From Deferribacteres bacterium (GTDB taxonomy: Bacteria; Chrysiogenota; Deferribacteres; Deferribacterales; Geovibrionaceae): 64,000 nt of DNA. Below, piece by piece: positions 1 to 64,000 of this stretch. Position 1 is the stretch's first letter. Every line of letters begins with the position of its first letter. A program made the position numbers and the translations under genes. The notes beneath the pieces were generated by a model. That model worked only from the letters and a program-made list of their open reading frames with translations. It was not told the DNA's origin and did no database searches. The stretch lies in assembly GCA_023395255.1 (NCBI GenBank), contig JAEWZN010000011.1, positions 62,001 to 126,000 on the forward strand. Reading direction: 5' to 3'.

Positions 1-140
1 ACATCTTTGCGCTGATAGGGGCCGCCGTCCGCCGTTCTTGTGGTTTGTGCGTTTGCGAGGTTGGAGGAGATTGCGCCTATTCTTATTCTCTGCGCGGAAA
101 GCCCTGTCGCGGAAACGTCCATCACATGCATAAAGCTCAT
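1..140 (-). CDS. flgC: Flagellar basal-body rod protein FlgC (5' part, cut by window edge)
   Basis: Only the first 46 codons lie in the window; the gene continues past base 1. FlgC is a proximal rod subunit of the flagellar basal body in the periplasm. The visible N-terminus is typical of rod proteins: an amphipathic helix followed by the SSNLANAQT segment, which matches the conserved ASNLANAxT rod/hook signature, and then a GGPYQRKDV stretch as in other FlgC. The ATG lies 7 bases past the flgB stop, and a purine-rich GGAAGG within the end of flgB can serve as ribosome binding site. It should be cotranscribed with flgB. Confidence 0.88.
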   Translation of the reverse strand, partial: MSFMHVMDVSATGLSAQRIRIGAISSNLANAQTTRTADGGPYQRKD

Positions 141-147
141 CTATCTG

Positions 148-555
148 TTACCTTCCCTGTATAGCTGTTTTAAGTTTGGTGAAAGTGCCCGCGGTTATCT
201 GGGTGAGTTCCTGATAGAGAACCGAATTTGAAGCCATCTCACTCATTTCATAATCGAGATTTACATCGTTGCCGTCGTTGCGGAGAGAGGGGTTGTTCTG
301 AAACCTTACATAATCGGCCGGTATGCCCTTGAATCCGCCTGTTGCGAAGTGCTTTTCATTGGTCTGAACCAGCGGAAGTTTTTTCCCTGTTCCGAGAAAA
401 TCCTGCATTACCTCATCAAACTCAAGCTTGCTTGCCTTATATGTAGGCGTGTCAACATTAGCTATGTTTTCCGCGATCACGTTGTTTTTAACGGATGTAG
501 TGTCCATTCCATAGGAAAGCTTATCTACATTGGACATGCTGAAAATATTTCTCAT
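148..555 (-). CDS. flgB: Flagellar basal-body rod protein FlgB
   Basis: 135 residues, the usual length of FlgB, a proximal rod subunit exported through the flagellar type III apparatus and assembled just outside the MS ring. The N-terminus has the rod signature VIAENIANVDTPTYKA at about residues 27-42, and the C-terminal part carries the second helix (EMASNSVLYQELTQITAG). There is no Sec signal peptide, as expected. AGAGGTG precedes the ATG at good spacing. It is the first gene of the visible operon: a sigma-54-like element lies about 25-40 bases upstream and flgC follows directly. Confidence 0.93.
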   Translation of the reverse strand: MRNIFSMSNVDKLSYGMDTTSVKNNVIAENIANVDTPTYKASKLEFDEVMQDFLGTGKKLPLVQTNEKHFATGGFKGIPADYVRFQNNPSLRNDGNDVNLDYEMSEMASNSVLYQELTQITAGTFTKLKTAIQGR

Positions 556-578
556 GCAACACCTCTTGCTGATTTAAT

Positions 579-595
579 AACAAAGACTGTGCCAG
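579..595 (-). promoter_or_regulatory. Probable sigma-54 promoter of flgBC
   Basis: Read on the minus strand, CTGGCACAGTCTTTGTT matches the RpoN consensus TGGCAC-N5-TTGCA, with a single change (GT for GC) in the -12 element. It sits about 25 bases before the flgB start codon. A sigma-54 activator with an intact GAFTGA motif is encoded at 13188-14627, which would fit class II flagellar control. Confidence 0.6.
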
Positions 596-630
596 TTTGA
601 GGGGGAAGTTTTTGCTGATTAAGCGGGAAC

Positions 631-1392
631 TCAGATATACTTGCGCGCGCCCATATATGTGCGGACAAAGTAGGAGTCGTTAAGATCGGCTATTGTGACA
701 TTGCGACCGCGGCCGGGTGCATGGATGAATTTTCCGGAGCCTATGTAAATGCCTACATGGGAAACTCTTTTTGCTCTGCCTGTGGCAAAAAATACCAAGT
801 CGCCCGGTTTGAGCTCACTCTTTGCGATGTATTTTCCATGGCTGAACTGACTTCTGGAATCACGGGGAAGATTGAGGCCGTTGAGCTTGTAAACAACCAT
901 TGTGAGCCCGGAGCAGTCAAACCCGCCCGCAGCGCTCTCTCCGCCCCATCTGTAAGGTACGCCGATGTATTTGTGGGCAGTTTTCACAAGGTTAGTTCTG
1001 ATCCCTTTTCGCTCAAGGTCTTCCGGGCGGAAGTTATAGTCATAGTCTTCGGGACGGATGATGAAGTAGTCCTCTATCTGGTTTCTGGTGCGCAGGTTTA
1101 CGGCGTATCTCACCGCCCTGTCATATGAGGGAAAGTCGCCTATGCGGACTTTGTAAAGCCCCGAATCATCAAGGAAGAAGTAAGCATCCACTCCGGCAGC
1201 AACCAGCTTGTCGGTATAGTTGGCGGCGTTGGCCACGTTACCGAATGCACCTACCTGAATGGAGTATTTCATCCTCTCAATATCGGAAGGGTCAACGCGG
1301 CCTCCGGTATAAGGCGCGGGGCGTCCGCCGAGACACCCCGTTATCACAAATACCAGTAAAACCAGCAGTAAATACTTTTTCCTCATCATCAC
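631..1392 (-). CDS. SPOR-NlpC/P60 lipoprotein, probable peptidoglycan endopeptidase
   Basis: 253 residues. A short positively charged start, a hydrophobic core and a lipobox ending ITGC (Cys about 20) mark an envelope lipoprotein. Residues about 42-115 look like a SPOR domain (YSIQVGAFGNVANAANY), which in known families binds denuded septal glycan. Residues about 135-253 are an NlpC/P60 domain: FDCSGL holds the catalytic Cys, SHVGIYIG the His, and the third polar residue is probably the His in FIHAPGRG. Such enzymes cut the stem peptide between D-Glu and the diamino acid. It starts 6 bases after livF and may be read from the same transcript. The combination suggests a role at division sites; that is inference. 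Confidence 0.87.
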   Translation of the reverse strand: MMMRKKYLLLVLLVFVITGCLGGRPAPYTGGRVDPSDIERMKYSIQVGAFGNVANAANYTDKLVAAGVDAYFFLDDSGLYKVRIGDFPSYDRAVRYAVNLRTRNQIEDYFIIRPEDYDYNFRPEDLERKGIRTNLVKTAHKYIGVPYRWGGESAAGGFDCSGLTMVVYKLNGLNLPRDSRSQFSHGKYIAKSELKPGDLVFFATGRAKRVSHVGIYIGSGKFIHAPGRGRNVTIADLNDSYFVRTYMGARKYI

Positions 1393-1398
1393 CTTATA

Positions 1399-2106
1399 TC
1401 AGATTCCAAGATAGGCTCTTTTAACATCTTCGTTGGAAAGAAGGTTTGAAGCCTTATCCTCCATTGTCACCCTGCCCGTTTCCATAACATAGCCTCTGTC
1501 GGCCACCTTAAGGGCAAGGTTAGCGTTCTGCTCAACAAGGAAGATTGTGGTTCCGCTCTCCTCTTTAATTCTTTTGATAATCTCAAAAATCTGCTGAACT
1601 ATCAGCGGAGCAAGCCCCAGCGAAGGTTCATCCAGAAGCAGCAGGCGGGGTCTGGCCATAAGAGCGCGGGAGATGGCAAGCATCTGCTGTTCGCCGCCGC
1701 TGAGGGTTCCGCCCTGCTGGTGTCTCCTTTCCGCCAGTCTGGGGAAAAGGTCGTATATCTGCTCAAGATCTTTCTTGATTCCGTCTCTGTCTTTCCTGAG
1801 GAATGCACCGAGATCAAGGTTCTCTGACACTGTGAGGTAGGGGAAAATATGTCTTCCCTCCGGAACCTGACAGATGCCCATCTGAACTATTTTATCCGGC
1901 TTCATCCTGTGTATGGGCTCACCCTTAAAAAGGATTTCGCCCTGCTTGGGCTGAACTATGCCGCTGACGGAGAGCAGAGTGGTGGTCTTGCCCGCTCCGT
2001 TCGCACCGATCAGGGTTATTATCTCGCCTTCGTTTATCTTAAGTGAAACCTCGTGGAGAGCCTGAATATTGCCGTAGTAGGTGCTTATGCCGTTAATCTC
2101 AAGCAT
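1399..2106 (-). CDS. livF: Branched-chain amino-acid ABC transporter ATP-binding protein LivF
   Basis: 235 residues from the ATG at 2106. This start is preferred over one 15 bases upstream because GGGGAGGA lies five bases before it. It overlaps the livG end by 8 bases. It is one of the two ATPases that drive high-affinity leucine/isoleucine/valine uptake. Seen directly: Walker A GANGAGKTT near residue 35, the ABC signature LSGGEQQ near 135, Walker B LLLLDEPSLGL near 155 and a switch His region (FLVEQNANLAL). The short C-terminal tail ending RAYLGI is typical of LivF rather than LivG. Last transporter gene of the livKHMGF order. Confidence 0.93.
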   Translation of the reverse strand: MLEINGISTYYGNIQALHEVSLKINEGEIITLIGANGAGKTTTLLSVSGIVQPKQGEILFKGEPIHRMKPDKIVQMGICQVPEGRHIFPYLTVSENLDLGAFLRKDRDGIKKDLEQIYDLFPRLAERRHQQGGTLSGGEQQMLAISRALMARPRLLLLDEPSLGLAPLIVQQIFEIIKRIKEESGTTIFLVEQNANLALKVADRGYVMETGRVTMEDKASNLLSNEDVKRAYLGI

Positions 2107-2902
2107 CGGCTTCCTCCCCAAGATAGGCCTTGATAACTTCGGGATTATTTTTTATCTCAACCGGGTTTCCCGTGGCAATTCTCTGCCCGTGATCCATGAC
2201 ATATATCCTGTCGGAAAGGTTCATTACAAGCTTCATGTCATGCTCGATAAGCAGGATGGATATTTTATCCTTGTCTCTGATCTCCCTGATGAGGCCTGTC
2301 AGTTCCTCGGTTTCCTGCGGGTTCATACCCGCCGCGGGTTCATCAAGGAGCAGCAGAACAGGCTCAGTGGCAAGGGCGCGGGCGATTTCAAGCCTGCGCT
2401 GCGCCCCGTAGGGGAGGTTGCTGGCCATTTCATTCGCAAGGCTTGTGAGGCCGATTTTTTCCAGAATACCATAGCTTACCGCGGCTGCGTCCCTCTCCTC
2501 TTTTCTGGTGCGGGGATCACGCAGGAGCGCACCGATGACCTTTGCCTTCGTGCGGCAGTGGCGGCCTATCATAACGTTCTCAAGAACGGTCATGTTCGGG
2601 AAAAGCCTGATGTTCTGGAAAGTTCTTGCAAGTCCGAGTTCCGTGACCTGATTGGGCTTCTTTCCGTTTACCCTTTTTTCGCCGAATTTGGTATGGACAA
2701 CTATATCCCCGTCCGTGGGTGTGTAAATCCCTGTTATGCAGTTGAAGAAGGTGGTTTTCCCGGCTCCGTTGGGGCCTATGAGAGCCACAATCTCACCGTT
2801 CTGTATTTCCATGTCAACATGGTCAACGGCTCTCAGACCGCCGAAATCCATGGTAAGTCCCTTCACCTCAAGAACGGGAAGGCTTGTGTCATTTTGCTTC
2901 AT
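2099..2902 (-). CDS. livG: Branched-chain amino-acid ABC transporter ATP-binding protein LivG
   Basis: 267 residues, the second ATPase of the LIV system. Walker A GPNGAGKTT lies near residue 43. The family's variant signature PYGAQRRLEIARAL lies near 165 and Walker B LLLLDEPAAGMN near 180. The insertion between Walker A and the signature (VMIGRHCRTKAKVIGAL) is typical of LivG, where it contacts the permease. The C-terminal BCA_ABC_TP_C-like tail (IKNNPEVIKAYLGEE) is present. The start is supported by GGAGGGG upstream, within the end of livM, so translation of the two is coupled. Confidence 0.93.
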   Translation of the reverse strand: MKQNDTSLPVLEVKGLTMDFGGLRAVDHVDMEIQNGEIVALIGPNGAGKTTFFNCITGIYTPTDGDIVVHTKFGEKRVNGKKPNQVTELGLARTFQNIRLFPNMTVLENVMIGRHCRTKAKVIGALLRDPRTRKEERDAAAVSYGILEKIGLTSLANEMASNLPYGAQRRLEIARALATEPVLLLLDEPAAGMNPQETEELTGLIREIRDKDKISILLIEHDMKLVMNLSDRIYVMDHGQRIATGNPVEIKNNPEVIKAYLGEEADA

Positions 2903-4118
2903 TTGCTTTCCCCTCCCCGAAATTCATTTTGTCGAATAAGTATTTTCGCCGCACATTGCTTATGAGCCCCTGCGGCCTGAAAACCATCATAAGAACCATG
3001 GAGCCGCCGAAAATAAGCATGCGGAGCTCGGAGAACGCCCTGAGATATTCAGGGAGAAGTATGAGGATCAGCGCGGCGAGAATAACGCCGAGAATTGACC
3101 CCATACCGCCGAGAACAACTATGGCGAGTATGATCGCTGATTCAAGGAAGGTGAAGCTCGCCGGGTTAACAAAGGTGGTTTTCGCAGCGAATACAACACC
3201 CATGAAGCCCGCCCATGTCGCACCCAGTGCAAATGCGGTGAGTTTTGTCCTTGTTTTGTCTATGCCCATTGCCTGACATGCTATTTCATCCTCGCGCAGG
3301 GCAAGCCATGCTCTGCCTATGCGTGAGTTCTGCAGCCTGCTGACACAGAAGATAGTAATCACTGCGAGCACAAGCACAAGATAATAAAGCGCTGTCATGG
3401 ACTGGGAGAGATTAAGTTTCAGCCCGAAAAACGCAGGTCTGTCTATTCCTGCTATACCGCTGGGGCCGAAAGAGAACGCGTTCCAGTTTTCAAGCACCAG
3501 ACGGATAATCTCACCGAAACCGAGGGTAACAATGGCAAGGTAGTCGCCCCTGAGCCTGAGTACAGGAAAGCCGAGAATTATCCCGAACATCATGGCAAGG
3601 GCTCCGCCTATGGGCAGAACAGCCCAAAAGCCGAGGCCGAAGTGGTGGTTCAGCAGAGCGTAGCTGTAAGCGCCGACTGCGTAAAACGCCACATAGCCAA
3701 GGTCGAGAAGACCCGCAAGCCCCACAACTATGTTGAGGCCGAGACCGAGAACAATATACATCAGCGCGGTGGTCATAATATTAACCTGATATGCGTTTGA
3801 CATATGCGGAAAAGCAAATGTGAAGGCAACAGCTATGGCTATCAGGGTGTACAGAACTTTCTTGTTGTCAACAATGGTGTTCTGGAGGCCGTTTTTAAGC
3901 CTTTCCCTTATGTTTCTCTCGCTGATATGGGTCTTTTTGTAGTGGAGCCAGCGCCAAAGCATAGAGCCGAAGAAAGCCCCTGCAGCAACATAAAGCAGGT
4001 TGTTCCAGCGCCATGTTATAGTGTTGTGGACAGTGTTAACCTTTATAACCAGTATGGGGAATGTAAGAAACATAAACCATACTGCCGCGATTAATGATTT
4101 TTTAAGCTCATTCAGCAT
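2889..4118 (-). CDS. livM: Branched-chain amino-acid ABC transporter permease LivM
   Basis: 409 residues, an inner-membrane permease half that pairs with LivH. It has two or three predicted N-terminal membrane segments beyond the core, as in longer LivM proteins, then a BPD_transp_2 core from about residue 95. The core includes GLNIVVGLAGLLDLGYVAFYAVGAY, here given only as landmark pieces: NIVVGLAGLLDLG and AVGAYSYALL. The EAA-like loop GRAWLALREDEIACQAMGID lies near 280 and contacts the ATPases. It lies one base after livH and overlaps livG. Confidence 0.92.
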   Translation of the reverse strand: MLNELKKSLIAAVWFMFLTFPILVIKVNTVHNTITWRWNNLLYVAAGAFFGSMLWRWLHYKKTHISERNIRERLKNGLQNTIVDNKKVLYTLIAIAVAFTFAFPHMSNAYQVNIMTTALMYIVLGLGLNIVVGLAGLLDLGYVAFYAVGAYSYALLNHHFGLGFWAVLPIGGALAMMFGIILGFPVLRLRGDYLAIVTLGFGEIIRLVLENWNAFSFGPSGIAGIDRPAFFGLKLNLSQSMTALYYLVLVLAVITIFCVSRLQNSRIGRAWLALREDEIACQAMGIDKTRTKLTAFALGATWAGFMGVVFAAKTTFVNPASFTFLESAIILAIVVLGGMGSILGVILAALILILLPEYLRAFSELRMLIFGGSMVLMMVFRPQGLISNVRRKYLFDKMNFGEGKANEAK

Positions 4119-4119
4119 G

Positions 4120-5022
4120 CTACACCTTCTGAGCCGTGGATTTGCCGAGGATACCCGCCGGTCTGAAAATAAGGATCAGCACAAGCAGGGCAAAGGCGAA
4201 AACGTCTTCATAGTCGCTGGACACATAACCGGTGGCGAAACTTTCCGTCCAGCCGAGGATAAGTGCGCCCAAAACCGCTCCGGGGATACTTCCTATGCCG
4301 CCGAGAACCGCCGCAGTAAAGGCCTTGATACCCGCAATGAAGCCGATGTAGAAATTGATCTGCCCTATGTGGGAGGCAATAAGAATGCCGCCGAAGGCCG
4401 CCAGAGCGGAACCGATGATGAACGTCATGGAGATGACCTTGTCAACATCTATCCCGACAAGAAGCGCCATTTTCTTATCCTGAGCCGTGGCTCTCATTGC
4501 TTTGCCCATTCTGGTGAACTTTATGAAGAGAGTCAGCAGAACCATTATCACCGCACTGCTGAGGATGATAACAAGCTCCGCGGAACTCATTATATGCGAT
4601 ACAGGTTTGATAAACTCAAATTCCGGTATAAGCGCCGGAAAGGGAAGGAAGTCTGATGTCTGTGCAAGAAGTACATAGTTCTGGAGGAATATAGACATTC
4701 CTATCGCGCTGATGAGAGGCGAAAGCCTCGGTGCGTTTCTCAGAGGTCTGTAAGCGATCTTTTCCATAGTGAAACCATAGGCGGATGAGTAAACCACCGC
4801 CGCTATTCCCGCCAGAATGAGTATGCTGAGGCCGCTGAAGCCTAAAATAGCAAGCACACTGGCGACAATAAGTGCCGTAAACGCGCCTATCATATAAATT
4901 TCCCCGTGGGCAAAGTTTATAAGCTGAATGATGCCGTAAACCATGGTGTAGCCCAAAGCGATAAGCGCGTAGATGCTGCCTCTTGTGAGGCCGCTTAAAA
5001 ATAGCTGAAGAAAATAATCCAT
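4120..5022 (-). CDS. livH: Branched-chain amino-acid ABC transporter permease LivH
   Basis: 300 residues with eight or so hydrophobic segments. The N-terminal SGLTRGSIYALIALGYTM and the following IQLINFAHGE are hallmark LivH sequences. The cytoplasmic coupling loop MGKAMRATAQDKKMALLVGI lies near 170-190. It forms the translocation channel with LivM. It is separated from livK by 85 bases that include a hairpin; the permease and ATPase genes then follow without gaps. Confidence 0.92.
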   Translation of the reverse strand: MDYFLQLFLSGLTRGSIYALIALGYTMVYGIIQLINFAHGEIYMIGAFTALIVASVLAILGFSGLSILILAGIAAVVYSSAYGFTMEKIAYRPLRNAPRLSPLISAIGMSIFLQNYVLLAQTSDFLPFPALIPEFEFIKPVSHIMSSAELVIILSSAVIMVLLTLFIKFTRMGKAMRATAQDKKMALLVGIDVDKVISMTFIIGSALAAFGGILIASHIGQINFYIGFIAGIKAFTAAVLGGIGSIPGAVLGALILGWTESFATGYVSSDYEDVFAFALLVLILIFRPAGILGKSTAQKV

Positions 5023-5063
5023 TATCCGTGACTGCTCCTGTTATTTGCCCTGAAATGGAAGGA

Positions 5064-5084
5064 GGGTGCCGAAAGAAGGCACCC
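5064..5084 (-). terminator. Intercistronic hairpin between livK and livH
   Basis: GGGTGCC and GGCACCC form a perfect 7-bp stem with a 7-base loop. On the transcribed strand it is followed by TCCTTCC rather than a run of U. It therefore looks more like a partial terminator or an RNA-stabilising hairpin that lets livK be made in excess of the membrane subunits. Sequence shows the stem; the role is inferred. Confidence 0.55.
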
Positions 5085-5107
5085 CCGGAATTTGTATTTT
5101 GGAAATG

Positions 5108-6298
5108 TTATTTAAGTTCGATGTAAGCGCCGTTCTGAACCTGATACATGGAGAAACCAACGCCGATAGCATCGCCTCTTTCATCAAAGCTGATGCTTCC
5201 GAGGGGAGTTTCAACATATTCAGTTCTGAGAGCTTTGCTCACAGCTTCATAATCTGTGGAATCTGCTTTGTCGATGGCGTTAAGGATAGCCATTGCAGCA
5301 GAGTAGCCGTTGATGAAGAATGCGCCGGGATCAGCCTGGAAAGCGGCTTTGTGCTCTTCAACAGCTTTTATATTGAGAGGGTTTGTAGAAGTGTCTTTAG
5401 GACCTGTGGCATAAACGCCTTCTGCAAATTCGCCCGCAACTTTTATGAATGTGTCATCTTTCACGCCGTCATCAGAAATGAAGGGGATGTTGATCTGTTT
5501 TTTGCGCATCTGAGTAACGATTTTGGAAGCTTCGGGGTGGTATCCGCCGAAGATAACCGCTTCAGCGCCTGAACGTGCAATTTTCTGAACCACTGCGGAG
5601 TAGTCAACCGCACCGGGAGTAACACCTTCGTAAAGAACAACTTTAACACCTTCAACAGATGAGTTGTCAAGGAAGGATTTTGCAAATTCGGCAAGGCCTT
5701 TGCCGTAGTCGCCTTTATCGTGAAGAACTGCGAATTTTTTAACATTAAGAGTGTTGAGAGCGAAGTCAACTTCGAGTCTTGCCTGAGAATCGTCAGGAGC
5801 GATTGTGCGGAGGAAGTTGGGGTATTCGCCGCTCTGAGTGAGCGCGGGGTTTGTAGCAGAGGGAGATATAACAAGGATGTTAGCATCTTTGTATATGCCG
5901 AGAGCAGCTTTGGTAGCGCCTGAGCATATGTGGCCGATAACTGCTACGACTTTGTCAGAAACAAGTTTGCTTGCTGTGTTTGTGGCAACTTCAGGCTTGC
6001 AAACGTCATCTTCGATGTAAAGTTCAACCTGTCTTCCGTCGATACCGCCGTTTTTGTTGACTTCATCAACATAAAGCTTAACAGCGTTGACAGTGGGAAG
6101 ACCATAGGACGCGAGGTCACCGGAATGTGCGCCGGCAACACCAATTCTGATCGGTTCTGTTGAAGCAGCGGGAGCCGCAGCCTCAGTTGCATTTTCTGCG
6201 GGAGCTTCCGCCGCTTTTTCTTCAGCTTTCTGGCTGCAAGCAGTCATAAGGAAGACAGCAGAGACCATGACAAGCAGGAACGTAAGGAACTTCTTCAT
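5108..6298 (-). CDS. livK: Branched-chain amino-acid ABC transporter substrate-binding lipoprotein LivK
   Basis: 396 residues. The signal peptide ends in a lipobox MTAC (Cys about 21), so it is probably lipid-anchored, followed by an Ala/Glu-rich linker. From about residue 48 it is a type I periplasmic binding protein of the Leu/Ile/Val family: IRIGVAGAHSGDLASYG starts the first lobe, VAVIGHICSGAT contributes the ligand-binding loop, and VISPSATNPALT is the family hallmark. It delivers amino acids to LivHM. First gene of the operon, with its own promoter at 6376-6404. Confidence 0.93.
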   Translation of the reverse strand: MKKFLTFLLVMVSAVFLMTACSQKAEEKAAEAPAENATEAAAPAASTEPIRIGVAGAHSGDLASYGLPTVNAVKLYVDEVNKNGGIDGRQVELYIEDDVCKPEVATNTASKLVSDKVVAVIGHICSGATKAALGIYKDANILVISPSATNPALTQSGEYPNFLRTIAPDDSQARLEVDFALNTLNVKKFAVLHDKGDYGKGLAEFAKSFLDNSSVEGVKVVLYEGVTPGAVDYSAVVQKIARSGAEAVIFGGYHPEASKIVTQMRKKQINIPFISDDGVKDDTFIKVAGEFAEGVYATGPKDTSTNPLNIKAVEEHKAAFQADPGAFFINGYSAAMAILNAIDKADSTDYEAVSKALRTEYVETPLGSISFDERGDAIGVGFSMYQVQNGAYIELK

Positions 6299-6635
6299 AA
6301 ACCCTCTCCGTGTAAAAAATTTTCTTGTTCATTTATCCGGAAAAACAGCGCAGGCCGATTCCCGAATAAATGTAAATACTAACTAAGGACTAGGGCTTAG
6401 TCAAGATAAAAGGAAATCATCGGTTAACAGCGATCATGAGACTGAATAAAGTTAAATACCACTAAACATTAAGGGGTTTTAAGAGGATAATTCATTGTCG
6501 AAAACCTTACAAAAGTTAACATAGGCAAAAAGAGGATTTCAGGCAAGGTTTTTGTGCGCAAAAAGCTGAAAGACGGAGGAGGCAGAGCCGGAAATGCTCC
6601 GCCGGAAATATACAAACACCAAGAATACTAGCAAG
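6299..6635. other. 337-bp intergenic region upstream of livK
   Basis: Besides the livK promoter at 6376-6404 I find no gene here. The stretch 6405-6635 lies downstream of the LysM gene. It contains an imperfect GC-rich hairpin around 6578-6602 (one G-U pair, no U tract), which is a weak terminator candidate for the LysM operon. The remainder is AT-rich and has no reading frame with a ribosome binding site. Confidence 0.5.
6376..6404 (-). promoter_or_regulatory. livK promoter with an inverted repeat between -35 and -10
   Basis: On the minus strand TTGACT, a 17-base spacer and TAGTAT form a good vegetative promoter about 75 bases upstream of the livK ATG. The spacer and edge of the -35 contain ACTAAG-N8-CTTAGT (6382-6401). 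This would place a dimeric repressor between the two boxes. The regulator is not identifiable from this window. Confidence 0.65.
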
Positions 6636-7625
6636 TTAATAGACGGCTACCTTGCTGAGACGTACAATATCCCCTTTCATTATCTCCATGCCGGAATTAA
6701 TGAGATACATTGTGGAATATCTGCCGTTTACAATAATAAGCTGCCCCTCGCCAACTGGCTCGGTCTTAACCACCCCGTTCTCCTCAAGCCTGCGGAATAT
6801 GCGGAATTTATCCCCTTCCTTAACAGGCTGGGGATGACCTATATTCACAATCACTGAGTACCCCTGAGCGGAAAATCTATGGTTTTCAGCCAGATAGACT
6901 ACCTCTCCGGCTATATCTGAGTTAACGCTTCTGAAGCCCTTGGGCTTTTTCACGGAGATTTCTTCACTCTTGGCCGCTTTGTAGCCTGTGCTTATGGAAC
7001 TGAATGACTTGTATATTTCCGCTCTGGAGGTTTCATCCCCTGCTTTTACAACTCTGGCGTAGCCCACGCAGGAATATATTGCTCTGTTCTTTTCCACCCG
7101 GCTGCGCTGTTCGTAAAGAACAACCGTATCGCCTGCGGAAAGGCCTTTTGCAGTGCCCGCATCAATCGTTATGAAATCACCTGTGGAAACCATTTCCCTG
7201 TTCTGCTCGGTGGAGATTACATTGAACTCAGGCTCCTCATCCAGAGCGGAGTCAAAACCGTTGAGCTTGCCATGGCTGAAACTGTTGAAACTGTCGGCTG
7301 TTTCAATACCGGAAGCAGAATGTTTTTCCGCTGCCGCATCCCTGCCGGCTTCTATTCTGAACATGCCGCCGTCGCCCATGCGGATCGATTCTCCGCCGTC
7401 AGGCAGACCGGGAATGAAAAGCTTTTCTCTGGGGTATATCAGATCAGGGTCGTTTATAAAAACATTGCCCTTCCAGATGATGGGCCATTTCCAGTTGTCG
7501 CCGTAATACTTCTGGGAAATGTCCCAAAGAGTGTCCCCTTTTTTCACTTCATGCGTGTTTTCCGCTCCGGCCGATAAAACCGTCAGCAGCAGAGCGGAAA
7601 GGATTATACCCCCGGTACGTTTCAA
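6636..7625 (-). CDS. LysM-domain exported protein
   Basis: 329 residues from a TTG at 7625. This start is preferred to one 21 bases upstream because GGGGGA sits just before it and it gives a clean signal peptide (MKRTGG then a hydrophobic core to about residue 22). Residues about 26-75 form a LysM module (HEVKKGDTLWDISQKYYGD ... YPREKLFIP) expected to bind peptidoglycan. The rest is a beta-rich region with two related parts (about 125-200 and 215-325) that resemble FlgT/CsgG-like or OB-type folds but match no family I can name. It lies one base downstream of the cpoB-like gene and is probably cotranscribed. Confidence 0.8.
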   Translation of the reverse strand: MKRTGGIILSALLLTVLSAGAENTHEVKKGDTLWDISQKYYGDNWKWPIIWKGNVFINDPDLIYPREKLFIPGLPDGGESIRMGDGGMFRIEAGRDAAAEKHSASGIETADSFNSFSHGKLNGFDSALDEEPEFNVISTEQNREMVSTGDFITIDAGTAKGLSAGDTVVLYEQRSRVEKNRAIYSCVGYARVVKAGDETSRAEIYKSFSSISTGYKAAKSEEISVKKPKGFRSVNSDIAGEVVYLAENHRFSAQGYSVIVNIGHPQPVKEGDKFRIFRRLEENGVVKTEPVGEGQLIIVNGRYSTMYLINSGMEIMKGDIVRLSKVAVY

Positions 7626-7626
7626 G

Positions 7627-8370
7627 CTATTCCCCCATAGAGGCAAGTTTCTTTTTAGCCAGATTATATGCGCGTGTGCCCGGATGCTCGTTCACTATCT
7701 TCTTTAATGTAACCACAGATTCCGCTCTTTTGCCTACGTTTCCGTAGGAGTATGCCATTTTAAGGAGACCGTCGGAAACCTTGTTTCCGTCAGGATAATC
7801 CGTAACAAGCTTATGGAAAAGCTTAATCGCCCCTTCGTAGTCTTTCAGGGCATACTGTATTTCACCCAGCCAGTAAACTGCGTTGTCCGAGAGTTCATCC
7901 GCGGGATATTTAGCAAGAAACTCATTGAACTTAGCCTGACTTTCCGGATATTTGCCGTTTTTGTACAGTTCATAGGCATAGCTGTAAAGGCTGCTTTTGT
8001 CGGCAAAGGCATCTTCGATTATTATAAGATTCCCCTCTCCCTGTGCGCCCGGTTCTGAAATCTCTGTCATTCCGGCAGCGGCGGGGGCGGGTGCTTTCTG
8101 TTTATCTTTAAGGAGTGTGACCTCGCTGCCTAAAAAGCTCAGTTCAGAGCGTATTTCAGCCAGCGCGTTCGAATTGGCGTTGATGCTCCCTTTGTTGGCT
8201 TCGGTTTTACGATCCACATCCTCTATGGAAATCTTCATTTCAGCCATTTCCGACTGCATGCTGACCATTTCGTCTTTTATGTTGTTTATACTCTGTTTAA
8301 TAACCTGAGTTTCGTCCGAGCATGCGAATGCAAGAAAAGAGAGCGTAATTACCGCCATTGTTTTTTTCAT
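7627..8370 (-). CDS. cpoB: CpoB/YbgF-like coiled-coil TPR lipoprotein
   Basis: 247 residues. A short signal ending LAFAC predicts a lipoprotein. Residues about 20-95 are a coiled coil that resembles the trimerisation region of YbgF. The C-terminal half carries three TPR units (YAYELYKNGKYPESQAKFNE, VYWLGEIQYALKDYEGAIKLF, LLKMAYSYGNVGKRAESV). Known CpoB proteins link Tol-Pal constriction with peptidoglycan synthesis. No tol or pal genes are visible here, so the symbol is by architecture only. It lies between a CheV-like gene and a LysM gene on one apparent transcript. Confidence 0.78.
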   Translation of the reverse strand: MKKTMAVITLSFLAFACSDETQVIKQSINNIKDEMVSMQSEMAEMKISIEDVDRKTEANKGSINANSNALAEIRSELSFLGSEVTLLKDKQKAPAPAAAGMTEISEPGAQGEGNLIIIEDAFADKSSLYSYAYELYKNGKYPESQAKFNEFLAKYPADELSDNAVYWLGEIQYALKDYEGAIKLFHKLVTDYPDGNKVSDGLLKMAYSYGNVGKRAESVVTLKKIVNEHPGTRAYNLAKKKLASMGE

Positions 8371-8384
8371 CGTTTCAAGACTCC

Positions 8385-9272
8385 TTATAACACGTATTCA
8401 TCAATGCTGTTTATGAGTATGTCCGTATCGGGCTTGCCCACAAACATGTTAGCTCCTATGCTGAGTACCTTTCTTTCGTTCTCCTCGCTGGCGAGTGAGG
8501 AGAAAACCAGAATGGGAAGCTTTGCCATTTCCGGTTTGCCGCGGAGAGTGCGCACAACAAACGCTCCGTCTGCCACGGGCATTTCAAGGTCGGTTATGAT
8601 TATATCCGGCTTTTCAATGGCTGTTGCCGCCAGAAGGAGCTTGCCGTTTTCAAAAGCCTTAACCCTGTAACCTGCGTTCTCCAGGTTAATGGCAAGAAAG
8701 CGCCTGATCACAGTCGAATCCTCGGCAAGATAAACTAGCTTCTTGCTGCGGGCGGCGCTTCTTGAATAATCTATCACCATTTCCTTGAGGGCTGTGGCGG
8801 GATTAAGTTCTGAAACAATCTTCTCAAAGTCGAGAAGCTGTATAAGGTTTCCGCCTATGTCCACAACACCGAGAACTGTCTCCGCAAGACTGAAATCGGT
8901 TATCGCTGAATAATCTTTAATATCGGCCCAGGTAATTCTGTGGATTCTCACCACCTCATCAACCAGAAAGCCGTTGTACTGGTGGTTGAAAAAAGTGACG
9001 ATGATTTTTTTCGCAGCGTAATCCTGCTCAAATTTAAGATCAAGCCAGCTCCCCAGATCTATAAGGGGCACAAGTTTCTGCCTTATGTTGGCTGTTCCGA
9101 TAACCGCGGGGTGAGCGTCAGGAACCTTGACAATTTCAGGAAACCTGATTACTTCCCGTACTTTAGCAACGTTAATGCCGAAATGATGCTCCTTTTCGGC
9201 GCGGACAATAAATTCGACGATTTCAAATTCGTTTGTTCCTGTCTCAAGCAGGATACCGTGATCAAGGGCCAT
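8385..9272 (-). CDS. cheV: CheV-type chemotaxis coupling protein (CheW-receiver)
   Basis: 295 residues. Residues about 17-160 form a CheW domain (FGINVAKVREVIRF, ANIRQKLVPLIDLGSWL, FLVDEVVRIHRI, VVDIGGNLIQLLDFEKI). Residues about 178-295 form a receiver domain with acidic pocket AEDS, phospho-acceptor Asp in IIITDLEMP, and the conserved Lys in FVGKPDTD. CheV couples receptors to CheA and is tuned by phosphorylation. GGAGG lies before the ATG. It is the first gene of a three-gene minus-strand unit and faces the 9450 operon across 177 bases. Confidence 0.9.
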   Translation of the reverse strand: MALDHGILLETGTNEFEIVEFIVRAEKEHHFGINVAKVREVIRFPEIVKVPDAHPAVIGTANIRQKLVPLIDLGSWLDLKFEQDYAAKKIIVTFFNHQYNGFLVDEVVRIHRITWADIKDYSAITDFSLAETVLGVVDIGGNLIQLLDFEKIVSELNPATALKEMVIDYSRSAARSKKLVYLAEDSTVIRRFLAINLENAGYRVKAFENGKLLLAATAIEKPDIIITDLEMPVADGAFVVRTLRGKPEMAKLPILVFSSLASEENERKVLSIGANMFVGKPDTDILINSIDEYVL

Positions 9273-9291
9273 ATTTCCTCCGGTTATCTAA

Positions 9292-9320
9292 AAACTAACA
9301 CGCTTTGCAACGCACTTCAA
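9292..9320 (-). promoter_or_regulatory. Possible promoter of the cheV-cpoB-lysM unit
   Basis: Minus strand TTGAAG, 17 bases, TAGTTT, ending about 20 bases before the cheV ATG. The -10 is weak. No sigma-28 element was found here. Confidence 0.35.
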
Positions 9321-9413
9321 GAGATATTACCTTTGTTAACAGGTGCATGACCTTATATGATAAAATACACAGCACATCACCCCCTAAAAGACGTATAACG
9401 TTCCAAAATCGCA

Positions 9414-9442
9414 TTGATATTAGTTTCATGTTAGTCTAAAAG
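9414..9442 (+). promoter_or_regulatory. Possible promoter of the 9450 operon
   Basis: TTGATA, a 17-base spacer and TAAAAG end only seven bases before the ATG at 9450. If used, the transcript would be nearly leaderless, which fits the lack of a visible ribosome binding site there. Confidence 0.4.
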
Positions 9443-9449
9443 TATTGTA

Positions 9450-12071
9450 ATGAGAAATATCGGCTTTATTGTCTTTGCCCTTTTAATTGCCTTTGCCGCG
9501 GGCGCTCAGGATATTTACCTGAAAAAAAACAGGTTTTTCACCGAACTGGTCATAGCCGGAGCAGCGGAAAACATCAAAGACGTTAAAAAAGGGGAAAGAA
9601 CCATCACTCTGTCGTTCGCCAAAAATCTTTCGGCCGGTTTTTCAGGCAGGCTGGACGACCGCTTCATTTCAAAAATCACCGTAAAGGGCGAGAATCTCAT
9701 ACTGGATTTTGCTCCCGATACGGACTTCACATTCATGACCGAAGGTGTTGATGCCAAGGTTGTGGCCTCCAGAAAGAGAAAAGCAGATGACATCAAACTC
9801 GGCTACGGCATAGAGGATGCAATCATCAGAAAAGGGAGCGGCATAGTTGAAAATGCCGAAGCGGACAGACAGCTCGGTATAGCTGATGAACTTGTGGCAA
9901 AAGGAGCCCATGAACAGGCCGCAGTTGTGCTCGAAGGCCTCCTTGCATCAGATATAAACGCATATTACAAACAGGAAACGCTCTTCCGCCTCGGAAACGC
10001 ATACTACGGCATGGGGGGCGGCTCATACAAAAATTATATAACTGCTTCACAGATATATGACGATTTCACAAACCTCTATCCGGATTCATACCTTTTCAGG
10101 GACGCGCTTGTCAGATCTGCTGATGCGAAGGAAAAGGCGGACATGTACTATGAGGCTATATTCGCCCACGAAAAGATAATCCGCCTTGTCCAGAACGAGA
10201 ATACACAGAAAAATTCTTACAAAAAAATAGCCGATATATACCAGACCCTTGGGCAGACCGACCGCGCCATTGAAGCAAGGGAGAACTACCTGAAACGCTT
10301 TAAGGACGACAGAGACCCGCAGACGGCTGTAATCGGGCAGCTGTATTACAACAAAGGGGATATTGACACCGCATTCCGCTACTTTCAGGGGCTTACGGGC
10401 AGGAAGATAGACTACTCGAAATTCACCGCCGAATCGCTCTATGCAATGGGCGAAGTATTTGACAGACGCGGCAGAACAGAGGAGGCACTGAACGCCTTCC
10501 GCAGAGTTTACGGTTATTACCCCTCGTATGAAAAGTCAGACATGGCGATGTACCGCGCAGCACAGATGTATGAAAAGATGGGCAACAAAAAGCAGGCGGA
10601 TACGCAGCTGCTTGACACCATAAAGAAATACCCCAAGGAGCCGGGCGGGCTGCTGGCCTCCATAAGATACGCCAACTCACACATCGGGGAGAAAAACACT
10701 CAGGAATGGGAAAAATTTCTCGCCCCTGCCCTCGCCTCGAAGGACTTCGAAATACTTGAACAGGCAGATATTGTTGTCATAAAGTCGCTTTTTCATGAAA
10801 AGGCATATGATAAAACACTGGAAAGGATAGACCGCTTCGGCAGACGGAGCTACAGTTCGCCCCTGATGACGACAGCCTATGAGATAAAACAGAGAATCCG
10901 CCTCCAGCAGGCAAAACAGGCCTATGATGAAACCAGATTCGATCAGGCTCAGGAATATGTGAATACACTGCTTAAGGAATTTCCCGATTCACCCTTCAGG
11001 CGCGAAGCGAAAACCATAGGTCAGGCTGTTTCATACGGCAGGACAGAAGCCCGGTACAACAACGGTGATTTCAAGGGAGTAATAGACTTCACCGAGCAGT
11101 TTCTCACTGATGAAACAGAGGTTATTGAGCCCGCAAAATGGAACAGGCTGCTTGATAACGCTTACTTCGGCATGGTGAAAAAGGATTTCGATGCGGCAAG
11201 GGTTCCTCAGGCTCTGGTAAATGCCAAGCAGTATATTGCCCAGTTCGGCAGGGAAGGAGCCCACATAAAGGATATTACAGGCATGGCGGAAAGGCTCACC
11301 CTCACAATGATCCGCAGAAGATTTGAAGGGAACAGGTTCCTTGATGTTATTCAGGCCTATTCGGAAAACCAGCAGATAATAGACTCATCAGCGCAGGAAC
11401 CTTTCAGGGACACCGTAAAGGCTTACGCGGCCTTCTCACTCTATAAAATGTCCATGCCCGATAAGGCAGGGGAGCTGCTTGCCACTGTAGGCAAAACGAA
11501 AACCCCCGTTTACTGGCTCACAAGCCTTCTCCTCGGCAACGGCGAAATCAACTTTCAGGTTAACAGCATCGATCCGGAAACACTGATCTTCCTTGCGGAT
11601 GAGGCGGAAAAGAAAAATACCGATACCGCCGTGAAGCTCCTTGATGAATATTCCAGAGACCCAAAGCTTGCTGCTCAGCAGAAATTTAAAATATCAAAAA
11701 ATATTTCGGATGATGCCAAAAGGGAGCAGCTTCTCGTCAGGATATATCAGGACGTAAACAGCGACCCTAAAAAGCGCTTTTCAGGTTATGAAGAAGTTTC
11801 ACTAGACATGGGAATACTTTACTACAAGAAAAACAGCTTCCGCCCCGCTGTGGACGCTCTGGGGGGCTTCCTTAAAAACTACACACCCAGAGACGAGAAA
11901 AGAGCAGAAGGGCTCTACTACATGGGCAAATCATATATCAAACTGAAAGATAACGACAACGCGGTTAAAAACTACATGGAGCTTCTGGAAAGTGTGCCGA
12001 ACTCGGTTTACGCCAGTGCGGCGCGCTCGGAACTGGAGGAGATACAGTGGCGGAAAAGTCTGACGAAATGA
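9450..12071 (+). CDS. Large exported TPR-repeat protein, function unknown
   Basis: 873 residues. The N-terminus is a Sec signal peptide (MRNIGFIVFALLIAFAAGAQ). Residues about 20-110 are a beta-rich domain resembling an AMIN-type module. From about 135 to the end it is a long superhelix of TPR units, for example ETLFRLGNAYYGMG, ESLYAMGEVFDRRGRTEEAL, MYRAAQMYEKMGNKKQAD and GLYYMGKSYIKLKDNDNAV. It is likely a periplasmic scaffold. No Shine-Dalgarno is visible before the ATG. Its last 25 bases overlap the histidine-kinase gene, so the two are coupled. An AMIN-TPR protein beside a flagellar-type kinase could act in motor or pilus assembly; that is a guess. Confidence 0.82.
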   Translation: MRNIGFIVFALLIAFAAGAQDIYLKKNRFFTELVIAGAAENIKDVKKGERTITLSFAKNLSAGFSGRLDDRFISKITVKGENLILDFAPDTDFTFMTEGVDAKVVASRKRKADDIKLGYGIEDAIIRKGSGIVENAEADRQLGIADELVAKGAHEQAAVVLEGLLASDINAYYKQETLFRLGNAYYGMGGGSYKNYITASQIYDDFTNLYPDSYLFRDALVRSADAKEKADMYYEAIFAHEKIIRLVQNENTQKNSYKKIADIYQTLGQTDRAIEARENYLKRFKDDRDPQTAVIGQLYYNKGDIDTAFRYFQGLTGRKIDYSKFTAESLYAMGEVFDRRGRTEEALNAFRRVYGYYPSYEKSDMAMYRAAQMYEKMGNKKQADTQLLDTIKKYPKEPGGLLASIRYANSHIGEKNTQEWEKFLAPALASKDFEILEQADIVVIKSLFHEKAYDKTLERIDRFGRRSYSSPLMTTAYEIKQRIRLQQAKQAYDETRFDQAQEYVNTLLKEFPDSPFRREAKTIGQAVSYGRTEARYNNGDFKGVIDFTEQFLTDETEVIEPAKWNRLLDNAYFGMVKKDFDAARVPQALVNAKQYIAQFGREGAHIKDITGMAERLTLTMIRRRFEGNRFLDVIQAYSENQQIIDSSAQEPFRDTVKAYAAFSLYKMSMPDKAGELLATVGKTKTPVYWLTSLLLGNGEINFQVNSIDPETLIFLADEAEKKNTDTAVKLLDEYSRDPKLAAQQKFKISKNISDDAKREQLLVRIYQDVNSDPKKRFSGYEEVSLDMGILYYKKNSFRPAVDALGGFLKNYTPRDEKRAEGLYYMGKSYIKLKDNDNAVKNYMELLESVPNSVYASAARSELEEIQWRKSLTK

Positions 12072-13180
12072 AGACGCAGGACAGCAGGATAGATGAACTG
12101 AAACTCCTTATGGAGTCCTTTAATCTCGCCACCACCAAGCTTGAGGACTCATACAGCGTGATTCAGGAGGAAGCCCGCAAGCTGCGCGAAGAGGTGGAGG
12201 AGAAAAACCGCCGCCTGTCCGCACTCAGCAACCTTTTGGAAGGTGTCCTGATGAACTCCGGCAGCGCCATAATAGCGATCGGGAAAAACGGCTCCATCCT
12301 CACTCTGAACAAGGAGGCGGAAAAAATGGCCGCCTTCTTCGGGCAGGAGAAGTTCCTCTCCATGCTGGGCGGCTTTATGGAGCCGGGGCTCTATGAACAT
12401 GAGCCGGAACGCGGCATGTATCTCAAAATAAGCCTCGGCAAACTCAGTGCGGAGGGGATATCCGGCACAGTGTACGTCATAGACGATATAAGCGACCTGA
12501 AAGCCCTTGAGAAAGAGAAGCACAGGGATGAAAAACTGATGCTCATGGGGGAGATGGCGGCAAACATCGCCCATGAAATACGCAACCCACTGGGTAGCAT
12601 AGAGCTTTTTGCATCGCTTCTGGGACGGGATCTGGAGGATTCCCCCGATAAAAAACGCCTCACCCACTCCATAATCAAGGGTGTGCGCACAATAAACTCC
12701 ATCATTTCAAACATCCTCCTTTTCACCAAGGAGATACAGCTTGAAATAAAGGAACATTTCCTCTCTGACATAGTGGATGATGTCATACTCTATCTCCAGC
12801 ACATAATGCGCGACAAGGAAGTCCGCTTCATCAATAATATAGGCGAAAATCAGAAGATAAAATGCGATGCGGAACTGTTTAAGCAGGTGGTGATGAACAT
12901 TATTCATAACTCTGTGGATGCGGTAAAGAGCGGCGGCGAGATCCTTATTCAGGCCGGCACGGACAAAAACGAAAGCTGGTTTTCCATAACCGACAACGGC
13001 AGCGGCATCGAACCTTCCATGACAGGCAAGCTTTTTATGCCGTTTCAGACCACGAAGGCAAAGGGAACGGGACTTGGGCTCGCCATTGTCTATAAAATAG
13101 TTAAGGCGCACGGCGGCAGCATTGAGGCCGACAGCGACGGCAAAACCTACACGGCCTTCCGTGTGGCTGTTCCGGTATAG
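12047..13180 (+). CDS. PAS sensor histidine kinase, FlgS/FlrB-like
   Basis: 377 residues from a GTG at 12047, preceded by GGAGGAG. There is no membrane segment, so it is cytoplasmic. Residues about 15-60 form a coiled coil, 65-150 a PAS-like domain, and 160-225 a HisKA domain with phospho-acceptor His176 in IAHEIRNPLGSIELFASLL. Residues about 265-377 form a HATPase domain (N box IIHNSVDAV, G1 DNGSG, G2 GTGLGLAIV). The H-box with GSIELFASLL is characteristic of flagellar FlrB/FleS/FlgS kinases. It is followed 7 bases later by a sigma-54 activator, its obvious partner. The flagellar role is inferred from this similarity and the sigma-54 site before flgB. Confidence 0.86.
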   Translation: MAEKSDEMKTQDSRIDELKLLMESFNLATTKLEDSYSVIQEEARKLREEVEEKNRRLSALSNLLEGVLMNSGSAIIAIGKNGSILTLNKEAEKMAAFFGQEKFLSMLGGFMEPGLYEHEPERGMYLKISLGKLSAEGISGTVYVIDDISDLKALEKEKHRDEKLMLMGEMAANIAHEIRNPLGSIELFASLLGRDLEDSPDKKRLTHSIIKGVRTINSIISNILLFTKEIQLEIKEHFLSDIVDDVILYLQHIMRDKEVRFINNIGENQKIKCDAELFKQVVMNIIHNSVDAVKSGGEILIQAGTDKNESWFSITDNGSGIEPSMTGKLFMPFQTTKAKGTGLGLAIVYKIVKAHGGSIEADSDGKTYTAFRVAVPV

Positions 13181-13187
13181 GTGTTGA

Positions 13188-14627
13188 ATGAGCGATAAGA
13201 ACGAAAGCAGAAAAGTTCTCATAGTTGATGACGATGACAACATGCGCGAAGCACTCAGGGAAACGGTCAGACGCATGGGGCTTTCGGTGGAAACCGCCGA
13301 AAACGGGCGCGAAGGATTCGAAAAGGCCTCCTCACGCCCCTATGACCTGATCATAAGCGACATGCGCATGCCTGAGATAGACGGGCTCGCCATGTTCAAC
13401 ATGATGCGCTCCTCCGGCATTGAAACACCCACATGCTTCATAACAGCATTCGGAACCGTTGCAAACGCAGTGGAGGCTCTCAAACTCGGCGCTTCGGACT
13501 ATATTCTCAAGCCGTTCCCGCCGGAAGTTATTGAAGAGCTCATAAGACGCACATTTGAGATAGAAAGCCTCACCAAAGGGGGCAAACGTAAGAAGAACAA
13601 GGCTGTTTTCCGCAGTGCTTTCATGGCGCGTCTGTTCGCGCTGGCTAAGGATGTTGCGGACAGTGAGGCCACTGTGCTTATCACCGGTGAATCAGGCACT
13701 GGCAAAGAGGTATTAGCCCGTTATATTCACGACAACAGTTCAAGGGCGGACGGCCCCTTTGTGGCGGTGAACTGCGCCGCCATACCCGAAAACCTAATAG
13801 AAAGCGAACTCTTCGGATTTGAAAAGGGAGCCTTCACCGGGGCAATCAACCGCAAGGCTGGCAAATTTGAACTGGCTGACGGCGGAACCATCCTGCTGGA
13901 TGAGATAGGCGAGGTTCCGATTCATTTACAGGCCAAACTGCTCAGGGTTTTGCAGGAGCGGGAGGTGGAACGCCTCGGCTCCGTTCGCCCGGAAAAGATA
14001 AATGTCCGCATACTGGCCACCACTAACAGAGAGCTAAAAAAAGAGGTGGCCTCAGGCAATTTCAGGGAAGACCTGTTCTACAGGCTGAACGTTATCGCAA
14101 TCGAGCTTCCGCCCCTTCGGGAACGCAGAGAGGATGTGCGGGAACTGGCAGAATTCTTCATGACAAAATACGCCGAAATAAACCGCAAGGGCTCATGCTC
14201 ACTGGGCGAAAAGGCGCTTCAGGCACTCATAGATTATGACTGGCCGGGAAACGTCCGCGAACTGGAGCACACCATTGAGCGCGCGGTTGTTCTCTGCCGT
14301 GATAAGGTGATAAGCGAGCGCGATCTCTTCCTCCACGGCATAACCATAAAGCAGTTCCTTCTGGAGAGCGATTTCCAGAAGGATGTTCCCGCTCAGCAGG
14401 CGGAAGTATGCGTTGAAAATGCCTCCGGCACGGAGGTATGCAGACCTGCCCCGGCTGTTCCCTCCGTTGGTGTAACCATTGCAGAGATGGAGAGGGAGCT
14501 TATACTGAAAACTCTCGATGAGGTCGGCGGAAACCGCACCAAGGCGGCGGATCTTCTGGGCATAACTGTGCGTACGCTGCGCAACAAACTCAATGAATAC
14601 AGGGATTCGGGGCATTACAGCGACTGA
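13188..14627 (+). CDS. Sigma-54 response regulator, NtrC/FlrC family
   Basis: 479 residues. Residues 8-125 form a receiver domain (DDDDN acidic pocket, phospho-acceptor in ISDMRMPEIDG, Lys in ILKPFPPE). Residues about 145-375 form an AAA+ domain with Walker A GESGTGKE (167-174), the sigma-54 contact loop GAFTGA (214-219), Walker B GGTILLDEIGEV and an arginine finger region. The C-terminus (about 430-475) is a Fis-type helix-turn-helix (EVGGNRTKAADLLGITVRTL). It is phosphorylated by the upstream kinase. It is a good candidate activator for the sigma-54 site in front of flgB. Confidence 0.92.
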   Translation: MSDKNESRKVLIVDDDDNMREALRETVRRMGLSVETAENGREGFEKASSRPYDLIISDMRMPEIDGLAMFNMMRSSGIETPTCFITAFGTVANAVEALKLGASDYILKPFPPEVIEELIRRTFEIESLTKGGKRKKNKAVFRSAFMARLFALAKDVADSEATVLITGESGTGKEVLARYIHDNSSRADGPFVAVNCAAIPENLIESELFGFEKGAFTGAINRKAGKFELADGGTILLDEIGEVPIHLQAKLLRVLQEREVERLGSVRPEKINVRILATTNRELKKEVASGNFREDLFYRLNVIAIELPPLRERREDVRELAEFFMTKYAEINRKGSCSLGEKALQALIDYDWPGNVRELEHTIERAVVLCRDKVISERDLFLHGITIKQFLLESDFQKDVPAQQAEVCVENASGTEVCRPAPAVPSVGVTIAEMERELILKTLDEVGGNRTKAADLLGITVRTLRNKLNEYRDSGHYSD

Positions 14628-14634
14628 CTTCATA

Positions 14635-14676
14635 GGGTAAATCAGTACATCCTGTCTGATTTACCCACACGCTCGC
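14635..14676 (-). repeat. Hairpin repeat element, copy 1 (11-bp stem, ACAGGAYGTA loop)
   Basis: On the minus strand the 10-mer GCGAGCGTGT (14667-14676) is followed by an 11-bp stem, the loop ACAGGATGTA and the complementary stem. The same arrangement, with a different stem sequence but equal stem length and nearly the same loop, occurs at 34743-34784. It lies 7 bases after the stop of the NtrC-type gene. It has no U tract in either direction, so I do not call it a terminator. Confidence 0.7.
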
Positions 14677-14694
14677 GCCGTGATAAACACGAAT

Positions 14695-14771
14695 TGAGAC
14701 TGCCGCGTCGCGCTGCTCCTCGCAGTGACGCAAACTACTGTCATTGCGAACGTTAGTGAAGCAATCTCTAA
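14695..14771 (+). repeat. Dispersed ~75-bp palindromic repeat, copy 1
   Basis: The unit starts TTGAGACTGC and ends GCAATCTCTAA, with an internal CGCAGTGAC / GTCATTGCG inverted repeat. The same unit occurs inverted at 63694-63764, after lon. Repeats with the CTCGCAATGAC and GTCATTGCGA cores are widespread palindromic intergenic elements in many bacteria. It lies in the convergent gap between the NtrC-type gene and the AEC transporter. Confidence 0.75.
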
Positions 14772-14786
14772 GTATTAACAGCACCA

Positions 14787-15731
14787 TCATACCCCCGCAA
14801 AGCGGAATGCAAAGCCCAGCCAAAGCGGCATGGAGATGAGCGCCGCTGCCGTGGTGAAAACTATCACAGCGGAAGTCACCCTTGATTCACCCATATAATA
14901 CTTCACCACGGCAAGGTTCATCATCCCCGCTGGCATGGCGGACTGAGCCGCGAGTATAATCTTGAGCCCCCTGTCGTTCACGGCGTATTTTGCTGTAAGC
15001 AGGAACAGAAAAGCCATTCCGACCATACGCAGCAGGATGCCCGCCACACCTATCTTCACGGTTCCGCCGAGGCTTGACCCTCGGAGCCCCTCTCCCAGAG
15101 CCAGCCCGCTTATGAACAGACCCAATGGCATAGTGAGAAATGATATGACATCAAGCACACTCCCCGCAGCACCGCTGAACGGTTCGGGTGAGAAAACAGA
15201 ATTAAACACCACAGACAGAAACAGTGCATAGAACGGCGTACTCGCGGCAAGCCTGATAATCCCCGCTCTGTAAGAGCCGGTGAGGACGACAATCCCCGCT
15301 GTCCAGTATATGAAGTCTATGCCGAAGTTGAAAAGCAGAAGCTGCCCCGCCGCGTCCCTGCCGAACAGATGCGCAACAACAGGCAGCGTAAAAAAGCCGT
15401 AATTGTAAACCCCTATTGTAAAAGCGAAAGCCCGTCTCTCTTTCGACTCCCTCAGCCCTATGAGCGGAGCCAGAAAGTATGCCGCGGCAAAGCCGGAAAC
15501 AACGGAGAGCATCCCCCACAGCGGAAGGGAGACGGAGGAAGTTATATCCCTGAGATTTTCATTGCCTGTTATGAAGTTAACCACAAGGCACGGGAAAAAG
15601 AAGTGTATGAACAAGCGGAAAAAGAATTTATCAGCCTGAGGGGGCAGAGCGAAACCGCGCTTTAATACGAACCCCCCGGCGAATACACCGAAATACGGCA
15701 TGACTGTTTTAAAAATGTCTATGTAGTTCAA
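14787..15731 (-). CDS. AEC-family (auxin efflux carrier type) transporter
   Basis: 314 residues with about ten hydrophobic segments in two halves. This matches the Mem_trans/AEC fold: the first half starts DIFKTVMPYFGVFAGGFVLK, and the loop IGVYNYGFFTLPVVAHLFG holds the conserved N-x-G-x-x-x-L-P. The second half has AAQSAMPAGMMNLAVVKYY. Members export or import small organic acids in a cation-dependent way; the substrate cannot be told here. It probably starts at a TTG four bases after the DUF523 gene, and is the last gene of a three-gene minus unit. Confidence 0.82.
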   Translation of the reverse strand: MNYIDIFKTVMPYFGVFAGGFVLKRGFALPPQADKFFFRLFIHFFFPCLVVNFITGNENLRDITSSVSLPLWGMLSVVSGFAAAYFLAPLIGLRESKERRAFAFTIGVYNYGFFTLPVVAHLFGRDAAGQLLLFNFGIDFIYWTAGIVVLTGSYRAGIIRLAASTPFYALFLSVVFNSVFSPEPFSGAAGSVLDVISFLTMPLGLFISGLALGEGLRGSSLGGTVKIGVAGILLRMVGMAFLFLLTAKYAVNDRGLKIILAAQSAMPAGMMNLAVVKYYMGESRVTSAVIVFTTAAALISMPLWLGFAFRFAGV

Positions 15732-15735
15732 GCAA

Positions 15736-16221
15736 TTACTCTTTAATATATTTCAGGAAATCTTCCAGAGTTTCCTCACTGAAAAGCTTTACTCCGTTTG
15801 CCGCAAGAAGCTCAGCCGTAACCCCCCTTCCGTTGATTTTCACTCCGCTGAATGAACCGTCATAAATGAGGGTTGAGCCGCAGGAAGGGCTTCTGTGCTT
15901 AAGCATCGCAGCGGTACAGCCGTGTTCCAAGGCCTTTTGAAGGGTCATATGCGCGCCTTTCACAAAAGGTTCGGTGAGTTTCTGCCCGTCATCACCGTAA
16001 ACTTCCCCTCTGCCTTCCAGAACAGCTTTTCCGCCGCCCTCTCCTTTAATTTCGCAAGGTCTGCGCGGTGCGGGCAGTCCGGCATCCACCTCAGGACAGA
16101 CAAAGACAGCAAATCCTTCATCAATAAGCCCTCTGAAAACCTCGTTCTCAATTTTATTATTCCCGCCGTCATAACGGACATTTTCGCCCGCAAGGCAGGA
16201 ACTGAGCAGAAATTTTTTCAA
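15736..16221 (-). CDS. DUF523 family protein
   Basis: 161 residues, the usual DUF523 length. It has the family pattern: N-terminal SSCLAGENVRYDGG, then FVCPEVDAGLPAPRRPCEI, and LKHRSPSCGS with conserved cysteines that could bind a metal or sulfur species. Members have been linked to sulfur or 2-thiouridine chemistry only by weak association. It starts at TTG (GAGGAA upstream) overlapping the stop of the preceding gene by four bases. Confidence 0.85.
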   Translation of the reverse strand: MKKFLLSSCLAGENVRYDGGNNKIENEVFRGLIDEGFAVFVCPEVDAGLPAPRRPCEIKGEGGGKAVLEGRGEVYGDDGQKLTEPFVKGAHMTLQKALEHGCTAAMLKHRSPSCGSTLIYDGSFSGVKINGRGVTAELLAANGVKLFSEETLEDFLKYIKE

Positions 16222-16652
16222 AGCAGTTCCTCCAGAACCTCGGCAGCGTAGCCGACAAACTCTTCACACTGTTTCAGTTTTCCGGCCTCTCTGGCTTTTG
16301 TGCGCTCAGCCGGGTCTGACATATCCACACCCACAAGCTCAGAACAGCTCAGTGAGCCGAACCTGCCACTGAACTTCTCTTTGAATTCCGCCATGAGGGA
16401 ATAGACAAACTCTTTAGCCTCAGTGTCTTCCAGAGTGCTTCTGCCGTGTATGAGCCCTATAACCATATAAGCACCGGAGACCGCGCCGCAGGTTTCCCCG
16501 CAGCCGCCCACGCCGCCGCCGAAAGGGGTGGCAAGCATAAGCGCCGTTTTTTCATCCATACCTGCCTCAGCGGCAAAAGCGGTAAATACTCCCTGAGAAC
16601 AGTTAAAGCCGCTTCTGAAAATCTCCGCGGCTGCTTCTTTTCTGCCGGACAA
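16218..16652 (-). CDS. C_GCAxxG_C_C family redox protein
   Basis: 144 residues. The conserved cysteine framework is visible: FNCSQGVF near residue 16, GGGVGGCGETCGAVSGA near 46, LSCSELVG near 100 and KQCEEFV near 126. The family is thought to bind a metal or cofactor in redox or selenium/sulfur metabolism; no firm function is known. It starts at TTG, with GGAGG seven bases upstream, and is the first gene of the minus unit with DUF523 and the AEC transporter. Confidence 0.85.
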   Translation of the reverse strand: MSGRKEAAAEIFRSGFNCSQGVFTAFAAEAGMDEKTALMLATPFGGGVGGCGETCGAVSGAYMVIGLIHGRSTLEDTEAKEFVYSLMAEFKEKFSGRFGSLSCSELVGVDMSDPAERTKAREAGKLKQCEEFVGYAAEVLEELL

Positions 16653-16685
16653 ATCTGTGCCTCCTTAAGGCTTTTTTTGAAAAAA

Positions 16686-16714
16686 TTGCATTTGGCGATA
16701 ATTTTTTCTATACT
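16686..16714 (+). promoter_or_regulatory. Promoter of the response regulator-Hpt gene
   Basis: TTGCAT, a 17-base spacer and TATACT give a good vegetative promoter 44 bases before the ATG at 16758. The region is AT-rich and also holds the 5' leader of the divergent C_GCAxxG_C_C gene. Confidence 0.6.
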
Positions 16715-16757
16715 ATGGTATTATCAAATACATTTTTTCTCAAAAGGAATATTGATT

Positions 16758-17477
16758 ATGATGAGAATTCTTCTCGCGGAGGACAACCCCGTTAATCAGA
16801 TGATTACACGGAAGATTGTTGAAAAGCTTGGAACAAAGGTCGATGTGGCGGGCAACGGACGCGAAGCTGTTGATATGGTGCAGAAGGAGAGCTACGCGCT
16901 TATACTGATGGATGTCAACATGCCAGTGATGAACGGGGCGGACGCAGCGGCGGAAATACGCAGAATGGGCTACGGCATGCCTATTGTGGCGCTCACTGCG
17001 GATTCCGAAACCATGACGGTCGAGCTTGAAAACTGCGGGATGACCGATTTCATATCGAAACCTGTGAATATTGCCAAAATTGAAGCCCTGATAAACAGCT
17101 GCAAAAAACCTGCCGAAAACCCGGCACGAAGCATAAGCAGAGACAGCGTGGAAGGATGCATAAACTATGTTTTCACCCAGCTTGGCCTTGAGAGGGAGAT
17201 AGTTACGGAGCTTCTCGGCGAGTTTGTGGAAGATTCCAAAATCCATCTGGAATACCTGATCGATGCCGTTAGAGCCAGAGACATGGCCAGAGCCGCCTCC
17301 GAAGCGCACTACATCAAGGGCGCAGCCAGAAACATGGGGCTGAGAAACATAGCGGCTGCTGCTGAAATCATCGAGAAAAACGCCCGCTCAAACTCCTCAA
17401 ACGACTATGAGCTGCTTTATAAAGACCTTAAGGAAAAGCTTACTGTTTTCGCCTCGGAGTTCAGCGGGCTTTCCTGA
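16758..17477 (+). CDS. Response regulator with C-terminal Hpt domain
   Basis: 239 residues from the ATG at 16758, preceded by AAAGGAAT. An in-frame extension further upstream lacks these signals and would run through the divergent gene. Residues 1-120 form a receiver domain (AEDNPVNQ pocket, LILMDVNMPVMNGADAA phospho-acceptor, FISKPVN Lys). Residues about 140-235 form an Hpt domain with the phospho-His in ASEAHYIKGAARNMG. Such proteins act in phosphorelays, here without an adjacent hybrid kinase. The multi-PAS kinase at 18533-21796 is a possible partner but lacks its own receiver. Confidence 0.88.
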   Translation: MMRILLAEDNPVNQMITRKIVEKLGTKVDVAGNGREAVDMVQKESYALILMDVNMPVMNGADAAAEIRRMGYGMPIVALTADSETMTVELENCGMTDFISKPVNIAKIEALINSCKKPAENPARSISRDSVEGCINYVFTQLGLEREIVTELLGEFVEDSKIHLEYLIDAVRARDMARAASEAHYIKGAARNMGLRNIAAAAEIIEKNARSNSSNDYELLYKDLKEKLTVFASEFSGLS

Positions 17478-17486
17478 GATTTGCTA

Positions 17487-17513
17487 TCAAGTTTATTGAC
17501 ATTCTGCCGATAA
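17487..17513 (+). promoter_or_regulatory. Sigma-28 (FliA) promoter
   Basis: TCAAGTTT, 11 bases, GCCGATAA. The FliA consensus is TAAAGTTT-N11-GCCGATAA, so there is one mismatch in 16 and exact spacing. It lies 21 bases upstream of the ATG at 17535. Confidence 0.8.
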
Positions 17514-17534
17514 TATATTCACGGAGAAAGCTCT

Positions 17535-18557
17535 ATGAATACTGTCGGCATAAAGAATCCTCTGGTGATAACTTATTCCCCATTTAATCCATCCGCAAGA
17601 GTCAATACTTCTGCAAGCGGAACCTTCGCAGACAGGGCTGATTTCTCTGAACTGTCAGTTAAGTTACAGAAAGCTATTGAAAATCTCTCCTCCACCGCTC
17701 CTGCTGTCACAGAAACAGAGGCAGACAGCGCATCTCTGGAAAAGAAAATTCAGGAATACATAGAAATAGGCAAAAAGGTTAAGCGCCCGGACGGCTTTGA
17801 AGATGTTGATGACTTCCGCTGGGGCGTTCTGGTTGCATTAAGCGAGTCAACAAGGCTGTCGTTTGACAAGCTCCGTCAGGCCACAGTGCAGGATATGCAG
17901 GACTATGAACACGAATTTCTCTTCAAAACTCAGGAATGGGTCAAGGCTCTTGCACCTGAATCTGTGGATATAACAAGCTTCACAAGCCCGGCAGACTTCT
18001 GGAATGCAAAATTTCTCACTGACAGCACAGGCGGCGTGACAAGAAATGAAGATTTCAAAATGCTCAAAATAAGCGCCGCATTTCAGGAAATGCCTGATAT
18101 ATCCATAAACGGCTTAAAAAGCAGACTCCCGGTTTCTTCCTCCTTTTTCAGTAAAACCAAGCTCACAGAAGCAGATACGATTTCCCTTATGTGCATGGCG
18201 GAAGGTTTCAGGGAACGGGACGGAAACAAACTCGCCTACTCTTTCAGCAGAGCGGAAAAGGTCTCTGAAAGTGAGCTGAAAAGCGTCTCAAAAATGAATC
18301 AGGAGGCCATGACTGATTACTACACTGAAAAAATGGTTGAGCATGACCTTTTCTTCCGCAAAAACTACCCCAATCCGGCGGAAACCAAAAACCAGTTCGG
18401 ACAGATGAACTACCCTTTTCTGGCGCGCGATATTCTGGAAGCAGCAGGGATCAGCATTTTCAAAACCGGTATAAGCGGCAGCGCAATGATGTATAACCCG
18501 CAGAACGACTACCGCAAACTTGCGGACATGGTCTACTCCCCGTATTCAGGCAGATAA
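17535..18557 (+). CDS. Protein of unknown family, probable late flagellar/motility regulon member
   Basis: 340 residues; I recognise no family. There is no signal peptide or membrane segment. The first 55 residues are Ser/Thr/Asn-rich and probably disordered. Residues about 65-110 and 250-270 are charged and helical, and the C-terminus is rich in Tyr, Asn and Pro (YNPQNDYRKLADMVYSPYSGR region). It has a strong sigma-28 promoter, so it should be expressed with flagellin, chemoreceptors and motor proteins. The disordered N-terminus without a Sec signal would be compatible with flagellar type III export, but that is speculation. Its 3' end overlaps the convergent histidine kinase by 25 bases. 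Confidence 0.8.
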   Translation: MNTVGIKNPLVITYSPFNPSARVNTSASGTFADRADFSELSVKLQKAIENLSSTAPAVTETEADSASLEKKIQEYIEIGKKVKRPDGFEDVDDFRWGVLVALSESTRLSFDKLRQATVQDMQDYEHEFLFKTQEWVKALAPESVDITSFTSPADFWNAKFLTDSTGGVTRNEDFKMLKISAAFQEMPDISINGLKSRLPVSSSFFSKTKLTEADTISLMCMAEGFRERDGNKLAYSFSRAEKVSESELKSVSKMNQEAMTDYYTEKMVEHDLFFRKNYPNPAETKNQFGQMNYPFLARDILEAAGISIFKTGISGSAMMYNPQNDYRKLADMVYSPYSGR

Positions 18558-21500
18558 ACGGTAAAGCAGGCTCCCTCCCCTATGTTGCAGGCGGTTATGG
18601 TTCCGTCCATCTTCTCTTCTATGATGGTTTTGGCTGTGCTGAGACCTATTCCCGTGCCTTTGTCCCCTTTGGAGGATACGTAAGGCTTGAAGACATCCTC
18701 AAGCATATCGCCGCTGATGCCGCCTCCGTTGTCGGATACTGTGAGGGCGATTTTCTCACCATCACGCCTTATATTAAGGCGTATTCTGCCGCTGAAAAAG
18801 ATTCCGTTTTCCTCTCTGCGGTTCACCACCGCATCCCTTGAATTTGAGATGATGTTCATCACCACCTGCTTAAACTCGTTTCTGAATCCCCGCACCTCGT
18901 ACTCACCGTCGCAGGTCACTTTTGCCTCAATGTCACTCTGGCGGAGCTGCGGCGTGAGCATGCTCACTATCTCCTCAACCGCCCTTCTGACTTCGAAAAT
19001 CTCAGGTTCCTTCCCCGGCTTGAAGAAGCTGCGGAAATCGTTCATGGTTTCGTTCATGAACTCCACCTGCTTCATTATTCCTTCTGATATTTCGGGAAGC
19101 TCCCTGAGCTTCTCCTCCGTACCCTCTTCTTCAAGCTCGGAAATATACTGAGCAAGGATATAAACCACATTAAGCGGCTGTTTCCACTGATGCGCTATAA
19201 CGCCTATCATCTCTCCCATTGCGGCCATCTTAGACTGCTGGATAAGCATCTGCTCCTGCACCTCACGGATCTCCTCAAGATGCTTTATGCTTGTTATATC
19301 CTGCACACTGCACACAAACATTGTCCTGCCGCCCAGCATAATCCGGGAAACATACACAGAAACGGTTATCTCCCTGCCGGAGGATGTCACCCCTGTGTGT
19401 TCGCTGCTGAAATGCTCCGCCCGACCGTATGCAAAATCCTTTATCTCACCGACAACCCTCTCACGGCACTCAGCAGCGAGAAGCATTTCATATTTAACGC
19501 CGATCAGTTCATCTGCCCTGTATTCGTGCATACTGGCAAAGGTATCGTTCACCTTGCAGAAAATGCCGCTTTCATCGCAGAGACATATGCCTATACCCGC
19601 CGCATTGAATGTGGCCTCCGTGAGCGTGTCACTGTCCTTTTTCTCTTTTTCAAGCCTTATGAGACTGTCTATATCCCTCATGGAGACTATGCACAGAGGT
19701 GTGCCGTTTATCTCCACAAAAGAACTGCCCACCTCAACGGTTATGCTGCTTCCGGAAAAGGTTTTAAGCCTGCTTTCATATACAAAATGCTTGCCTTCCG
19801 CAACCAGTTCCGCCACATTCAGACCGTGCTTAAACTCCTGAGCCTCGTAAAGCTCATCAGGCCGCATGGTATGGATCTCATGGCGGGAGAAGCCTGTGAG
19901 ATACAGAAGCCGGTTGTTCGCATCTATTATCCTTCCCGGCGCTCCGTTCTGAGAAACGGGGAAGATTATCATGGCATCGTTAATATTGTTGAACACACCC
20001 TTGAGCTTCATCTCGTTACCGAGCCGGACGGCAAGTTCCCGTTCCACAGACTCAGCCAGATATTCGTTTATCCGCCTGAGTTCCTTCTCAAGGTTTTTCT
20101 GGTCTGTCATATCCGTTGCTATGCATATCAGCCCGTTGTTAAGGCCGCTCGGACACTTCACACGTACTTTTGTAACACTCAGATAACACGTACGCCCGTC
20201 AGACAGACACACCTCATGCTCCTTCACGGAAAACCCCGTATTCAGGAGTGTCTCCATATCATCAGACGTGAGAGATTCAAAACCCGCGGGCATTTTCTCA
20301 TAATAGCGCCTGAGACCGCAGACATCGTTTTCGCTTATTCCTGTGGCGCGGCAGAATGCATCATTGGCTATTTTCAGGCTTCCGTCATAGGAGACAAACC
20401 AAATCCACGCCGGAGCATTTTTCAGCACAGCCCGCAGAAGTTCTGTTCTCTGTTCAAGCTCACGCTCCATCGTCTTTTTATCTGAAATATCCGTAATAAT
20501 CGAAAACAGGTACTGCCTGCCTTCTATCTGCACAGGGCTTGAAAAAACGCTCACATCCTTGATCTCGCCGTCAGCAAGCCTGTGGCGAAATTCAAAGGAG
20601 TTCTGTTCCCCTGAGAGAGCCTGCTGCATTCTGCAATCCGCTGATTCGTCTATATTTATATCGCATACCCTGAGGGTTTTAAGCTTTTCCAGACTATAGC
20701 CGTAAAAGTTGACCGCGGCGGAGTTGGCATCGGATAATCTTTTTGTCACAGGATCCACAAGGAGCATTACTGCGCTGTGTCCGTTGAAAAGTACCCTGAA
20801 CTTGCTTTCGCTCTCTTTCAGCAGAAGCCTGATCCTTTCTATCTCTGTTATATCGGTGAAAGTTATGGCCAGCGTTCCTTCTGACTGGTCAAACTCGCTG
20901 TGGCTGATGAGAAGCACCCGCACCTTTCCGGTGGCAGAATCGCGCATCTTGACCTTGCTTTCCGCCCCTTCCCTGTCATTTTCCCGCACCTGTTCAAGCC
21001 AGTTGCTCCCTTCCCTGTTAAAGATGTAGCCGGATTCCTCAATGAAAAATTCGCAGATGCATAAGTGGTATTGCAGGAAAGCCTCCACAGAGGCGTAACC
21101 CAGAAAATCCATGGTGCGCCTGTTGGCTGTGATCATCCCTTTGCCGTCGGTTACACACACCATTGTGGGCAGCATATCAAGCAGACGGTATTTGAATGTT
21201 CTTTCATTCCTCAGTTTTTCCAGAGTCTTGGCGCTGAAGGTATAAAGCCACAGGACGGATATGAAGAACAGGCTGATAAAAAACGAAAAAGCGATCATCA
21301 GCCTGTCAGCTTTTGAATGTTCTGACCTGATGTCGGTCATGTAGGAAAGAACGCCTGACCAGTCCGATATTTCCGACTGCTCAATACAGCGTGATGAATA
21401 TACAGAGAAACGGTTTATTTCTGAGGCAAAATTCTGACTGAGGAGATCAGCCCCGCCGTAGAAACTGCTCAGATACCCCTCAATACCTGCCCTGACAGTG

Positions 21501-21796
21501 AGCATGCAGCCGTCATAGCCTTCGCCTGTGTCTTTAAGATAATACAGAGCATTGTCAAAGCTCCTCACTGCCTTATCAAGGGCAACGGGGTCTTTCTGGA
21601 AATAAGCCTTCTGATACTGGCCGCAACCTTCTGCGATGAGAACAGAAGCCCGGAGAACATTCCTGGAGCGTTCAAACTCATACATATCAGGCTCAATTTT
21701 TCTTATACGCAGATAATCCAGCATTATCAGCGTGATAACCACGACTGAAAAAGCAGACACCAGCATAAACAGTCTGTTGCCCGAAATAAAACCCAT
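18533..21796 (-). CDS. Multi-PAS membrane sensor histidine kinase
   Basis: 1087 residues. It has an N-terminal membrane segment (about 8-25), a periplasmic helical sensor of about 140 residues, and a second membrane segment near 168-188 (FISLFFISVLWLYTFSA). Four to five PAS domains follow, between about 200 and 840. A HisKA domain has His869 in VIAHQWKQPLNVVYILAQYI, and the HATPase ends near 1085 (N box ISNSRDAV, GTGIGLSTAKTIIEE). The AHQWKQPLN box marks a kinase class frequent in Deferribacterota and Campylobacterota. It has no receiver domain, so the phosphate must go to a separate regulator. The ligand is unknown; a promoter lies at 21844-21872. Confidence 0.87.
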   Translation of the reverse strand: MGFISGNRLFMLVSAFSVVVITLIMLDYLRIRKIEPDMYEFERSRNVLRASVLIAEGCGQYQKAYFQKDPVALDKAVRSFDNALYYLKDTGEGYDGCMLTVRAGIEGYLSSFYGGADLLSQNFASEINRFSVYSSRCIEQSEISDWSGVLSYMTDIRSEHSKADRLMIAFSFFISLFFISVLWLYTFSAKTLEKLRNERTFKYRLLDMLPTMVCVTDGKGMITANRRTMDFLGYASVEAFLQYHLCICEFFIEESGYIFNREGSNWLEQVRENDREGAESKVKMRDSATGKVRVLLISHSEFDQSEGTLAITFTDITEIERIRLLLKESESKFRVLFNGHSAVMLLVDPVTKRLSDANSAAVNFYGYSLEKLKTLRVCDINIDESADCRMQQALSGEQNSFEFRHRLADGEIKDVSVFSSPVQIEGRQYLFSIITDISDKKTMERELEQRTELLRAVLKNAPAWIWFVSYDGSLKIANDAFCRATGISENDVCGLRRYYEKMPAGFESLTSDDMETLLNTGFSVKEHEVCLSDGRTCYLSVTKVRVKCPSGLNNGLICIATDMTDQKNLEKELRRINEYLAESVERELAVRLGNEMKLKGVFNNINDAMIIFPVSQNGAPGRIIDANNRLLYLTGFSRHEIHTMRPDELYEAQEFKHGLNVAELVAEGKHFVYESRLKTFSGSSITVEVGSSFVEINGTPLCIVSMRDIDSLIRLEKEKKDSDTLTEATFNAAGIGICLCDESGIFCKVNDTFASMHEYRADELIGVKYEMLLAAECRERVVGEIKDFAYGRAEHFSSEHTGVTSSGREITVSVYVSRIMLGGRTMFVCSVQDITSIKHLEEIREVQEQMLIQQSKMAAMGEMIGVIAHQWKQPLNVVYILAQYISELEEEGTEEKLRELPEISEGIMKQVEFMNETMNDFRSFFKPGKEPEIFEVRRAVEEIVSMLTPQLRQSDIEAKVTCDGEYEVRGFRNEFKQVVMNIISNSRDAVVNRREENGIFFSGRIRLNIRRDGEKIALTVSDNGGGISGDMLEDVFKPYVSSKGDKGTGIGLSTAKTIIEEKMDGTITACNIGEGACFTVYLPEYGE

Positions 21797-21843
21797 AAGC
21801 GACCCTTGAATGAAAAATTGTGTACAGTGTTTTGTCTTTATCT

Positions 21844-21872
21844 AGTATTGACGTTAGTCCTTCGGGTTTCAA
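21844..21872 (-). promoter_or_regulatory. Promoter of the multi-PAS kinase gene
   Basis: Minus strand TTGAAA, 17-base spacer, AATACT, about 48 bases upstream of the start codon. The rest of the 287-bp gap up to mazG (to 22083) is AT-rich, and I see no further gene in it. Confidence 0.5.
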
Positions 21873-22083
21873 GTTTTTTTATGCAGGTTGCAGCGTATTA
21901 AACATTTTACCGTAATCCCGCTCAGTTATTAAAGCCCACATAGCCCGCCGGAAGAATAATCTGTTAACATCAGGTAAAACATAAATAGTTCCGTGTCTTA
22001 TTCCGTTGATTTTTATGAACCGCTGATTTAGTATTTACTATTCTTCAGGCAGTGATTTCCTGCACAGGCGGAGCCGTTATTTT

Positions 22084-22866
22084 ATGAGCATAAACTTTGA
22101 CAGACTTGTGGAAACAGTCCGCAAACTGAGAAGCCCCGAAGGCTGTCCGTGGGACAGGGAGCAAAACCTTTACTCCATAAAAGAGCATTTCATGGAAGAA
22201 GCCTATGAGCTGCTTGATGCACTGGATAATAAAGATACAGAAAACATCCGCGAGGAGCTTGGGGACATTATATTCCATGTGGTGTTCCACTCCGTAATGG
22301 CGGAGGATGAGGAAGAGTTCAGCCTTGATGATGTGCTGGAAGAGATAAACAGCAAGCTCATAAGGCGCCATCCCCATGTCTTCGGAAACGAAACGGTCAG
22401 CGGAACGGAAGATGTCATCGTAAACTGGGACAAAATCAAGGCGGAAGAGAAAAAGAATCTCTCCCGTTCATTCTTTGACGGAATCCCCGCATCCTTTCCG
22501 TCACTGCGCAGGGCTGAAAAGCTCCAGAAAAAAGCGCGCAAAGTCGGCTTTGACTGGCCGGGACTTGAGGACTGCATGGGCAAAGTCCGCGAGGAATTCG
22601 CCGAGTTTGAAGAGGCTGTCAGCGAAGGCAGCAGAGAGCACATAGAGCATGAGCTTGGGGATGTACTGTTCGCCCTTGTGAATGTGTCCAGATTTCTGGA
22701 AACTAACCCTGACGAAGCATTAAGAAAATGCAATAAAAGATTCACAGCACGCTTTGAATACATTGGCAGAAAGCTTGCCGAAAAAGGCCTGACCTATGAG
22801 GATGCCTCTCTGGAAGAGATGGACAGACTCTGGGACGAAGCAAAAGCGGCAGAAAACAGCATCTGA
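22084..22866 (+). CDS. mazG: Nucleoside triphosphate pyrophosphohydrolase MazG
   Basis: 260 residues, the length of two-domain MazG. The N-terminal domain has the signature RSPEGCPWDREQ, with EEAYELLDAL and EELGDIIFHVVFHS carrying the metal-binding ExxE...ExxD residues. The second domain repeats the pattern (EEFAEFEEAV and HELGDVLFALVNVSRF). It hydrolyses NTPs to NMP and PPi, cleaning aberrant nucleotides and influencing ppGpp in other bacteria. It is followed after 32 bases by the degenerate Fic gene on the same strand. Confidence 0.94.
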   Translation: MSINFDRLVETVRKLRSPEGCPWDREQNLYSIKEHFMEEAYELLDALDNKDTENIREELGDIIFHVVFHSVMAEDEEEFSLDDVLEEINSKLIRRHPHVFGNETVSGTEDVIVNWDKIKAEEKKNLSRSFFDGIPASFPSLRRAEKLQKKARKVGFDWPGLEDCMGKVREEFAEFEEAVSEGSREHIEHELGDVLFALVNVSRFLETNPDEALRKCNKRFTARFEYIGRKLAEKGLTYEDASLEEMDRLWDEAKAAENSI

Positions 22867-22898
22867 TTTATCCCCTTAAATTTTCGGCAGGTAGCTTA

Positions 22899-24002
22899 AT
22901 GAACAAAGAGATCAGCACATTTCATGCAGGCAGATTCTTATTCACCAACGGCAGCACAGTAAACCCCACTCTCCTTGCGGAGGCGGAAGGCACACTTTTC
23001 CTCGCAGGAAAACTGCCTGTTTTCCCGGACACAGCCGGAGAATTATTCCTCAACCTTGAAAAGCGCTCGCTTTATGCCGCGTCCGAGCTTGCGGGAAACA
23101 CCCTTAACATGTCCGAGACAATGAGTATAACCGGCGGTGATGAGTCTTTTTTCGGCGAGGATTCCCGTGCAGTGCGCATCTTTAACCTCGGAAGAGCCTA
23201 CGCCGCCCTCGCAGCCCAGAAAGAGTGCGGCAGTTTCCTTATTGATGAAAAGTTTGTATCATCCCTTAATTCCGTTCTGGAAAAAAGGCTGAACCCAGAA
23301 CCTGCAAACTACCGAAATCACCCTGTGAGCGTTTTTGAGAAACAGTTTTCAAGGCCGTACAGTCCGCCTGAAACAAAACTTGATGTAAACCTTCTTATGA
23401 AGTCATTCTTCGAGTGGATAAATTCGCCGGAAATTGTCTCCTGCGGTGTAATCACGAGAGCATCCCTCGCTCACCTTTACCTTGTGAAAATATACCCCTT
23501 CGCCGGGTCATCCGAAACATTGGCGAGACTGACAGAAAGCTTTATATACAAAGCGGCCGGGGTGGGCTATCTGCCGCATCTGCTCTGCCTTATTTACAGG
23601 GAATCAAAAGAATACTTCCCCATACTGGAAAGATTTACAGAGTCAGGCGACCCTTCGGAATTTATCAATTTTGTCTGCGGGATAATAGGCAGCAGTCTGG
23701 GTGAAGTCCAGAAGAGAAGCCTTGAAATAATAACAGAAGAGATGTTCGACAGCTATATCCGCAGGCTGCTGGCAGCAAAGGAGATAAGCGAACGTCTGGC
23801 GGGGCTTGTGGGTATCCTTAAGAAACGCGGCTCATTCCGCCAGAGTGAGCTCCAGCTCATGAAGGAGTTCACCGTGCTTTACGGAGGAGTGAGCAGAACC
23901 ACTGTCCGCAGGGATATTGTAAGGCTTGCTGAACTCAGGCTGATCACAGAGACAGGGGATGAAGAGTACACCCTCAACAGGGGAATACTCTTCGGAAAAT
24001 AG
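22899..24002 (+). CDS. Degenerate Fic-domain protein with C-terminal winged helix
   Basis: 367 residues. The layout is that of Fic/DUF4172-type proteins: N-terminal helical part, Fic core at about 90-235, C-terminal winged helix-turn-helix at about 300-360 (GVSRTTVRRDIVRLAEL). The catalytic loop that should read HPFx(D/E)GN(G/K)RxxR is here Y199-PFAGSSETLA-R210, so the catalytic His is Tyr and the G-N-G-R residues are lost while its length is kept. The inhibitory-helix motif (S/T)xxxE(G/N) is also changed (A61...A65-G66-N67-T68-L69). It is therefore unlikely to transfer AMP. A role as a DNA-binding regulator is possible. GGCAGGTAG lies before the ATG. Confidence 0.75.
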   Translation: MNKEISTFHAGRFLFTNGSTVNPTLLAEAEGTLFLAGKLPVFPDTAGELFLNLEKRSLYAASELAGNTLNMSETMSITGGDESFFGEDSRAVRIFNLGRAYAALAAQKECGSFLIDEKFVSSLNSVLEKRLNPEPANYRNHPVSVFEKQFSRPYSPPETKLDVNLLMKSFFEWINSPEIVSCGVITRASLAHLYLVKIYPFAGSSETLARLTESFIYKAAGVGYLPHLLCLIYRESKEYFPILERFTESGDPSEFINFVCGIIGSSLGEVQKRSLEIITEEMFDSYIRRLLAAKEISERLAGLVGILKKRGSFRQSELQLMKEFTVLYGGVSRTTVRRDIVRLAELRLITETGDEEYTLNRGILFGK

Positions 24003-24006
24003 ACTT

Positions 24007-24729
24007 CTATACCCTGAAAAAGCCGACCGCGTTCACCCTCGTTCCATCAGAGACTGAAAACAGGTGATCCCCGCCCTTCAGCTCGATCTTCACCAGCGCC
24101 TCCCCAGTTCCGAGGGGGAGCTCATGGGAATATTCTATGCAGAATTCCGTAAAATCCCTCTTGCCCCCGTTTAACGCAGCAAAAGCCTGAAAGATATAGG
24201 CAGAGTAAACTGTGTTGTTCAGGTGCGAATTTATGTCAAAATCGGTGAGCCTCGTCTGAATCCTGTGGGCGGCTGCATTTTCAGAGGGCGATTCCGGCTT
24301 CCAGTCCTCAATAACTGTTCCGTTTGTCATCTCCTCCACAGGCTTGTAAGCCTCCGGAATTTCAGGCTCAATCTTTGCAGGGCGTTTTTTCTCAGTATCA
24401 ATAAACAGCCACACGGAAGACGCGGTGCAGACTGTGCGCCCGTTTCCGGTAAGTTCAAACTCCCTGAACCCTTTGAAACGCTGCATGCCCCTTGACCATG
24501 TTTCCGTTTTAAGAACATCATACAGGCGTATGCCGTCATGGAGCTTGTAGGCCAGCCTGTGCAGCATCCACAGCCTGTTCATACCCATGTATCTTCCGTG
24601 AGTGAAGCCTATGCTGTCAGAGTGCTTTATCGCCGCTTCCTGAAAAATACGGAAGAGTGCGTCCGGGAGAATGTGTCCGTCTGTTCCTGCATCGTTTATT
24701 TTGATCGGGTCGGTTGTGCTGTACTTCAT
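24007..24729 (-). CDS. Acyl-ACP thioesterase family protein
   Basis: 240 residues from the ATG at 24729, which has AAAGGTG upstream. A longer in-frame start would precede the promoter -10 box. It has tandem hot-dog folds like FatA/FatB and the bacterial acyl-ACP thioesterases. The first half contains FQEAAIKHSDSIGF and LWMLHRLAYKL, the second the catalytic Asn-x-His in DFDINSHLNNTVYSAYIF and the downstream EYSHELPLG. It releases fatty acids from ACP or trims phospholipid acyl supply. It is convergent with the Fic-like gene (4-base gap). Confidence 0.85.
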   Translation of the reverse strand: MKYSTTDPIKINDAGTDGHILPDALFRIFQEAAIKHSDSIGFTHGRYMGMNRLWMLHRLAYKLHDGIRLYDVLKTETWSRGMQRFKGFREFELTGNGRTVCTASSVWLFIDTEKKRPAKIEPEIPEAYKPVEEMTNGTVIEDWKPESPSENAAAHRIQTRLTDFDINSHLNNTVYSAYIFQAFAALNGGKRDFTEFCIEYSHELPLGTGEALVKIELKGGDHLFSVSDGTRVNAVGFFRV

Positions 24730-24751
24730 TTTTTCACCTTTGATAAAGCCT

Positions 24752-24780
24752 ATCATATTCCATATGAACATTTTTTCCAA
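24752..24780 (-). promoter_or_regulatory. Promoter of the thioesterase gene
   Basis: Minus strand TTGGAA, 17-base spacer, TATGAT, about 22 bases upstream of the ATG at 24729. It supports that shorter start. Confidence 0.55.
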
Positions 24781-24866
24781 GTTTACAAATTACACCCCGG
24801 CGCATTTTTTTTGTTTGCATGCTGATATTTTTTTAGGGTTAACACATGCACTTGACGTAAAAATTA

Positions 24867-24897
24867 CCTGAAAGCCTGATTTGCTGAGGCTTTCAGG
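24867..24897. other. Inverted repeat upstream of the dcw promoter
   Basis: CCTGAAAGCCT and AGGCTTTCAGG form a perfect 11-bp stem around a 9-base loop. A T7 run begins only nine bases later on the plus strand, and no plus-strand gene feeds into it. It could insulate the dcw promoter from the divergent side or be a binding site. Confidence 0.5.
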
Positions 24898-24920
24898 CTG
24901 GAAAGTTTTTTTAATTTCCC

Positions 24921-24949
24921 TTGACGCATATATATGCTTCTGCTAAAGT
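24921..24949 (+). promoter_or_regulatory. mraZ (dcw cluster) promoter
   Basis: TTGACG, 17-base spacer, TAAAGT. It is immediately followed by the phased TTGGN repeats that could be MraZ operators, so the cluster is likely self-regulated as in Escherichia coli. Confidence 0.6.
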
Positions 24950-24995
24950 TTGGCATGGATTGGATCGATAAGATCATAAATTGGTTTAATTTGGC
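24950..24995 (+). promoter_or_regulatory. Phased TTGGN direct repeats, candidate MraZ operator
   Basis: TTGGC at 24950, TTGGA at 24960, TTGGT at 24981 and TTGGC at 24991 are spaced 10, 21 and 10 bases apart, on one face of the helix. Known MraZ proteins bind TGGGN direct repeats separated by 5 bases just upstream of mraZ. The position and period match; the base composition differs slightly. Confidence 0.55.
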
Positions 24996-25004
24996 ATAAG
25001 TGAG

Positions 25005-25445
25005 ATGGGCAGCTTCAAAGGAAAATACGAACACAAAATCAGCGAGACGGGCAGAATAAGCGTGCCGTCCAAGTTCCGGGACATCCTCCGCTCCAAGTAT
25101 GAGAGTGATGATCTCGTTCTGCTCTCAATGGGAAGCCATCTCCGTGTGTACCCCGCTGCTGAGTGGGAAAAGCAGGAAGCACGCTGGGAGCAGGAGCAGT
25201 CCGGCAACCCCGAATTAAACGAATTTCTCCGCCGTCTGTACTCGATGATGGATGAATGCTCCATAGACAAAAACGGCCGTATAGTAATAACACAGGACGT
25301 AAGGAAATATAACTCCCTCGAAGGGGACTGCATAATAAACGGCTTCCGTAACCGTATGGAAATATGGGACAAGGCGGCCTGGGAATCAGCAACCGGAGGA
25401 GAAAAACTCGAAGCACTGTTTGCCAAATTTGCGGACAGCTTCTAA
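25005..25445 (+). CDS. mraZ: Division/cell-wall cluster transcriptional regulator MraZ
   Basis: 146 residues, the normal length. Two SpoVT/AbrB-like halves are visible: GKYEHKISETGRISVPSKFR in the first, and SIDKNGRIVITQDVRKY in the second with the DxxGR motif. MraZ forms a ring-shaped oligomer that binds the direct repeats in front of its own gene. It is the first gene of the dcw cluster, followed by rsmH 12 bases later. Confidence 0.95.
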   Translation: MGSFKGKYEHKISETGRISVPSKFRDILRSKYESDDLVLLSMGSHLRVYPAAEWEKQEARWEQEQSGNPELNEFLRRLYSMMDECSIDKNGRIVITQDVRKYNSLEGDCIINGFRNRMEIWDKAAWESATGGEKLEALFAKFADSF

Positions 25446-25457
25446 GGAGGGCGGAAA

Positions 25458-26390
25458 ATGCACAAATCCGTTCTGCTTAACGAGGTGCTCTCGTTTCTTC
25501 CTGCTAAGGATGACGGGGTTCTTCTGGATCTCACCGGCGGTTTCGGCGGTCACTCCGCCGCAATGAACGAAAGGCTTAAGCCGGAAGCCCGGCACATAAT
25601 TCTGGACAGAGACCCGGAATCAGTGGCGAGGCTCAGGGAAAGATTTAAATCCTGCCCAAACGTGCAGGTGTTTCATAAAAACTTCGGCAGCTTTGACGAA
25701 GTGCTCGATGAACTGGGCATCGAAAAAGTTGACGGAATACTGGCGGACTTCGGGGTTTCCACCATGCAGGTGAGAGACGGCGCGAGGGGATTCTCCTTCC
25801 GGGAGGACGGCCCGCTGGATATGAGGATGGACAACTCAGAGGGGATAACCGCTGCTGATGTCGTAAACACATTCTCAAGAGAGGAAATCTCCGGAATCAT
25901 AGATAAGTTCGGGGAGGACCGCTTCGCATGGCGGATAGCCGGAGCTATAGTCAGCGCAAGGGACATAAAGCCCTTTACCACCACAAAAGAGCTTGCCGAC
26001 ACGGTTTTCAAGGCTGTTCCGGCTAAGTTCCACAAAAAAGGTTTTCACCCCGCCACGCAGACTTTTCAGGCGGTCAGAATATATGTAAACGGCGAGCTGG
26101 AAGAGATTGAAACCATGCTCTCCAAACTTGAGGACAGAGTAGAGACGGGCGGAATTGCTGCCTTTATTTCGTTTCACTCTCTGGAAGACAGACTGGTGAA
26201 AGAAAAATTCCGCTACTTTGAAAAAGAATGCATCTGCCCTATTGAGCAGATTTTATGCCGCTGCGGAAAGAAGAGAACCTTCCGTCAGCTTACAAGAAAA
26301 CCTCTGGTTCCGTCCGAGGCTGAAGTGGCTGAAAATCCATTAAGCAGAAGCGCGAAGCTCAGAGCAGCACAAAGGGTGTCATCCTCTTGA
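25458..26390 (+). CDS. rsmH: 16S rRNA (cytosine(1402)-N4)-methyltransferase RsmH
   Basis: 310 residues. The N-terminal HKSVLLNEVL and the SAM-binding LDLTGGFGGHSAAMNE are diagnostic. GILADFGVSTMQ, ARGFSFREDGPLDMRMD and the C-terminal SFHSLEDRLVKEKF follow in the standard order. It methylates N4 of C1402 in the ribosomal P site. AAGGAGGG precedes the ATG. It is second in the dcw cluster, as in most bacteria. Confidence 0.96.
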   Translation: MHKSVLLNEVLSFLPAKDDGVLLDLTGGFGGHSAAMNERLKPEARHIILDRDPESVARLRERFKSCPNVQVFHKNFGSFDEVLDELGIEKVDGILADFGVSTMQVRDGARGFSFREDGPLDMRMDNSEGITAADVVNTFSREEISGIIDKFGEDRFAWRIAGAIVSARDIKPFTTTKELADTVFKAVPAKFHKKGFHPATQTFQAVRIYVNGELEEIETMLSKLEDRVETGGIAAFISFHSLEDRLVKEKFRYFEKECICPIEQILCRCGKKRTFRQLTRKPLVPSEAEVAENPLSRSAKLRAAQRVSSS

Positions 26391-26401
26391 ATTAGAGGCA
26401 G

Positions 26402-26435
26402 GTTTCTCCGGGCGGGGTACGCCGTCCGGGGAAAC
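26402..26435 (+). terminator. Strong hairpin between rsmH and ftsL
   Basis: A 14-bp stem with two G-U pairs and a 6-base loop GGTACG starts at GTTTCTCCGG and ends GGGGAAAC. It is followed by TTAATAAATT, a poor U tract. It probably causes partial termination or protects the upstream RNA. This would lower expression of the division genes relative to mraZ and rsmH. Confidence 0.5.
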
Positions 26436-26465
26436 TTAATAAATTAAACGCATGGGAAGGAACCT

Positions 26466-26777
26466 ATGAGAGCGAAAACGATCTATTGGGACAAGGTTTA
26501 TGAATCAAACGGCGAAAACTCCCTCAGCACCGGAAAGGTTCTTTTGTGGGCCCTGCTCATTATTTCGGTCTTTCTCGTAGTATATGTCAGACACCTCTGC
26601 GTCCGCGAAGGCTATGCCATAAGCAGGCTGGCCTCGGATCTGAACGAAATGGAGATCCAGTACCAGCTCATGCAGGAAAAACAGTCCGAAATGCGCGACA
26701 CCGCAAGCCTCTATAAAATGGGGGAGAACATGGGTCTCGTGCTGCCGGACATGAACAGGACATTTAATGTTCAGTGA
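26466..26777 (+). CDS. ftsL: Cell division protein FtsL
   Basis: 103 residues with one membrane segment (about 24-43) and a periplasmic leucine-zipper-like coiled coil (about 45-80), the standard FtsL plan. Identification rests on architecture and on its place between rsmH and ftsI, because FtsL sequences are poorly conserved. FtsL joins FtsQ and FtsB and activates FtsWI. GGGAAGGAA lies before the ATG; its end overlaps ftsI by 11 bases. Confidence 0.82.
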   Translation: MRAKTIYWDKVYESNGENSLSTGKVLLWALLIISVFLVVYVRHLCVREGYAISRLASDLNEMEIQYQLMQEKQSEMRDTASLYKMGENMGLVLPDMNRTFNVQ

Positions 26778-28446
26778 ACGAAGCAGGATAAGATTTTTTA
26801 TATATCTTTCCATAGTCCTGGGGGTGATAATCTCCGGGCGTCTTTTTTTTCTGCAGGTGGTTAAAGGCGACTTTTTCGCCCAGATCGCAGGCTCACAGGC
26901 CGAAAGCGAATACGCCGCCTTCAAAGGAAGAGGCACAATTTACGACCGTAACGGAAAACCCCTTGCGGTGAACAAGAAAGTTGCGTCCCTTTATGTTTTT
27001 GCATCAAACCTCAAAAACAGAAAGGATTTTATAAACAGGCTGAACAAAGCGGGCATAAAAACCTCCAAAACCACGCAGACAAGGCTCCTCAAAAACGAAG
27101 GCTTCGTCTGGGTGGAGAGGAATGTGAATATAGCGCTTGCCAGAAAGGTTAAGGAGCTTGTGCCTGAGATAGAGTACACCCTCAGCGAAAACAGGTTTTA
27201 CCCTGAGCGCCACCTCGCCGCTTCAATCATCGGCTTCACAGGGGTCGACAATCAGGGGCTCTGGGGACTGGAAAACAGATATGATGAAGTGCTCAAAGGG
27301 GAGAAAATCAACCTTGTGACACTCAAGGACAACAAGGGACACCTTATCCTTTTTGAGGATAACAAAGCAAAAATACACGCGGAAAGCGCCCTGTACGTAA
27401 CAATAGACACCTACCTTCAGGGTACTGCGGAATACCTTCTCCGCAAAGGAGTGGAGGAATTCAACGCCGAGCGCGGCATAGCGGTGGGCATTGACATAAA
27501 AACAGGGGATATAATATTTGCCGCCTCAAGCGACAACTATGACCCCAACAACTACAACCGTTACAGCGACAAGACATGGAAAAACGATGTGACCAGCTTC
27601 CTCTTTGAACCCGGTTCAATATACAAGCCAGTCGCATTCTCCTACCTCCTTGAGAAACAGGCCCTTGACCTCACTAAAATGGTCAACTGCGAAAACGGTC
27701 AGTTCCGCATCCACGGGCACACAGTAAAGGATGTCAAGCCCATGGGCATGGCCACCGCCAAGGAAGTGCTGATAAAGTCCAGCAACATCGGAATGATAAA
27801 GCTCACAGATAAAATTGACCGGAAAGATTTTTACGAATATATGCTCAGCGCCGGTTTCGGACAGAAGACCGGGATAAACGGTGTAAGCGAAGAGGACGGC
27901 CTGCTGCGAAGCTACAAGCAATGGTCGGGGCTGTCACGGCCATCCCTTTCCATAGGACAGGAAATACTGGTTACACCTCTTCAGATGGCAAGATTTTACG
28001 CCGCCGTGGCTAACGGCGGTTTTCTCGTTACTCCTTCCATAGTTGAGAAGGTGGAAAAAAACGGACGCACGGTATCACCCGAAACGCAGAGAACACCCGT
28101 AATGTCCGCGGCAACCTCGGAAACGCTGCGGGTTCTTCTTGCAGATGTGGTTAAGGAAGGAACCGGGCAGAAAGCTAAATCCAACTTTGTGGAAATAGCA
28201 GGCAAAACCGGCACGGGGCAGAAGTTTGACAAAGCCTCAGGTGCGTACAGCAGCAGGGAGTACGTGGCGAGCTTCGCCGGGTTTTACCCTGCGCAAAATC
28301 CGGGAGTGGCGATGGTTGTTGTTTATGACAGCCCCAAACTCAGCATTTACGGCGGCTCCACCGCCGCAGTGACCTTCAAAAGGCTTGCTGAGCTCACTTC
28401 GCTTTATCTCGGTTTACAGAGGAAAGATGTCGATGAAAGCATTTAA
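26767..28446 (+). CDS. ftsI: Division transpeptidase FtsI (PBP3)
   Basis: 559 residues. It has one N-terminal membrane segment (about 9-30), a pedestal domain (RGTIYDRNGKPLAVN near 57), and a transpeptidase domain with the three active-site motifs: S284-I-Y-K287, S338-S-N340 and K480-T-G482. It crosslinks septal peptidoglycan with FtsW. No PASTA domain is present. The downstream murE start lies inside its last codons. Confidence 0.95.
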   Translation: MFSERSRIRFFIYLSIVLGVIISGRLFFLQVVKGDFFAQIAGSQAESEYAAFKGRGTIYDRNGKPLAVNKKVASLYVFASNLKNRKDFINRLNKAGIKTSKTTQTRLLKNEGFVWVERNVNIALARKVKELVPEIEYTLSENRFYPERHLAASIIGFTGVDNQGLWGLENRYDEVLKGEKINLVTLKDNKGHLILFEDNKAKIHAESALYVTIDTYLQGTAEYLLRKGVEEFNAERGIAVGIDIKTGDIIFAASSDNYDPNNYNRYSDKTWKNDVTSFLFEPGSIYKPVAFSYLLEKQALDLTKMVNCENGQFRIHGHTVKDVKPMGMATAKEVLIKSSNIGMIKLTDKIDRKDFYEYMLSAGFGQKTGINGVSEEDGLLRSYKQWSGLSRPSLSIGQEILVTPLQMARFYAAVANGGFLVTPSIVEKVEKNGRTVSPETQRTPVMSAATSETLRVLLADVVKEGTGQKAKSNFVEIAGKTGTGQKFDKASGAYSSREYVASFAGFYPAQNPGVAMVVVYDSPKLSIYGGSTAAVTFKRLAELTSLYLGLQRKDVDESI

Positions 28447-29878
28447 CCTTTTTGACGGAATACCCATTACCGGATTTGACGCCGATGTCAACTTTGAGGC
28501 GGATGTTAAGGCGGTATGCTTCGACAGCAGAGATATAAAGGAAGGCTGTGTGTTCTTCGCCTATTCCGGCTCCGCTTTCGATTCCCACAGCGTGGCAGAG
28601 AAGGTTTACGCAGAAGGGAAGGTGCTGTTCATCGCCGCGGAAAGAAAACTTGAGAATATCCCCACTGTCATAGTTGAGGACGGACGCAAGGCACTGGCTC
28701 TGGCATGCAGAAACTTCTTCGGCAGACCGGATGAAAAAATGGAAAAGGTCGGCGTAACCGGAACAAACGGCAAAACGACTGTGACCTATCTGCTGGAATC
28801 CATTATGGCGGCAGCGGGCAAAAAGCCCCTGAGAATGGGCACTACAGGCCACAGATACGCAGGCAAGGATGTTCCCTCGAACGTTACAACGCCTTCATCA
28901 TATGACTACTACAAGGTGCTGGCAGATGCAGTTGCCGACGGGTGCGATGCTCTGGCTGTGGAGGTCTCCTCACACGCCCTTGACCAGCAGAGGCTCTACG
29001 GCACAAAGTTTGATGTAGCCCTTTTCACAAACCTTTCGGGTGATCATCTGGATTACCACCACACCATGGAAGAGTACTTCGCCGCAAAACGCAGGCTCTT
29101 TCAGGATGATTACGCCAACATAGCCGTGGTGAACATGGACAACGACTACGGCATGAGGCTGATAAAAGAAAAAAGCGTAGATACCATAAAATACGGTGTC
29201 AGCGAGAGGGCTGAAATCTCAGCAGAGGAGATAGCCTTCACCCTTAACGGCATTACAGCCAGAGTGCGCTATCCGGGCAACACCTTTAACATAAGCACAA
29301 CCCTTGTGGGGCTGCACAACCTTGAGAATATTCTCGCCGCAGTTTCCGCCGCAATAGCACTCGGCATAAATGACGATGCCATAGCAAAGGGGGTAGAAAG
29401 CCTGAAAAATGTTCCCGGAAGGCTGGAGAAGTTCGAAGTGAACGGAGCCTTTGTATTCGTGGACTATGCACACACTGACGATGCTCTCATAAACGTGCTT
29501 GAGGCGCTGACCCCCTTTAAGAAGACGAAGATAACCACAATCTTCGGCTGCGGCGGCGACCGTGACAGGACAAAACGCCCCAGAATGGCAAAAGCCGCCG
29601 AGAATTACTCGGATGTGATAATAGTTACCAGCGACAACCCCAGAACGGAAAGCCCTCAGCAGATTATTGAGGACATTCTCAAAGGGTTTGAAAATGCAGA
29701 AAAGGTCGTAATCTGTCCTGACAGGGGCGAGGCTATAAAAACCGCTCTCTCAAAGGCGGAGCCGGGCGACATAGTCCTCATAGCCGGAAAAGGGCATGAG
29801 GACTACATGGTTATAGGAAAAGAGAAAATTCATTTTGATGACAGGGAAGAAGTCAGAAAGTTCCTTAAACAGGATTAA
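28433..29878 (+). CDS. murE: UDP-MurNAc-tripeptide ligase MurE
   Basis: 481 residues from the ATG at 28433, with AGAGGA nine bases upstream. An ATG two codons earlier has poorer spacing, and a further upstream frame extension is inside ftsI. The ATP-binding loop is GVTGTNGKTTVTYLL. The motif DNPRTESP, which contacts the third amino acid, is the DNPR type associated with meso-diaminopimelate addition. LFTNLSGDHLDYH and VFVDYAHTDDAL are also standard. It overlaps ftsI by 14 bases. Confidence 0.94.
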   Translation: MKAFNLFDGIPITGFDADVNFEADVKAVCFDSRDIKEGCVFFAYSGSAFDSHSVAEKVYAEGKVLFIAAERKLENIPTVIVEDGRKALALACRNFFGRPDEKMEKVGVTGTNGKTTVTYLLESIMAAAGKKPLRMGTTGHRYAGKDVPSNVTTPSSYDYYKVLADAVADGCDALAVEVSSHALDQQRLYGTKFDVALFTNLSGDHLDYHHTMEEYFAAKRRLFQDDYANIAVVNMDNDYGMRLIKEKSVDTIKYGVSERAEISAEEIAFTLNGITARVRYPGNTFNISTTLVGLHNLENILAAVSAAIALGINDDAIAKGVESLKNVPGRLEKFEVNGAFVFVDYAHTDDALINVLEALTPFKKTKITTIFGCGGDRDRTKRPRMAKAAENYSDVIIVTSDNPRTESPQQIIEDILKGFENAEKVVICPDRGEAIKTALSKAEPGDIVLIAGKGHEDYMVIGKEKIHFDDREEVRKFLKQD

Positions 29879-29898
29879 GACAGACCCGGAGGAAATGG

Positions 29899-31254
29899 AT
29901 GAAGCTGAAAGAGATTGTAAACGCCCTCGGCGGCGTAATCAAGGCAGACACACCCTTTGATCTGCCCGTGAAAAAACTTGTTATCGACAGCAGAAAGGTC
30001 GAGGAAGGCGATATTTTTACGGCTCTTTCCGGTGAAAACACCGACGGGAACCTGTACGCACAGAAGGCTCTGGACGCGGGCGCGTCTCTGGTCATAGTGG
30101 ATGACGGCAAAATATATGAAACCCTGAACGGAAACAAGGTACTAGTCCGTGACGGGCTGAGCGCCATAAAAGCACTGGGCGCATATAAACTCAAAAACTA
30201 CAAGGGAACAAAAATAGCCATTACGGGCAGCATGGGCAAAACCAGCACCAAGGAGCTTATAAGCTCTGTTCTGCGCACCCGTAAAAAGGTTTATACAGCT
30301 TACGGAAATTACAACAACGAACTGGGTGTTGCCATCTGCGCCGCCAACCTCAATATGAGAACAAGCTGCGCCGTTTTCGAATTCGGCACAAACTCGCCCG
30401 GAGAGATAGGACAGCTTTCCATGTACCTCAAGCCGGATGTGGCAGTGCTCACCGGCATAGGCCACGCCCACATAGGCAGGATGGGGAGCATGGAAAAACT
30501 CGCTGAGGAAAAGCTCTCCATAATAAACGGCATGAACGGCGGAACCCTCTGGGTGCATGAATCATGCCGCATGTATCTGGATGAGCGGGTTATGGGCGCT
30601 GTTGATGTGAAATACTTCGGCAGCGGAATGAACGCGGATGTGATCCTCGCGGACGCAGGGCGTAACAACAGGGAGCAGTTTTACTTCACAGCGGTTTACA
30701 TGGGTGTGCCCTACTGCTTTATGCTGAACCACCCCTATGACCACTTCATAGCCAACTCCCTCGCAGCCATTGGCATAGGCTTTGAAGCAGGGCTTGACTA
30801 TCAGGATGTGATGACGGGCATACTCGCCTTCAAACCCGTAACGGGCAGAGGAGCTATGGTAAGTGTCGGCAGCATCAAGGTAATAGATGACACCTACAAC
30901 GCAGGGTTCGAGTCCATAATGAGCGCGGTTAAAAACCTCGCCGAGATAAACGCTCCCAAAAGATACGCCATAATAGGCGAAATGGGCGAGATAGAAGGCT
31001 TCGAGGAGATGCTTTACCTCAAGCTTTATAAGCTGGCAAAAAGCCTGACCGACATAAACTTCATATTCGTGGGGCAGAACTACTGCAAATTCGCCGAAAC
31101 AGCGAACATAACAATAGCACTCACAAAGGAAAAAGCTAACGAAACCGTGGCTCTCATTGAGGAGGGTCTGGTTCTTATAAAAGCGTCCAGAGCAAGGAAG
31201 TTCGAGGACTTTATAAGCTTTCTGGAACAGGAGAGAAAGAAGCGTGCTGTATAA
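29899..31254 (+). CDS. murF: UDP-MurNAc-tripeptide--D-Ala-D-Ala ligase MurF
   Basis: 451 residues. It has an N-terminal Mur ligase catalytic-like domain (DSRKVEEGDIFTALSGE), the P-loop ITGSMGKTSTKELI, the central EFGTNSPGEIGQLS and IGHAHIGRMGSME, and a C-terminal domain with IDDTYNAGFESIMSAV. It completes the pentapeptide precursor. Its last bases overlap mraY by 11. CCGGAGGAA lies before the ATG. Confidence 0.94.
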   Translation: MKLKEIVNALGGVIKADTPFDLPVKKLVIDSRKVEEGDIFTALSGENTDGNLYAQKALDAGASLVIVDDGKIYETLNGNKVLVRDGLSAIKALGAYKLKNYKGTKIAITGSMGKTSTKELISSVLRTRKKVYTAYGNYNNELGVAICAANLNMRTSCAVFEFGTNSPGEIGQLSMYLKPDVAVLTGIGHAHIGRMGSMEKLAEEKLSIINGMNGGTLWVHESCRMYLDERVMGAVDVKYFGSGMNADVILADAGRNNREQFYFTAVYMGVPYCFMLNHPYDHFIANSLAAIGIGFEAGLDYQDVMTGILAFKPVTGRGAMVSVGSIKVIDDTYNAGFESIMSAVKNLAEINAPKRYAIIGEMGEIEGFEEMLYLKLYKLAKSLTDINFIFVGQNYCKFAETANITIALTKEKANETVALIEEGLVLIKASRARKFEDFISFLEQERKKRAV

Positions 31255-32329
31255 CCTGCTGGTTCCGTTATCTGACGTTTGGAGCATATTCAACGTCTTC
31301 CGCTACATCACATTCCGCACGGCGTATGCGACCCTTACCGCTCTGGTCATTACGCTTATTATCGCTCCGTTCATCATCAGGAAGCTGAAGGAGATGGCCT
31401 TCTCCATGAAGTCAAAGGGCTTTGAGCCCGCCACCCACAAGGTTAAAGAAGGCACTCCCACAATGGGCGGCATAATGATAGTTATAGCGGGCAGCGTGTC
31501 CACCCTCCTCTGGGCGGATCTCACTAACCCGTACATATGGATTACGATATTCACCTTCGTCTCCTACGGTGTCATAGGCTTCGTAGATGACTACATAAAA
31601 ACAGTGAAAAAGAACCCCAAGGGCCTTAAAGCAAGGGCAAAGTTCTGGGGGCAGGTTTTTACCGGAGTAATAGCCATAGCGCTTATCATATATGTGGATA
31701 AAGGAAAAACGGCGACGGTTCTCGCCATGCCCTTCCTGAAAACCGCGGTAATAGATCTCTCCATATTCTATTTCGTGTTCGCCCTGTTTGTCATAGTGGG
31801 CACATCAAACGCGGTAAACATTACGGACGGGCTGGACGGACTGGCCATAGCGCCTTCGGTTATATCATTCGGCACACTGTGCTTTTTTGTTTATTTCACC
31901 GGACACAGCGAGTTTGCGCACTATCTGAACATTATTTATGTAAAAGGTTCGGGGGAGCTTGCGGTATTCTGCGGCGCGATGGTCGGCGCGGGGCTTGGCT
32001 TTCTCTGGTACAACGCCTTTCCCGCAAGCGTGTTCATGGGGGATGTGGGAAGCCTTTCCATAGGCGGAGCGATGGGCATAGTGTCCGTTATCTCCAAACA
32101 TGAGCTTGTGCTTGCCATAGTCGGAGGCGTTTTTGTCATCGAAACGGTAAGCGTTATCCTTCAGGTGGGCTTTTACAAGGCTACTCACGGGAAGCGTCTT
32201 TTCAGAATGGCGCCCATACACCACCACTTCGAGCTCAAGGGATGGAGCGAAACGAAAATTACCGTGCGGTTCTGGATTATTTCCTTCGTTCTGGCGCTCA
32301 TTGCGCTCAGTACGCTTAAACTGAGGTAA
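31244..32329 (+). CDS. mraY: Phospho-MurNAc-pentapeptide transferase MraY
   Basis: 361 residues with about ten membrane helices, the family's normal size. Seen directly: KEGTPTMGG near residue 66, the Asp pair in GFVDDYIKTVKKN, NITDGLDGLAIAPS near 190, FMGDVGSLSIGG and the APIHHHFELKGW loop with conserved histidines near 325. It makes lipid I on the inner membrane. It starts inside murF. An extended N-terminus of about 10 residues is possible. Confidence 0.96.
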   Translation: MLYNLLVPLSDVWSIFNVFRYITFRTAYATLTALVITLIIAPFIIRKLKEMAFSMKSKGFEPATHKVKEGTPTMGGIMIVIAGSVSTLLWADLTNPYIWITIFTFVSYGVIGFVDDYIKTVKKNPKGLKARAKFWGQVFTGVIAIALIIYVDKGKTATVLAMPFLKTAVIDLSIFYFVFALFVIVGTSNAVNITDGLDGLAIAPSVISFGTLCFFVYFTGHSEFAHYLNIIYVKGSGELAVFCGAMVGAGLGFLWYNAFPASVFMGDVGSLSIGGAMGIVSVISKHELVLAIVGGVFVIETVSVILQVGFYKATHGKRLFRMAPIHHHFELKGWSETKITVRFWIISFVLALIALSTLKLR

Positions 32330-32335
32330 CGGATT

Positions 32336-33595
32336 ATGAAAGCGGCAGTACTCGGCTACGGCAAAAGCGGCAAGGCGGCTGAAACCCTTCTCAGGCATGC
32401 AGGCGCAGTGCAGGTTGATATTTTTGAGGATAAAAACAATGCGTACCCTTCCATATCCGAATTTAAAAACGGGTATGACAGGGTGGCTGTGAGCCCCGGA
32501 ATAGACATAGTCAGACGCGGGCTGAAAATAGATAACCTTACCAGCGAGATAGAGCTTGCTTACGAAGCACTCGCCGGAAAAGGAAAAATAATGGTGATGA
32601 CAGGCACAAACGGCAAGTCCACAGTGACCTATCTCACAGCGCAGATACTGGAAAACGCAGGGCTCAGAGCCGTTGCATGCGGCAACATAGGCATCCCCTT
32701 CGGCGAAGTGGTGCTGAAAGGCGGATACGATGTGTTTGTTCTGGAGCTTTCCAGCTTCCAAATTGAGCTTCTTCGCAATTTTAAGGCGGACATGACGGCG
32801 ATTACCAACCTCGCCCCGGATCATCTGGACAGGTATCCGAGCTATGAAGCCTACATAAAAGCTAAAATGGATGTACTCAGGTTCGTGAAAGAGGACGGCT
32901 TTGCCGTTCTGCCCGATGAGGCCGAGCTCCTGAAACACGCTGAATACTTCAAAGGCAGAAGAGTGATAATAAACGAAGCCATGAACGGCTTCCCGAAACT
33001 CGCAGGGAAAACGATGGATTTCGGAGCATACAGCCTGGACACGGCAAGATTCCCGCTGTTCGGAACCCACAACCTGCTCAATCTCGCCTTTTCCCTTGTC
33101 TCGGCGGACAGCCTGCTGAGTTTCAAAGGCGATATAACCCCAGCGGTGGAGAACCTTAAGGGGCTGCCTCACAGGTGCGAGTATTCCGGCACGGTTGACG
33201 GAGTCAGTTTCATAAACGACTCAAAGGCAACCAATGTTTACTCCACCCTCGCCTGCCTTAAAGGCGCAAAGGCGGGGAACGTTATAATACTCGGCGGACG
33301 CGACAAAAACGGAGACTTCGGTCTTCTGGCTGATGAGCTTAACAGGGCTGCAAGCACCGTAATAGCCTACGGTGAGGCGGCAATAGTAATAAAAGAGAAG
33401 CTCAAAGGGCTTCTCACATGCGACTTTGTGACCTCTCCCACCATGGAGCAGGCAATAAAAACAGGACTTAACGTAGCCCCCAAAGGGAGCAACGTAATAC
33501 TTACACCCGCATGCTCAAGCTATGACAGCTTCAACAACTTTGAAGAGCGCGGCGAGAGATTCATGCAGATAGTAAAGGAACTCGGCGGAAAATAA
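32336..33595 (+). CDS. murD: UDP-MurNAc-L-alanine--D-glutamate ligase MurD
   Basis: 419 residues, slightly short for MurD. The N-terminal Rossmann part (VLGYGKSGKAAETLL) is followed by VSPGI, the P-loop MTGTNGKSTVTYL, ELSSFQIELL, TNLAPDHLDRY and the C-terminal VSFINDSKATNVYSTLACL and ILGGRDKNGDF. All are standard. It adds D-Glu to UDP-MurNAc-Ala. It sits six bases after mraY. Confidence 0.95.
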   Translation: MKAAVLGYGKSGKAAETLLRHAGAVQVDIFEDKNNAYPSISEFKNGYDRVAVSPGIDIVRRGLKIDNLTSEIELAYEALAGKGKIMVMTGTNGKSTVTYLTAQILENAGLRAVACGNIGIPFGEVVLKGGYDVFVLELSSFQIELLRNFKADMTAITNLAPDHLDRYPSYEAYIKAKMDVLRFVKEDGFAVLPDEAELLKHAEYFKGRRVIINEAMNGFPKLAGKTMDFGAYSLDTARFPLFGTHNLLNLAFSLVSADSLLSFKGDITPAVENLKGLPHRCEYSGTVDGVSFINDSKATNVYSTLACLKGAKAGNVIILGGRDKNGDFGLLADELNRAASTVIAYGEAAIVIKEKLKGLLTCDFVTSPTMEQAIKTGLNVAPKGSNVILTPACSSYDSFNNFEERGERFMQIVKELGGK

Positions 33596-33596
33596 A

Positions 33597-34682
33597 GTGT
33601 TTCAGATTAAAGACGAACGGCTGCAAATTCTGATAATCGCCTCAGTCCTCATCACAATGGGGCTGATATTCGTGTTCTCTGCGGGCTCCATACAGGCTCT
33701 CAGGCTGGAGAAAAGCGAGCTCTACTTCTTCAACAAGCAGCTTTTAGCGGTCTTCATAGGTCTGGGGCTCATGTACGGCGCATACAGCATACCGCTGAAA
33801 ACATGGCGCAGGTTTGTGCCGACGCTCTATTTTCTGACACTGATACTGCTGATTTCCGTGTTCTTTTTCCCGAAGCTCAACGGTTCGCACAGGTGGATCC
33901 TTCTTCCCGGATTCAGCTTGCAGCCTTCGGAACTGGCTAAGTTCACCTGCATACTTTACCTTGCCCATTATCTGGATAAGAAAGAAGGCAGGCTCAACGA
34001 CTTTACCTCAGGTTTCCTCCCCGCTTCCATAATGCTGGGGATAATCGGCGCGCTCATACTGAGCGAACCGGACTACGGAACAACACTGCTTATAATCTGC
34101 GTGTCATTCACGCTGTTTCTCATAGGCGGAGCCCACATGCGCCACATAATAGGCGTTATAGGGTTCATCGCTCCTATTATAACCGCAGGGCTTCTCATGG
34201 GTTACAGGAGGGGCAGGATAATGAGCTTCCTTGACCCGTGGGAAGATCGCTACGGAACAGGCTATCAGCTTGTGCAGTCCCTCACTGCGGTGGGCAGCGG
34301 CGGCATATTCGGCAAGGGAGTGGGCAACTCCTCCCAGAAGCTTTACTTCCTCCCGGAGGCGCATACGGACTTCATATACGCCATTATTGCAGAGGAAACA
34401 GGGCTTGTAGGTTCGCTGGCTGTGCTTGTGATAGTCACCGTGTTTTTTATAATAAGCGTTAAAGTGGCTCTCAAACATAAGGAGCTTTTCTATAAACTGC
34501 TCACATTCGGGCTGGCTTTCAGCCTGTTTGTTCAGGCTCTGCTTCATATATCAGTGGTTACCGGCCTCCTCCCCACAAAGGGAATCGGCCTCCCGCTGGT
34601 CAGCTACGGCGGCTCGAACATGATGATCTCCCTGCTTATGGTAGGTGTACTCCTGCGCAGTGCAGAGGAGGCGGGCTCATGA
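33597..34682 (+). CDS. ftsW: Septal glycosyltransferase FtsW
   Basis: 361 residues from a GTG one base after the murD stop. It is a SEDS-family membrane protein with about ten helices: IFVFSAGSIQAL early, FLQPSELAK-like segment (FSLQPSELAKF), SEPDYGTTLLIICVSF near 160, GNSSQKLYFLPEAHTDFIYAI with the catalytic-loop region, and KGIGLPLVSYGGSN near the end. It polymerises lipid II at the septum with FtsI. Its TGA overlaps an ATG (ATGA at 34679), now of a small inserted frame rather than murG. Confidence 0.95.
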   Translation: MFQIKDERLQILIIASVLITMGLIFVFSAGSIQALRLEKSELYFFNKQLLAVFIGLGLMYGAYSIPLKTWRRFVPTLYFLTLILLISVFFFPKLNGSHRWILLPGFSLQPSELAKFTCILYLAHYLDKKEGRLNDFTSGFLPASIMLGIIGALILSEPDYGTTLLIICVSFTLFLIGGAHMRHIIGVIGFIAPIITAGLLMGYRRGRIMSFLDPWEDRYGTGYQLVQSLTAVGSGGIFGKGVGNSSQKLYFLPEAHTDFIYAIIAEETGLVGSLAVLVIVTVFFIISVKVALKHKELFYKLLTFGLAFSLFVQALLHISVVTGLLPTKGIGLPLVSYGGSNMMISLLMVGVLLRSAEEAGS

Positions 34683-34813
34683 GTAAAGAAAAACTCCACG
34701 GAGGGAGATTCGCCGTGCGCAGCGAAGGTCAGCTTGCTGACCGCGAGCGTGTACAGTTTTCGGACAGGACGTACCGAAAACTGTTGTCAGGACAGACTGA
34801 GGCGGGCTCATGA
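34679..34813 (+). CDS. 44-residue inserted open reading frame at the ftsW/murG junction
   Basis: The frame starts at the ATG overlapping the ftsW stop (ATGA), has GGAGGCGGG upstream, and ends with a TGA overlapping the murG ATG. The product would begin MSKEKLHGGRF and end SGQTEAGS; I know no family. The frame exists because a 131-bp segment with palindromes was inserted together with a 15-bp duplication. It may only serve to carry ribosomes across the insertion. The similarity of its first residues to ArgH N-termini is probably chance. Confidence 0.4.
   Translation: MSKEKLHGGRFAVRSEGQLADRERVQFSDRTYRKLLSGQTEAGS
34743..34784 (+). repeat. Hairpin repeat element, copy 2 (11-bp stem, ACAGGAYGTA loop)
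   Basis: GCGAGCGTGT (34743-34752), stem ACAGTTTTCGG, loop ACAGGACGTA, stem CCGAAAACTGT. It matches copy 1 at 14635-14676 in flanking 10-mer, stem length, loop length and loop sequence (one C/T difference), while the stem sequence is unrelated. Confidence 0.7.
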
Positions 34814-35847
34814 ATGAGAAAAATGTGAGGTTAATCATAGCGGGCGGCGGTACGGGCGGGCACCTCTATCCCGGCATAGCCGTTGCGGATTATCTTAAAA
34901 ATAAAGATACGGAAGTGTTTTTCATGGTCTCCGACAGGGGGATTGAAAGAAAAATACTCACTGAAAAAGGCTACAGTTTTTACGAACAGCCGCAGACTCC
35001 CCTCAAGGGCATCAGCATGGCGGGCAGAGTGCGCTCCGTCATTCTCCTTGTCAGAGAAGTCTGCGGAATGCTTAAAAAAATCAAAAAGACCGACACAGTG
35101 CTCCTCACAGGCGGCTTTGCCGCGGCAGCACCCGCCATAGCCGCAGTGCTTAAGGGTGCAAGGCTTTACCTGCATGAGCAGAACAGCGTGATGGGTCTTA
35201 CCAACAGAATATTCGCCGTATTCAGCAAAAAGGTTTTCCTCTCATTTGAGGGAACGCTGAAAGCCAAAGGAAATACAGTGCATGCGGGCAACCCGGTAAG
35301 GGCTGAGTTTGCCACCTGCACACCGAAGGCTGAGCCGACCAAGCGGATTCTGGTTCTCGGCGGCAGTCAGGGGAGCAGGTTTCTCAACAGGCTCATGGCG
35401 AAATCCGCAAAAGCACTGGCAGATGCCGGATGGAGCATAACTCATCAGGCAGGTGCGAAGCTTTATGACGAAGCACTTGAGGACTACCGTAATGCAGGTG
35501 CAGAGGCTGATGTGCGGAGCTACATAGAAAACGTGGCTGATGAATACGAAAAGGCGGATGTGGTCATAGCCCGCGCAGGCTCAGGCACGGTTTTTGAAAC
35601 CATGTACGCGCGCCGCCCGGCTGTATTTGTTCCCTTTGCACAGGCAGCAGACGAACACCAGCTTTACAATGCCCTCTTTGCGGAAAAACTCGGCATAGCA
35701 AAGGTTATGACAGAGAGCGGGGCAAACCCGGAAAGGCTTAGAGAACTGATTGAGTGGTCACAGAAACAGGAAGTAAAAGACAGGCTGGCGGGTATAAAAT
35801 ATCTGAACAGCCCTGAAATAATAGCAAGAGGTATGGAACTTGACTGA
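34810..35847 (+). CDS. murG: Lipid II synthase MurG
   Basis: 345 residues, GT28 family. The N-terminal IIAGGGTGGHLYPGIAVA loop, HEQNSVMGLTNR, VHAGNPVR, VLGGSQGSRFLNRLM and the C-terminal VIARAGSGTVFE with PFAQAADEHQLYNA are all hallmark MurG. It transfers GlcNAc to lipid I on the cytoplasmic face. Its start lies in the second copy of the 15-bp repeat, which supplies GAGGCGGG as ribosome binding site. Confidence 0.96.
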   Translation: MNEKNVRLIIAGGGTGGHLYPGIAVADYLKNKDTEVFFMVSDRGIERKILTEKGYSFYEQPQTPLKGISMAGRVRSVILLVREVCGMLKKIKKTDTVLLTGGFAAAAPAIAAVLKGARLYLHEQNSVMGLTNRIFAVFSKKVFLSFEGTLKAKGNTVHAGNPVRAEFATCTPKAEPTKRILVLGGSQGSRFLNRLMAKSAKALADAGWSITHQAGAKLYDEALEDYRNAGAEADVRSYIENVADEYEKADVVIARAGSGTVFETMYARRPAVFVPFAQAADEHQLYNALFAEKLGIAKVMTESGANPERLRELIEWSQKQEVKDRLAGIKYLNSPEIIARGMELD

Positions 35848-37234
35848 AGTATTCGGGAAAGTGCGTAATATACATTTTGTAGGCATTGGCGGAATAGGCA
35901 TGAGCGGTCTTGCCGAAATCCTGCACTCCATGGGCTTTAAGATAACAGGCTCAGACATAGCGGACAGCGCTAACTGCAAACGCCTCCGCGCCATGGGGAT
36001 AAAAGTGTTCGTGGGGCATCTGGCTGAAAACGCCGTCGGTGCGGACGCTGTGGTGTATTCCTCCGCAGTGAGAAGCAGCAATCCGGAACTGATACACGCC
36101 AGAGAAAACTTCATCCCCGTCATAAAACGCGGCGAGATGCTGGCTGAACTGATGAGGATGAAATACTCCATAGCAATTGCGGGCAGCCACGGCAAAACAA
36201 CCACAACCTCAATGGTTGCTGAAATATTCAACAAGGCAGAGCTTGACCCGACTGTGGTTGTGGGCGGCATACTCAACAGAAGGGACTCCAACGCCCTCAA
36301 AGGGAACAGTAATATAATGATCGCAGAAGCGGATGAATCAGATAAAAGCTTCCTCATGCTTCAGCCCACAGTGGCGGTGATCACCAACATAGATTTTGAA
36401 CACACGGACACCTACGCCACAATGGACGAGGTTAAGGACAGTTTCCGCGATTTCGCCTCACGGGTTCCTTTTTACGGGCTGAACGTTCTTTGTCTGGATG
36501 ATGCGAACACTGCGGAGCTCATAAAACGCATTGACCGCCGCTTCGTGACATACGGCCTCTCCGCTCAGGCGGACGTGCACAGCGCGGATATTGAAAAACA
36601 CGGCTTTGCCGTTTCCTTCGGCGTGGTGATACACGGCAAAAACATGGGAAGGATAAACCTGAACTTCCCCGGTGAGCACAATGTGCAGAACGCTCTGGCG
36701 GCAATCGCCGTGGCGACTGAGTTTGATATACCCTTCCGTGTGTGCAAGAAGGCTCTTGAGGAATTCGAGGGAGTGCAGAGAAGGCTCACCGTACGCTATG
36801 ACAGCAACTGCTGCACAGTGCTTGACGACTACGGCCACCACCCGACAGAGATAAAGACCACCCTGAAAGCCATCAGGGAGGCATACGGCAGCAGGAGGAT
36901 TGTTGTTGTCTTCCAGCCGCACAGATATTCCAGAACGCAGACGCTTATGAATGAGTTTTCCACATGCTTCTTTGATGCGGACAGGCTCTTCATAACAGAT
37001 ATATACGCCGCCAGTGAGGAACCCATAGAGGGCATAACCGCACAGGCGCTTGTGAAGGAGATAAAGGAGAGAGGCTTCAAAGACGTGCACTACCTCCCCT
37101 CTTTCGATGATATTTACAGATACCTTGAGGAATCAGGCTGCGACAACAGCCTCATACTCACTCAGGGGGCGGGAAGCATAACCAGATTTTCAGGGGAGCT
37201 TGCCGCATGGCTGGAGAATAAGCATGAAAAATAA
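35840..37234 (+). CDS. murC: UDP-N-acetylmuramate--L-alanine ligase MurC
   Basis: 464 residues from a TTG overlapping the murG end by 8 bases. N-terminal FVGIGGIGMSGLAEIL, the P-loop AGSHGKTTTTSMVAEIF near 115, EADESDKSFL, NIDFEHTDTY and DDYGHHPTEIKTTLKAIR are standard MurC. It starts stem-peptide synthesis. It is followed directly by ddl; the murB gene often found here is absent. Confidence 0.95.
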   Translation: MTEVFGKVRNIHFVGIGGIGMSGLAEILHSMGFKITGSDIADSANCKRLRAMGIKVFVGHLAENAVGADAVVYSSAVRSSNPELIHARENFIPVIKRGEMLAELMRMKYSIAIAGSHGKTTTTSMVAEIFNKAELDPTVVVGGILNRRDSNALKGNSNIMIAEADESDKSFLMLQPTVAVITNIDFEHTDTYATMDEVKDSFRDFASRVPFYGLNVLCLDDANTAELIKRIDRRFVTYGLSAQADVHSADIEKHGFAVSFGVVIHGKNMGRINLNFPGEHNVQNALAAIAVATEFDIPFRVCKKALEEFEGVQRRLTVRYDSNCCTVLDDYGHHPTEIKTTLKAIREAYGSRRIVVVFQPHRYSRTQTLMNEFSTCFFDADRLFITDIYAASEEPIEGITAQALVKEIKERGFKDVHYLPSFDDIYRYLEESGCDNSLILTQGAGSITRFSGELAAWLENKHEK

Positions 37235-38111
37235 AAAGGTTGCCGTGCTTTACGGCGGTCTGTCCGCGGAGAGGGAAGTCTCCTTAAGAAGCGGAGCGGC
37301 AGCGGCAAAGGCATTACAGGAAGCAGGGTTCACTGACGTAACCCTCATAGATGCCGGGCATGACCTGCCCGCACGTCTGCTTGAGCTTAAGCCTGACGTA
37401 TGCTTCAACAGCCTCCACGGCACATTCGGCGAGGATGGCCGCATTCAGGGAATGCTTGAACTCATGGACATCCCCTGCACCGGTTCTGACAGCCAGTCAA
37501 GCACAATCGCCTTTGACAAGCTCTTAAGCAAGGTGATCTTCGCGCTGAACAATGTGCCTACGCCTGAGTATGTGCAGCTTACGAGAGATACAAAAGCGCC
37601 CTTTCTCCCCTGCGTGATAAAGCCGTGCAGACAGGGCTCAACCATAGGCATTACAGTTGCTAGAACAGAAGAAGAGTTTGAAAAAGGGAAAAAAGAGGCG
37701 TTTGAATATGACGAAAGGGTCATAGCCGAGCGGTTCATAAACGGAAAAGAACTTACAATAGGCATATTGTCTTCTAAAGTATTGCCGATAATATGGATAA
37801 GACCAAAATCCGGCTTTTATGACTACCAGTCCAAATACACCAAAGGGGCAACCGAGTATGTATTTGAGACGGAAATGACGGAAGATGAGGACAGACTGAT
37901 AAAAAGCACGGCACTACAGGCGTTTGAGAGTCTGGGATGCGCTTCTTACGGAAGGGTTGACATAATGTACGACGGCAAAACCCCATGGGTTCTGGAGATT
38001 AACACTCTCCCCGGACTCACGGAGACAAGCCTTCTTCCGCAGGCGGCTGCAAAAACGGGAATAAGTTTCCCGGAACTCGTAACGGCTATGATAGGCGATG
38101 CACTGAGGTAA
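37224..38111 (+). CDS. ddl: D-alanine--D-alanine ligase Ddl
   Basis: 295 residues from the ATG at 37224, where GGAG lies upstream. An in-frame start eight codons earlier has no ribosome binding site. AVLYGGLSAEREVSL, LHGTFGEDGRIQGMLEL, TGSDSQSSTIAFDK and the ATP-grasp end VLEINTLPGLTETSLLP are diagnostic. It overlaps murC by 11 bases. It makes the D-Ala-D-Ala dipeptide used by MurF in the same cluster. Confidence 0.95.
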   Translation: MKNKKVAVLYGGLSAEREVSLRSGAAAAKALQEAGFTDVTLIDAGHDLPARLLELKPDVCFNSLHGTFGEDGRIQGMLELMDIPCTGSDSQSSTIAFDKLLSKVIFALNNVPTPEYVQLTRDTKAPFLPCVIKPCRQGSTIGITVARTEEEFEKGKKEAFEYDERVIAERFINGKELTIGILSSKVLPIIWIRPKSGFYDYQSKYTKGATEYVFETEMTEDEDRLIKSTALQAFESLGCASYGRVDIMYDGKTPWVLEINTLPGLTETSLLPQAAAKTGISFPELVTAMIGDALR

Positions 38112-38115
38112 TACT

Positions 38116-38805
38116 ATGAAAAAGAGCGGTTTTCTTAAGGCAGCCCTTATTGCGGCGGTTTTTGCAATTCTGACAGGCGGCGTTGTCTGGGCAGCGGCGG
38201 GAATCGTCAAAATGACGGGCGGAAGCAAATACTTCCTTGTGAAAACCGTAAATGTTCAGGGTGTTATCCGGACTGACAGAGAAAAAGTGGATGCCTTCGC
38301 CAAAAGCCTTGCCGGAAAGAATATGTTCGAGCTTGAGGAAAAAAAGCTCCGCCGCATAGATGACATCTGGGTGGAGAAGGTTGAGATAAAAAAGATCTTC
38401 CCCGATACGGTGAAGGTTATAATTTTTGAAGAGAGACCGATCGCGTCCGTGAGGATAGGAAAGGAATGCTTCATTGCAGCAGCAAGCGGAACGCTTATTC
38501 CTGATAAATGTTCCGGAGGCGAAATGGTCATGCACAAGGGAACGGAGAAAGAGCAGCTTGTCAGTTTCCTTAAAATATACGACAAAACACCGGAAATGCA
38601 CGGCAGCCGCGCCCTTCTGAAACCCATGCACTTTGAGCTTGTGGTGGAGGGTGTTCTGTACAAATGCGGTTATGACGAAAGCGTCACCGATATGTTCAGA
38701 ATATACAACAGCAGGATAAGCGGCAGGTACGCCAGGGTGGATTATGTCGACATGAGGCTGCGCGGAAAAATATACGTGAACGGGGTGAAAAATGTCTCAG
38801 GATAA
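38116..38805 (+). CDS. ftsQ: Cell division protein FtsQ/DivIB
   Basis: 229 residues. It has one membrane segment (about 8-30) and then a POTRA domain (VKTVNVQGVIRTDREKV to VKVIIFEERPIASVRIG, about 42-115), followed by a beta-rich FtsQ domain. The protein links FtsL/FtsB to the early divisome. It is short for FtsQ, mainly at the C-terminus, but its position between ddl and ftsA is the usual one. Confidence 0.88.
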   Translation: MKKSGFLKAALIAAVFAILTGGVVWAAAGIVKMTGGSKYFLVKTVNVQGVIRTDREKVDAFAKSLAGKNMFELEEKKLRRIDDIWVEKVEIKKIFPDTVKVIIFEERPIASVRIGKECFIAAASGTLIPDKCSGGEMVMHKGTEKEQLVSFLKIYDKTPEMHGSRALLKPMHFELVVEGVLYKCGYDESVTDMFRIYNSRISGRYARVDYVDMRLRGKIYVNGVKNVSG

Positions 38806-40027
38806 TAATATTTATGTCGGGCTTGACCTTGGAACGACAAAGGTCTGCATCGTCGTTGCCAGAAAAAACGCTGACAGAAGTATAGACATTCTGGGAATAG
38901 GCAGTGTTCCGTCCAAAGGCGTTCGCAAGGGTGTGGTCGTCAATATAGAAGAGACCGTAGCCTGCATTCAGAAAGCCAAGGAAGAGGCTGAGAGAATGTC
39001 CGGCGTTGAGATAAAAAGCGTTACCGCCGGGCTTGCCAGCGGGCATATAAAGAGCTTCAACACCAGAGGAACCATAGCGGTTAAGAGCAAGGAAGTTACC
39101 CAGCAGGATGTGGACAGGGTTATAGAATCCGCCTCTGCGTACAACATGCAGCTCGGCGAGGAGATACTCGATGTTATCCCCCAGCAGTACATACTGGACG
39201 GGCAGACAGAGATAAAATATCCCGTAGGCATGAGCGGCGTAAGGCTGGAAGTGGATGTGCATATCGTGACAGGACAGGTTTCCTCCGCCACCAACATTGT
39301 TAAATGCTGCGAGAAGGCAGGGCTGGTGGTTGATGATATAATACTTGAGCAGTTCGCCTCCGCAAAAGCTGTCCTCAACGAGGACGAAATGGAGATAGGC
39401 GTATGCCTCATCGACGGCGGCGGCGGAACATGCGATATGGCTGTCTACAAACAGGGTGCGGTTTACCACACCGCAATCCTCCAGATAGGCGGCAACCACT
39501 TCACCAAGGATCTCTCCATAGGCTTAAGCACGCCGGAATCTGAGGCTGAAAGGCTTAAGATTAAGCACGGCTGCGTCTGGATGCCTCTGGTTTCCGATGA
39601 CGAAATGGTAAACGTTACCACAGTGGGCGGAAGGCCGCCGCGCAAAATAAGCAAGCCCGTGCTCACACAGATTCTTCAGGCCAGAGGCGAGGAGATCTTC
39701 CAGATGTTCAAGGGTGAGCTCCAGAAGCATAAGCTCCTTGAACTAATGGGTGCAGGAATAGTGGTTACAGGCGGCTTAAGCAATTTTGAAGGAATAGAAG
39801 AACTCGCCACAAATGTTTTCAACACGCCGGTAAGGGTCGGCAGACCCACAAATATAGGCGGACTCACCGATCTGGTTTCAGATCCGAGATACGCCACTGC
39901 CGTGGGGCTTGCCATATACGCCACCAGAAAAGGAAAGGCGGAGGCCAAGCTCTCCAAAGGTAACGAGGACAAGGTTTTTACAAGTATTTTTCAAAGAATG
40001 AAAGGATGGTTAAAAGAGTTCTTTTAA
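38792..40027 (+). CDS. ftsA: Cell division protein FtsA
   Basis: 411 residues, actin fold. Phosphate-1 loop YVGLDLGTTKVCIVV at the N-terminus, phosphate-2 region CLIDGGGGTCDMAVY near 210, and GIVVTGGLSNFEGIEEL near 320. The C-terminal amphipathic helix (IFQRMKGWLKEFF) would anchor it to the membrane. It tethers FtsZ. It overlaps ftsQ by 14 bases and precedes ftsZ by 18. Confidence 0.95.
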   Translation: MSQDNNIYVGLDLGTTKVCIVVARKNADRSIDILGIGSVPSKGVRKGVVVNIEETVACIQKAKEEAERMSGVEIKSVTAGLASGHIKSFNTRGTIAVKSKEVTQQDVDRVIESASAYNMQLGEEILDVIPQQYILDGQTEIKYPVGMSGVRLEVDVHIVTGQVSSATNIVKCCEKAGLVVDDIILEQFASAKAVLNEDEMEIGVCLIDGGGGTCDMAVYKQGAVYHTAILQIGGNHFTKDLSIGLSTPESEAERLKIKHGCVWMPLVSDDEMVNVTTVGGRPPRKISKPVLTQILQARGEEIFQMFKGELQKHKLLELMGAGIVVTGGLSNFEGIEELATNVFNTPVRVGRPTNIGGLTDLVSDPRYATAVGLAIYATRKGKAEAKLSKGNEDKVFTSIFQRMKGWLKEFF

Positions 40028-40045
40028 GCATATCAGGGGGTTTGT

Positions 40046-41182
40046 ATGTTTGAATTCGTAGATGTCAAGCAGGGCGCATGCATCAAAGTGATCGGCGTCG
40101 GCGGAGCAGGCGGAAACGCAATCAACAACATGATCGAACATGGTATCGAAGGCGTGGAATTTATCGCGGCCAATACTGACCAGCAGGCGCTGCGCAGCAA
40201 TAAAGCTCCGAACAAAATCCAGCTCGGTACAACGCTGACCAAAGGGCTCGGCGCAGGTGGAATACCCGAACAGGGTAAAAAAGCCGCCATTGAGGATTTA
40301 GAGGCTATAGAAGCACAGCTCAGAGGAGCCGACCTCGTGTTTATAGCTGCCGGAATGGGCGGCGGAACAGGCACAGGTGCTGCTCCCGTAATAGCCAGCG
40401 TGGCGAAGGAACTCGGCGCGCTCACAGTTGCTGTTGTTTCCAAACCCTTCTCATGGGAAGGAAAAAAGAGAAACAGCAATGCTGAGCAGGGGCTGGAATT
40501 CCTGAAAAACCATGTTGATACTTACATTGTGGTTCCCAATGACAGAATCACAGCGGAATGCAAGGACAACACCCTCTTCGAGGATGCGTTCAGAATGGCT
40601 GATGATGTTCTCAGGCAGGGCGTTCAGGGTATCAGTGACTCTATCAACGGAAACGGCTACATCAACGTGGACTTCGCTGATATACGCTCAATAATGGAGT
40701 CAAAAGGTATGGCTCTCATGGGCATAGGTGAAGCCTCAGGCGAAAACAGGGATATAGAAGCCGCAGAACGCGCGCTTAAGTCTCCCCTTCTCGCTGATAT
40801 AAGCATAAACGGCGCTGAGGGTCTGCTTGTTAACATTGCATGCGGCAAAGACCTTAAAATGCACGAGGTGCAGAACATCGCCACCAAAATACATGACTGC
40901 GCAGGAGACAATGCCAACATTTATGAAGGAGTGGTCATTGACCCCAACTTCACCGGCTCCATCAGAGTTACGGTTGTTGCTACAGGTCTCGGAAAAAGGG
41001 AAAAGAAACAGGCTAAAAGCCCTGAGCTTGAAAGCTTCCTGAATAAACAGCCCAAGCATGTTTCCAGCTTTAAGGAGAAAGTTGCGAAAATTACCGAGAG
41101 AGATCACTCCCTCAAAACAGTAAGCGATGCCAAGGAAGAGGAATTTGATATTCCGGCGTATCTCAGGTATCAGCAGGATTAA
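40046..41182 (+). CDS. ftsZ: Cell division GTPase FtsZ
   Basis: 378 residues. Tubulin signature [15 protein letters not shown] near 105, N-terminal [24 protein letters not shown], and T7 loop [11 protein letters not shown]. The C-terminal peptide [13 protein letters not shown] carries the FtsA-binding DIPAYLR core after a short linker. It forms the Z ring. CAGGGGG lies before the ATG. Last gene of the dcw cluster. Confidence 0.97.
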
Positions 41183-41197
41183 GGAAAGAATCGGCTG

Positions 41198-42250
41198 ATG
41201 AGAGTTCTGAATGTCACAAACGTCCGGTGGTATAACGCCACTGCGTGGTATGCACACATGCTTTCTCTGGGACTTGAGGCTCTGGGACACCGGACAGCAG
41301 TCCTCGGACTGCCCGGCACACCCCCTGTAATAAAGGCAGGAGAAGCAGGACTTCAGACCTATGAGGCAGAACTGAACAGCCTGAACCCGCTGAAACTCGC
41401 ACAGTCCGCAGCGGTATTCAAAAAAGCTGTTAAGGAATTCAAGCCCGATGTGGTGGTATGCCACAGAGGCGAATTTTTCTTCTACTTCACTCACGTGCGT
41501 TTCTGGGAAAGACCGAAGTGGAAGCTGGTCAGGGTGAGGGGTGACCGCAGACCCCCCAAGGCGAATGCCCTCTCCCGCTGGCTGTACCACAACGCTGTGG
41601 ACAAGGTTGTTACATCTTCCGAGTCCATGCGCAGGTTTCATCTGGAAAATCTCAAACTCCCCTCTGATAAGGTTGTCACACTCTACGGAGGCGTGGACAC
41701 CGGACTTTTCAGCCGCAATGAGGAAGGAAGGCAAAGAGTCAGGAATGAATTCGGCTTTGGTGAAAATGACTTTGTTCTTGGCATTCTCGGCAGATACGAC
41801 ACGGTTAAAGGGCACGAATCCCTTTTCCGTGCTGTTGGCGAACTTAGAAATGAGGGCATGAGCAGCCTCCGCCTCATTGTGGCAGGTGTGGATGCCCGGA
41901 TGAATGAGTCCGACATCAGATTAATGCTGGAAAACAGAGGAATAAGAGACATAACCGCCGTTACGGGCAAAAGAGACGATGTGGCTGATGTCATAAGTGC
42001 CATGGATCTGGGCGTTATACCCTCCCTCGGCTCCGAGGCTGTCTGCCGCGTAGGGATGGAGATGTTCTCCTGCGGGGTTCCGGTCATCGGCTCAGACATA
42101 GGCGTAATACCTGAGATAATCCCCCCTTCAAATATATTCAAGGCCGGTGATGTGCAGTCCATCAAAAACCGGATAAGAGATTACAAAATTTACAGCAAAA
42201 GCTACGATTACATTGACTTTGCTGAGCATTTTGCCGCTTTTTTCAATTGA
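41198..42250 (+). CDS. GT4-type glycosyltransferase
   Basis: 350 residues. The N-terminal domain (NVTNVRWYNATAWYAHML, then GHRTAVLG) and the C-terminal GT-B domain (YGGVDTGLF, LGILGRYDTVKGHESL, VIPSLGSEAVCRVGMEMFSCGVPVIGSD with the E-x7-E pattern) mark a GT4 enzyme, possibly for lipopolysaccharide or a surface glycan. Substrate is not readable. It lies 15 bases after ftsZ and may be read through from the cluster. A perfect AT-rich palindrome follows its stop. Confidence 0.85.
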   Translation: MRVLNVTNVRWYNATAWYAHMLSLGLEALGHRTAVLGLPGTPPVIKAGEAGLQTYEAELNSLNPLKLAQSAAVFKKAVKEFKPDVVVCHRGEFFFYFTHVRFWERPKWKLVRVRGDRRPPKANALSRWLYHNAVDKVVTSSESMRRFHLENLKLPSDKVVTLYGGVDTGLFSRNEEGRQRVRNEFGFGENDFVLGILGRYDTVKGHESLFRAVGELRNEGMSSLRLIVAGVDARMNESDIRLMLENRGIRDITAVTGKRDDVADVISAMDLGVIPSLGSEAVCRVGMEMFSCGVPVIGSDIGVIPEIIPPSNIFKAGDVQSIKNRIRDYKIYSKSYDYIDFAEHFAAFFN

Positions 42251-42278
42251 CAATTGTTATGATTAGGCATAACAATTG
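42251..42278. other. Perfect AT-rich inverted repeat after the glycosyltransferase gene
   Basis: CAATTGTTATG and CATAACAATTG form an 11-bp perfect stem with loop ATTAGG, starting one base after the stop codon. The low GC and lack of a downstream T run on the plus strand make a normal terminator doubtful. It could be a protein-binding site or an mRNA 3' end structure. Confidence 0.6.
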
Positions 42279-42289
42279 AAAATATATCA

Positions 42290-42353
42290 TCCCGATAGGG
42301 TTATTTTAAACACAATTTATCAAATATTTGTGTTGCCTAAACAAAAGTCGGGA
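42290..42353 (+). promoter_or_regulatory. Possible structured leader of the chemoreceptor gene
   Basis: TCCCGA (42290-42295) can pair with TCGGGA (42348-42353). It encloses a 7-bp hairpin AACACAA / TTGTGTT (42309-42315 with 42328-42334). This two-level fold in a 192-bp gap before the chemoreceptor could be a regulatory RNA. It matches no riboswitch consensus I can recall. Confidence 0.3.
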
Positions 42354-42442
42354 ACTATTTTAATTTACCTTTTAGAGGATGTAAGAACAATCTGAACAGA
42401 CTGGGGTTATTCAGCTTAGCAGATTATTCGGGGGTCTACCTT

Positions 42443-44080
42443 ATGCGCCTTTCCATCAGGACAGTTCTACTTATCATTATGGCCGCTGTACCCGGCATGA
42501 CGGCAGGTTTCATCGGAATCAAAAACTACTTTTTTTTCAGGCAGATAATGCCCGGCGGCGAAGATAGTACTCATGCACTTGAGCTTGCTTCAACAGGGCT
42601 TACAATCTCAGTCATATGCATTCTCACCACACTTGTTCTCGCATTTGTGATCCCTTTTACGGCATTCAGGCGGGTAAGCAGCGGTGTCCGGGAATTCGGC
42701 CTCACTCTTAAGGCGGCCCTCGGCGGGGATCTTACCAGGAGAGTGCCCATCAACGAATGCACAGGCGAAATGAAGGAACTGGGCATAGGGCTCAACGAAC
42801 TTCTGGATAAGCTGGACAGCACTATCTCAGAGTTTTATCACGCCGCAAACAACATAAGAAGCCTCGCTGACAATCTCTCATCTGTAAACGCCGAAGTAAA
42901 CGGACAGATAAACATCATAAATGACAACGTAAACAACGTCTCCAGCGCCGCAGAAGAGCTCACCTCCACAGGACAGAGCGTTCTTTCCACATGCAAAGTA
43001 TCCTTTGAGCTTGTGGAGGACTGCAGTGAGAGGGTGAAAACCGGCATCGGCATAATCACCAGCAACCGCAAAAGTATGGAAAACATATCCTCAAGCATCT
43101 CCTCAATCTCGGCAGTTGTGGAGGAGTTCCTCAAGCAGTCCGAGAAAATAGAGAATATTGTCGTCTCCATCAAGGAAATAGCAGACCAGACAAACCTTCT
43201 TGCCCTCAACGCCGCAATCGAAGCCGCCAGAGCAGGTGAACACGGCAGAGGCTTCGCAGTTGTTGCAGACGAAGTGCGCAAACTTGCCGGTAAAACCACC
43301 GACTCCACAGAGCAGATAGGCGCGGTTATCAGAGAGCTCCAGTACAAGATAAACGATGTTTTCGGCAAGGTTCAGGAAGGTGTTGAAAATGTTGAGAAAG
43401 GCATAGAGTTTTCCGGAGAATCGGTCAACTCCATCAACATAATAGCAGACAGCATAAACGAACTCACAAGCCAGCTTAACGGCATTGTGCGCGCCATGGA
43501 GGAGGAAAACCTCGCCCTCAGCGAAGTTTCAGGCAGTACAGTGGAAATCTCTGATATGTCCGCCAGCATTCTTCATATGGCTAATGAGTCAGTCATAGCA
43601 GGCGGCAACCTCCTTGACGTAACCAAAGGCCTTGCAGGCAGCGTATCAGGCTTCAAGACATCCGGCGGGGATGAGTTTATTAAATGGTCAACAGCACTTG
43701 AAACAGGTGTACACCAGTTTGATGAGCAGCATAAAAAGCTTGTAGGCATTATAAATAACCTCTACAACGCCATAAGAGAAAACAAAGGCAAACAGATGCT
43801 TGAACGCACCCTTAACGAGCTTGTGGAATACACTGTCTACCACTTTGACTCAGAGGAAAAAGCCTTCCGGGCACACGGCTTTCCCCATAGCGCAAACCAC
43901 ATAAAATCCCACGATAAGCTGAAAGATGCTGTCGGGCAGTTCCTTGAGAACTACAAAAAAGGAAAAGAGGTGATAGGCTTCAATCTGATGAGCTTCCTGC
44001 AGGACTGGCTGAAAAACCATATTATGCATGAGGATAAGGAATACGGCAAACACCTTGCCTCAAAAATGAACAGAAAATAA
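42443..44080 (+). CDS. Methyl-accepting chemotaxis protein with C-terminal hemerythrin domain
   Basis: 545 residues. Two membrane segments (about 7-25 and 52-74) have only a short periplasmic loop between them, so it senses inside the cell. A HAMP-like stretch follows to about 130, then the signalling domain with the conserved tip [20 protein letters not shown] near 245. Residues about 410-545 are a bacteriohemerythrin: [34 protein letters not shown] and HIMHEDKEY supply the His/Glu/Asp ligands of a di-iron O2 site. It is probably an oxygen or redox chemoreceptor like DcrH. A strong terminator follows. Confidence 0.92.
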
Positions 44081-44089
44081 GAGCTATGA

Positions 44090-44114
44090 CCCCGCTTTTC
44101 AGGCGGGGTTTTTT
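44090..44114 (+). terminator. Rho-independent terminator of the chemoreceptor gene
   Basis: CCCCGC, a 7-base loop, GCGGGG and six T directly after; 10 bases past the stop codon. Confidence 0.9.
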
Positions 44115-44174
44115 GTTAAGTCTGTTAATAAAAAAGACGCTTTAAACATTTGAAATTTTTTTTAAATTTTATTG

Positions 44175-44203
44175 TTGACACGAAAGGATAAAGCTGATAA
44201 AAA
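44175..44203 (+). promoter_or_regulatory. tRNA-Leu promoter
   Basis: TTGACA with a 17-base spacer to TAAAAA, ending about 28 bases before the tRNA. The -35 is a perfect consensus. Confidence 0.6.
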
Positions 44204-44231
44204 TTCGTTCTCGCTTGAGAGATTATAACTC

Positions 44232-44316
44232 GCCGAGGTGGTGGAATTGGTAGACACGCAGGACTAAGGATCCTGTGGGAGTTAATCCTGTGGGGGTTCG
44301 AGTCCCCCCCCCGGCA
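44232..44316 (+). tRNA. tRNA-Leu, anticodon AAG
   Basis: 85 bases with the long variable arm of class II tRNAs. D arm GGTGGAATTGGTAGACAC, anticodon stem CAGGA/TCCTG around the 7-base loop CTAAGGA (anticodon AAG), T arm GGGGG-TTCGAGT-CCCCC. The acceptor stem GCCGAGG / CCCCGGC has an A-C mismatch at pair 5-68. The next bases are CTA, so CCA must be added after transcription. A34 would need conversion to inosine to read CUC and CUA, or else reads mainly CUU. The gene lies 121 bases from the phage block. Confidence 0.88.
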
Positions 44317-44325
44317 CTATAAATA

Positions 44326-44362
44326 AAGGGTTTCAGAGATTTTTTCTTTGAAACCCTTTTTT
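44326..44362 (+). terminator. Rho-independent terminator of the tRNA gene
   Basis: AAGGGTTTCA and TGAAACCCTT form a 10-bp stem around a 13-base loop, ending in a run of T. Confidence 0.85.
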
Positions 44363-44369
44363 CATTAAA

Positions 44370-44389
44370 TGACTACATCTGACTACATT
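44370..44389. repeat. Short tandem direct repeat beside the phage block
   Basis: TGACTACATC is followed directly by TGACTACATT, a 10-bp unit with one difference, between the tRNA terminator and the first phage gene. Similar repeats flank integrase-binding sites. No second copy is found at the other phage end (56149-56310), so the meaning is uncertain. The remaining bases up to 44437 hold no gene. Confidence 0.45.
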
Positions 44390-44437
44390 GACCACGGCAA
44401 AAAACAGACATTCGAAACCCTTCTGAACAGTTCCGAA

Positions 44438-44722
44438 TTATTCCGAACCTTTCCCGAATCTCGCCTTCACTTCCGCCACGTGACTTTCCCATGTTCCGGC
44501 ATACTGCATATCAAGCTGTTCCTGCCATGAACCATATGCCCCTCTGCGGAGAGCGGCATAATGTCTGATTCGCACTGCCTCAATATCCTCTGCCGAAGGC
44601 TCATAAACGATGTTCCCGTCATCGTCATATGCCGTAAGATGCGCCGCAATTGCCCCGTTTATCTCTTCATCCGTCATTGAGGCCGCAAGGCTCTCAAGCC
44701 ATTTTTCAAAAGCTTCCATCAT
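44438..44722 (-). CDS. Small phage tail-end protein
   Basis: 94 residues. It has no signal peptide. The C-terminal RRGAYGSWQEQLDMQYAGTWESHVAEVKARF resembles the short C-terminal module of many phage tail-fibre-cassette proteins (the pattern YxSxxEQLDMQY...W..HI..VKA); I give only the parts GSWQEQLDMQY and HVAEVKARF as landmarks. It is last in the phage block, directly after the propeller protein, where chaperones or small fibre-associated proteins usually sit. Function unproven. Confidence 0.65.
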   Translation of the reverse strand: MMEAFEKWLESLAASMTDEEINGAIAAHLTAYDDDGNIVYEPSAEDIEAVRIRHYAALRRGAYGSWQEQLDMQYAGTWESHVAEVKARFGKGSE

Positions 44723-44730
44723 CCGCCCCC

Positions 44731-45912
44731 TTAAAGCTTGTTAGTATAAGCGCTCAGCGCCCACCACTGATTACCGTATGCTCCGTATGCGATTCCAAGG
44801 ATTTTAGAATTGGCGAAAGGCATACAGTATATGTTTCCGTTCGGAGCGAGCACTCCGCCGAGCCATTTATTTGTACCCGTGAAATTTCCGATAAGCTCTA
44901 TAGTATTGTCAGAAGGTTCTATAGCAAGTATCTGCGATGCACCGAGAGGAACGCAGTATATCTTTCCGTTCGGTGCGAGTAAAGCGCCTGTCCACTTGCT
45001 TGATTCAGGGAAATTACCCAGAAGCTCCGTTGTGTTTGTCACCGGGTCTATGACAAGGATTTGGGAGTGAGTATAAGGCGCACAGTATATCTTCCCATTG
45101 GGGGCGAGTGCACCGCTCCGCCACCCTATTGCACCATCGTAGCTGCCTATGAATTCCGTTGTGTTACCGGAAGGGTCTATAACTAATATCTGCGATGCAC
45201 CGAAAGGTACGCAGTATATTTTTCCGTTCGGTGCGAGCACCCCGCCGTACCATTTGTTTGCGGTACTGCCTAGGTCGCCTATGAGTTCCGTAGTATGTGT
45301 AGCAGGATCTATGATCAATATCTGTGAAGCAGTCAAAGGAATGCAGTATATCTTCCCGCTTGGTGCGAGTACGGCACCTGCCCATTTGTTTGTGGTTCCT
45401 CCAAAGCTGCCTATTAGCTCTGTAGTGTTTGTTGCTGGATCTATAACGAGAATTTGTGCGTGGTTATAAGGAACGCAGTATATTTTTCCGTTCGGAGCAA
45501 GCACACCGCCGAGCCACTTGTTTGAACCGGAGAAATTGCCCAGAAGCTCCGTTGTATTATCGGAAGGATCTATGACTAATATCTGCGATGCGTTCATAGG
45601 CATACAGTATATCTTCCCATTAGGTGCAAGCACTCCGCCTCCCCATTTTCCTGTTCCGCTCAGATTACCGAACAGCAGTCCGCCGCCCAATGCGCCCGCA
45701 GGATCTATTGATGCGTAACCTTCAAGCGGGTTGGAATACGGCGTACTCCCCGCCGCCGCAACACCCTCCAGATTAACCTTCAGTCTGCCCGACTGACTGT
45801 CAAAAACGAGATTCAGCACCTCATCCTCTGTTTTATATTTTGCCTTAAGACGCTGATCAGCAGAATCAAAAACGCTGTTCAGTATCTCAGCCGATGTTTT
45901 TCTCTTCCCCAT
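44731..45912 (-). CDS. Seven-bladed beta-propeller tail-fibre or receptor-binding protein
   Basis: 393 residues. Residues 1-50 hold two copies of a short LNxVFDSxxxRLK unit seen at the start of phage fibre proteins. Residues about 85-393 contain seven repeats of about 43 residues with the core APNGKIYC, then SQILVIDP and NTTEL(L/I)G. Each repeat fits one four-stranded blade. Variation is concentrated after IYC (MPMNA, VPYNH, IPLTA, VPFGA, APYTH, VPLGA, MPFAN), probably at the propeller surface. No catalytic residues are evident. It likely binds a cell-surface ligand. Confidence 0.75.
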   Translation of the reverse strand: MGKRKTSAEILNSVFDSADQRLKAKYKTEDEVLNLVFDSQSGRLKVNLEGVAAAGSTPYSNPLEGYASIDPAGALGGGLLFGNLSGTGKWGGGVLAPNGKIYCMPMNASQILVIDPSDNTTELLGNFSGSNKWLGGVLAPNGKIYCVPYNHAQILVIDPATNTTELIGSFGGTTNKWAGAVLAPSGKIYCIPLTASQILIIDPATHTTELIGDLGSTANKWYGGVLAPNGKIYCVPFGASQILVIDPSGNTTEFIGSYDGAIGWRSGALAPNGKIYCAPYTHSQILVIDPVTNTTELLGNFPESSKWTGALLAPNGKIYCVPLGASQILAIEPSDNTIELIGNFTGTNKWLGGVLAPNGNIYCMPFANSKILGIAYGAYGNQWWALSAYTNKL

Positions 45913-45923
45913 GCTGTCCCCCC

Positions 45924-46133
45924 TTAAAGCTTCTTTTTAACTTCGCCGAGATCCACCATTCCAAGTGAAGCGGCAACCTCATTCACTATGCGGTCATCGA
46001 TTGTAGTTTTTGTTGAGGCGGCAAGCTCCTTAAGCACCTCGATCACAACCAGAGTAATTATTTTTTCCGTAAGAAAAGCCTTTGCCACACCGAGCATTGC
46101 GCCCGAAAACATCTTAACCAGTATTGGAATCAT
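45924..46133 (-). CDS. Small membrane protein, possible holin
   Basis: 69 residues. A hydrophobic N-terminal half (about 3-35, IPILVKMFSGAMLGVAKAF then ITLVVIEVL) is followed by a charged C-terminal half. Its start overlaps the stop of the endolysin gene (ATGA), and the pairing with an endolysin suggests a holin or a spanin partner. The single membrane segment and size are compatible with class III holins; no sequence signature proves it. Confidence 0.55.
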   Translation of the reverse strand: MIPILVKMFSGAMLGVAKAFLTEKIITLVVIEVLKELAASTKTTIDDRIVNEVAASLGMVDLGEVKKKL

Positions 46134-46558
46134 TTTCCCCCTCCCGCGTGTTTATACGCTTTTTCAAAACTCACATATTCCCCGCCTATCCTGCCCCAGC
46201 GGGCGGAATAGCCCCTTATATCAAGATGGAAGCCCGGCGTGTTCCAGTCTGGATAAATCCCAAGCCCCACATAAGCCGCACTCACCTGCCCCAGAATCTC
46301 TGTCCCGTGCAGTGCTTTGAGAAGGCTGTCCACGGCCTCAGGAAACTTCATCCCTTCGATATGGAAATCCGCGGCATCACCTTTGTAGTGTCTGCTGCCG
46401 GAAGCGTGCCCCCCTTCCTCATAGCCGCAGTGGATTACAAACGGCCTGCCCACCTTCTCCCTGAGCCTGTCAAGGAGCAGGAGCAACGCAGGGTTCATCC
46501 TCTCTGCTTTTCCCCATTTTTCGTTCTCGGTAAAATACTTAAGATTCTTCCATATCAT
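46130..46558 (-). CDS. Peptidase M15 endolysin
   Basis: 142 residues from the ATG at 46558, with GGGGGAGG seven bases upstream; a longer frame lacks that signal. Residues about 55-120 carry the zinc motifs SRHYKGDAADFH (HxxGxxxD) and GFHLDIRG (second His), as in M15A/VanY-like murein endopeptidases. It would cut peptide cross-links for host lysis. It has no signal peptide, so release would need the adjacent membrane protein. It overlaps the preceding gene by 20 bases. Confidence 0.85.
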   Translation of the reverse strand: MIWKNLKYFTENEKWGKAERMNPALLLLLDRLREKVGRPFVIHCGYEEGGHASGSRHYKGDAADFHIEGMKFPEAVDSLLKALHGTEILGQVSAAYVGLGIYPDWNTPGFHLDIRGYSARWGRIGGEYVSFEKAYKHAGGGK

Positions 46559-47552
46559 TACGTCCTCCCCCGTTTTTTGCTTTAATAAGAACAACTTCCA
46601 CTGCCGCAGCACCCATACCGAGATCTACAGTTCCATCTGAGCACGGAAAAACATGCTTTCTCAGCCCTTCCCTGCCGCAGAGATACACCGCAAATCCGCT
46701 GTCCTCCGTCTCTGTTCCGGTTACGCAGGAAGCCAGAAGAAATTCGCCGCCGCTGTTTCTCCCTCCGTAAAATCCGCCGAATGAGCGTATCTTCTCCCCG
46801 CTGTAGACCGGGTAAACAAACCAGTCCTCCCGAAAACGGGCGGTTTCGTCATATTCCGAACCGAAACCGAAGCGGTATGAGCGCTCCACAGTCCACCTGT
46901 CCCCGTCTATGATTGCCTGAGCTGTGTGCTCATAAAAACAAGCGCTGAATCCGGCGTATGCGGACTGGCTGAAAAGGGTGAACCAGCCTCCCCACGTGTC
47001 CAACACGCAGAAATCGTAATATTCGCTGTCTGCTGAAATCAGACCGCCGTTCAGGCTGAATTTGTGCGAGGTTATGCTCAGGCACACATCCTGCTGAACT
47101 TTTTCGGATTCGATTCCATAGCCGCCGCTCTCCGCAAGAGGCTCAACTCTTATATAGCTGTCCTCAAACTCAGCCTCCGTGACAAATTCACCGGGAACTA
47201 TCTCCCCATCATCCGCTATGTACCAGCCCCCCTCAGCCGGGTAAGCCACCCTGTATGTGAAACAGGGCCTTGCCCCTCCTGCAAAGCCGATAACCAGAGG
47301 CACACCGCCGATAAAGCAGACGATAACCTCATCCCCGGCTGTGAATACCCCGCCGGAGCCTTTCACTGAGCCGTCCGGAGAAGCCTCCTCGTCCCCTTTG
47401 CAGCGGTAAAACAGAGGCACACCCTGATAAACTGCCGAGTCCGCATCCACGTCAGCCTTATCCGTCTCTGTATTAACGGAGAGGATCACCCCTTTCCTGA
47501 ACTCAGTGCCTGTGACAGCCTCGCCTATGTTCCGCAGAGGATATTTTTCCAT
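46539..47552 (-). CDS. Phage baseplate/spike-like structural protein with OB-fold N-terminus
   Basis: 337 residues from the ATG at 47552 overlapping the previous stop (GTGATG context; GGAGGGG upstream). Residues about 12-95 show the pattern of gpV/gp45-type OB domains: RKGVILSVNTETDKADV, then AGDEVIVCFIGGVPLVIGFA. The rest is aromatic-rich beta structure I cannot assign. A central spike is plausible because the preceding genes include a hub-like protein, but the C-terminus lacks the usual beta-helix repeats and metal-binding HxH tip. Confidence 0.55.
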   Translation of the reverse strand: MEKYPLRNIGEAVTGTEFRKGVILSVNTETDKADVDADSAVYQGVPLFYRCKGDEEASPDGSVKGSGGVFTAGDEVIVCFIGGVPLVIGFAGGARPCFTYRVAYPAEGGWYIADDGEIVPGEFVTEAEFEDSYIRVEPLAESGGYGIESEKVQQDVCLSITSHKFSLNGGLISADSEYYDFCVLDTWGGWFTLFSQSAYAGFSACFYEHTAQAIIDGDRWTVERSYRFGFGSEYDETARFREDWFVYPVYSGEKIRSFGGFYGGRNSGGEFLLASCVTGTETEDSGFAVYLCGREGLRKHVFPCSDGTVDLGMGAAAVEVVLIKAKNGGGRNDMEES

Positions 47553-48427
47553 CACACCCCTCCGTAAAACCTGAACGGAACGATGATGTCATCCTCATCA
47601 AGGGTGTCCCTTGCGGAAGCCTGAGAAGCCTTGCCTGTGGTCTGCGCATTTCCGTCCAGTCCGTTTTTCACAACTGCCGCCCGCTCGCCGATTAAGAAGC
47701 GGGTGAAATCCGCCGCTTTCAGAGCATAAGGCTGCCCCCTGAACTCCACAGCCCAGCGGAAATCAGAATGGGCAAACCTTTCCGGCTCAAACTCTGTTCC
47801 TTCCCCGCCTTCGTAAAAAGCTCCGTCACGGTAAAGGCCGCATCCGGCAATCACTGCCGATGTCCACACTGATGTCTCGAATACGGACGAACGGTATATG
47901 AACTCCTCAGCACTTCCGGCAAGAGTGAACATCACTGACACGGTTTCCCCCGGAGCAACGCCCGTATCACTGAACATCAGCCTGAAATTTTCGGGGCTTG
48001 AACCCGTGTACTCCGGCACAGTCCGGTTTATCTCCCCTATTCTCCCCGGAGTAATGTAGCTGACAGAGCCTTCGCCCATACGTATCACGTAACCGCCGAA
48101 CCCGCTGAACGCCAGTCGGGGAAAGCTGAAAACAAGCTCCCCCTCCTCCGCGGAATAGCTCAGTGCCCCCTTGCGCAGGGGCGACTTGGCGCATGGCGGG
48201 TTATGCAGGAGAAACTCCTCACTCTCCGTTCCGTCAGAGAGGAGAACAGTCATAGCATCCGCATGGGCTGTGCCGTCCTGATCCATGTACACATCCATAA
48301 ACAGGGGAAAAGCCAGCCCCTGAATCCCGTCCGTATCATCAAACTCAATCCCCGTGCTCCGCCCTTTTACGGTGCAGAGTCCCTCCGGCCGCCAGTTTTC
48401 CCTGCTGAGATATAGGTTCAGTTCCAT
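47552..48427 (-). CDS. Phage structural protein, unknown
   Basis: 291 residues, no recognised family. It is beta-rich, with many Gly, Ser and Phe. An Ala/Lys-rich segment comes near the C-terminus (KNGLDGNAQTTGKASQAS), then a short tail ending VPFRFYGGV. It contains no signal peptide or membrane segment. Starts and stops overlap both neighbours (TAATG with the upstream gene), so it is part of the late tail operon. Its style matches baseplate wedge or adaptor proteins; this is only context. Confidence 0.5.
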   Translation of the reverse strand: MELNLYLSRENWRPEGLCTVKGRSTGIEFDDTDGIQGLAFPLFMDVYMDQDGTAHADAMTVLLSDGTESEEFLLHNPPCAKSPLRKGALSYSAEEGELVFSFPRLAFSGFGGYVIRMGEGSVSYITPGRIGEINRTVPEYTGSSPENFRLMFSDTGVAPGETVSVMFTLAGSAEEFIYRSSVFETSVWTSAVIAGCGLYRDGAFYEGGEGTEFEPERFAHSDFRWAVEFRGQPYALKAADFTRFLIGERAAVVKNGLDGNAQTTGKASQASARDTLDEDDIIVPFRFYGGV

Positions 48428-49143
48428 TATTCGATCCTGAAACTGTCATTTTTAAGATTGTCCTTATCAGTGTCCAGATAGCCGTCCTTGCGCACAAGGA
48501 GGCTGTACTGCCCTTTTTTGAGTCTGCCCAGATTCAGCATTCCGCCGCCGTCTGTCACGCCTCTGAAAGTGCCGTTCATGAAAACCTGCGCATGGGGAAT
48601 AATCTCCCTTGAGGCAGCGTCCCTCGCGGTGAGTATCACCAGACGGGAGGAGAGATCAGTCTCATCCCCTGTGTAGTCGAGTACGCAGTATGCTGCCCCT
48701 TTAACGCTGGAAGCTTTCAGAATCACGTACCGTGCGGAAAACCCTGTGATCTCGATGAGATCATAGGATGTTTCATATTCAACGGAAACGGAGTCCAGCC
48801 TGTTTTCCCGGAACCTCACTGAACGGCCGCCCACAAAGGGGGAAGAGCCGTCCGCCGCGCGGGAAACATTCAGAACCCGCACCACCGGATATTTCAGCCT
48901 GCCTTCGGTCTGATCCGCAAAAGGGATATGCTCCATATGCAGTTCGCTGAGACCGTAAGCTGCATATTTCCACGAACCGCCGGAGACTGTGATCTCCGCA
49001 TTCAGCCCGGCGGGGTATATCCGCACGTATGACTTTTCTCCGGCTGAGTAGAGGCTTTTGTTTCCGCCCCGTTCGTAATCCTCTGTCAGGAGGAGCTCCC
49101 CTTCCCTGCTTTCCGCGCCGAAGCCGACAATGAGTGAACCCAT
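48427..49143 (-). CDS. Phage structural protein with C-terminal carboxypeptidase-regulatory-like domain
   Basis: 238 residues. Residues about 1-90 resemble the neighbouring 167-residue protein (GEKSYVRIYPA, HIPFADQTEGRLKYPV), so the two are paralogues. Residues about 165-235 form a small beta-sandwich of the CarboxypepD_reg/PEGA type (AQVFMNGTFRGVTDGGGMLNLGRL, then GQYSLLVRKDGYLD). Such domains decorate phage fibres and can bind carbohydrate or other proteins. Confidence 0.6.
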   Translation of the reverse strand: MGSLIVGFGAESREGELLLTEDYERGGNKSLYSAGEKSYVRIYPAGLNAEITVSGGSWKYAAYGLSELHMEHIPFADQTEGRLKYPVVRVLNVSRAADGSSPFVGGRSVRFRENRLDSVSVEYETSYDLIEITGFSARYVILKASSVKGAAYCVLDYTGDETDLSSRLVILTARDAASREIIPHAQVFMNGTFRGVTDGGGMLNLGRLKKGQYSLLVRKDGYLDTDKDNLKNDSFRIE

Positions 49144-49146
49144 AAT

Positions 49147-49650
49147 CTATTCCTGAAAAACGTAAATAAGCACGGGGTACTCAGGTCTGCTTTTCTTCGG
49201 AAGTGTTATGCCGAACCTTTTAAAGCCTGATGAATATGTCAGTTCAAGAAGCCCTACACCGCTCTCACCGGCGGCATCCGGCTCAATTTCGCATGAGACC
49301 GAGTACGCGCCGCTTTTCTTAACATTGCCGAGGGATTTCCCAAGCCATACGGAGGAGACTATTTCCCTCACGGGGTATTTCGCCCCTGCCTCGTCTGATT
49401 CGGTGAAGGGAATGAACTCGCCGCTCACGGTTTCCGTGCCCAGTCCGTGCTCGGTGATGGTTCCGTCAGATGAGACAGCCCGCACGGAAGCGGGCAAAGG
49501 GGAGTAAGCCCTGAAATATGCCGTTTCTCCGTAGCGGAAAAACTTCTTCACACTGCCGGAGGAATCAAGATTCATATCTTCATCCAGCTCTATTACCGTT
49601 TTCTCCCCGCCCTTTGCGGGTGTGACAAAACTAACTGTTACCTCAGCCAT
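49147..49650 (-). CDS. Phage structural protein, paralogue of its neighbour
   Basis: 167 residues. GETAYFRAYSPLPASV and EFIPFTESDEAGAKYPVREI align with parts of the 238-residue protein downstream, and KYPV-like motifs recur in the 556-residue protein upstream (ASYPVLRLLN). It consists of beta strands without signal peptide. GGAGGAATAA precedes the ATG. Probably a baseplate or distal-tail subunit; no family recognised. Confidence 0.5.
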   Translation of the reverse strand: MAEVTVSFVTPAKGGEKTVIELDEDMNLDSSGSVKKFFRYGETAYFRAYSPLPASVRAVSSDGTITEHGLGTETVSGEFIPFTESDEAGAKYPVREIVSSVWLGKSLGNVKKSGAYSVSCEIEPDAAGESGVGLLELTYSSGFKRFGITLPKKSRPEYPVLIYVFQE

Positions 49651-51321
49651 TTATTCCTCCCTCAGGTAAAGCTTTGTTTTCTGGATTATCTTCAGCGGGG
49701 CGGATGTTATCTCAACTGATGAGGCAACACAGTACCCCACGCCCGCGGATGTGCGCATCAGAAGCGCATCCCCCGAAGCCGCAGTCGGACTGAAAAGGTG
49801 TGTAACTTCCAGATATGTCCCGCCGCAGAGGCTGAGTTTAAGATTCTGAGCCCTTGCTGCCGCAGCGGGCGGGTCACCTGTCAGCTTCTGCCGGAACTCC
49901 TTTACCGCCGTGCCGGAACCTGCGCAAAAGACGGTTTTCACCGCTTCGGCTTGCAGAACCGCATCCTTCTCAGCCCCTTCATACAGCAGGCAGTCATGCC
50001 GGATGGTTTCATACCTGACATTCCTGACGAAACTGCCTCCGTCATGCACATAAACACTGCGCCCTTCCGCCGCATCCGCTCCGTTTAAGAGTCTGAGAAC
50101 AGGGTAGGAAGCCTTGCCCGCGCCGCCGGAGAAGCGGATTTTTTCTTCATATTCAGTGACCCTGTGCACGGCAGACTTAAAAACTGCCGCATCTGTGCTT
50201 ATATTCACATCCCCGTTCGCATAAACCGATGCGGAGGCAAAATTCCCGTAGGCAGTCTTCTTCGCATCAGGCTCTATCACAGGATCTGCCGAGAAGCCCG
50301 ACACAACCCTGATTCCGCTGTATTTCGGAGGCTCGCAGGTTCTCACCGCTTCAAAAAATGTGCCCGGACGAAGGCTGTTTTCCGCCGAATACGGATTCAC
50401 AACTCGGTTAAACCCGTCCGCACCCATGCGCACCGATGCTCCGCACTCATCAGCAAGCGCCCGCAGAAGCTCAGATTCTGAGAAACTGCCCCTTATCAGC
50501 GGAACAGAGAAATCCGGCACACTCCAGACAGCGCTCCCTGCCAGAGCCGATGCGGATGAATCAGTCCTGAAAACCGTTCTCCTGCCCGCATAGGGCGGTT
50601 CATCCAGAACCCCGGCAGCGCGCCCGCTGATTTTCACCGTGTGTCCGGTTCTCTTTATTTTTTCGATCACAAAAAAATATGAAAAGCCCTCTATGACAAA
50701 TTCCGCCTCTGAACCCTTTTCTGCGGGCTCTGTGACAACAGCGCTGAATGACTGGAAAGGATCTTTGCCGTAAAAACCAATTGCAGCACTTACGAGTTTG
50801 TCTGTAAGCTCCTTTCCGTTCAGCATAAAGCGGAACGAGCACTGAATAATACCTATGTCATCATCTGCTGATGATTTGATAAAAAGCGAACTGCTGAGAG
50901 AGTTTAAGGAGATCTCGCCTCTCAGGGACAGAAATCCGCAAAGGCCGGAATCGCCTATGGTGCTTGCGCTCCTCACCTGCCCCGAAAGCCCTCCGGAAAT
51001 ACTCAGACACGCTTTCAGGAAGCTTCCCGCAGAGACGGCATTTGCCGCTTTCAGGTTTCCCCCAGCAGCGTCAGTCATTGCGCCGGAAAAGATGATCCCG
51101 CCTTTCAGGTCTGTACTGTATGAACATGATACATAACAGTAATCATCCAGTCCGGCAGACTGCGCTATCACGGACAAACCGCCGGAGGACAAAGCCCCTT
51201 TCAGATCTGATGATGACCCGCATCCGGCAGAAAGCCGCAGAGACACCGCGCCGCTTAAGCTCAGGCCGGATGATGAAAAACCGTCTGTTCCGGGAACAAG
51301 CGCCCCCGCCACCCTGTACAT
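49651..51321 (-). CDS. Phage tail hub-like protein (putative)
   Basis: 556 residues. The first 155 are low-complexity, very rich in Ser, Gly and Ala (LSLSGAVSLRLSAG style) with a repeating SGxLSxxGxLS pattern. Residues about 160-420 resemble gp27/gpD-type hub domains: a FxVIEKIKRTGHTVKISGRAA strand pair, a DEPPYAGRR turn and ESELLRALADECGASVR. The last 130 residues share the KYPV module with the two following proteins. The hub would cap the tail tube, yet no tube gene is present. Confidence 0.5.
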   Translation of the reverse strand: MYRVAGALVPGTDGFSSSGLSLSGAVSLRLSAGCGSSSDLKGALSSGGLSVIAQSAGLDDYCYVSCSYSTDLKGGIIFSGAMTDAAGGNLKAANAVSAGSFLKACLSISGGLSGQVRSASTIGDSGLCGFLSLRGEISLNSLSSSLFIKSSADDDIGIIQCSFRFMLNGKELTDKLVSAAIGFYGKDPFQSFSAVVTEPAEKGSEAEFVIEGFSYFFVIEKIKRTGHTVKISGRAAGVLDEPPYAGRRTVFRTDSSASALAGSAVWSVPDFSVPLIRGSFSESELLRALADECGASVRMGADGFNRVVNPYSAENSLRPGTFFEAVRTCEPPKYSGIRVVSGFSADPVIEPDAKKTAYGNFASASVYANGDVNISTDAAVFKSAVHRVTEYEEKIRFSGGAGKASYPVLRLLNGADAAEGRSVYVHDGGSFVRNVRYETIRHDCLLYEGAEKDAVLQAEAVKTVFCAGSGTAVKEFRQKLTGDPPAAAARAQNLKLSLCGGTYLEVTHLFSPTAASGDALLMRTSAGVGYCVASSVEITSAPLKIIQKTKLYLREE

Positions 51322-51324
51322 GGC

Positions 51325-52284
51325 CTAGTCCGTTATCCAGTCAAGGCGGATGAAGTTATCCGCCTCACGTTCCGTTCCTGCGGGTACAATCTCCTTAAGC
51401 CAGAAACCCTTCGCAGCGGCGCGTGTGCTGAACGTGAGCCTGTCCCCCGCCTGCCATGAGCCGCCCCAGCTCTGATGCGGCACGGCGAAATAGAAATCCC
51501 CCGCAGCCGTATTCATAGCCTGATAGTTTGCCGTTATGCTTCCGGAAGGCAGACTGCCTGCCTGCGCACCCGAAACACTGAAAGCGGATGATGAAACAAA
51601 CGTAACTGTCCATTCATCCTCCGCCGCACCGCGGTTGGAAACTATTATCCCGTCCGCACTGAAGGTTCCGCCTGATGACACTGCGCTTACGTTTTCTGCC
51701 TTTGCTTCCAGATTTCCAAGCTCAACGCATACCCCCGCATGGGTTTCTGATGCGGCAAAATTGTCCGGTGCCTGAGAGGCAAGACCTATCAGAGCAACAT
51801 TCCCTGTCCAGTCCGCTCCTGTTATCCTTGCGGTGAACATGCTGCCTGAATCCGCCTTGACCATGAGAAGCGCACCCGCGGGCACAGCGTAGTCGCTGTG
51901 TTCAAAAAGCACCTGAACCGACTCATCCCCCGCTGTGATGTCCGCATACAGCCTTCCGCCGCCTGTCCAGCCTTCCGCGGTGAGTTCCCCTTCGGTCTCC
52001 GCATGGTTCAATGCTGCCTTTATGTAAAACCTGTCCCCCCCGGCACTGGGCACTGTGAGCGCCACAGCCGCATCAAAAGCGGGTTCCGCCCCTGCTGCCC
52101 TGTTGGCGATGTAAGCCTTGCGCAGGCGTGTTTTTCCGTTCGTGCGCTCAAAGGCGGTCACTCTGGGAAAAAGATTGAACTTCACCCCGCTCACAACCTC
52201 CCTTGTTATATCCATATGCCCGCCGTTTTCCGCCGTGTCAGTGACGGTTTTTGAGCGGTAGAATTTTATGTCCCCGGTCTGCAT
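51325..52284 (-). CDS. Phage structural protein of the GDIKFYRS type, unknown
   Basis: 319 residues. The N-terminus MQTGDIKFYRSKTVTDT followed by ENGGHMD and NLFPRVTAFERTNGKTRLRK resembles a family of uncharacterised virion proteins found next to fibre genes in proteobacterial prophages (from memory, no accession). The rest is beta-rich, with SWGGSWQAGDRLTFST near the end. GGGGGAAAT lies before the ATG. Role unknown. Confidence 0.55.
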   Translation of the reverse strand: MQTGDIKFYRSKTVTDTAENGGHMDITREVVSGVKFNLFPRVTAFERTNGKTRLRKAYIANRAAGAEPAFDAAVALTVPSAGGDRFYIKAALNHAETEGELTAEGWTGGGRLYADITAGDESVQVLFEHSDYAVPAGALLMVKADSGSMFTARITGADWTGNVALIGLASQAPDNFAASETHAGVCVELGNLEAKAENVSAVSSGGTFSADGIIVSNRGAAEDEWTVTFVSSSAFSVSGAQAGSLPSGSITANYQAMNTAAGDFYFAVPHQSWGGSWQAGDRLTFSTRAAAKGFWLKEIVPAGTEREADNFIRLDWITD

Positions 52285-52292
52285 ATTTCCCC

Positions 52293-52667
52293 CTAAACTG
52301 TTTTCAGCTTTATTTTTCCGTAAAAGCAGTCCTTCTCCCCGCAGCCGCTTGCAGGGCGGACAGGTCTGAGTTCCAGAGCGGGCGCATCCTCATGACGGAA
52401 GCGGACTCTGAACTCCCTGCCTCTGTGTGAGAACAGATACACCCCGCCAGCAGCGCAGGCGGCATCCTTAAGCTGCTGCGCCTCATACGGGCTGAGCCAT
52501 CCGTCATCCTCTGCGGATTCGAGATCTATGCCGAAGCTCACTCCGGCCTCAGTGAAGACTGCCGATGTTCCGTCCGCGCAGGGAACGGAAACGGCGGAGG
52601 GAAGCCCCGCCGAAAACTCATTTGTCCACACCATTCCCTCAAGCGGTATGCCGCAAAGATAAACCAT
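52293..52667 (-). CDS. Small phage structural protein, unknown
   Basis: 124 residues. It begins MVYLCGIPLEGMVWTNEF, followed by an acidic middle (DLESAEDDGWLSPYEAQQL) and a basic beta-rich end (FRVRFRHEDAPALEL). It has four Cys in the C-terminal half (GCGEKDCFYG region), unusual for a virion protein and possibly metal-binding. It always would lie beside the GDIKFYRS-type protein in the family I recall. Function unknown. Confidence 0.5.
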   Translation of the reverse strand: MVYLCGIPLEGMVWTNEFSAGLPSAVSVPCADGTSAVFTEAGVSFGIDLESAEDDGWLSPYEAQQLKDAACAAGGVYLFSHRGREFRVRFRHEDAPALELRPVRPASGCGEKDCFYGKIKLKTV

Positions 52668-52676
52668 CCCTGCCCC

Positions 52677-53333
52677 CTAAACCGTGTACCAGTCTGTGCC
52701 GTTTGAGATTATCTGCACCCTGTCCCACTGGGCGGAAAGCAGAATATCCGCACTCTGGGTATCTATGAGCTCACCGGAACCGGCGGACACACGCACCGCC
52801 GCTCCGCCCGCATCTATGCGCTTTATCATAAACACCCGTCCTGCATTTGCTGCCGGCGCGGGCAGGGTTATTTTTATGTCTGCTATTCCGGCGTTAACCA
52901 TCACAGCCCTTTCCGCACCTGTCATGGCGTAGTTTGCCGCCTTCACGCTCACAGTGCCGATGCGCTCCGTCTGTGCCGCATTTGCCTTGAGATCTATCTC
53001 GGCCTCAAGCTCGTTCAGCTTCCCGGCGGTTATCACATGGGCTATCCGGCTGCCCGCTGGCCAGTTCCGCTTCTGTGTCTCCTCTTTTCCGCCGTAGCAG
53101 TTAAAGGAGCTTTCATAGCCTTCAAAACCGAAGGGAACCAGTTCAACAATCTCCCGCTCAGGATCATCCAGAGGGGAAGCCGTTCCTCCGCCCCATATCA
53201 CAGCCCTGAAACTGCCTGACTGGGAAAAGCCCGCATAATCCGTGACTGTGAGCTGCGCAGGCTGCACCGTTTGGTTCAGTTCATATGCCAGAGTGCTCAC
53301 GGCGAAGTTGGTATTTTTCAGAACAATTGCCAT
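52677..53333 (-). CDS. Phage fibre/appendage protein
   Basis: 218 residues. Residues about 45-105 match the common phage appendage pattern of ASPLDDPEREIVELV, then KRNWPAGSRIAHVITAGKLNELE, where the aspartate-proline and the WPAG/TAGKLNELE parts are conserved. Residues about 125-218 are a C-terminal beta domain ending WDRVQIISNGTDWYTV, a widespread fibre-tip module. It occupies the place where a Mu-like phage has the sheath gene. Confidence 0.65.
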   Translation of the reverse strand: MAIVLKNTNFAVSTLAYELNQTVQPAQLTVTDYAGFSQSGSFRAVIWGGGTASPLDDPEREIVELVPFGFEGYESSFNCYGGKEETQKRNWPAGSRIAHVITAGKLNELEAEIDLKANAAQTERIGTVSVKAANYAMTGAERAVMVNAGIADIKITLPAPAANAGRVFMIKRIDAGGAAVRVSAGSGELIDTQSADILLSAQWDRVQIISNGTDWYTV

Positions 53334-53337
53334 TTTT

Positions 53338-53718
53338 TTATCCTTTAAGTCTCAGTCTGAAATCTATCCGGCAGAGGTTCGCCCCCTTGCCGGAGGAGAG
53401 GCCGGAAACCCGCCAGAAGGCAGGGGAGAGTTCTCTCAATGCACCAAAAACCGCGTCCAGAACTTCACCCGTTGTTTTCACTGAGTTCTCCCCCCTGCCC
53501 GGAGCAGAGGTTTTAAGAACCACGGAAAAGACCGGTTCACGCCTGAGCGCACTTCCAGAAGGCTGCCCCTCCTCCCCTGTGTAAACCACGGCGGCTCCCG
53601 GTTCCCTCAAAATATCCTCCGCCGCCTTATCAGGCGGCCCGCCGTGGATAAGCACATGCCTGAATATGCCTGTAGCCTCCAGAAGTTCCGCTGTCATCCG
53701 TGCCGTTTCATAAACCAT
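53338..53718 (-). CDS. Tail completion protein, Mu gp37-like
   Basis: 126 residues from the ATG at 53718 (GAGG ten bases upstream); a TTG nine bases earlier is too close to it. It starts MVYETARMTAELLEA and contains the hydrophobic core AAVVYTGEE, the FSVVLKTSAPG strand and a final CRIDFRLRLKG. Size, position after the gp36-like gene and strand pattern fit DUF1834/gp37 joining proteins, which connect neck and tail. Assignment is moderate. Confidence 0.6.
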   Translation of the reverse strand: MVYETARMTAELLEATGIFRHVLIHGGPPDKAAEDILREPGAAVVYTGEEGQPSGSALRREPVFSVVLKTSAPGRGENSVKTTGEVLDAVFGALRELSPAFWRVSGLSSGKGANLCRIDFRLRLKG

Positions 53719-53740
53719 AGTTCCCAAACCTCATCTTTTA

Positions 53741-54085
53741 TCAGTCAAAGCCTTTCCAGCTTTCTTTCCCCTGGGCCGAAGCCGCATCGGGATAAACAGC
53801 AGGGGCGAGAGGCTTAAGCACAAGGACAGCCTCATCACGGTACTGCTCCGCCGTCACCCAGTCCGCCGAGTAGGAATAAAGCTCGCTCAGTGCTGCCTTC
53901 ACCACGGCAAGGCGTATAACGGAGTCGGATTCGTCAAAGTCCACACCGTAGCCCTCTGTTATCCCCTTCACTCTCTCCCTTCCGTTTTCCAGAAAGGTTT
54001 CGGCCACTGCGTCATCCCCGCCTGTTATCGCGTCAAAGTCCTCCGGCTGAATATGCTGTTTCAGTTCGTCAACCGTCAGTTCCAT
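53741..54085 (-). CDS. Head-tail joining protein, Mu gp36-like
   Basis: 114 residues, helical. MELTVDELKQHIQPEDFDAITG, then AETFLENGRERVKGITEGYG and a C-terminal VVKAALSELYSYSADWVTAEQYRDEA with the aromatic signature, fit DUF1320/gp36-type connector proteins. It lies directly downstream of the capsid gene, as in Mu. It supports a myovirus- or siphovirus-type origin. Confidence 0.7.
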   Translation of the reverse strand: MELTVDELKQHIQPEDFDAITGGDDAVAETFLENGRERVKGITEGYGVDFDESDSVIRLAVVKAALSELYSYSADWVTAEQYRDEAVLVLKPLAPAVYPDAASAQGKESWKGFD

Positions 54086-54089
54086 AGCG

Positions 54090-55076
54090 CTATTCCGTTA
54101 CCGTTGCCCAGTTTATTGCCCTTGTGTAAGGCACGGGGAGGGGTTTGCTCTCAGCCACAAGCTCGATTGAGGATGTGCGTTTGTCCTCAACGGGCTTCAC
54201 GAAAAAGGGCATTGAGACAAGGTTGCTGTCCAGATCGTCCAGAACCGCGTAAATGAGTTCAAAGGGAGCATCCATCGCAACAGCGAGGAGCTTTCCGTCA
54301 TCCACCACCTTAACAGGGCTGCCGGTTGCGGGGTCGATGTAGGCGGAGTTCATCAGCTCTATCCTGTAACCGCCGATGAGGATCGATTTTTCATCCATGG
54401 AGGCGATCACATTTCTGCCCTCGAATGCCTGAACAAGCTTGGAAAGAGCCATAAACGCCTTTTTGCCTGCCCAGAACCTTACTCCCTCGCCGTATCTGCT
54501 GGTTTCCTGAATGTCCGCTTCCATTTCGATGAGGGTTTCAAGGATGTCGTCGATCGCAACCTGAGAATGGTCCCAGAGGACTGACGGGGTGTAGGAGAGC
54601 GTGGAGCCGAAGTCCACCTCGTATGTTCCGTAGCCGCCGTCCATAACCATCGGGTAGCTTATTTTTCCGGTGAGGCTCTGAGCGGCCAGTGCCTCGGTGG
54701 AGGCGCGCACAACTCTTCTGAGTCTGTCGATTTTGTTATTGATGAGAAGCTGAACCCCTGTCCTGTCAAGGAGCTTGAAGTTATTAACCTCAACGCCGTT
54801 AAGCCTCTCTGAGGGTCTGAACGGCTGGGGCTCTATGTGGGTTATCTGCCCGGTGTCACCGTAAAGAGGTGTGGGTGCGGAGCCTCTTCTGCTTACCGCT
54901 ATATTTGTTATGGGCTGCTGGAGGTCACTCACCGCAACCGTGGGCAGGGGGTGATTTCTCCTCTTCTCCGTTCTGTAAACCGAGTCAAGAACGGGAGATT
55001 TAAGCTCCGGCATGTCCGTAAGGGTTCTTATCAGCGAATCCCTTGAAAAAAAGCTGCTTATGTCAAACTGAAGCAT
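54090..55076 (-). CDS. Phage major capsid protein, gpE type
   Basis: 328 residues. The N-terminal FDISSFFSRDSLIRTL, the LDSVYRTEKRRNHPLPTV stretch, EPQPFRPSERLNGVEVN and the C-terminal FFVKPVEDKRTSSIELVAESKPLPV are typical of the lambda gpE-like capsid family (Phage_cap_E, HK97 fold). It has AAGGAGG before the ATG. It is expected to form the head shell with the decoration protein next to it. Confidence 0.88.
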   Translation of the reverse strand: MLQFDISSFFSRDSLIRTLTDMPELKSPVLDSVYRTEKRRNHPLPTVAVSDLQQPITNIAVSRRGSAPTPLYGDTGQITHIEPQPFRPSERLNGVEVNNFKLLDRTGVQLLINNKIDRLRRVVRASTEALAAQSLTGKISYPMVMDGGYGTYEVDFGSTLSYTPSVLWDHSQVAIDDILETLIEMEADIQETSRYGEGVRFWAGKKAFMALSKLVQAFEGRNVIASMDEKSILIGGYRIELMNSAYIDPATGSPVKVVDDGKLLAVAMDAPFELIYAVLDDLDSNLVSMPFFVKPVEDKRTSSIELVAESKPLPVPYTRAINWATVTE

Positions 55077-55089
55077 GTTTCAAACCTCC

Positions 55090-55452
55090 TTAAAACGCCC
55101 AGATCTGCGTATTTGTTTCCAGCGCCTTCACCGCAGCCGTTTCAGCCTTGGCGCCGCCGTTTTTCAGTGCACTCCTGATAACCGTTCCGTGCACAAGAAC
55201 ACTTCCGAGGCTGTCCTTGCCCGTATCAACGGTGAAGATGCTCACCCCCACCGGAACAGAGAGCGTGCCTTCGTCCTGTGCGTCATAAAAGTCCGCTCTG
55301 CCGTCAGCATTGAGGGCAAGTATCTCCCCGGCTTCGATTTTTCCGTTGTCCGCCTTAAAAGGCATTACCTTCACCACCGCAGGGTGGCGGCCGTCAATTA
55401 TTCCGGCGGAACCCATGTCACGCCTGTCGATTACTCCGTCAAACTTTGCCAT
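55090..55452 (-). CDS. Head decoration protein, gpD type
   Basis: 120 residues. DRRDMGSAGIIDGRHPAVV, then IEAGEILALNADGRADFYD, PVGVSIFTVDT and VLVHGTVIRSAL follow the lambda gpD/HDPD beta pattern. It would stabilise the expanded capsid. It lies between the scaffold gene and the capsid gene, and AAGGAGGGG precedes the ATG. Confidence 0.8.
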   Translation of the reverse strand: MAKFDGVIDRRDMGSAGIIDGRHPAVVKVMPFKADNGKIEAGEILALNADGRADFYDAQDEGTLSVPVGVSIFTVDTGKDSLGSVLVHGTVIRSALKNGGAKAETAAVKALETNTQIWAF

Positions 55453-55464
55453 CTTCTCCCCTCC

Positions 55465-56148
55465 TTAAATTTTTCCGAAAATTCCCTTCGGCTCTGCCGA
55501 AACGCCCCTTTCGGGCAGGCTCATTTTTCCCGCCTTCACAGGCTCCGGCAGGGATGAAAAAACATCCTTCAGCACACTCACCGCGTCCGCCTCGTGACCG
55601 TCTGCGAAGTTCACAGTACCTTCAAGGTTTTCCGCAAACTCCATCACAAGCTCCAGCTTGGCGGCGGGGATTTTCCCCTCGCATGCGCATCTGAGATCGC
55701 TGAGTTTTTTCTCCCTCTTTTCCCTGCGGAGTGCTTCAAGCTCGCTGAAATAAGCGGGTATGGCTCCTGCAAAGGTCAGGAAATCGCCGCTGTCCCCCAT
55801 CTCCACAACCTCAAGGCCGCGTATCTTAGGCGGCAGAGCGCCCAGAAACGCAAGGTGGTGCAGGTAAAGCCTGCCGTCTGCGTCCCTCTTTGCGCCTATT
55901 GACCAGTTGCGGTATTCCCCCTTTTCATAGGCTTCCATGAGCCAGTCCCCCAGCTCCGCCTCCCCCATGAGAACCCCTTTTTCCGCCCAGATATTTTTCA
56001 CCCATCCGGCGGCGGGCATATTTCCGGCTATCTCGTGCCCCACAGTTACGGGCACTTTACCGCCGAAGCTTTTCTCCATCTGCTCCAGATCCGCCTCGGT
56101 AAGGGTCACCTCGCCGTATCTGCCTGTTTTAGCCATTTCAAGAATCAT
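55465..56148 (-). CDS. Capsid scaffold/protease, Mu gpI-like
   Basis: 227 residues from the ATG at 56148, six bases after AAGGAGG; an upstream in-frame extension lacks such a site. KTGRYGEVTLTEADLEQMEKSFGG at the start is shown here in parts (GRYGEVTLTEADLEQM), with VPVTVGHEI, PAAGWVKNIW and LMEAYEKGEYRNWSIGAKRD carrying the family's conserved His and Ser positions. A charged C-terminal scaffold tail follows (EALRREKREKKLSDL). First gene of the phage block; no promoter is obvious. Confidence 0.75.
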   Translation of the reverse strand: MILEMAKTGRYGEVTLTEADLEQMEKSFGGKVPVTVGHEIAGNMPAAGWVKNIWAEKGVLMGEAELGDWLMEAYEKGEYRNWSIGAKRDADGRLYLHHLAFLGALPPKIRGLEVVEMGDSGDFLTFAGAIPAYFSELEALRREKREKKLSDLRCACEGKIPAAKLELVMEFAENLEGTVNFADGHEADAVSVLKDVFSSLPEPVKAGKMSLPERGVSAEPKGIFGKI

Positions 56149-56201
56149 CACATTCCTCCTTAGCCGATGAGGGAATATAAACATTTAACAAACAATACTT
56201 G

Positions 56202-56235
56202 TTACAGCGTGTAATAATTACAGAAATTAACTGTA
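56202..56235. promoter_or_regulatory. Two phased palindromes upstream of the phage block
   Basis: TTACA-GCG-TGTAA (56202-56214) and TACAG-N7-CTGTA (56219-56235) have centres 19 bases apart, nearly two helical turns. They lie between the phage operon (minus) and a TPR lipoprotein gene (plus), where they could repress either. No phage repressor gene is in the window. Confidence 0.5.
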
Positions 56236-56310
56236 TAAATTCTTATAAAAAACTTCTGTTATTTGTGAACAAGGGGTAATATTATTAATGAAGCCGAATA
56301 TGGAGATATT

Positions 56311-57267
56311 ATGAGACTTTATATATTGATCACGGCGGCAGCCCTTGCAGCATGTGCGCCAAAAGCCGCTGTTGAGTTTAAGAAAAACGGACAGGAAGCC
56401 CTCGCATCCGGCAATGCCGCTCTGGCTGCGGGGTATTTTGAAAAAGCCGTGCAGGAGCACGATTCCGGCGAAAACAGAACCTTATTGGGAGATGCCTACT
56501 TTGCCATGAAGGAATATGACAAAGCCTTTTATGAATACACCAGAGCACTGGGCAGAAATAAAAACACCCCCTACCTGCACTACAGAAGAGGGGAAATCCT
56601 TTTCTTACTCGGAAAATACAATGACGCTGTCATGGAACTTGATGAAGCGCTGACTCAGAAACCGAAGACCTATGCACGGGCAAATACCCTGACAGGCCTT
56701 GCATATGCCGAACTTGGGAACACCAGACAGGCATTCTTCTACCTGAACAGAGGAATAGAAGCTCAGGGCGAAAGTGCTGAGGCTTACCTCGGCAGGGCAA
56801 AAGCATATATGAAATCCGGAAGCCCCGAACAGGCCATAGTGGACGTGACCCGCGCCATACAGATTGACCCTAAAAATGCCGAAAGCTACTTCCTGCGGGC
56901 GCAGGTGCTCTTTGCTGTTTCAAAAACCGGTGACGGAATCAGGGATCTGGAAACGGCAATTATTCTGGATCATACTATGGAAAAAGCCTTTTCTCAGGCT
57001 GCATGGGTTCTCTCCACCCACCCTGACCCCTATTTCAGGAACGGGGCAAAGGCTGTGCTCTACGGACGCAAGGCCTACGCACTGAAACCGGATAACGAAA
57101 ACGCAATCAGGCTTGCCGCCGCTTATGCGGAAAATGACGAATTTGACAAAGCTGTCTCAGTCATTGATGAACAAATCTCCGGGGAAAAGGATCTTGTGGA
57201 GGTGGACGGACTCAGGGTCTGGAAGGAAATGTACGGCAAGGGAATAAAATACAGACGAGATAAATAG
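56311..57267 (+). CDS. TPR-repeat lipoprotein
   Basis: 318 residues. A short signal peptide ends in LAAC (Cys about 15), giving a lipoprotein. About eight TPR units follow, for example GQEALASGNAALAAGYFEKA, DAYFAMKEYDKAFYEYTRAL, HYRRGEILFLLGKYNDAVMEL and AKAYMKSGSPEQAIVDVTRA. It probably scaffolds an outer-membrane or periplasmic complex (PilF/NlpI style). GGAG precedes the ATG. The phage block lies immediately upstream on the other strand. Confidence 0.85.
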   Translation: MRLYILITAAALAACAPKAAVEFKKNGQEALASGNAALAAGYFEKAVQEHDSGENRTLLGDAYFAMKEYDKAFYEYTRALGRNKNTPYLHYRRGEILFLLGKYNDAVMELDEALTQKPKTYARANTLTGLAYAELGNTRQAFFYLNRGIEAQGESAEAYLGRAKAYMKSGSPEQAIVDVTRAIQIDPKNAESYFLRAQVLFAVSKTGDGIRDLETAIILDHTMEKAFSQAAWVLSTHPDPYFRNGAKAVLYGRKAYALKPDNENAIRLAAAYAENDEFDKAVSVIDEQISGEKDLVEVDGLRVWKEMYGKGIKYRRDK

Positions 57268-57355
57268 GGTTGCCCGAAACGGCAAGCTGTGTTAATTTTC
57301 AGACTGTATTATTTTCTTCCGTAAGATAATCTGCTGATAAGGAAATCTAAGCCGT

Positions 57356-58357
57356 ATGTACGATCTTTTCAAAGAAGATTTTCTGGTTACGGGCGAAAAA
57401 GCCGATATGCTCCGGCAGAAGATGTGGGGCAAAAAGGTTTTTTATGTCAATAACCTCCATATAAACTACACTGACATATGCGTGAGTAAGTGCCGCTTCT
57501 GCGCCTTTGCCAAGGATGAAGGCGATGAAACAGCCGTGTTCATGGATGTGGATGACATTATAAAATATGTCGCCGCCAAGGCTCCGAGCGCAAGCGAGCT
57601 TCATATTGTCGGCGGTCTGCACCCTTCAAAAAAATTCAGCTACTACACAGATATGGTAAAAGGGCTGAAAACCGCTTTCCCCGAAAAAACGATCAAAGGG
57701 TTCAGCGCGGTTGAAATAGACTATTTTGCGTCCATATCCGGGCTTTCTTTGCCTGAAGTGCTGAGAAATCTCAAAAACGCAGGGCTTGAAATGATGCCGG
57801 GCGGCGGGGCTGAGATATTTGAACCGAGGGTGCGTAAAGAGATATGCCCTGAAAAAATACCTGCGGAAAGATGGCTTGAGGTGCATGAAACAGCCCACAG
57901 GGAAGGGATTTTCACCAACGCCACCATGCTCTACGGTCACATTGAAACCGGAGAGGACAAGATGCGCCATCTTGAAAAAATCCGTGAACTTCAGGAGAAA
58001 ACGGGCGGCTTTCTGGCATTTATACCCCTTTCTTTCCACCCGCAGAACACTTTCCTGAGCCATATAAAACCCTCAACAGGCATGGACGACCTCATGACAG
58101 TGGCTGTCAGCCGCCTTGTTCTGGACAATGTGCCCCACATAAAAGCATACTGGGTTATGCTGGGCGAGAAGACAGCACAGGTCGCCCTCCGTTTCGGCGC
58201 GGATGACCTTGACGGAACCATAATAAAAGAGAACATTACCCACGCCGCCGGCGCAACAAGCAGCGCAGGGCTCACGGAGGACGAACTGAAAAATATGATA
58301 ATCTCAGCGGGGCTTGAGCCTGTGAAACGCGATGCTTTCTACAGGACGATAAGCTGA
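57356..58357 (+). CDS. mqnE: Aminofutalosine synthase MqnE (radical SAM)
   Basis: 333 residues, a little shorter than usual at the N-terminus. The radical SAM cluster is CVSKCRFCAF near residue 42, and GGLHPSKKFSYY and MMPGGGAEIFEPRVR are typical of MqnE, the first enzyme of the futalosine menaquinone pathway after MqnA. MqnC is the close alternative; the sequence HINYTDICVSKCRFCAF and GGGAEIF favour MqnE. It supplies menaquinone for anaerobic respiration. The start has AAGGAA 11 bases upstream. Confidence 0.82.
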   Translation: MYDLFKEDFLVTGEKADMLRQKMWGKKVFYVNNLHINYTDICVSKCRFCAFAKDEGDETAVFMDVDDIIKYVAAKAPSASELHIVGGLHPSKKFSYYTDMVKGLKTAFPEKTIKGFSAVEIDYFASISGLSLPEVLRNLKNAGLEMMPGGGAEIFEPRVRKEICPEKIPAERWLEVHETAHREGIFTNATMLYGHIETGEDKMRHLEKIRELQEKTGGFLAFIPLSFHPQNTFLSHIKPSTGMDDLMTVAVSRLVLDNVPHIKAYWVMLGEKTAQVALRFGADDLDGTIIKENITHAAGATSSAGLTEDELKNMIISAGLEPVKRDAFYRTIS

Positions 58358-58359
58358 CG

Positions 58360-59175
58360 ATGGCCGAGTTCATTTTCCTCAACCCCACCCCTAACCTGCT
58401 GAAAGTTGCGGACTATGTGAAGTTCTCCGGAAGAAGCGTGCGGATCGCCTCCAACAACCAGTTTCCGCCCATAACCTCCGCCAATATCCATTTTTTCCAC
58501 GGCGGAACATACTCCACAGCAAGAAAAAACCCGAACCCGAAGGAAGTGCCTGCGGATTTCTGCATGAAAATGAAGAAAAACATCTTCAACTTCCTCTACG
58601 GAAGAAAAATCCGCAGCGAACTTGCCGCACTGGGCGAAAGCTTCGGGCACGGTAATATAACCGACCTCTGTCTGATGAAAACTCAGGGAGTTTATTCCTA
58701 CGATATAAAAAGCACTCAGGATGAATCCGTCACCCACCAGACTCTCCTGAACGAATACCCTAACTCGTTCATTGTGACCGGCTACATGGAATCACTGAGC
58801 GGAACTGAAAAAATGCAGATGTACGATACTGATTTCAGCCTCCGTGAAGCCTTCGGGAATGATTTTTTTGTGGTCTTCACCAAAAATGACAGAATAGAGG
58901 TCTGTGCCCACGGAAACAGGCTTATAACAGTGGGAAGGAAAAACACCGAGCATATCAATGCACTGGCGGAAACATTCCCCATGCTGAAACAGTTCTCTTT
59001 CAAGAGAGTTAAAGAACTGGTAATATCAAGAAACAGGCAGCCGTGGGCGTACAAGGTGATAGACAAGCGCATAATTCTGCTGAACGATTTCAGCTATTTC
59101 AGCCTTTCCCTCAAGCTGCCGGATTTATGGTATGAAAAGGCAGGCAGGCTGTTATGTTCAGAAAAGCTGCGGTAG
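58360..59175 (+). CDS. Unknown protein between mqnE and a MEMO gene
   Basis: 271 residues; I recognise no family. It starts two bases after mqnE and overlaps the MEMO gene by 22 bases, so the three are translated as a unit. It has no signal peptide or membrane segment. Landmarks: FHGGTYSTARKN near 48, a run of His/Phe/Tyr, FVVFTKNDRIEVCAHGNRLITVGR near 170, and Lys-rich helices near 70 and 220. It is not MqnA or MqnD by motifs. The placement suggests a role in quinone or radical SAM chemistry, unproven. Confidence 0.75.
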   Translation: MAEFIFLNPTPNLLKVADYVKFSGRSVRIASNNQFPPITSANIHFFHGGTYSTARKNPNPKEVPADFCMKMKKNIFNFLYGRKIRSELAALGESFGHGNITDLCLMKTQGVYSYDIKSTQDESVTHQTLLNEYPNSFIVTGYMESLSGTEKMQMYDTDFSLREAFGNDFFVVFTKNDRIEVCAHGNRLITVGRKNTEHINALAETFPMLKQFSFKRVKELVISRNRQPWAYKVIDKRIILLNDFSYFSLSLKLPDLWYEKAGRLLCSEKLR

Positions 59176-59945
59176 CAGGACTTTTTTACCCGTCATCCTC
59201 AGAGGAAGCAAAAAGGTTCATCTCAGAAAACCTGACAGACGCGCCTCCCGCTGAAGCTCTGGCGGTTATGCTCCCCCATGCGGGCTGGGTGTATTCCGGC
59301 AGAACGGCGGTCAAAACTGCGTCAATGGTAAAAATCCCGGACAAGGTAATATTAGTCGGCCCCAATCACACAGGCATGGGCGCGCGCATCTCCGTTTATC
59401 CGGAAGGAAGCTGGGAAACCCCCTTCGGCGATGTGCGGATTGATGCCGCAACAGCCTCCAAACTAACATCCTCCAAGCTCTGTACCGCGGACACAGCGGC
59501 GCATATCAATGAGCATTCTCTGGAAGTTATTGTCCCCATACTGAAATACTTAAACCCGGATGTGCGGATAACCCCCGTTACAGTAATGGGGCTGAGTATG
59601 GAGACATGCGCTGCGCTTGGGGAACTTCTCGCTTCCGTCTGCGATGATGAAACACTTGTTGCGGTAAGCTCTGACATGAACCATTTTGAGAATGCGTCCG
59701 TTACGGAAAGGAAGGATGCTGCCGCTCTTCAAGCTGTTCTCGCGCTTGATGAAAAAGCGCTTGCAAGAACTGTGTCCGGGATGAATATTTCTATGTGCGG
59801 GGCTGTTCCCGCCGCTGCCGCCATCTGTTACTGCAAACTGAAAGGCTGCACAAAAACTGAGCTCACCGAGCACACCCACAGCGGTTACGTAAGCGGCGAC
59901 TATGACAGGGTTGTCGGCTACGCCGGTGTTATTTTTCATAAATAA
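59154..59945 (+). CDS. MEMO family protein (AmmeMemoRadiSam system protein B)
   Basis: 263 residues. MFRKAAVAGLFYPSS, MLPHAGWVYSGRTA, GPNHTGMG, NEHSLEVIVPIL, VAVSSDMNHF and MCGAVPAAA are the conserved MEMO motifs, with His residues and a Cys that bind iron or copper in known members. In bacteria this protein often occurs with an AMMECR1 domain and a radical SAM enzyme. Here its radical SAM neighbour is mqnE. Substrate unknown. Confidence 0.9.
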   Translation: MFRKAAVAGLFYPSSSEEAKRFISENLTDAPPAEALAVMLPHAGWVYSGRTAVKTASMVKIPDKVILVGPNHTGMGARISVYPEGSWETPFGDVRIDAATASKLTSSKLCTADTAAHINEHSLEVIVPILKYLNPDVRITPVTVMGLSMETCAALGELLASVCDDETLVAVSSDMNHFENASVTERKDAAALQAVLALDEKALARTVSGMNISMCGAVPAAAAICYCKLKGCTKTELTEHTHSGYVSGDYDRVVGYAGVIFHK

Positions 59946-59960
59946 ATCAAGGATGATGCA

Positions 59961-60830
59961 ATGAAAGTCAAAAGCGCTGTTTTCCCCGTGGCAGGTTTCG
60001 GAACAAGGCTCCTGCCGGCAACAAAGGCGATCCCCAAGGAGATGGTGACGCTGATCGATAAGCCCCTTATCCAGTACGGGGTGGAAGAAGCGCTGAACGG
60101 CGGTATTGACCGCATTATCTTTGTCACAGGACGCACAAAGAAATCCATGGAAGACCACTTTGACCGTGACCCGAACCTTGAGGCGGCACTGGCTGAGGCG
60201 GGCAAGGAAGAACTGCTCCGGGAAGTGCGCAAGATCTCTGATATGTGCGATGTCGTGTATATCCGCCAGAAGGAGCCCAGAGGTCTGGGGCATGCTGTGC
60301 TGTGCGCGAAGGATATTGTGGGGCGTGACCCTTTCGCAGTGATACTGCCGGATGACATTATTCTCTCAAAAAAATCGGTCATAGGAGAAATGACAAAGGA
60401 ATTTGACAAGGTGAAGGCGCCCGTGATCTCCATAATGCAGGTTCCCCTCACCGATACCCACAAATACGGAATAGTCAAAGTTGAAAAGCAGATAGATGAA
60501 AGACTGTACAAACTCGGCTATATGGTTGAAAAACCAAAGACCAACCCGCCGAGCGACCTTGCCATTATAGGCAGATACATACTGACTCCGGAAATAATGG
60601 ATGAGCTGGAAAACACCGCAGCAGGTGCGGGGAACGAGATCCAGCTTACGGATGCCATACATGCGGTTGCGGAAAAAAGCGGTGTCTACGGCTACCGCTT
60701 CGAAGGGCAGAGGTTTGACTGCGGCAATAAGCACGGCCTGATAGAGGCCACAGTCCATTTCGCCCTTTCAAGGGATGACACCAGAGATGCCATGATGGAT
60801 TTAATGTCGGTTCTTTGCAGAACAAGGTGA
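59961..60830 (+). CDS. galU: UTP--glucose-1-phosphate uridylyltransferase GalU
   Basis: 289 residues. VFPVAGFGTRLLPATKAIPKEM at the start (given as GFGTRLLPATKAIPKEM), IFVTGRTKKSMEDHFD, PRGLGHAVLCAK, FAVILPDDII and FDCGNKHGLIEA are standard for GalU. It makes UDP-glucose for surface polysaccharides. AAGGATG precedes the ATG; hsp20 follows after four bases. Confidence 0.95.
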   Translation: MKVKSAVFPVAGFGTRLLPATKAIPKEMVTLIDKPLIQYGVEEALNGGIDRIIFVTGRTKKSMEDHFDRDPNLEAALAEAGKEELLREVRKISDMCDVVYIRQKEPRGLGHAVLCAKDIVGRDPFAVILPDDIILSKKSVIGEMTKEFDKVKAPVISIMQVPLTDTHKYGIVKVEKQIDERLYKLGYMVEKPKTNPPSDLAIIGRYILTPEIMDELENTAAGAGNEIQLTDAIHAVAEKSGVYGYRFEGQRFDCGNKHGLIEATVHFALSRDDTRDAMMDLMSVLCRTR

Positions 60831-60834
60831 AACA

Positions 60835-61245
60835 ATGAGCAGTGAAAACGACTCTATATCAAAGATACGATTCATCCACGGCCTTATGAAAAAGGAGGTG
60901 GAGGAGCTTCTTAAGCTTATGGAGCGTACCAAAAGCCCCATAGCGGAAACCGGAACACCGCCTCTGGACACCATGATCAGAGGGGATGACGTTATCATTA
61001 CCGCGGAATTACCCGGTTTGACATCTAATGACTTTACTGTATATCTTTACGAAAATCTTCTTATAATAGAAGGAATAAGAAAGCGATACTGTACGGACAA
61101 ACAGATTTTTTTCATCCGCGCGGAGAGAGAGTTCGCACCATTTAAAAGGATAATGCAGCTTCCGTTCCCCGTGGATAAAGACAACACACAGGCTGTGCTG
61201 AAGAACGGTGTTCTTACAGTTACGCTGAAAAAAACAGAAAATTAA
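60835..61245 (+). CDS. Small heat-shock protein Hsp20
   Basis: 136 residues. Residues about 40-135 are an alpha-crystallin domain: ITAELPGLTSNDFTV (the A/P-G-x-L-like ELPGL), LYENLLIIEG, FKRIMQLPFPVD and the VLKNGVLTVTL motif. An IXI tail is lacking or very short (KKTEN). It holds unfolded proteins for refolding or degradation. It sits 18 bases upstream of lon, a functional pair. Confidence 0.9.
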   Translation: MSSENDSISKIRFIHGLMKKEVEELLKLMERTKSPIAETGTPPLDTMIRGDDVIITAELPGLTSNDFTVYLYENLLIIEGIRKRYCTDKQIFFIRAEREFAPFKRIMQLPFPVDKDNTQAVLKNGVLTVTLKKTEN

Positions 61246-61263
61246 GATACAGGAGAGGGTAAA

Positions 61264-63681
61264 GTGGAACAGTTTGAATCGGATGTGAAAATACCGGAAC
61301 AATTGCCCTTGCTGCCTGTAAGGGACATAGTTGTTTTCCCCTATATGGTTCTGCCGCTGTTTGTGGGCAGGGAAAGCAGCATTGCGGCAGTGAATGATGC
61401 GCTCAGCGCAGACAGGCTTATATTCCTCGCCTGCCAGAAGGATGCCTCGCAGGAGGAACCGGCAGAGGACGAGATAAACCGCATAGGCACGGTGGCGGTT
61501 ATACTCAGAATGCTGAAACTGCCTGATGAGCGCATAAAGATCCTTGTTCAGGGCGTTAAAAGAGCGACAATAGAAGAATACATACAGATGAAGCCCTTCG
61601 CCAAGGTGAAGGTGAGCACATTCAATGAGGAACCGGGGGAAGACAACCTCGCATCGGAAGCGCTCATCAGGCACGTTAAGGAACAGCTTCATAACGCAGT
61701 AAGCCTCGGAAAGCCCATGCTGCCCGATCTCCTCGCCGTTATCGAGACAATAGACGATGCAGGCAAGCTCGCCGACATCATAGTCTCCAACCTCGGACTC
61801 AAAATGGAAGAGGCGCAGGAGGTTCTGGAAGAGGACGACACCATAGAGCGCCTGAAAAAAGTCAGCGAGTTCCTCACCCGCGAGATCTCTATCCTTGAGG
61901 TTCAGCAGAAGATAATGAACGAGGCGCGCGGCGAGATAGACAAAAGCCAGAAGGAATATTTCCTCCGCGAACAGCTTAAGGCGATCAAGAAAGAGCTCGG
62001 CGAAGAGGACGATTTCCAGATCGAGATAGAAGAATACGAAAAGAAGATCAAAAAAGCCAAAATGCCGAAGGAAATAGCAGAGGAAGCAGACAAGCAGCTT
62101 AAGCGTCTCGCCCGTATGCACCCTGATTCGGCAGAATCGACAGTGGCTAGAACCTTCCTCGACTGGCTTGTGGAGCTTCCTTGGAGCAAGGCAAGCAAAG
62201 AGAAGCTGGATCTCAAAACCGCCAAAAAAATACTCAATGACGACCATTTCGGACTGGAAGAGGTGAAGGAGCGTATTCTGGACTTCCTCGCTCTGCGCAA
62301 GCTGAAAAAAGATATGAAAAGCCCCATACTCTGCTTTGTGGGCCCTCCGGGGGTTGGTAAAACATCTCTCGGAAAATCAATCGCCAGCGCTATGGGCAGG
62401 GAATATGTCCGCATGAGCCTCGGCGGGATGAGAGACGAAGCGGAGATCAGAGGCCACAGAAGAACATACATCGGCGCTCTGCCCGGAAAGATAATACAGA
62501 GCATGAAAACCGCAGGAACCAACAACCCGCTTATCATGCTGGATGAGATAGATAAGCTCGGCAGCGATTTCAGAGGAGACCCGGCATCAGCCCTCCTTGA
62601 AGTCCTTGACCCGGTGCAGAATGTCAACTTTGTGGATCATTTCCTCGGAGTGCCTTTTGATCTCTCCAAGGTGCTGTTCATCACCACTGCGAACTACCTT
62701 GACCCGATTCCCCACGCCCTGCGTGACAGGATGGAGATAATCCAGCTTCCCGGCTACACAGAGGAAGAAAAACTGAAAATAACAGAAAAGTACCTCATCC
62801 CCAGACAGATAAAAGAGAACGGCCTCACTCCGGAGCAGATAAAGTTCTCAAAAGCCGCTGTGATGCACATAATAAAAAGCTACACCCGCGAATCCGGCCT
62901 GAGGAATCTTGAACGCAGCATAGGAACAGTTTGCCGCAAGGTTGGCCGCAAAATTGTGGAAGGAAACGGCAGCAGCTTCCAGATTACGCCGAAGCTTGCC
63001 GAAAAATTCCTCGGCACTGTGAAATACCTCGGTGAGGATGAGCTTAAGGATAACGAAGTCGGCACGGCAACAGGCCTTGCATGGACACCCGTAGGCGGTG
63101 ATGTCCTCTTCATAGAGTGCACCAAATATCAGGGCAAAGGGAACCTGCTTGTGACAGGGCAGCTTGGCGATGTTATGAAGGAATCCTCACGCGCGGCATA
63201 TACTTATGTACGCACAATCGCCTCCGGATACGGTATTGACCCGGAGGATTTCAACAAGTTTGACATCCACGTGCATGTCCCTGCCGGAGCCATCCCCAAG
63301 GACGGCCCCTCCGCGGGGATTACAATGGGAACAGCCCTCCTCTCTGCGCTGACAGGCAGACCTGTAAACAAATCGGTCGCAATGACCGGTGAGATAACGA
63401 TCACCGGCAAGGTGCTGCCAATAGGCGGGCTTAAGGAAAAGCTTCTCGCCGCTAAAAGGCACGGTATCACCAAGGTAATTATCCCCAAAAAGAACGAGAA
63501 GGATATTACCACCATGCCTAAATATGTGAAAAGCTCCCTTGAGATAGTCCCGGTGGAGAAGTTCGAGGAGGTGGCGGAACTTGCCCTGCTTCCCGCTCCG
63601 CCTAAACCCGCTGAGGAAACTGCGGCTCCTGCGGAGAAAAAACCGAGAGCTAAAAGAAAGCCTGCGGAAAAACAGGCATAA
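61264..63681 (+). CDS. lon: ATP-dependent protease Lon
   Basis: 805 residues from a GTG at 61264, with AGGAGAGG upstream. N-terminal LAN domain (LPLLPVRDIVVFPYMVLPLF), coiled helical region, AAA+ domain with Walker A GPPGVGKTS (Lys366) and Walker B LIMLDEIDK, and a C-terminal protease domain with Ser683 in DGPSAGITM and Lys726 in GGLKEKLL. The last 30 residues are a Pro/Ala/Lys-rich tail (PAEETAAPAEKKPRAK), an unusual extension. It degrades damaged proteins. Confidence 0.97.
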   Translation: MEQFESDVKIPEQLPLLPVRDIVVFPYMVLPLFVGRESSIAAVNDALSADRLIFLACQKDASQEEPAEDEINRIGTVAVILRMLKLPDERIKILVQGVKRATIEEYIQMKPFAKVKVSTFNEEPGEDNLASEALIRHVKEQLHNAVSLGKPMLPDLLAVIETIDDAGKLADIIVSNLGLKMEEAQEVLEEDDTIERLKKVSEFLTREISILEVQQKIMNEARGEIDKSQKEYFLREQLKAIKKELGEEDDFQIEIEEYEKKIKKAKMPKEIAEEADKQLKRLARMHPDSAESTVARTFLDWLVELPWSKASKEKLDLKTAKKILNDDHFGLEEVKERILDFLALRKLKKDMKSPILCFVGPPGVGKTSLGKSIASAMGREYVRMSLGGMRDEAEIRGHRRTYIGALPGKIIQSMKTAGTNNPLIMLDEIDKLGSDFRGDPASALLEVLDPVQNVNFVDHFLGVPFDLSKVLFITTANYLDPIPHALRDRMEIIQLPGYTEEEKLKITEKYLIPRQIKENGLTPEQIKFSKAAVMHIIKSYTRESGLRNLERSIGTVCRKVGRKIVEGNGSSFQITPKLAEKFLGTVKYLGEDELKDNEVGTATGLAWTPVGGDVLFIECTKYQGKGNLLVTGQLGDVMKESSRAAYTYVRTIASGYGIDPEDFNKFDIHVHVPAGAIPKDGPSAGITMGTALLSALTGRPVNKSVAMTGEITITGKVLPIGGLKEKLLAAKRHGITKVIIPKKNEKDITTMPKYVKSSLEIVPVEKFEEVAELALLPAPPKPAEETAAPAEKKPRAKRKPAEKQA

Positions 63682-63693
63682 AATAAGTATGGA

Positions 63694-63764
63694 GGAGACT
63701 GCTTCACTTCGTTCGCAATGACAGCGGTCGTTACTGCGGGAAGCAAAGCTGCGCGGCAGTCTCC
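63694..63764 (-). repeat. Dispersed ~75-bp palindromic repeat, copy 2
   Basis: Inverted copy of the unit at 14695-14771. It starts GGAGACTGC and ends GCAGTCTCC, with an internal CGCAATGAC / GTTACTGCG inverted repeat. On the plus strand it is followed by GGTTTTTAAT, so it can double as the lon terminator. Confidence 0.75.
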
Positions 63765-63795
63765 GGTTTTTAATCATTTGAGCAGACATCAGAAA

Positions 63796-63813
63796 GCCCC
63801 CGGAAACGGGGGC
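63796..63813 (-). terminator. Terminator of the downstream hsp20 gene
   Basis: GCCCCCG, loop GAAA, CGGGGGC is a 7-bp GC-rich stem. On the minus strand it is followed by TTTCT, ten bases past the hsp20 stop. It may act from both sides. Confidence 0.75.
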
Positions 63814-63822
63814 TTATTTGGT

Positions 63823-64000
63823 TTACTTAGATTCGATCTGTATTTTCTTTTCTTCGATTACTGATTTCAGAGGAATCCTGACTTCGAGTACGCCGTTTTT
63901 AAACACAGCTTTGACATTTTCAGCGTCCGTACCCTTGGGCAGGGCAAACTGTCTGACAAATCTGCCGAAAACTCTTTCACGTCTGTGGAACCCTTTTTCG
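63823..64000 (-). CDS. Small heat-shock protein Hsp20 (3' part, cut by window edge)
   Basis: The last 58 codons and stop of a second Hsp20 are visible; its start lies beyond base 64000. The reading contains HRRERVFGRFVRQFALPKG and KAVFKNGVLEVRIPLK, the conserved alpha-crystallin motifs, and ends KKIQIESK. Sequence differs clearly from the hsp20 at 60835, so it is a paralogue. Together they flank lon. Confidence 0.88.
   Translation of the reverse strand, partial: EKGFHRRERVFGRFVRQFALPKGTDAENVKAVFKNGVLEVRIPLKSVIEEKKIQIESK

Follow-up and report, generated by a model that had tools for sequence, protein, structure and literature searches.

Among the genes conserved across the Geovibrionaceae there is a tight run of phage-like genes which, with a probability of roughly 0.8, belongs to a gene transfer agent (GTA) split over several loci, of which it would be the operon for head, tail tip and lysis. 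In the window analysed here (the whole stretch of DNA, 64,000 nucleotides), this block spans positions 44438-56148 on the minus strand and comprises 17 ORFs, all with open frames. The anatomy is regarded as that of a GTA because the loci are co-inherited, apparently co-regulated and split, while particle production, the packaging of host DNA, its delivery and the activity of the promoter are the parts of this reading that we infer. In the definition found in PMC9662315, GTAs consist of caudoviricetes-derived proteins, are endogenized (often at multiple loci) and mostly vertically inherited in co-diversification with their hosts, encapsidate mostly random host DNA, cannot fully package their own genome and deliver DNA to other cells. 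The proteins described here are caudoviricetes-derived and endogenized, with two loci in all 12 Geovibrionaceae genomes searched (G numbers below denote searched genomes) and, in the two larger genera (g3 and g4), a third locus in 7 of 8 genomes.

Gene content of the block

A sequence-only reading of this stretch had described tightly ordered minus-strand genes with intact frames and no marks of decay, which holds for all the ORFs, although it counted 15 genes instead of 17. It had also listed terminase, portal, sheath, tube, tape measure, transposase, integrase and repressor as missing, and none of them has a significant match among the 17 ORFs in PHROGs or Pfam, the weak ones being to a portal (phrog_209, 0.26, in a 129 aa ORF), a tube (PF04985, 0.044, in g319) and a regulator (PF06892, 0.078, in a 69 aa ORF). 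The Mu-like gene order that it proposed is retained at the capsid end only; elsewhere the order is that of siphoviruses, as seen by comparison with the Vibrio siphophages PG28 and SIO-2 and with the IMG/VR contig 3300028030_000027 (L066, compared over 21.2 of its 42.9 kb). L066 presents the same succession of protease, decoration, capsid, adaptor, terminator, g124, g319, hub, g167, g238, g291 and g338, but differs in having neck, tube (phrog_807), chaperone and tape measure ahead of g124. In PG28 and SIO-2 (genomes of 81-83 kb), the homologues of g124 and g319 are adjacent and directly behind the tape measure, and the stretches compared have no match to the head-gene profiles of the block. The features, with the genomes that contain them out of the 12, are the following:

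56311..57267, plus strand: divergent TPR gene adjoining the block (TPR Pfam matches; 12/12)
56174..56212, minus strand: promoter-like motif ACAYNNNRTAACAA-N19-TATATT, common to the terS operon of same-genus kin genomes
55465..56148, minus strand: head maturation protease (phrog_976, 5.4e-24; 12/12)
55090..55452, minus strand: head decoration protein (phrog_49, 1.8e-8; 12/12)
54090..55076, minus strand: major capsid protein, Phage_cap_E (PF03864, 8e-49; 12/12, 62-100% identity; dN/dS 0.031 to G003)
53741..54085, minus strand: head-tail adaptor-like protein (assigned from its position and its L066 homologue, 6.2e-25; 12/12)
53338..53727, minus strand: tail terminator-like protein (by position; L066 homologue, 2.4e-15; 5/12 by blastp)
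52677..53333, minus strand: tail fibre or tip protein (phrog_6427, 2e-9; phrog_8469 tail fibre, 0.0024; 11/12)
52293..52667, minus strand: g124, siphoviral gene placed after the tape measure (phrog_4408, 4.9e-14; 10/12)
51325..52284, minus strand: g319, tail-tip protein (residues 108-188 similar to a beta domain seen in distal tail proteins)
49651..51321, minus strand: g556, central hub of gp27/Mu gp44 type according to AlphaFold and Foldseek (12/12)
49147..49650, minus strand: g167, tail-tip protein (phrog_24905, 1.1e-6; 12/12)
48427..49143, minus strand: g238, tail-tip protein (phrog_24905, 0.011; 12/12)
47552..48427, minus strand: g291, conserved, with no significant family match (L066 homologue, 1.7e-16; 12/12)
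46539..47555, minus strand: g338, conserved, with no significant family match (L066 homologue, 1.6e-13; 7/12)
46130..46612, minus strand: M15 peptidase endolysin (phrog_894, 3.4e-11; PF08291, 4.1e-5; 4/12, G001-G004)
45924..46133, minus strand: holin-like protein of 69 aa (putative role, from position and size)
44731..45912, minus strand: propeller-like fibre, candidate receptor binder (10/12)
44438..44722, minus strand: ORF of 94 aa, perhaps a fibre chaperone by position (phrog_9114, 1.9e-7, function unknown; 2/12)

The protease ORF opens at 56184, but its conserved start is the ATG at 56148, downstream of the -10-like box and a ribosome site. The place of the terminator is occupied in G006, G007 and G009 by ORFs of 117-123 aa, and the tail fibre or tip gene (52677..53333) sits where L066 has its tube and tape measure. 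The tail-tip proteins g167 and g238 are related, since their two profiles cross-match. The hub-like protein of the sequence-only reading is borne out by the AlphaFold model of g556 (confident in residues 161-556, not in residues 1-160), for which Foldseek found the baseplate of phage 7-7-1 as best match (1.8e-12), followed by Mu gp44 (6.7e-9) and T4 gp27 (2.3e-5), so that, at the level of the model, its assignment as a phage central hub of the gp27/Mu gp44 type holds. In a sequence search of the PDB, g319 had no match, and the capsid and g556 had weak ones only. The propeller-like fibre combines a conserved N-terminal anchor with a variable repeat part (a 132 bp repeat; lengths of 291-699 aa), and the dS of its gene to G001 is 1.03, compared with 0.02-0.17 for 15 other block genes, a local divergence as expected of a receptor binder, for which this protein is the candidate. 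Regarding a possible old attachment site, the tRNA-Leu at 44232 was discarded, since it adjoins the block in only two of the 12 kin stretches (G001 and G003), and the single 12-base repeat found is located inside g319.

Descent, packaging island and common motif

A comparison of conservation and dN/dS across related genomes, which had been proposed as a check on the sequence-only reading, revealed a family-wide block under purifying selection. Nine block genes are present in all 12 Geovibrionaceae genomes searched, from four genera, and one intact capsid gene is found in each of them, whereas only one of the 38 other genomes of the phylum (50 searched in all) gave a capsid match; this one (G040) belongs to a separate, unrelated myovirus-type prophage. 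The block has been mostly vertically inherited and has co-diversified with its hosts: the tree of 12 concatenated genes from the head and packaging loci correlates with that of lon, the one host gene used as reference, with r 0.981 and 8 of 9 splits in common, the odd lon split having a support of 0.409, and single-gene trees agree on 5-9 of the 9 splits. Between the window and G003, dN/dS ranges from 0.031 to 0.209 over the 17 block genes (0.032 for lon), and among the packaging genes of G001-G003 it is 0.044 for terL and the portal and 0.139 for terS, while the dS of the block is similar to that of neighbouring housekeeping genes. As individual irregularities, a foreign-looking ORF lies within the block of G006, and the terminase match of G008 contains a stop.

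The packaging genes, said to be missing, are indeed missing from the block but not from the genome, at least in the kin of the window, where a second conserved locus outside the corresponding stretch encodes them. This separate island (TerS-TerL-Mu-type portal) was found in 12/12 Geovibrionaceae genomes, each with one PF03237 terminase, and its portal matches PF06074 (1e-88) and phrog_38 (5e-128). It is located 30-38 kb from the head genes in G001-G004, about 12.5 kb from them in g4 and on other contigs in g3; by analogy with the nearest kin, the island of the window's own genome probably lies beyond the window's end, around 30 kb from the capsid gene, which going by G001 would place it near 83-86 kb in window numbering. 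The TerL motifs are conserved. The N-terminus of TerS matches phrog_1206 (5.7e-7 in G001, 9.9e-6 in G006); a small terminase without a DNA-binding domain is given as a common GTA property in PMC11841831. A lysozyme gene preceded by the motif forms the third locus in the two larger genera and is accompanied in 6 of its 7 genomes by a holin-like gene, homologous to that of the 69 aa protein of the block (profile matches of 4.8e-12 to 8e-16).

In three of the four genera, the head operon and the packaging operon are preceded by matching promoter-like motifs, by which both loci are apparently co-regulated. It has one match in the window, with no mismatch (mean of 0.01 in shuffles), and exactly two such sites per genome in G001-G003, of the window's genus, at the head block and terS. 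These two operons account for all 6 zero-mismatch sites; none has one mismatch, and the 8 remaining sites carry two (3 in the reversed control). In g3 and g4, 16 of the 26 exact sites of their motif are at head, packaging or lysozyme loci and 10 are elsewhere (reversed control, 3); at one mismatch, four additional lysozyme sites appear within a total of 57, versus 16 in the control. In Limisalsivibrio (G004), no site with up to two mismatches was found at terS.

The undetected tail tube and the competing readings

Of the two hallmarks of a Mu-like phage, the contractile sheath (PF04984) was found in none of the 12 genomes and the transposase was not found among the 17 block ORFs. Neither is this a complete siphovirus prophage: packaging is apart, a GTA-type tube was found only in G004, no shared tape measure was found and there is no integrase among the block ORFs. 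Tape measures (PF10145) exceed the cut-off in G001, G004 and G012, not family-wide, and were taken for those of accessory prophages rather than the block's own; six weak matches were dismissed as chemoreceptor-like by sequence. The tape measure of L066 as query matched in G001 and G012 only, and 9 of the 12 genomes yielded no tape measure in either search. The absence of tube and tape measure from the block, as the sequence-only reading had it, seems correct except for one species, Limisalsivibrio, where a GTA-type tail-tube gene is in place. With its tube protein and phrog_807 as queries, no GTA-type tube was found in the other 11 genomes: the phrog_807 matches in G001 and G012 are longer ORFs near their PF10145 tape measures, and a weak one in G011 sits among housekeeping genes. 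Tube, tape-measure, neck and chaperone profiles, searched over 184 loci (1.43 Mb including overlaps; loci, not whole genomes), yielded the GTA-type tube in G004 only; other tube matches, in G012 and G004 loci, are ORFs of 479-481 aa and were rejected, the tape-measure matches are the G001 copy already found with the L066 query, and the one neck match is weak (0.024). Single-sequence searches may nevertheless miss diverged genes, as blastp did with the terminator (detected in 5/12 genomes), and a tube might therefore be hidden.

According to the GTA reading, a siphovirus-type prophage would have been fixed in the ancestor of the family (there is no mobility gene in the block) and would now be split into two loci, or three in two of the genera, which a common promoter would switch on together. 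Capsids would assemble with the prohead protease and the Mu-type portal and be filled with DNA by the TerS and TerL that the second locus encodes, and the hub, tip and propeller-fibre set would be joined to them; the endolysin and the holin-like protein would free the particles, which would bind sister cells and pass the DNA on. What is the minimum tail that a DNA-transfer particle needs? The missing tube raises this question, and one answer, tentative and somewhat below even odds, is a GTA with neither tail tube nor tape measure, in which the hub and tip of a siphovirus ancestor would dock directly on the neck of portal, adaptor and terminator, so that siphovirus parts would make up a podovirus-like particle. 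Limisalsivibrio, with its tube gene still in place, would then be an intermediate.

The domesticated particle was the best-fitting of the options in the sequence-only reading, and a variant without gene transfer, i.e., a capsid particle for killing, DNA export or altruistic lysis, is the strongest competitor, albeit an improbable one. In its favour, no tube or family-wide tape measure was found in 11 of the 12 genomes, which makes the mechanics of DNA delivery doubtful, and TerS retains its phage-like N-terminus; however, TerL, portal and capsid rank with the genes under the tightest constraint, and the adaptor, the hub and a diversifying fibre have been kept, which argues for DNA-filled, cell-binding particles. 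A satellite or helper-dependent element borrowing the tail of another phage would account for the missing tube and for the accessory-prophage-like tape measures of G001, G004 and G012, but is very unlikely, as it does not fit vertical inheritance, and as the system has its own terminase and portal, no integrase among the block ORFs and, in 9 of the 12 genomes, no tape measure found by either search. A decaying prophage is hardly credible and the suggested recent large deletion is refuted, because the packaging-less block sits in 12/12 genomes of four genera, its frames are intact in the window, its dN/dS values stay well under 1 and separate loci carry matching motifs, in spite of the tube and tape-measure genes absent from their expected place and the foreign-looking ORF in G006.

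Known GTAs and phage relatives

To our knowledge, no earlier GTA is known in the phylum Deferribacterota, and none is reported for it in the titles and abstract starts of the papers retrieved from the open PMC library. If true, the present reading would add a further GTA origin, in this phylum, to the few GTAs with a known genetic basis, which the abstract of PMC9662315 assigns to three groups. The discovery of GTAs is described in PMC11841831 as hampered by split loci and by their likeness to dead prophages; co-inheritance plus a common motif joining separate loci offers a detection route that requires no known GTA as bait, the motif pointing to a regulon. By description, the system resembles the RcGTA type (Rhodogtaviriformidae) in that structural genes of phage origin are inherited vertically as a cluster, with accessory loci at other sites (PMC9662315, PMC11841831), and differs from it in its Phage_cap_E capsid, its Mu-type portal, its packaging genes apart from the head genes, the lack of a detected tube or shared tape measure and its phylum. 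Also by description, Brachyspira VSH-1/BhGTA is similar as a divided-genome GTA outside proteobacteria (PMC9662315), although the particles of VSH-1 and their gene transfer are reported to have been demonstrated, whereas the Geovibrionaceae system is known from genes alone. The capsid had no match among phage records and none was confirmed in a scan of IMG/VR; that scan missed at least one, the capsid homologue (1.8e-82) encoded by L066, a contig found through g319.

The block across the Geovibrionaceae

The phage-like block at 44438-56148 is a trait of the whole family Geovibrionaceae. Its capsid gene is present as a single intact copy in all 12 family genomes and in 0/27 genomes from other families of the same order, and a capsid profile run over 50 genomes of the phylum matched 12/12 within the family and 1/38 outside. 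That one outside match (G040, loci L141-L142) is a separate myovirus-type prophage whose Phage_cap_E capsid is related to the block's (2.2e-80). An ORF scan of the window gives 17 ORFs, all intact and on the minus strand, so that the sequence-only reading was right about intactness and strand and too low in counting 15 genes. Apart from fibre-like, tip-like, M15 endolysin and propeller-like proteins, profile matches name the following:

Minus strand, head protease (phrog_976 profile); conserved start at the ATG at 56148
Minus strand, decoration protein (phrog_49 profile)
Minus strand, capsid, Phage_cap_E (PF03864, 8e-49)
Minus strand, g124 (phrog_4408 profile)

A longer protease ORF (to 56184) overlaps the -10-like box of a motif at 56174-56212. 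When the 12 genomes were searched by blastp with the window proteins as queries, the protease, decoration protein, capsid, adaptor and the ORFs g319, g556, g167, g238 and g291 were found in 12/12, the fibre in 11, g124 and the propeller in 10 each, g338 in 7, the terminator in 5, the endolysin and the holin-like gene in 4 and a 94 aa ORF in 2. Two other genera of the family are called g3 (G005, G007, G009, G011 and G012) and g4 (G006, G008 and G010). A divergent TPR gene lies beside the block in 12/12 genomes; in the g3 and g4 genomes read (L020:17043-19669, L022:17177-19916, L019:656-3244), two genes come behind it, one a small HTH gene and the other a subtilase, with PF00082 matched in L019 and L022.

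Packaging, lysis and a shared promoter-like motif

Each of the 12 family genomes encodes one PF03237 terminase, in an island of three genes: a small terminase (TerS) that retains a phage-like N-terminus, a large one (TerL; phrog_38, 5e-128) and a Mu-type portal (PF06074, 1e-88). In 11 or more of the 12 rows, TerL conserves a Walker A-like motif as well as acidic residues in its nuclease part. Terminase and capsid genes are 30-31 kb apart in the window's genus (g1, G001-G003), 38 kb in Limisalsivibrio (g2, G004) and about 12.5 kb in g4, and lie on different contigs in g3; judging from these kin, the window's own genome is expected to hold its island beyond the window's end. The terL of G008 (L045) has one in-frame TGA within the terminase match and, because lon of the same genome likewise contains a stop, an assembly error is possible. 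The portal of g1/g2 has a gene for a small, exported-looking protein next to it (L038:7389-7718); in G006 such a gene lies between the two loci (L019:21-359).

Reading the sequences upstream of the protease and terS revealed an element common to both loci: TTAAACATAT-N17-TANNNT in g3 and g4, with variants in letters or spacer seen by eye (G009 protease, G011 and G012 terS), and ACAYNNNRTAACAA-N19-TATATT in g1. It is a guess that both represent one element. Without mismatches, the g1 motif occurs at exactly two sites in each of G001, G002 and G003, those of the protease and terS operons, and the 8 other sites in the three genomes together have two mismatches each (reversed control, 3); the 64-kb window holds a single occurrence. 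In G004 the head site has one mismatch, and no g1-motif site was found at terS. As for the g3/g4 motif, 26 exact sites were found in 8 genomes (reversed control, 3): 13 belong to head or packaging loci, 3 to a third locus in g4, and 10 lie elsewhere, five of which were inspected and showed no phage-like genes. Allowing one mismatch gives 57 sites (reversed control, 16). In matching places of G010 (L200:7540-7683) and G006 (L201:7009-7152), a 47 aa protein, ribbon-helix-helix-like by eye, directly follows a one-mismatch copy.

The third locus of g4, behind the exact motif (3 sites), pairs a phage lysozyme (PF00959) with a holin-like gene. Four g3 genomes have a lysozyme at another chromosomal place behind a one-mismatch motif, with a holin-like gene beside it in three and none detected in G005; the motif search gave no lysis site in G009. 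The enzyme differs, being an M15 peptidase in g1/g2 and a lysozyme in g3/g4. The lysis function thus belongs to the block in g1 and g2 but is elsewhere in g3 and g4, where its locus appears, by this motif, to share the switch of the head and packaging loci.

Descent, selection and the missing tube

Block and packaging island have descended vertically, with lon as the sole host gene compared: a tree built on 12 genes of the two loci matches that of lon (distance correlation 0.981, 8/9 splits common, support of the odd lon split 0.409), and in single-gene trees between 5 and 9 of the 9 splits recur (r 0.90-0.98). Between the window and G003 (Geovibrio thiophilus), the 17 block genes have dN/dS values from 0.031 to 0.209 (lon, 0.032); between G001 and G003 it is 0.044 for terL and portal and 0.139 for terS. 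Window and G001 show a dS of 0.02-0.17 in 15 block genes, similar to lon (0.07); two genes depart from this, the propeller with 1.03 and the 94 aa ORF with 0.38, as if that end of the block had been exchanged.

In Vibrio siphophages, homologues of g124 and g319 come after the tape measure. The IMG/VR phage contig 3300028030_000027 (L066) is collinear with the block's head and tip genes and, like the block, has adaptor and terminator between capsid and g124, but that stretch also holds genes for neck (phrog_26), tube (phrog_807), chaperone (phrog_1442) and tape measure, as well as a 426 aa ORF with no assigned function. In Limisalsivibrio a gene for the tube (phrog_807, 1.7e-19) lies between those for terminator and fibre; it was not found in the other 11 family genomes, and neither a sheath nor a family-wide tape measure was found among the 12. 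The model of g556 is that of a hub of the gp27/Mu gp44 type, and one domain of g319 resembles that of distal tail proteins, which a capsule lyase outranks among the matches; tip and hub therefore remain. There are two possibilities for the tube: its gene lies at another site, lacking the g1 motif and so far unrecognised, or the particle is built with no tube at all.

A predicted gene transfer agent

The best reading of gene content and motifs is a gene transfer agent. Of the six features by which PMC9662315 defines such agents, three were tested and all three found; together with the counterpoints, this is why the label "predicted gene transfer agent" is used. Against it stand the phage-like N-terminus of TerS, the lack of a tube, the absence of the terS motif in G004, the G008 terminase stop and, in G006, a 466 aa ORF between g238 and g291 (L019:13105-14505), which has no homologues in the other loci compared and is probably an insertion in one genome's block. 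Under the gene transfer agent reading, head, packaging and lysis loci would be switched on together, TerL/TerS would fill capsids via the portal, tip and fibre would be added, and lysis would free particles, which would bind sister cells.

A possible control layer is offered by candidate regulators, all HTH genes:

L038:5528-6957, near the packaging island in g1; both genes with weak S24-peptidase matches, below Pfam's cut-off
L041:4916-6403, near the packaging island in g2; such a match in the second gene
L019:19131-19952, related double-HTH gene near the head block of G006, without an S24 match

SOS control of the loci is a guess. At 42443-44080 the window encodes a chemoreceptor-like protein whose C-terminus resembles, by eye, a bacteriohemerythrin domain.
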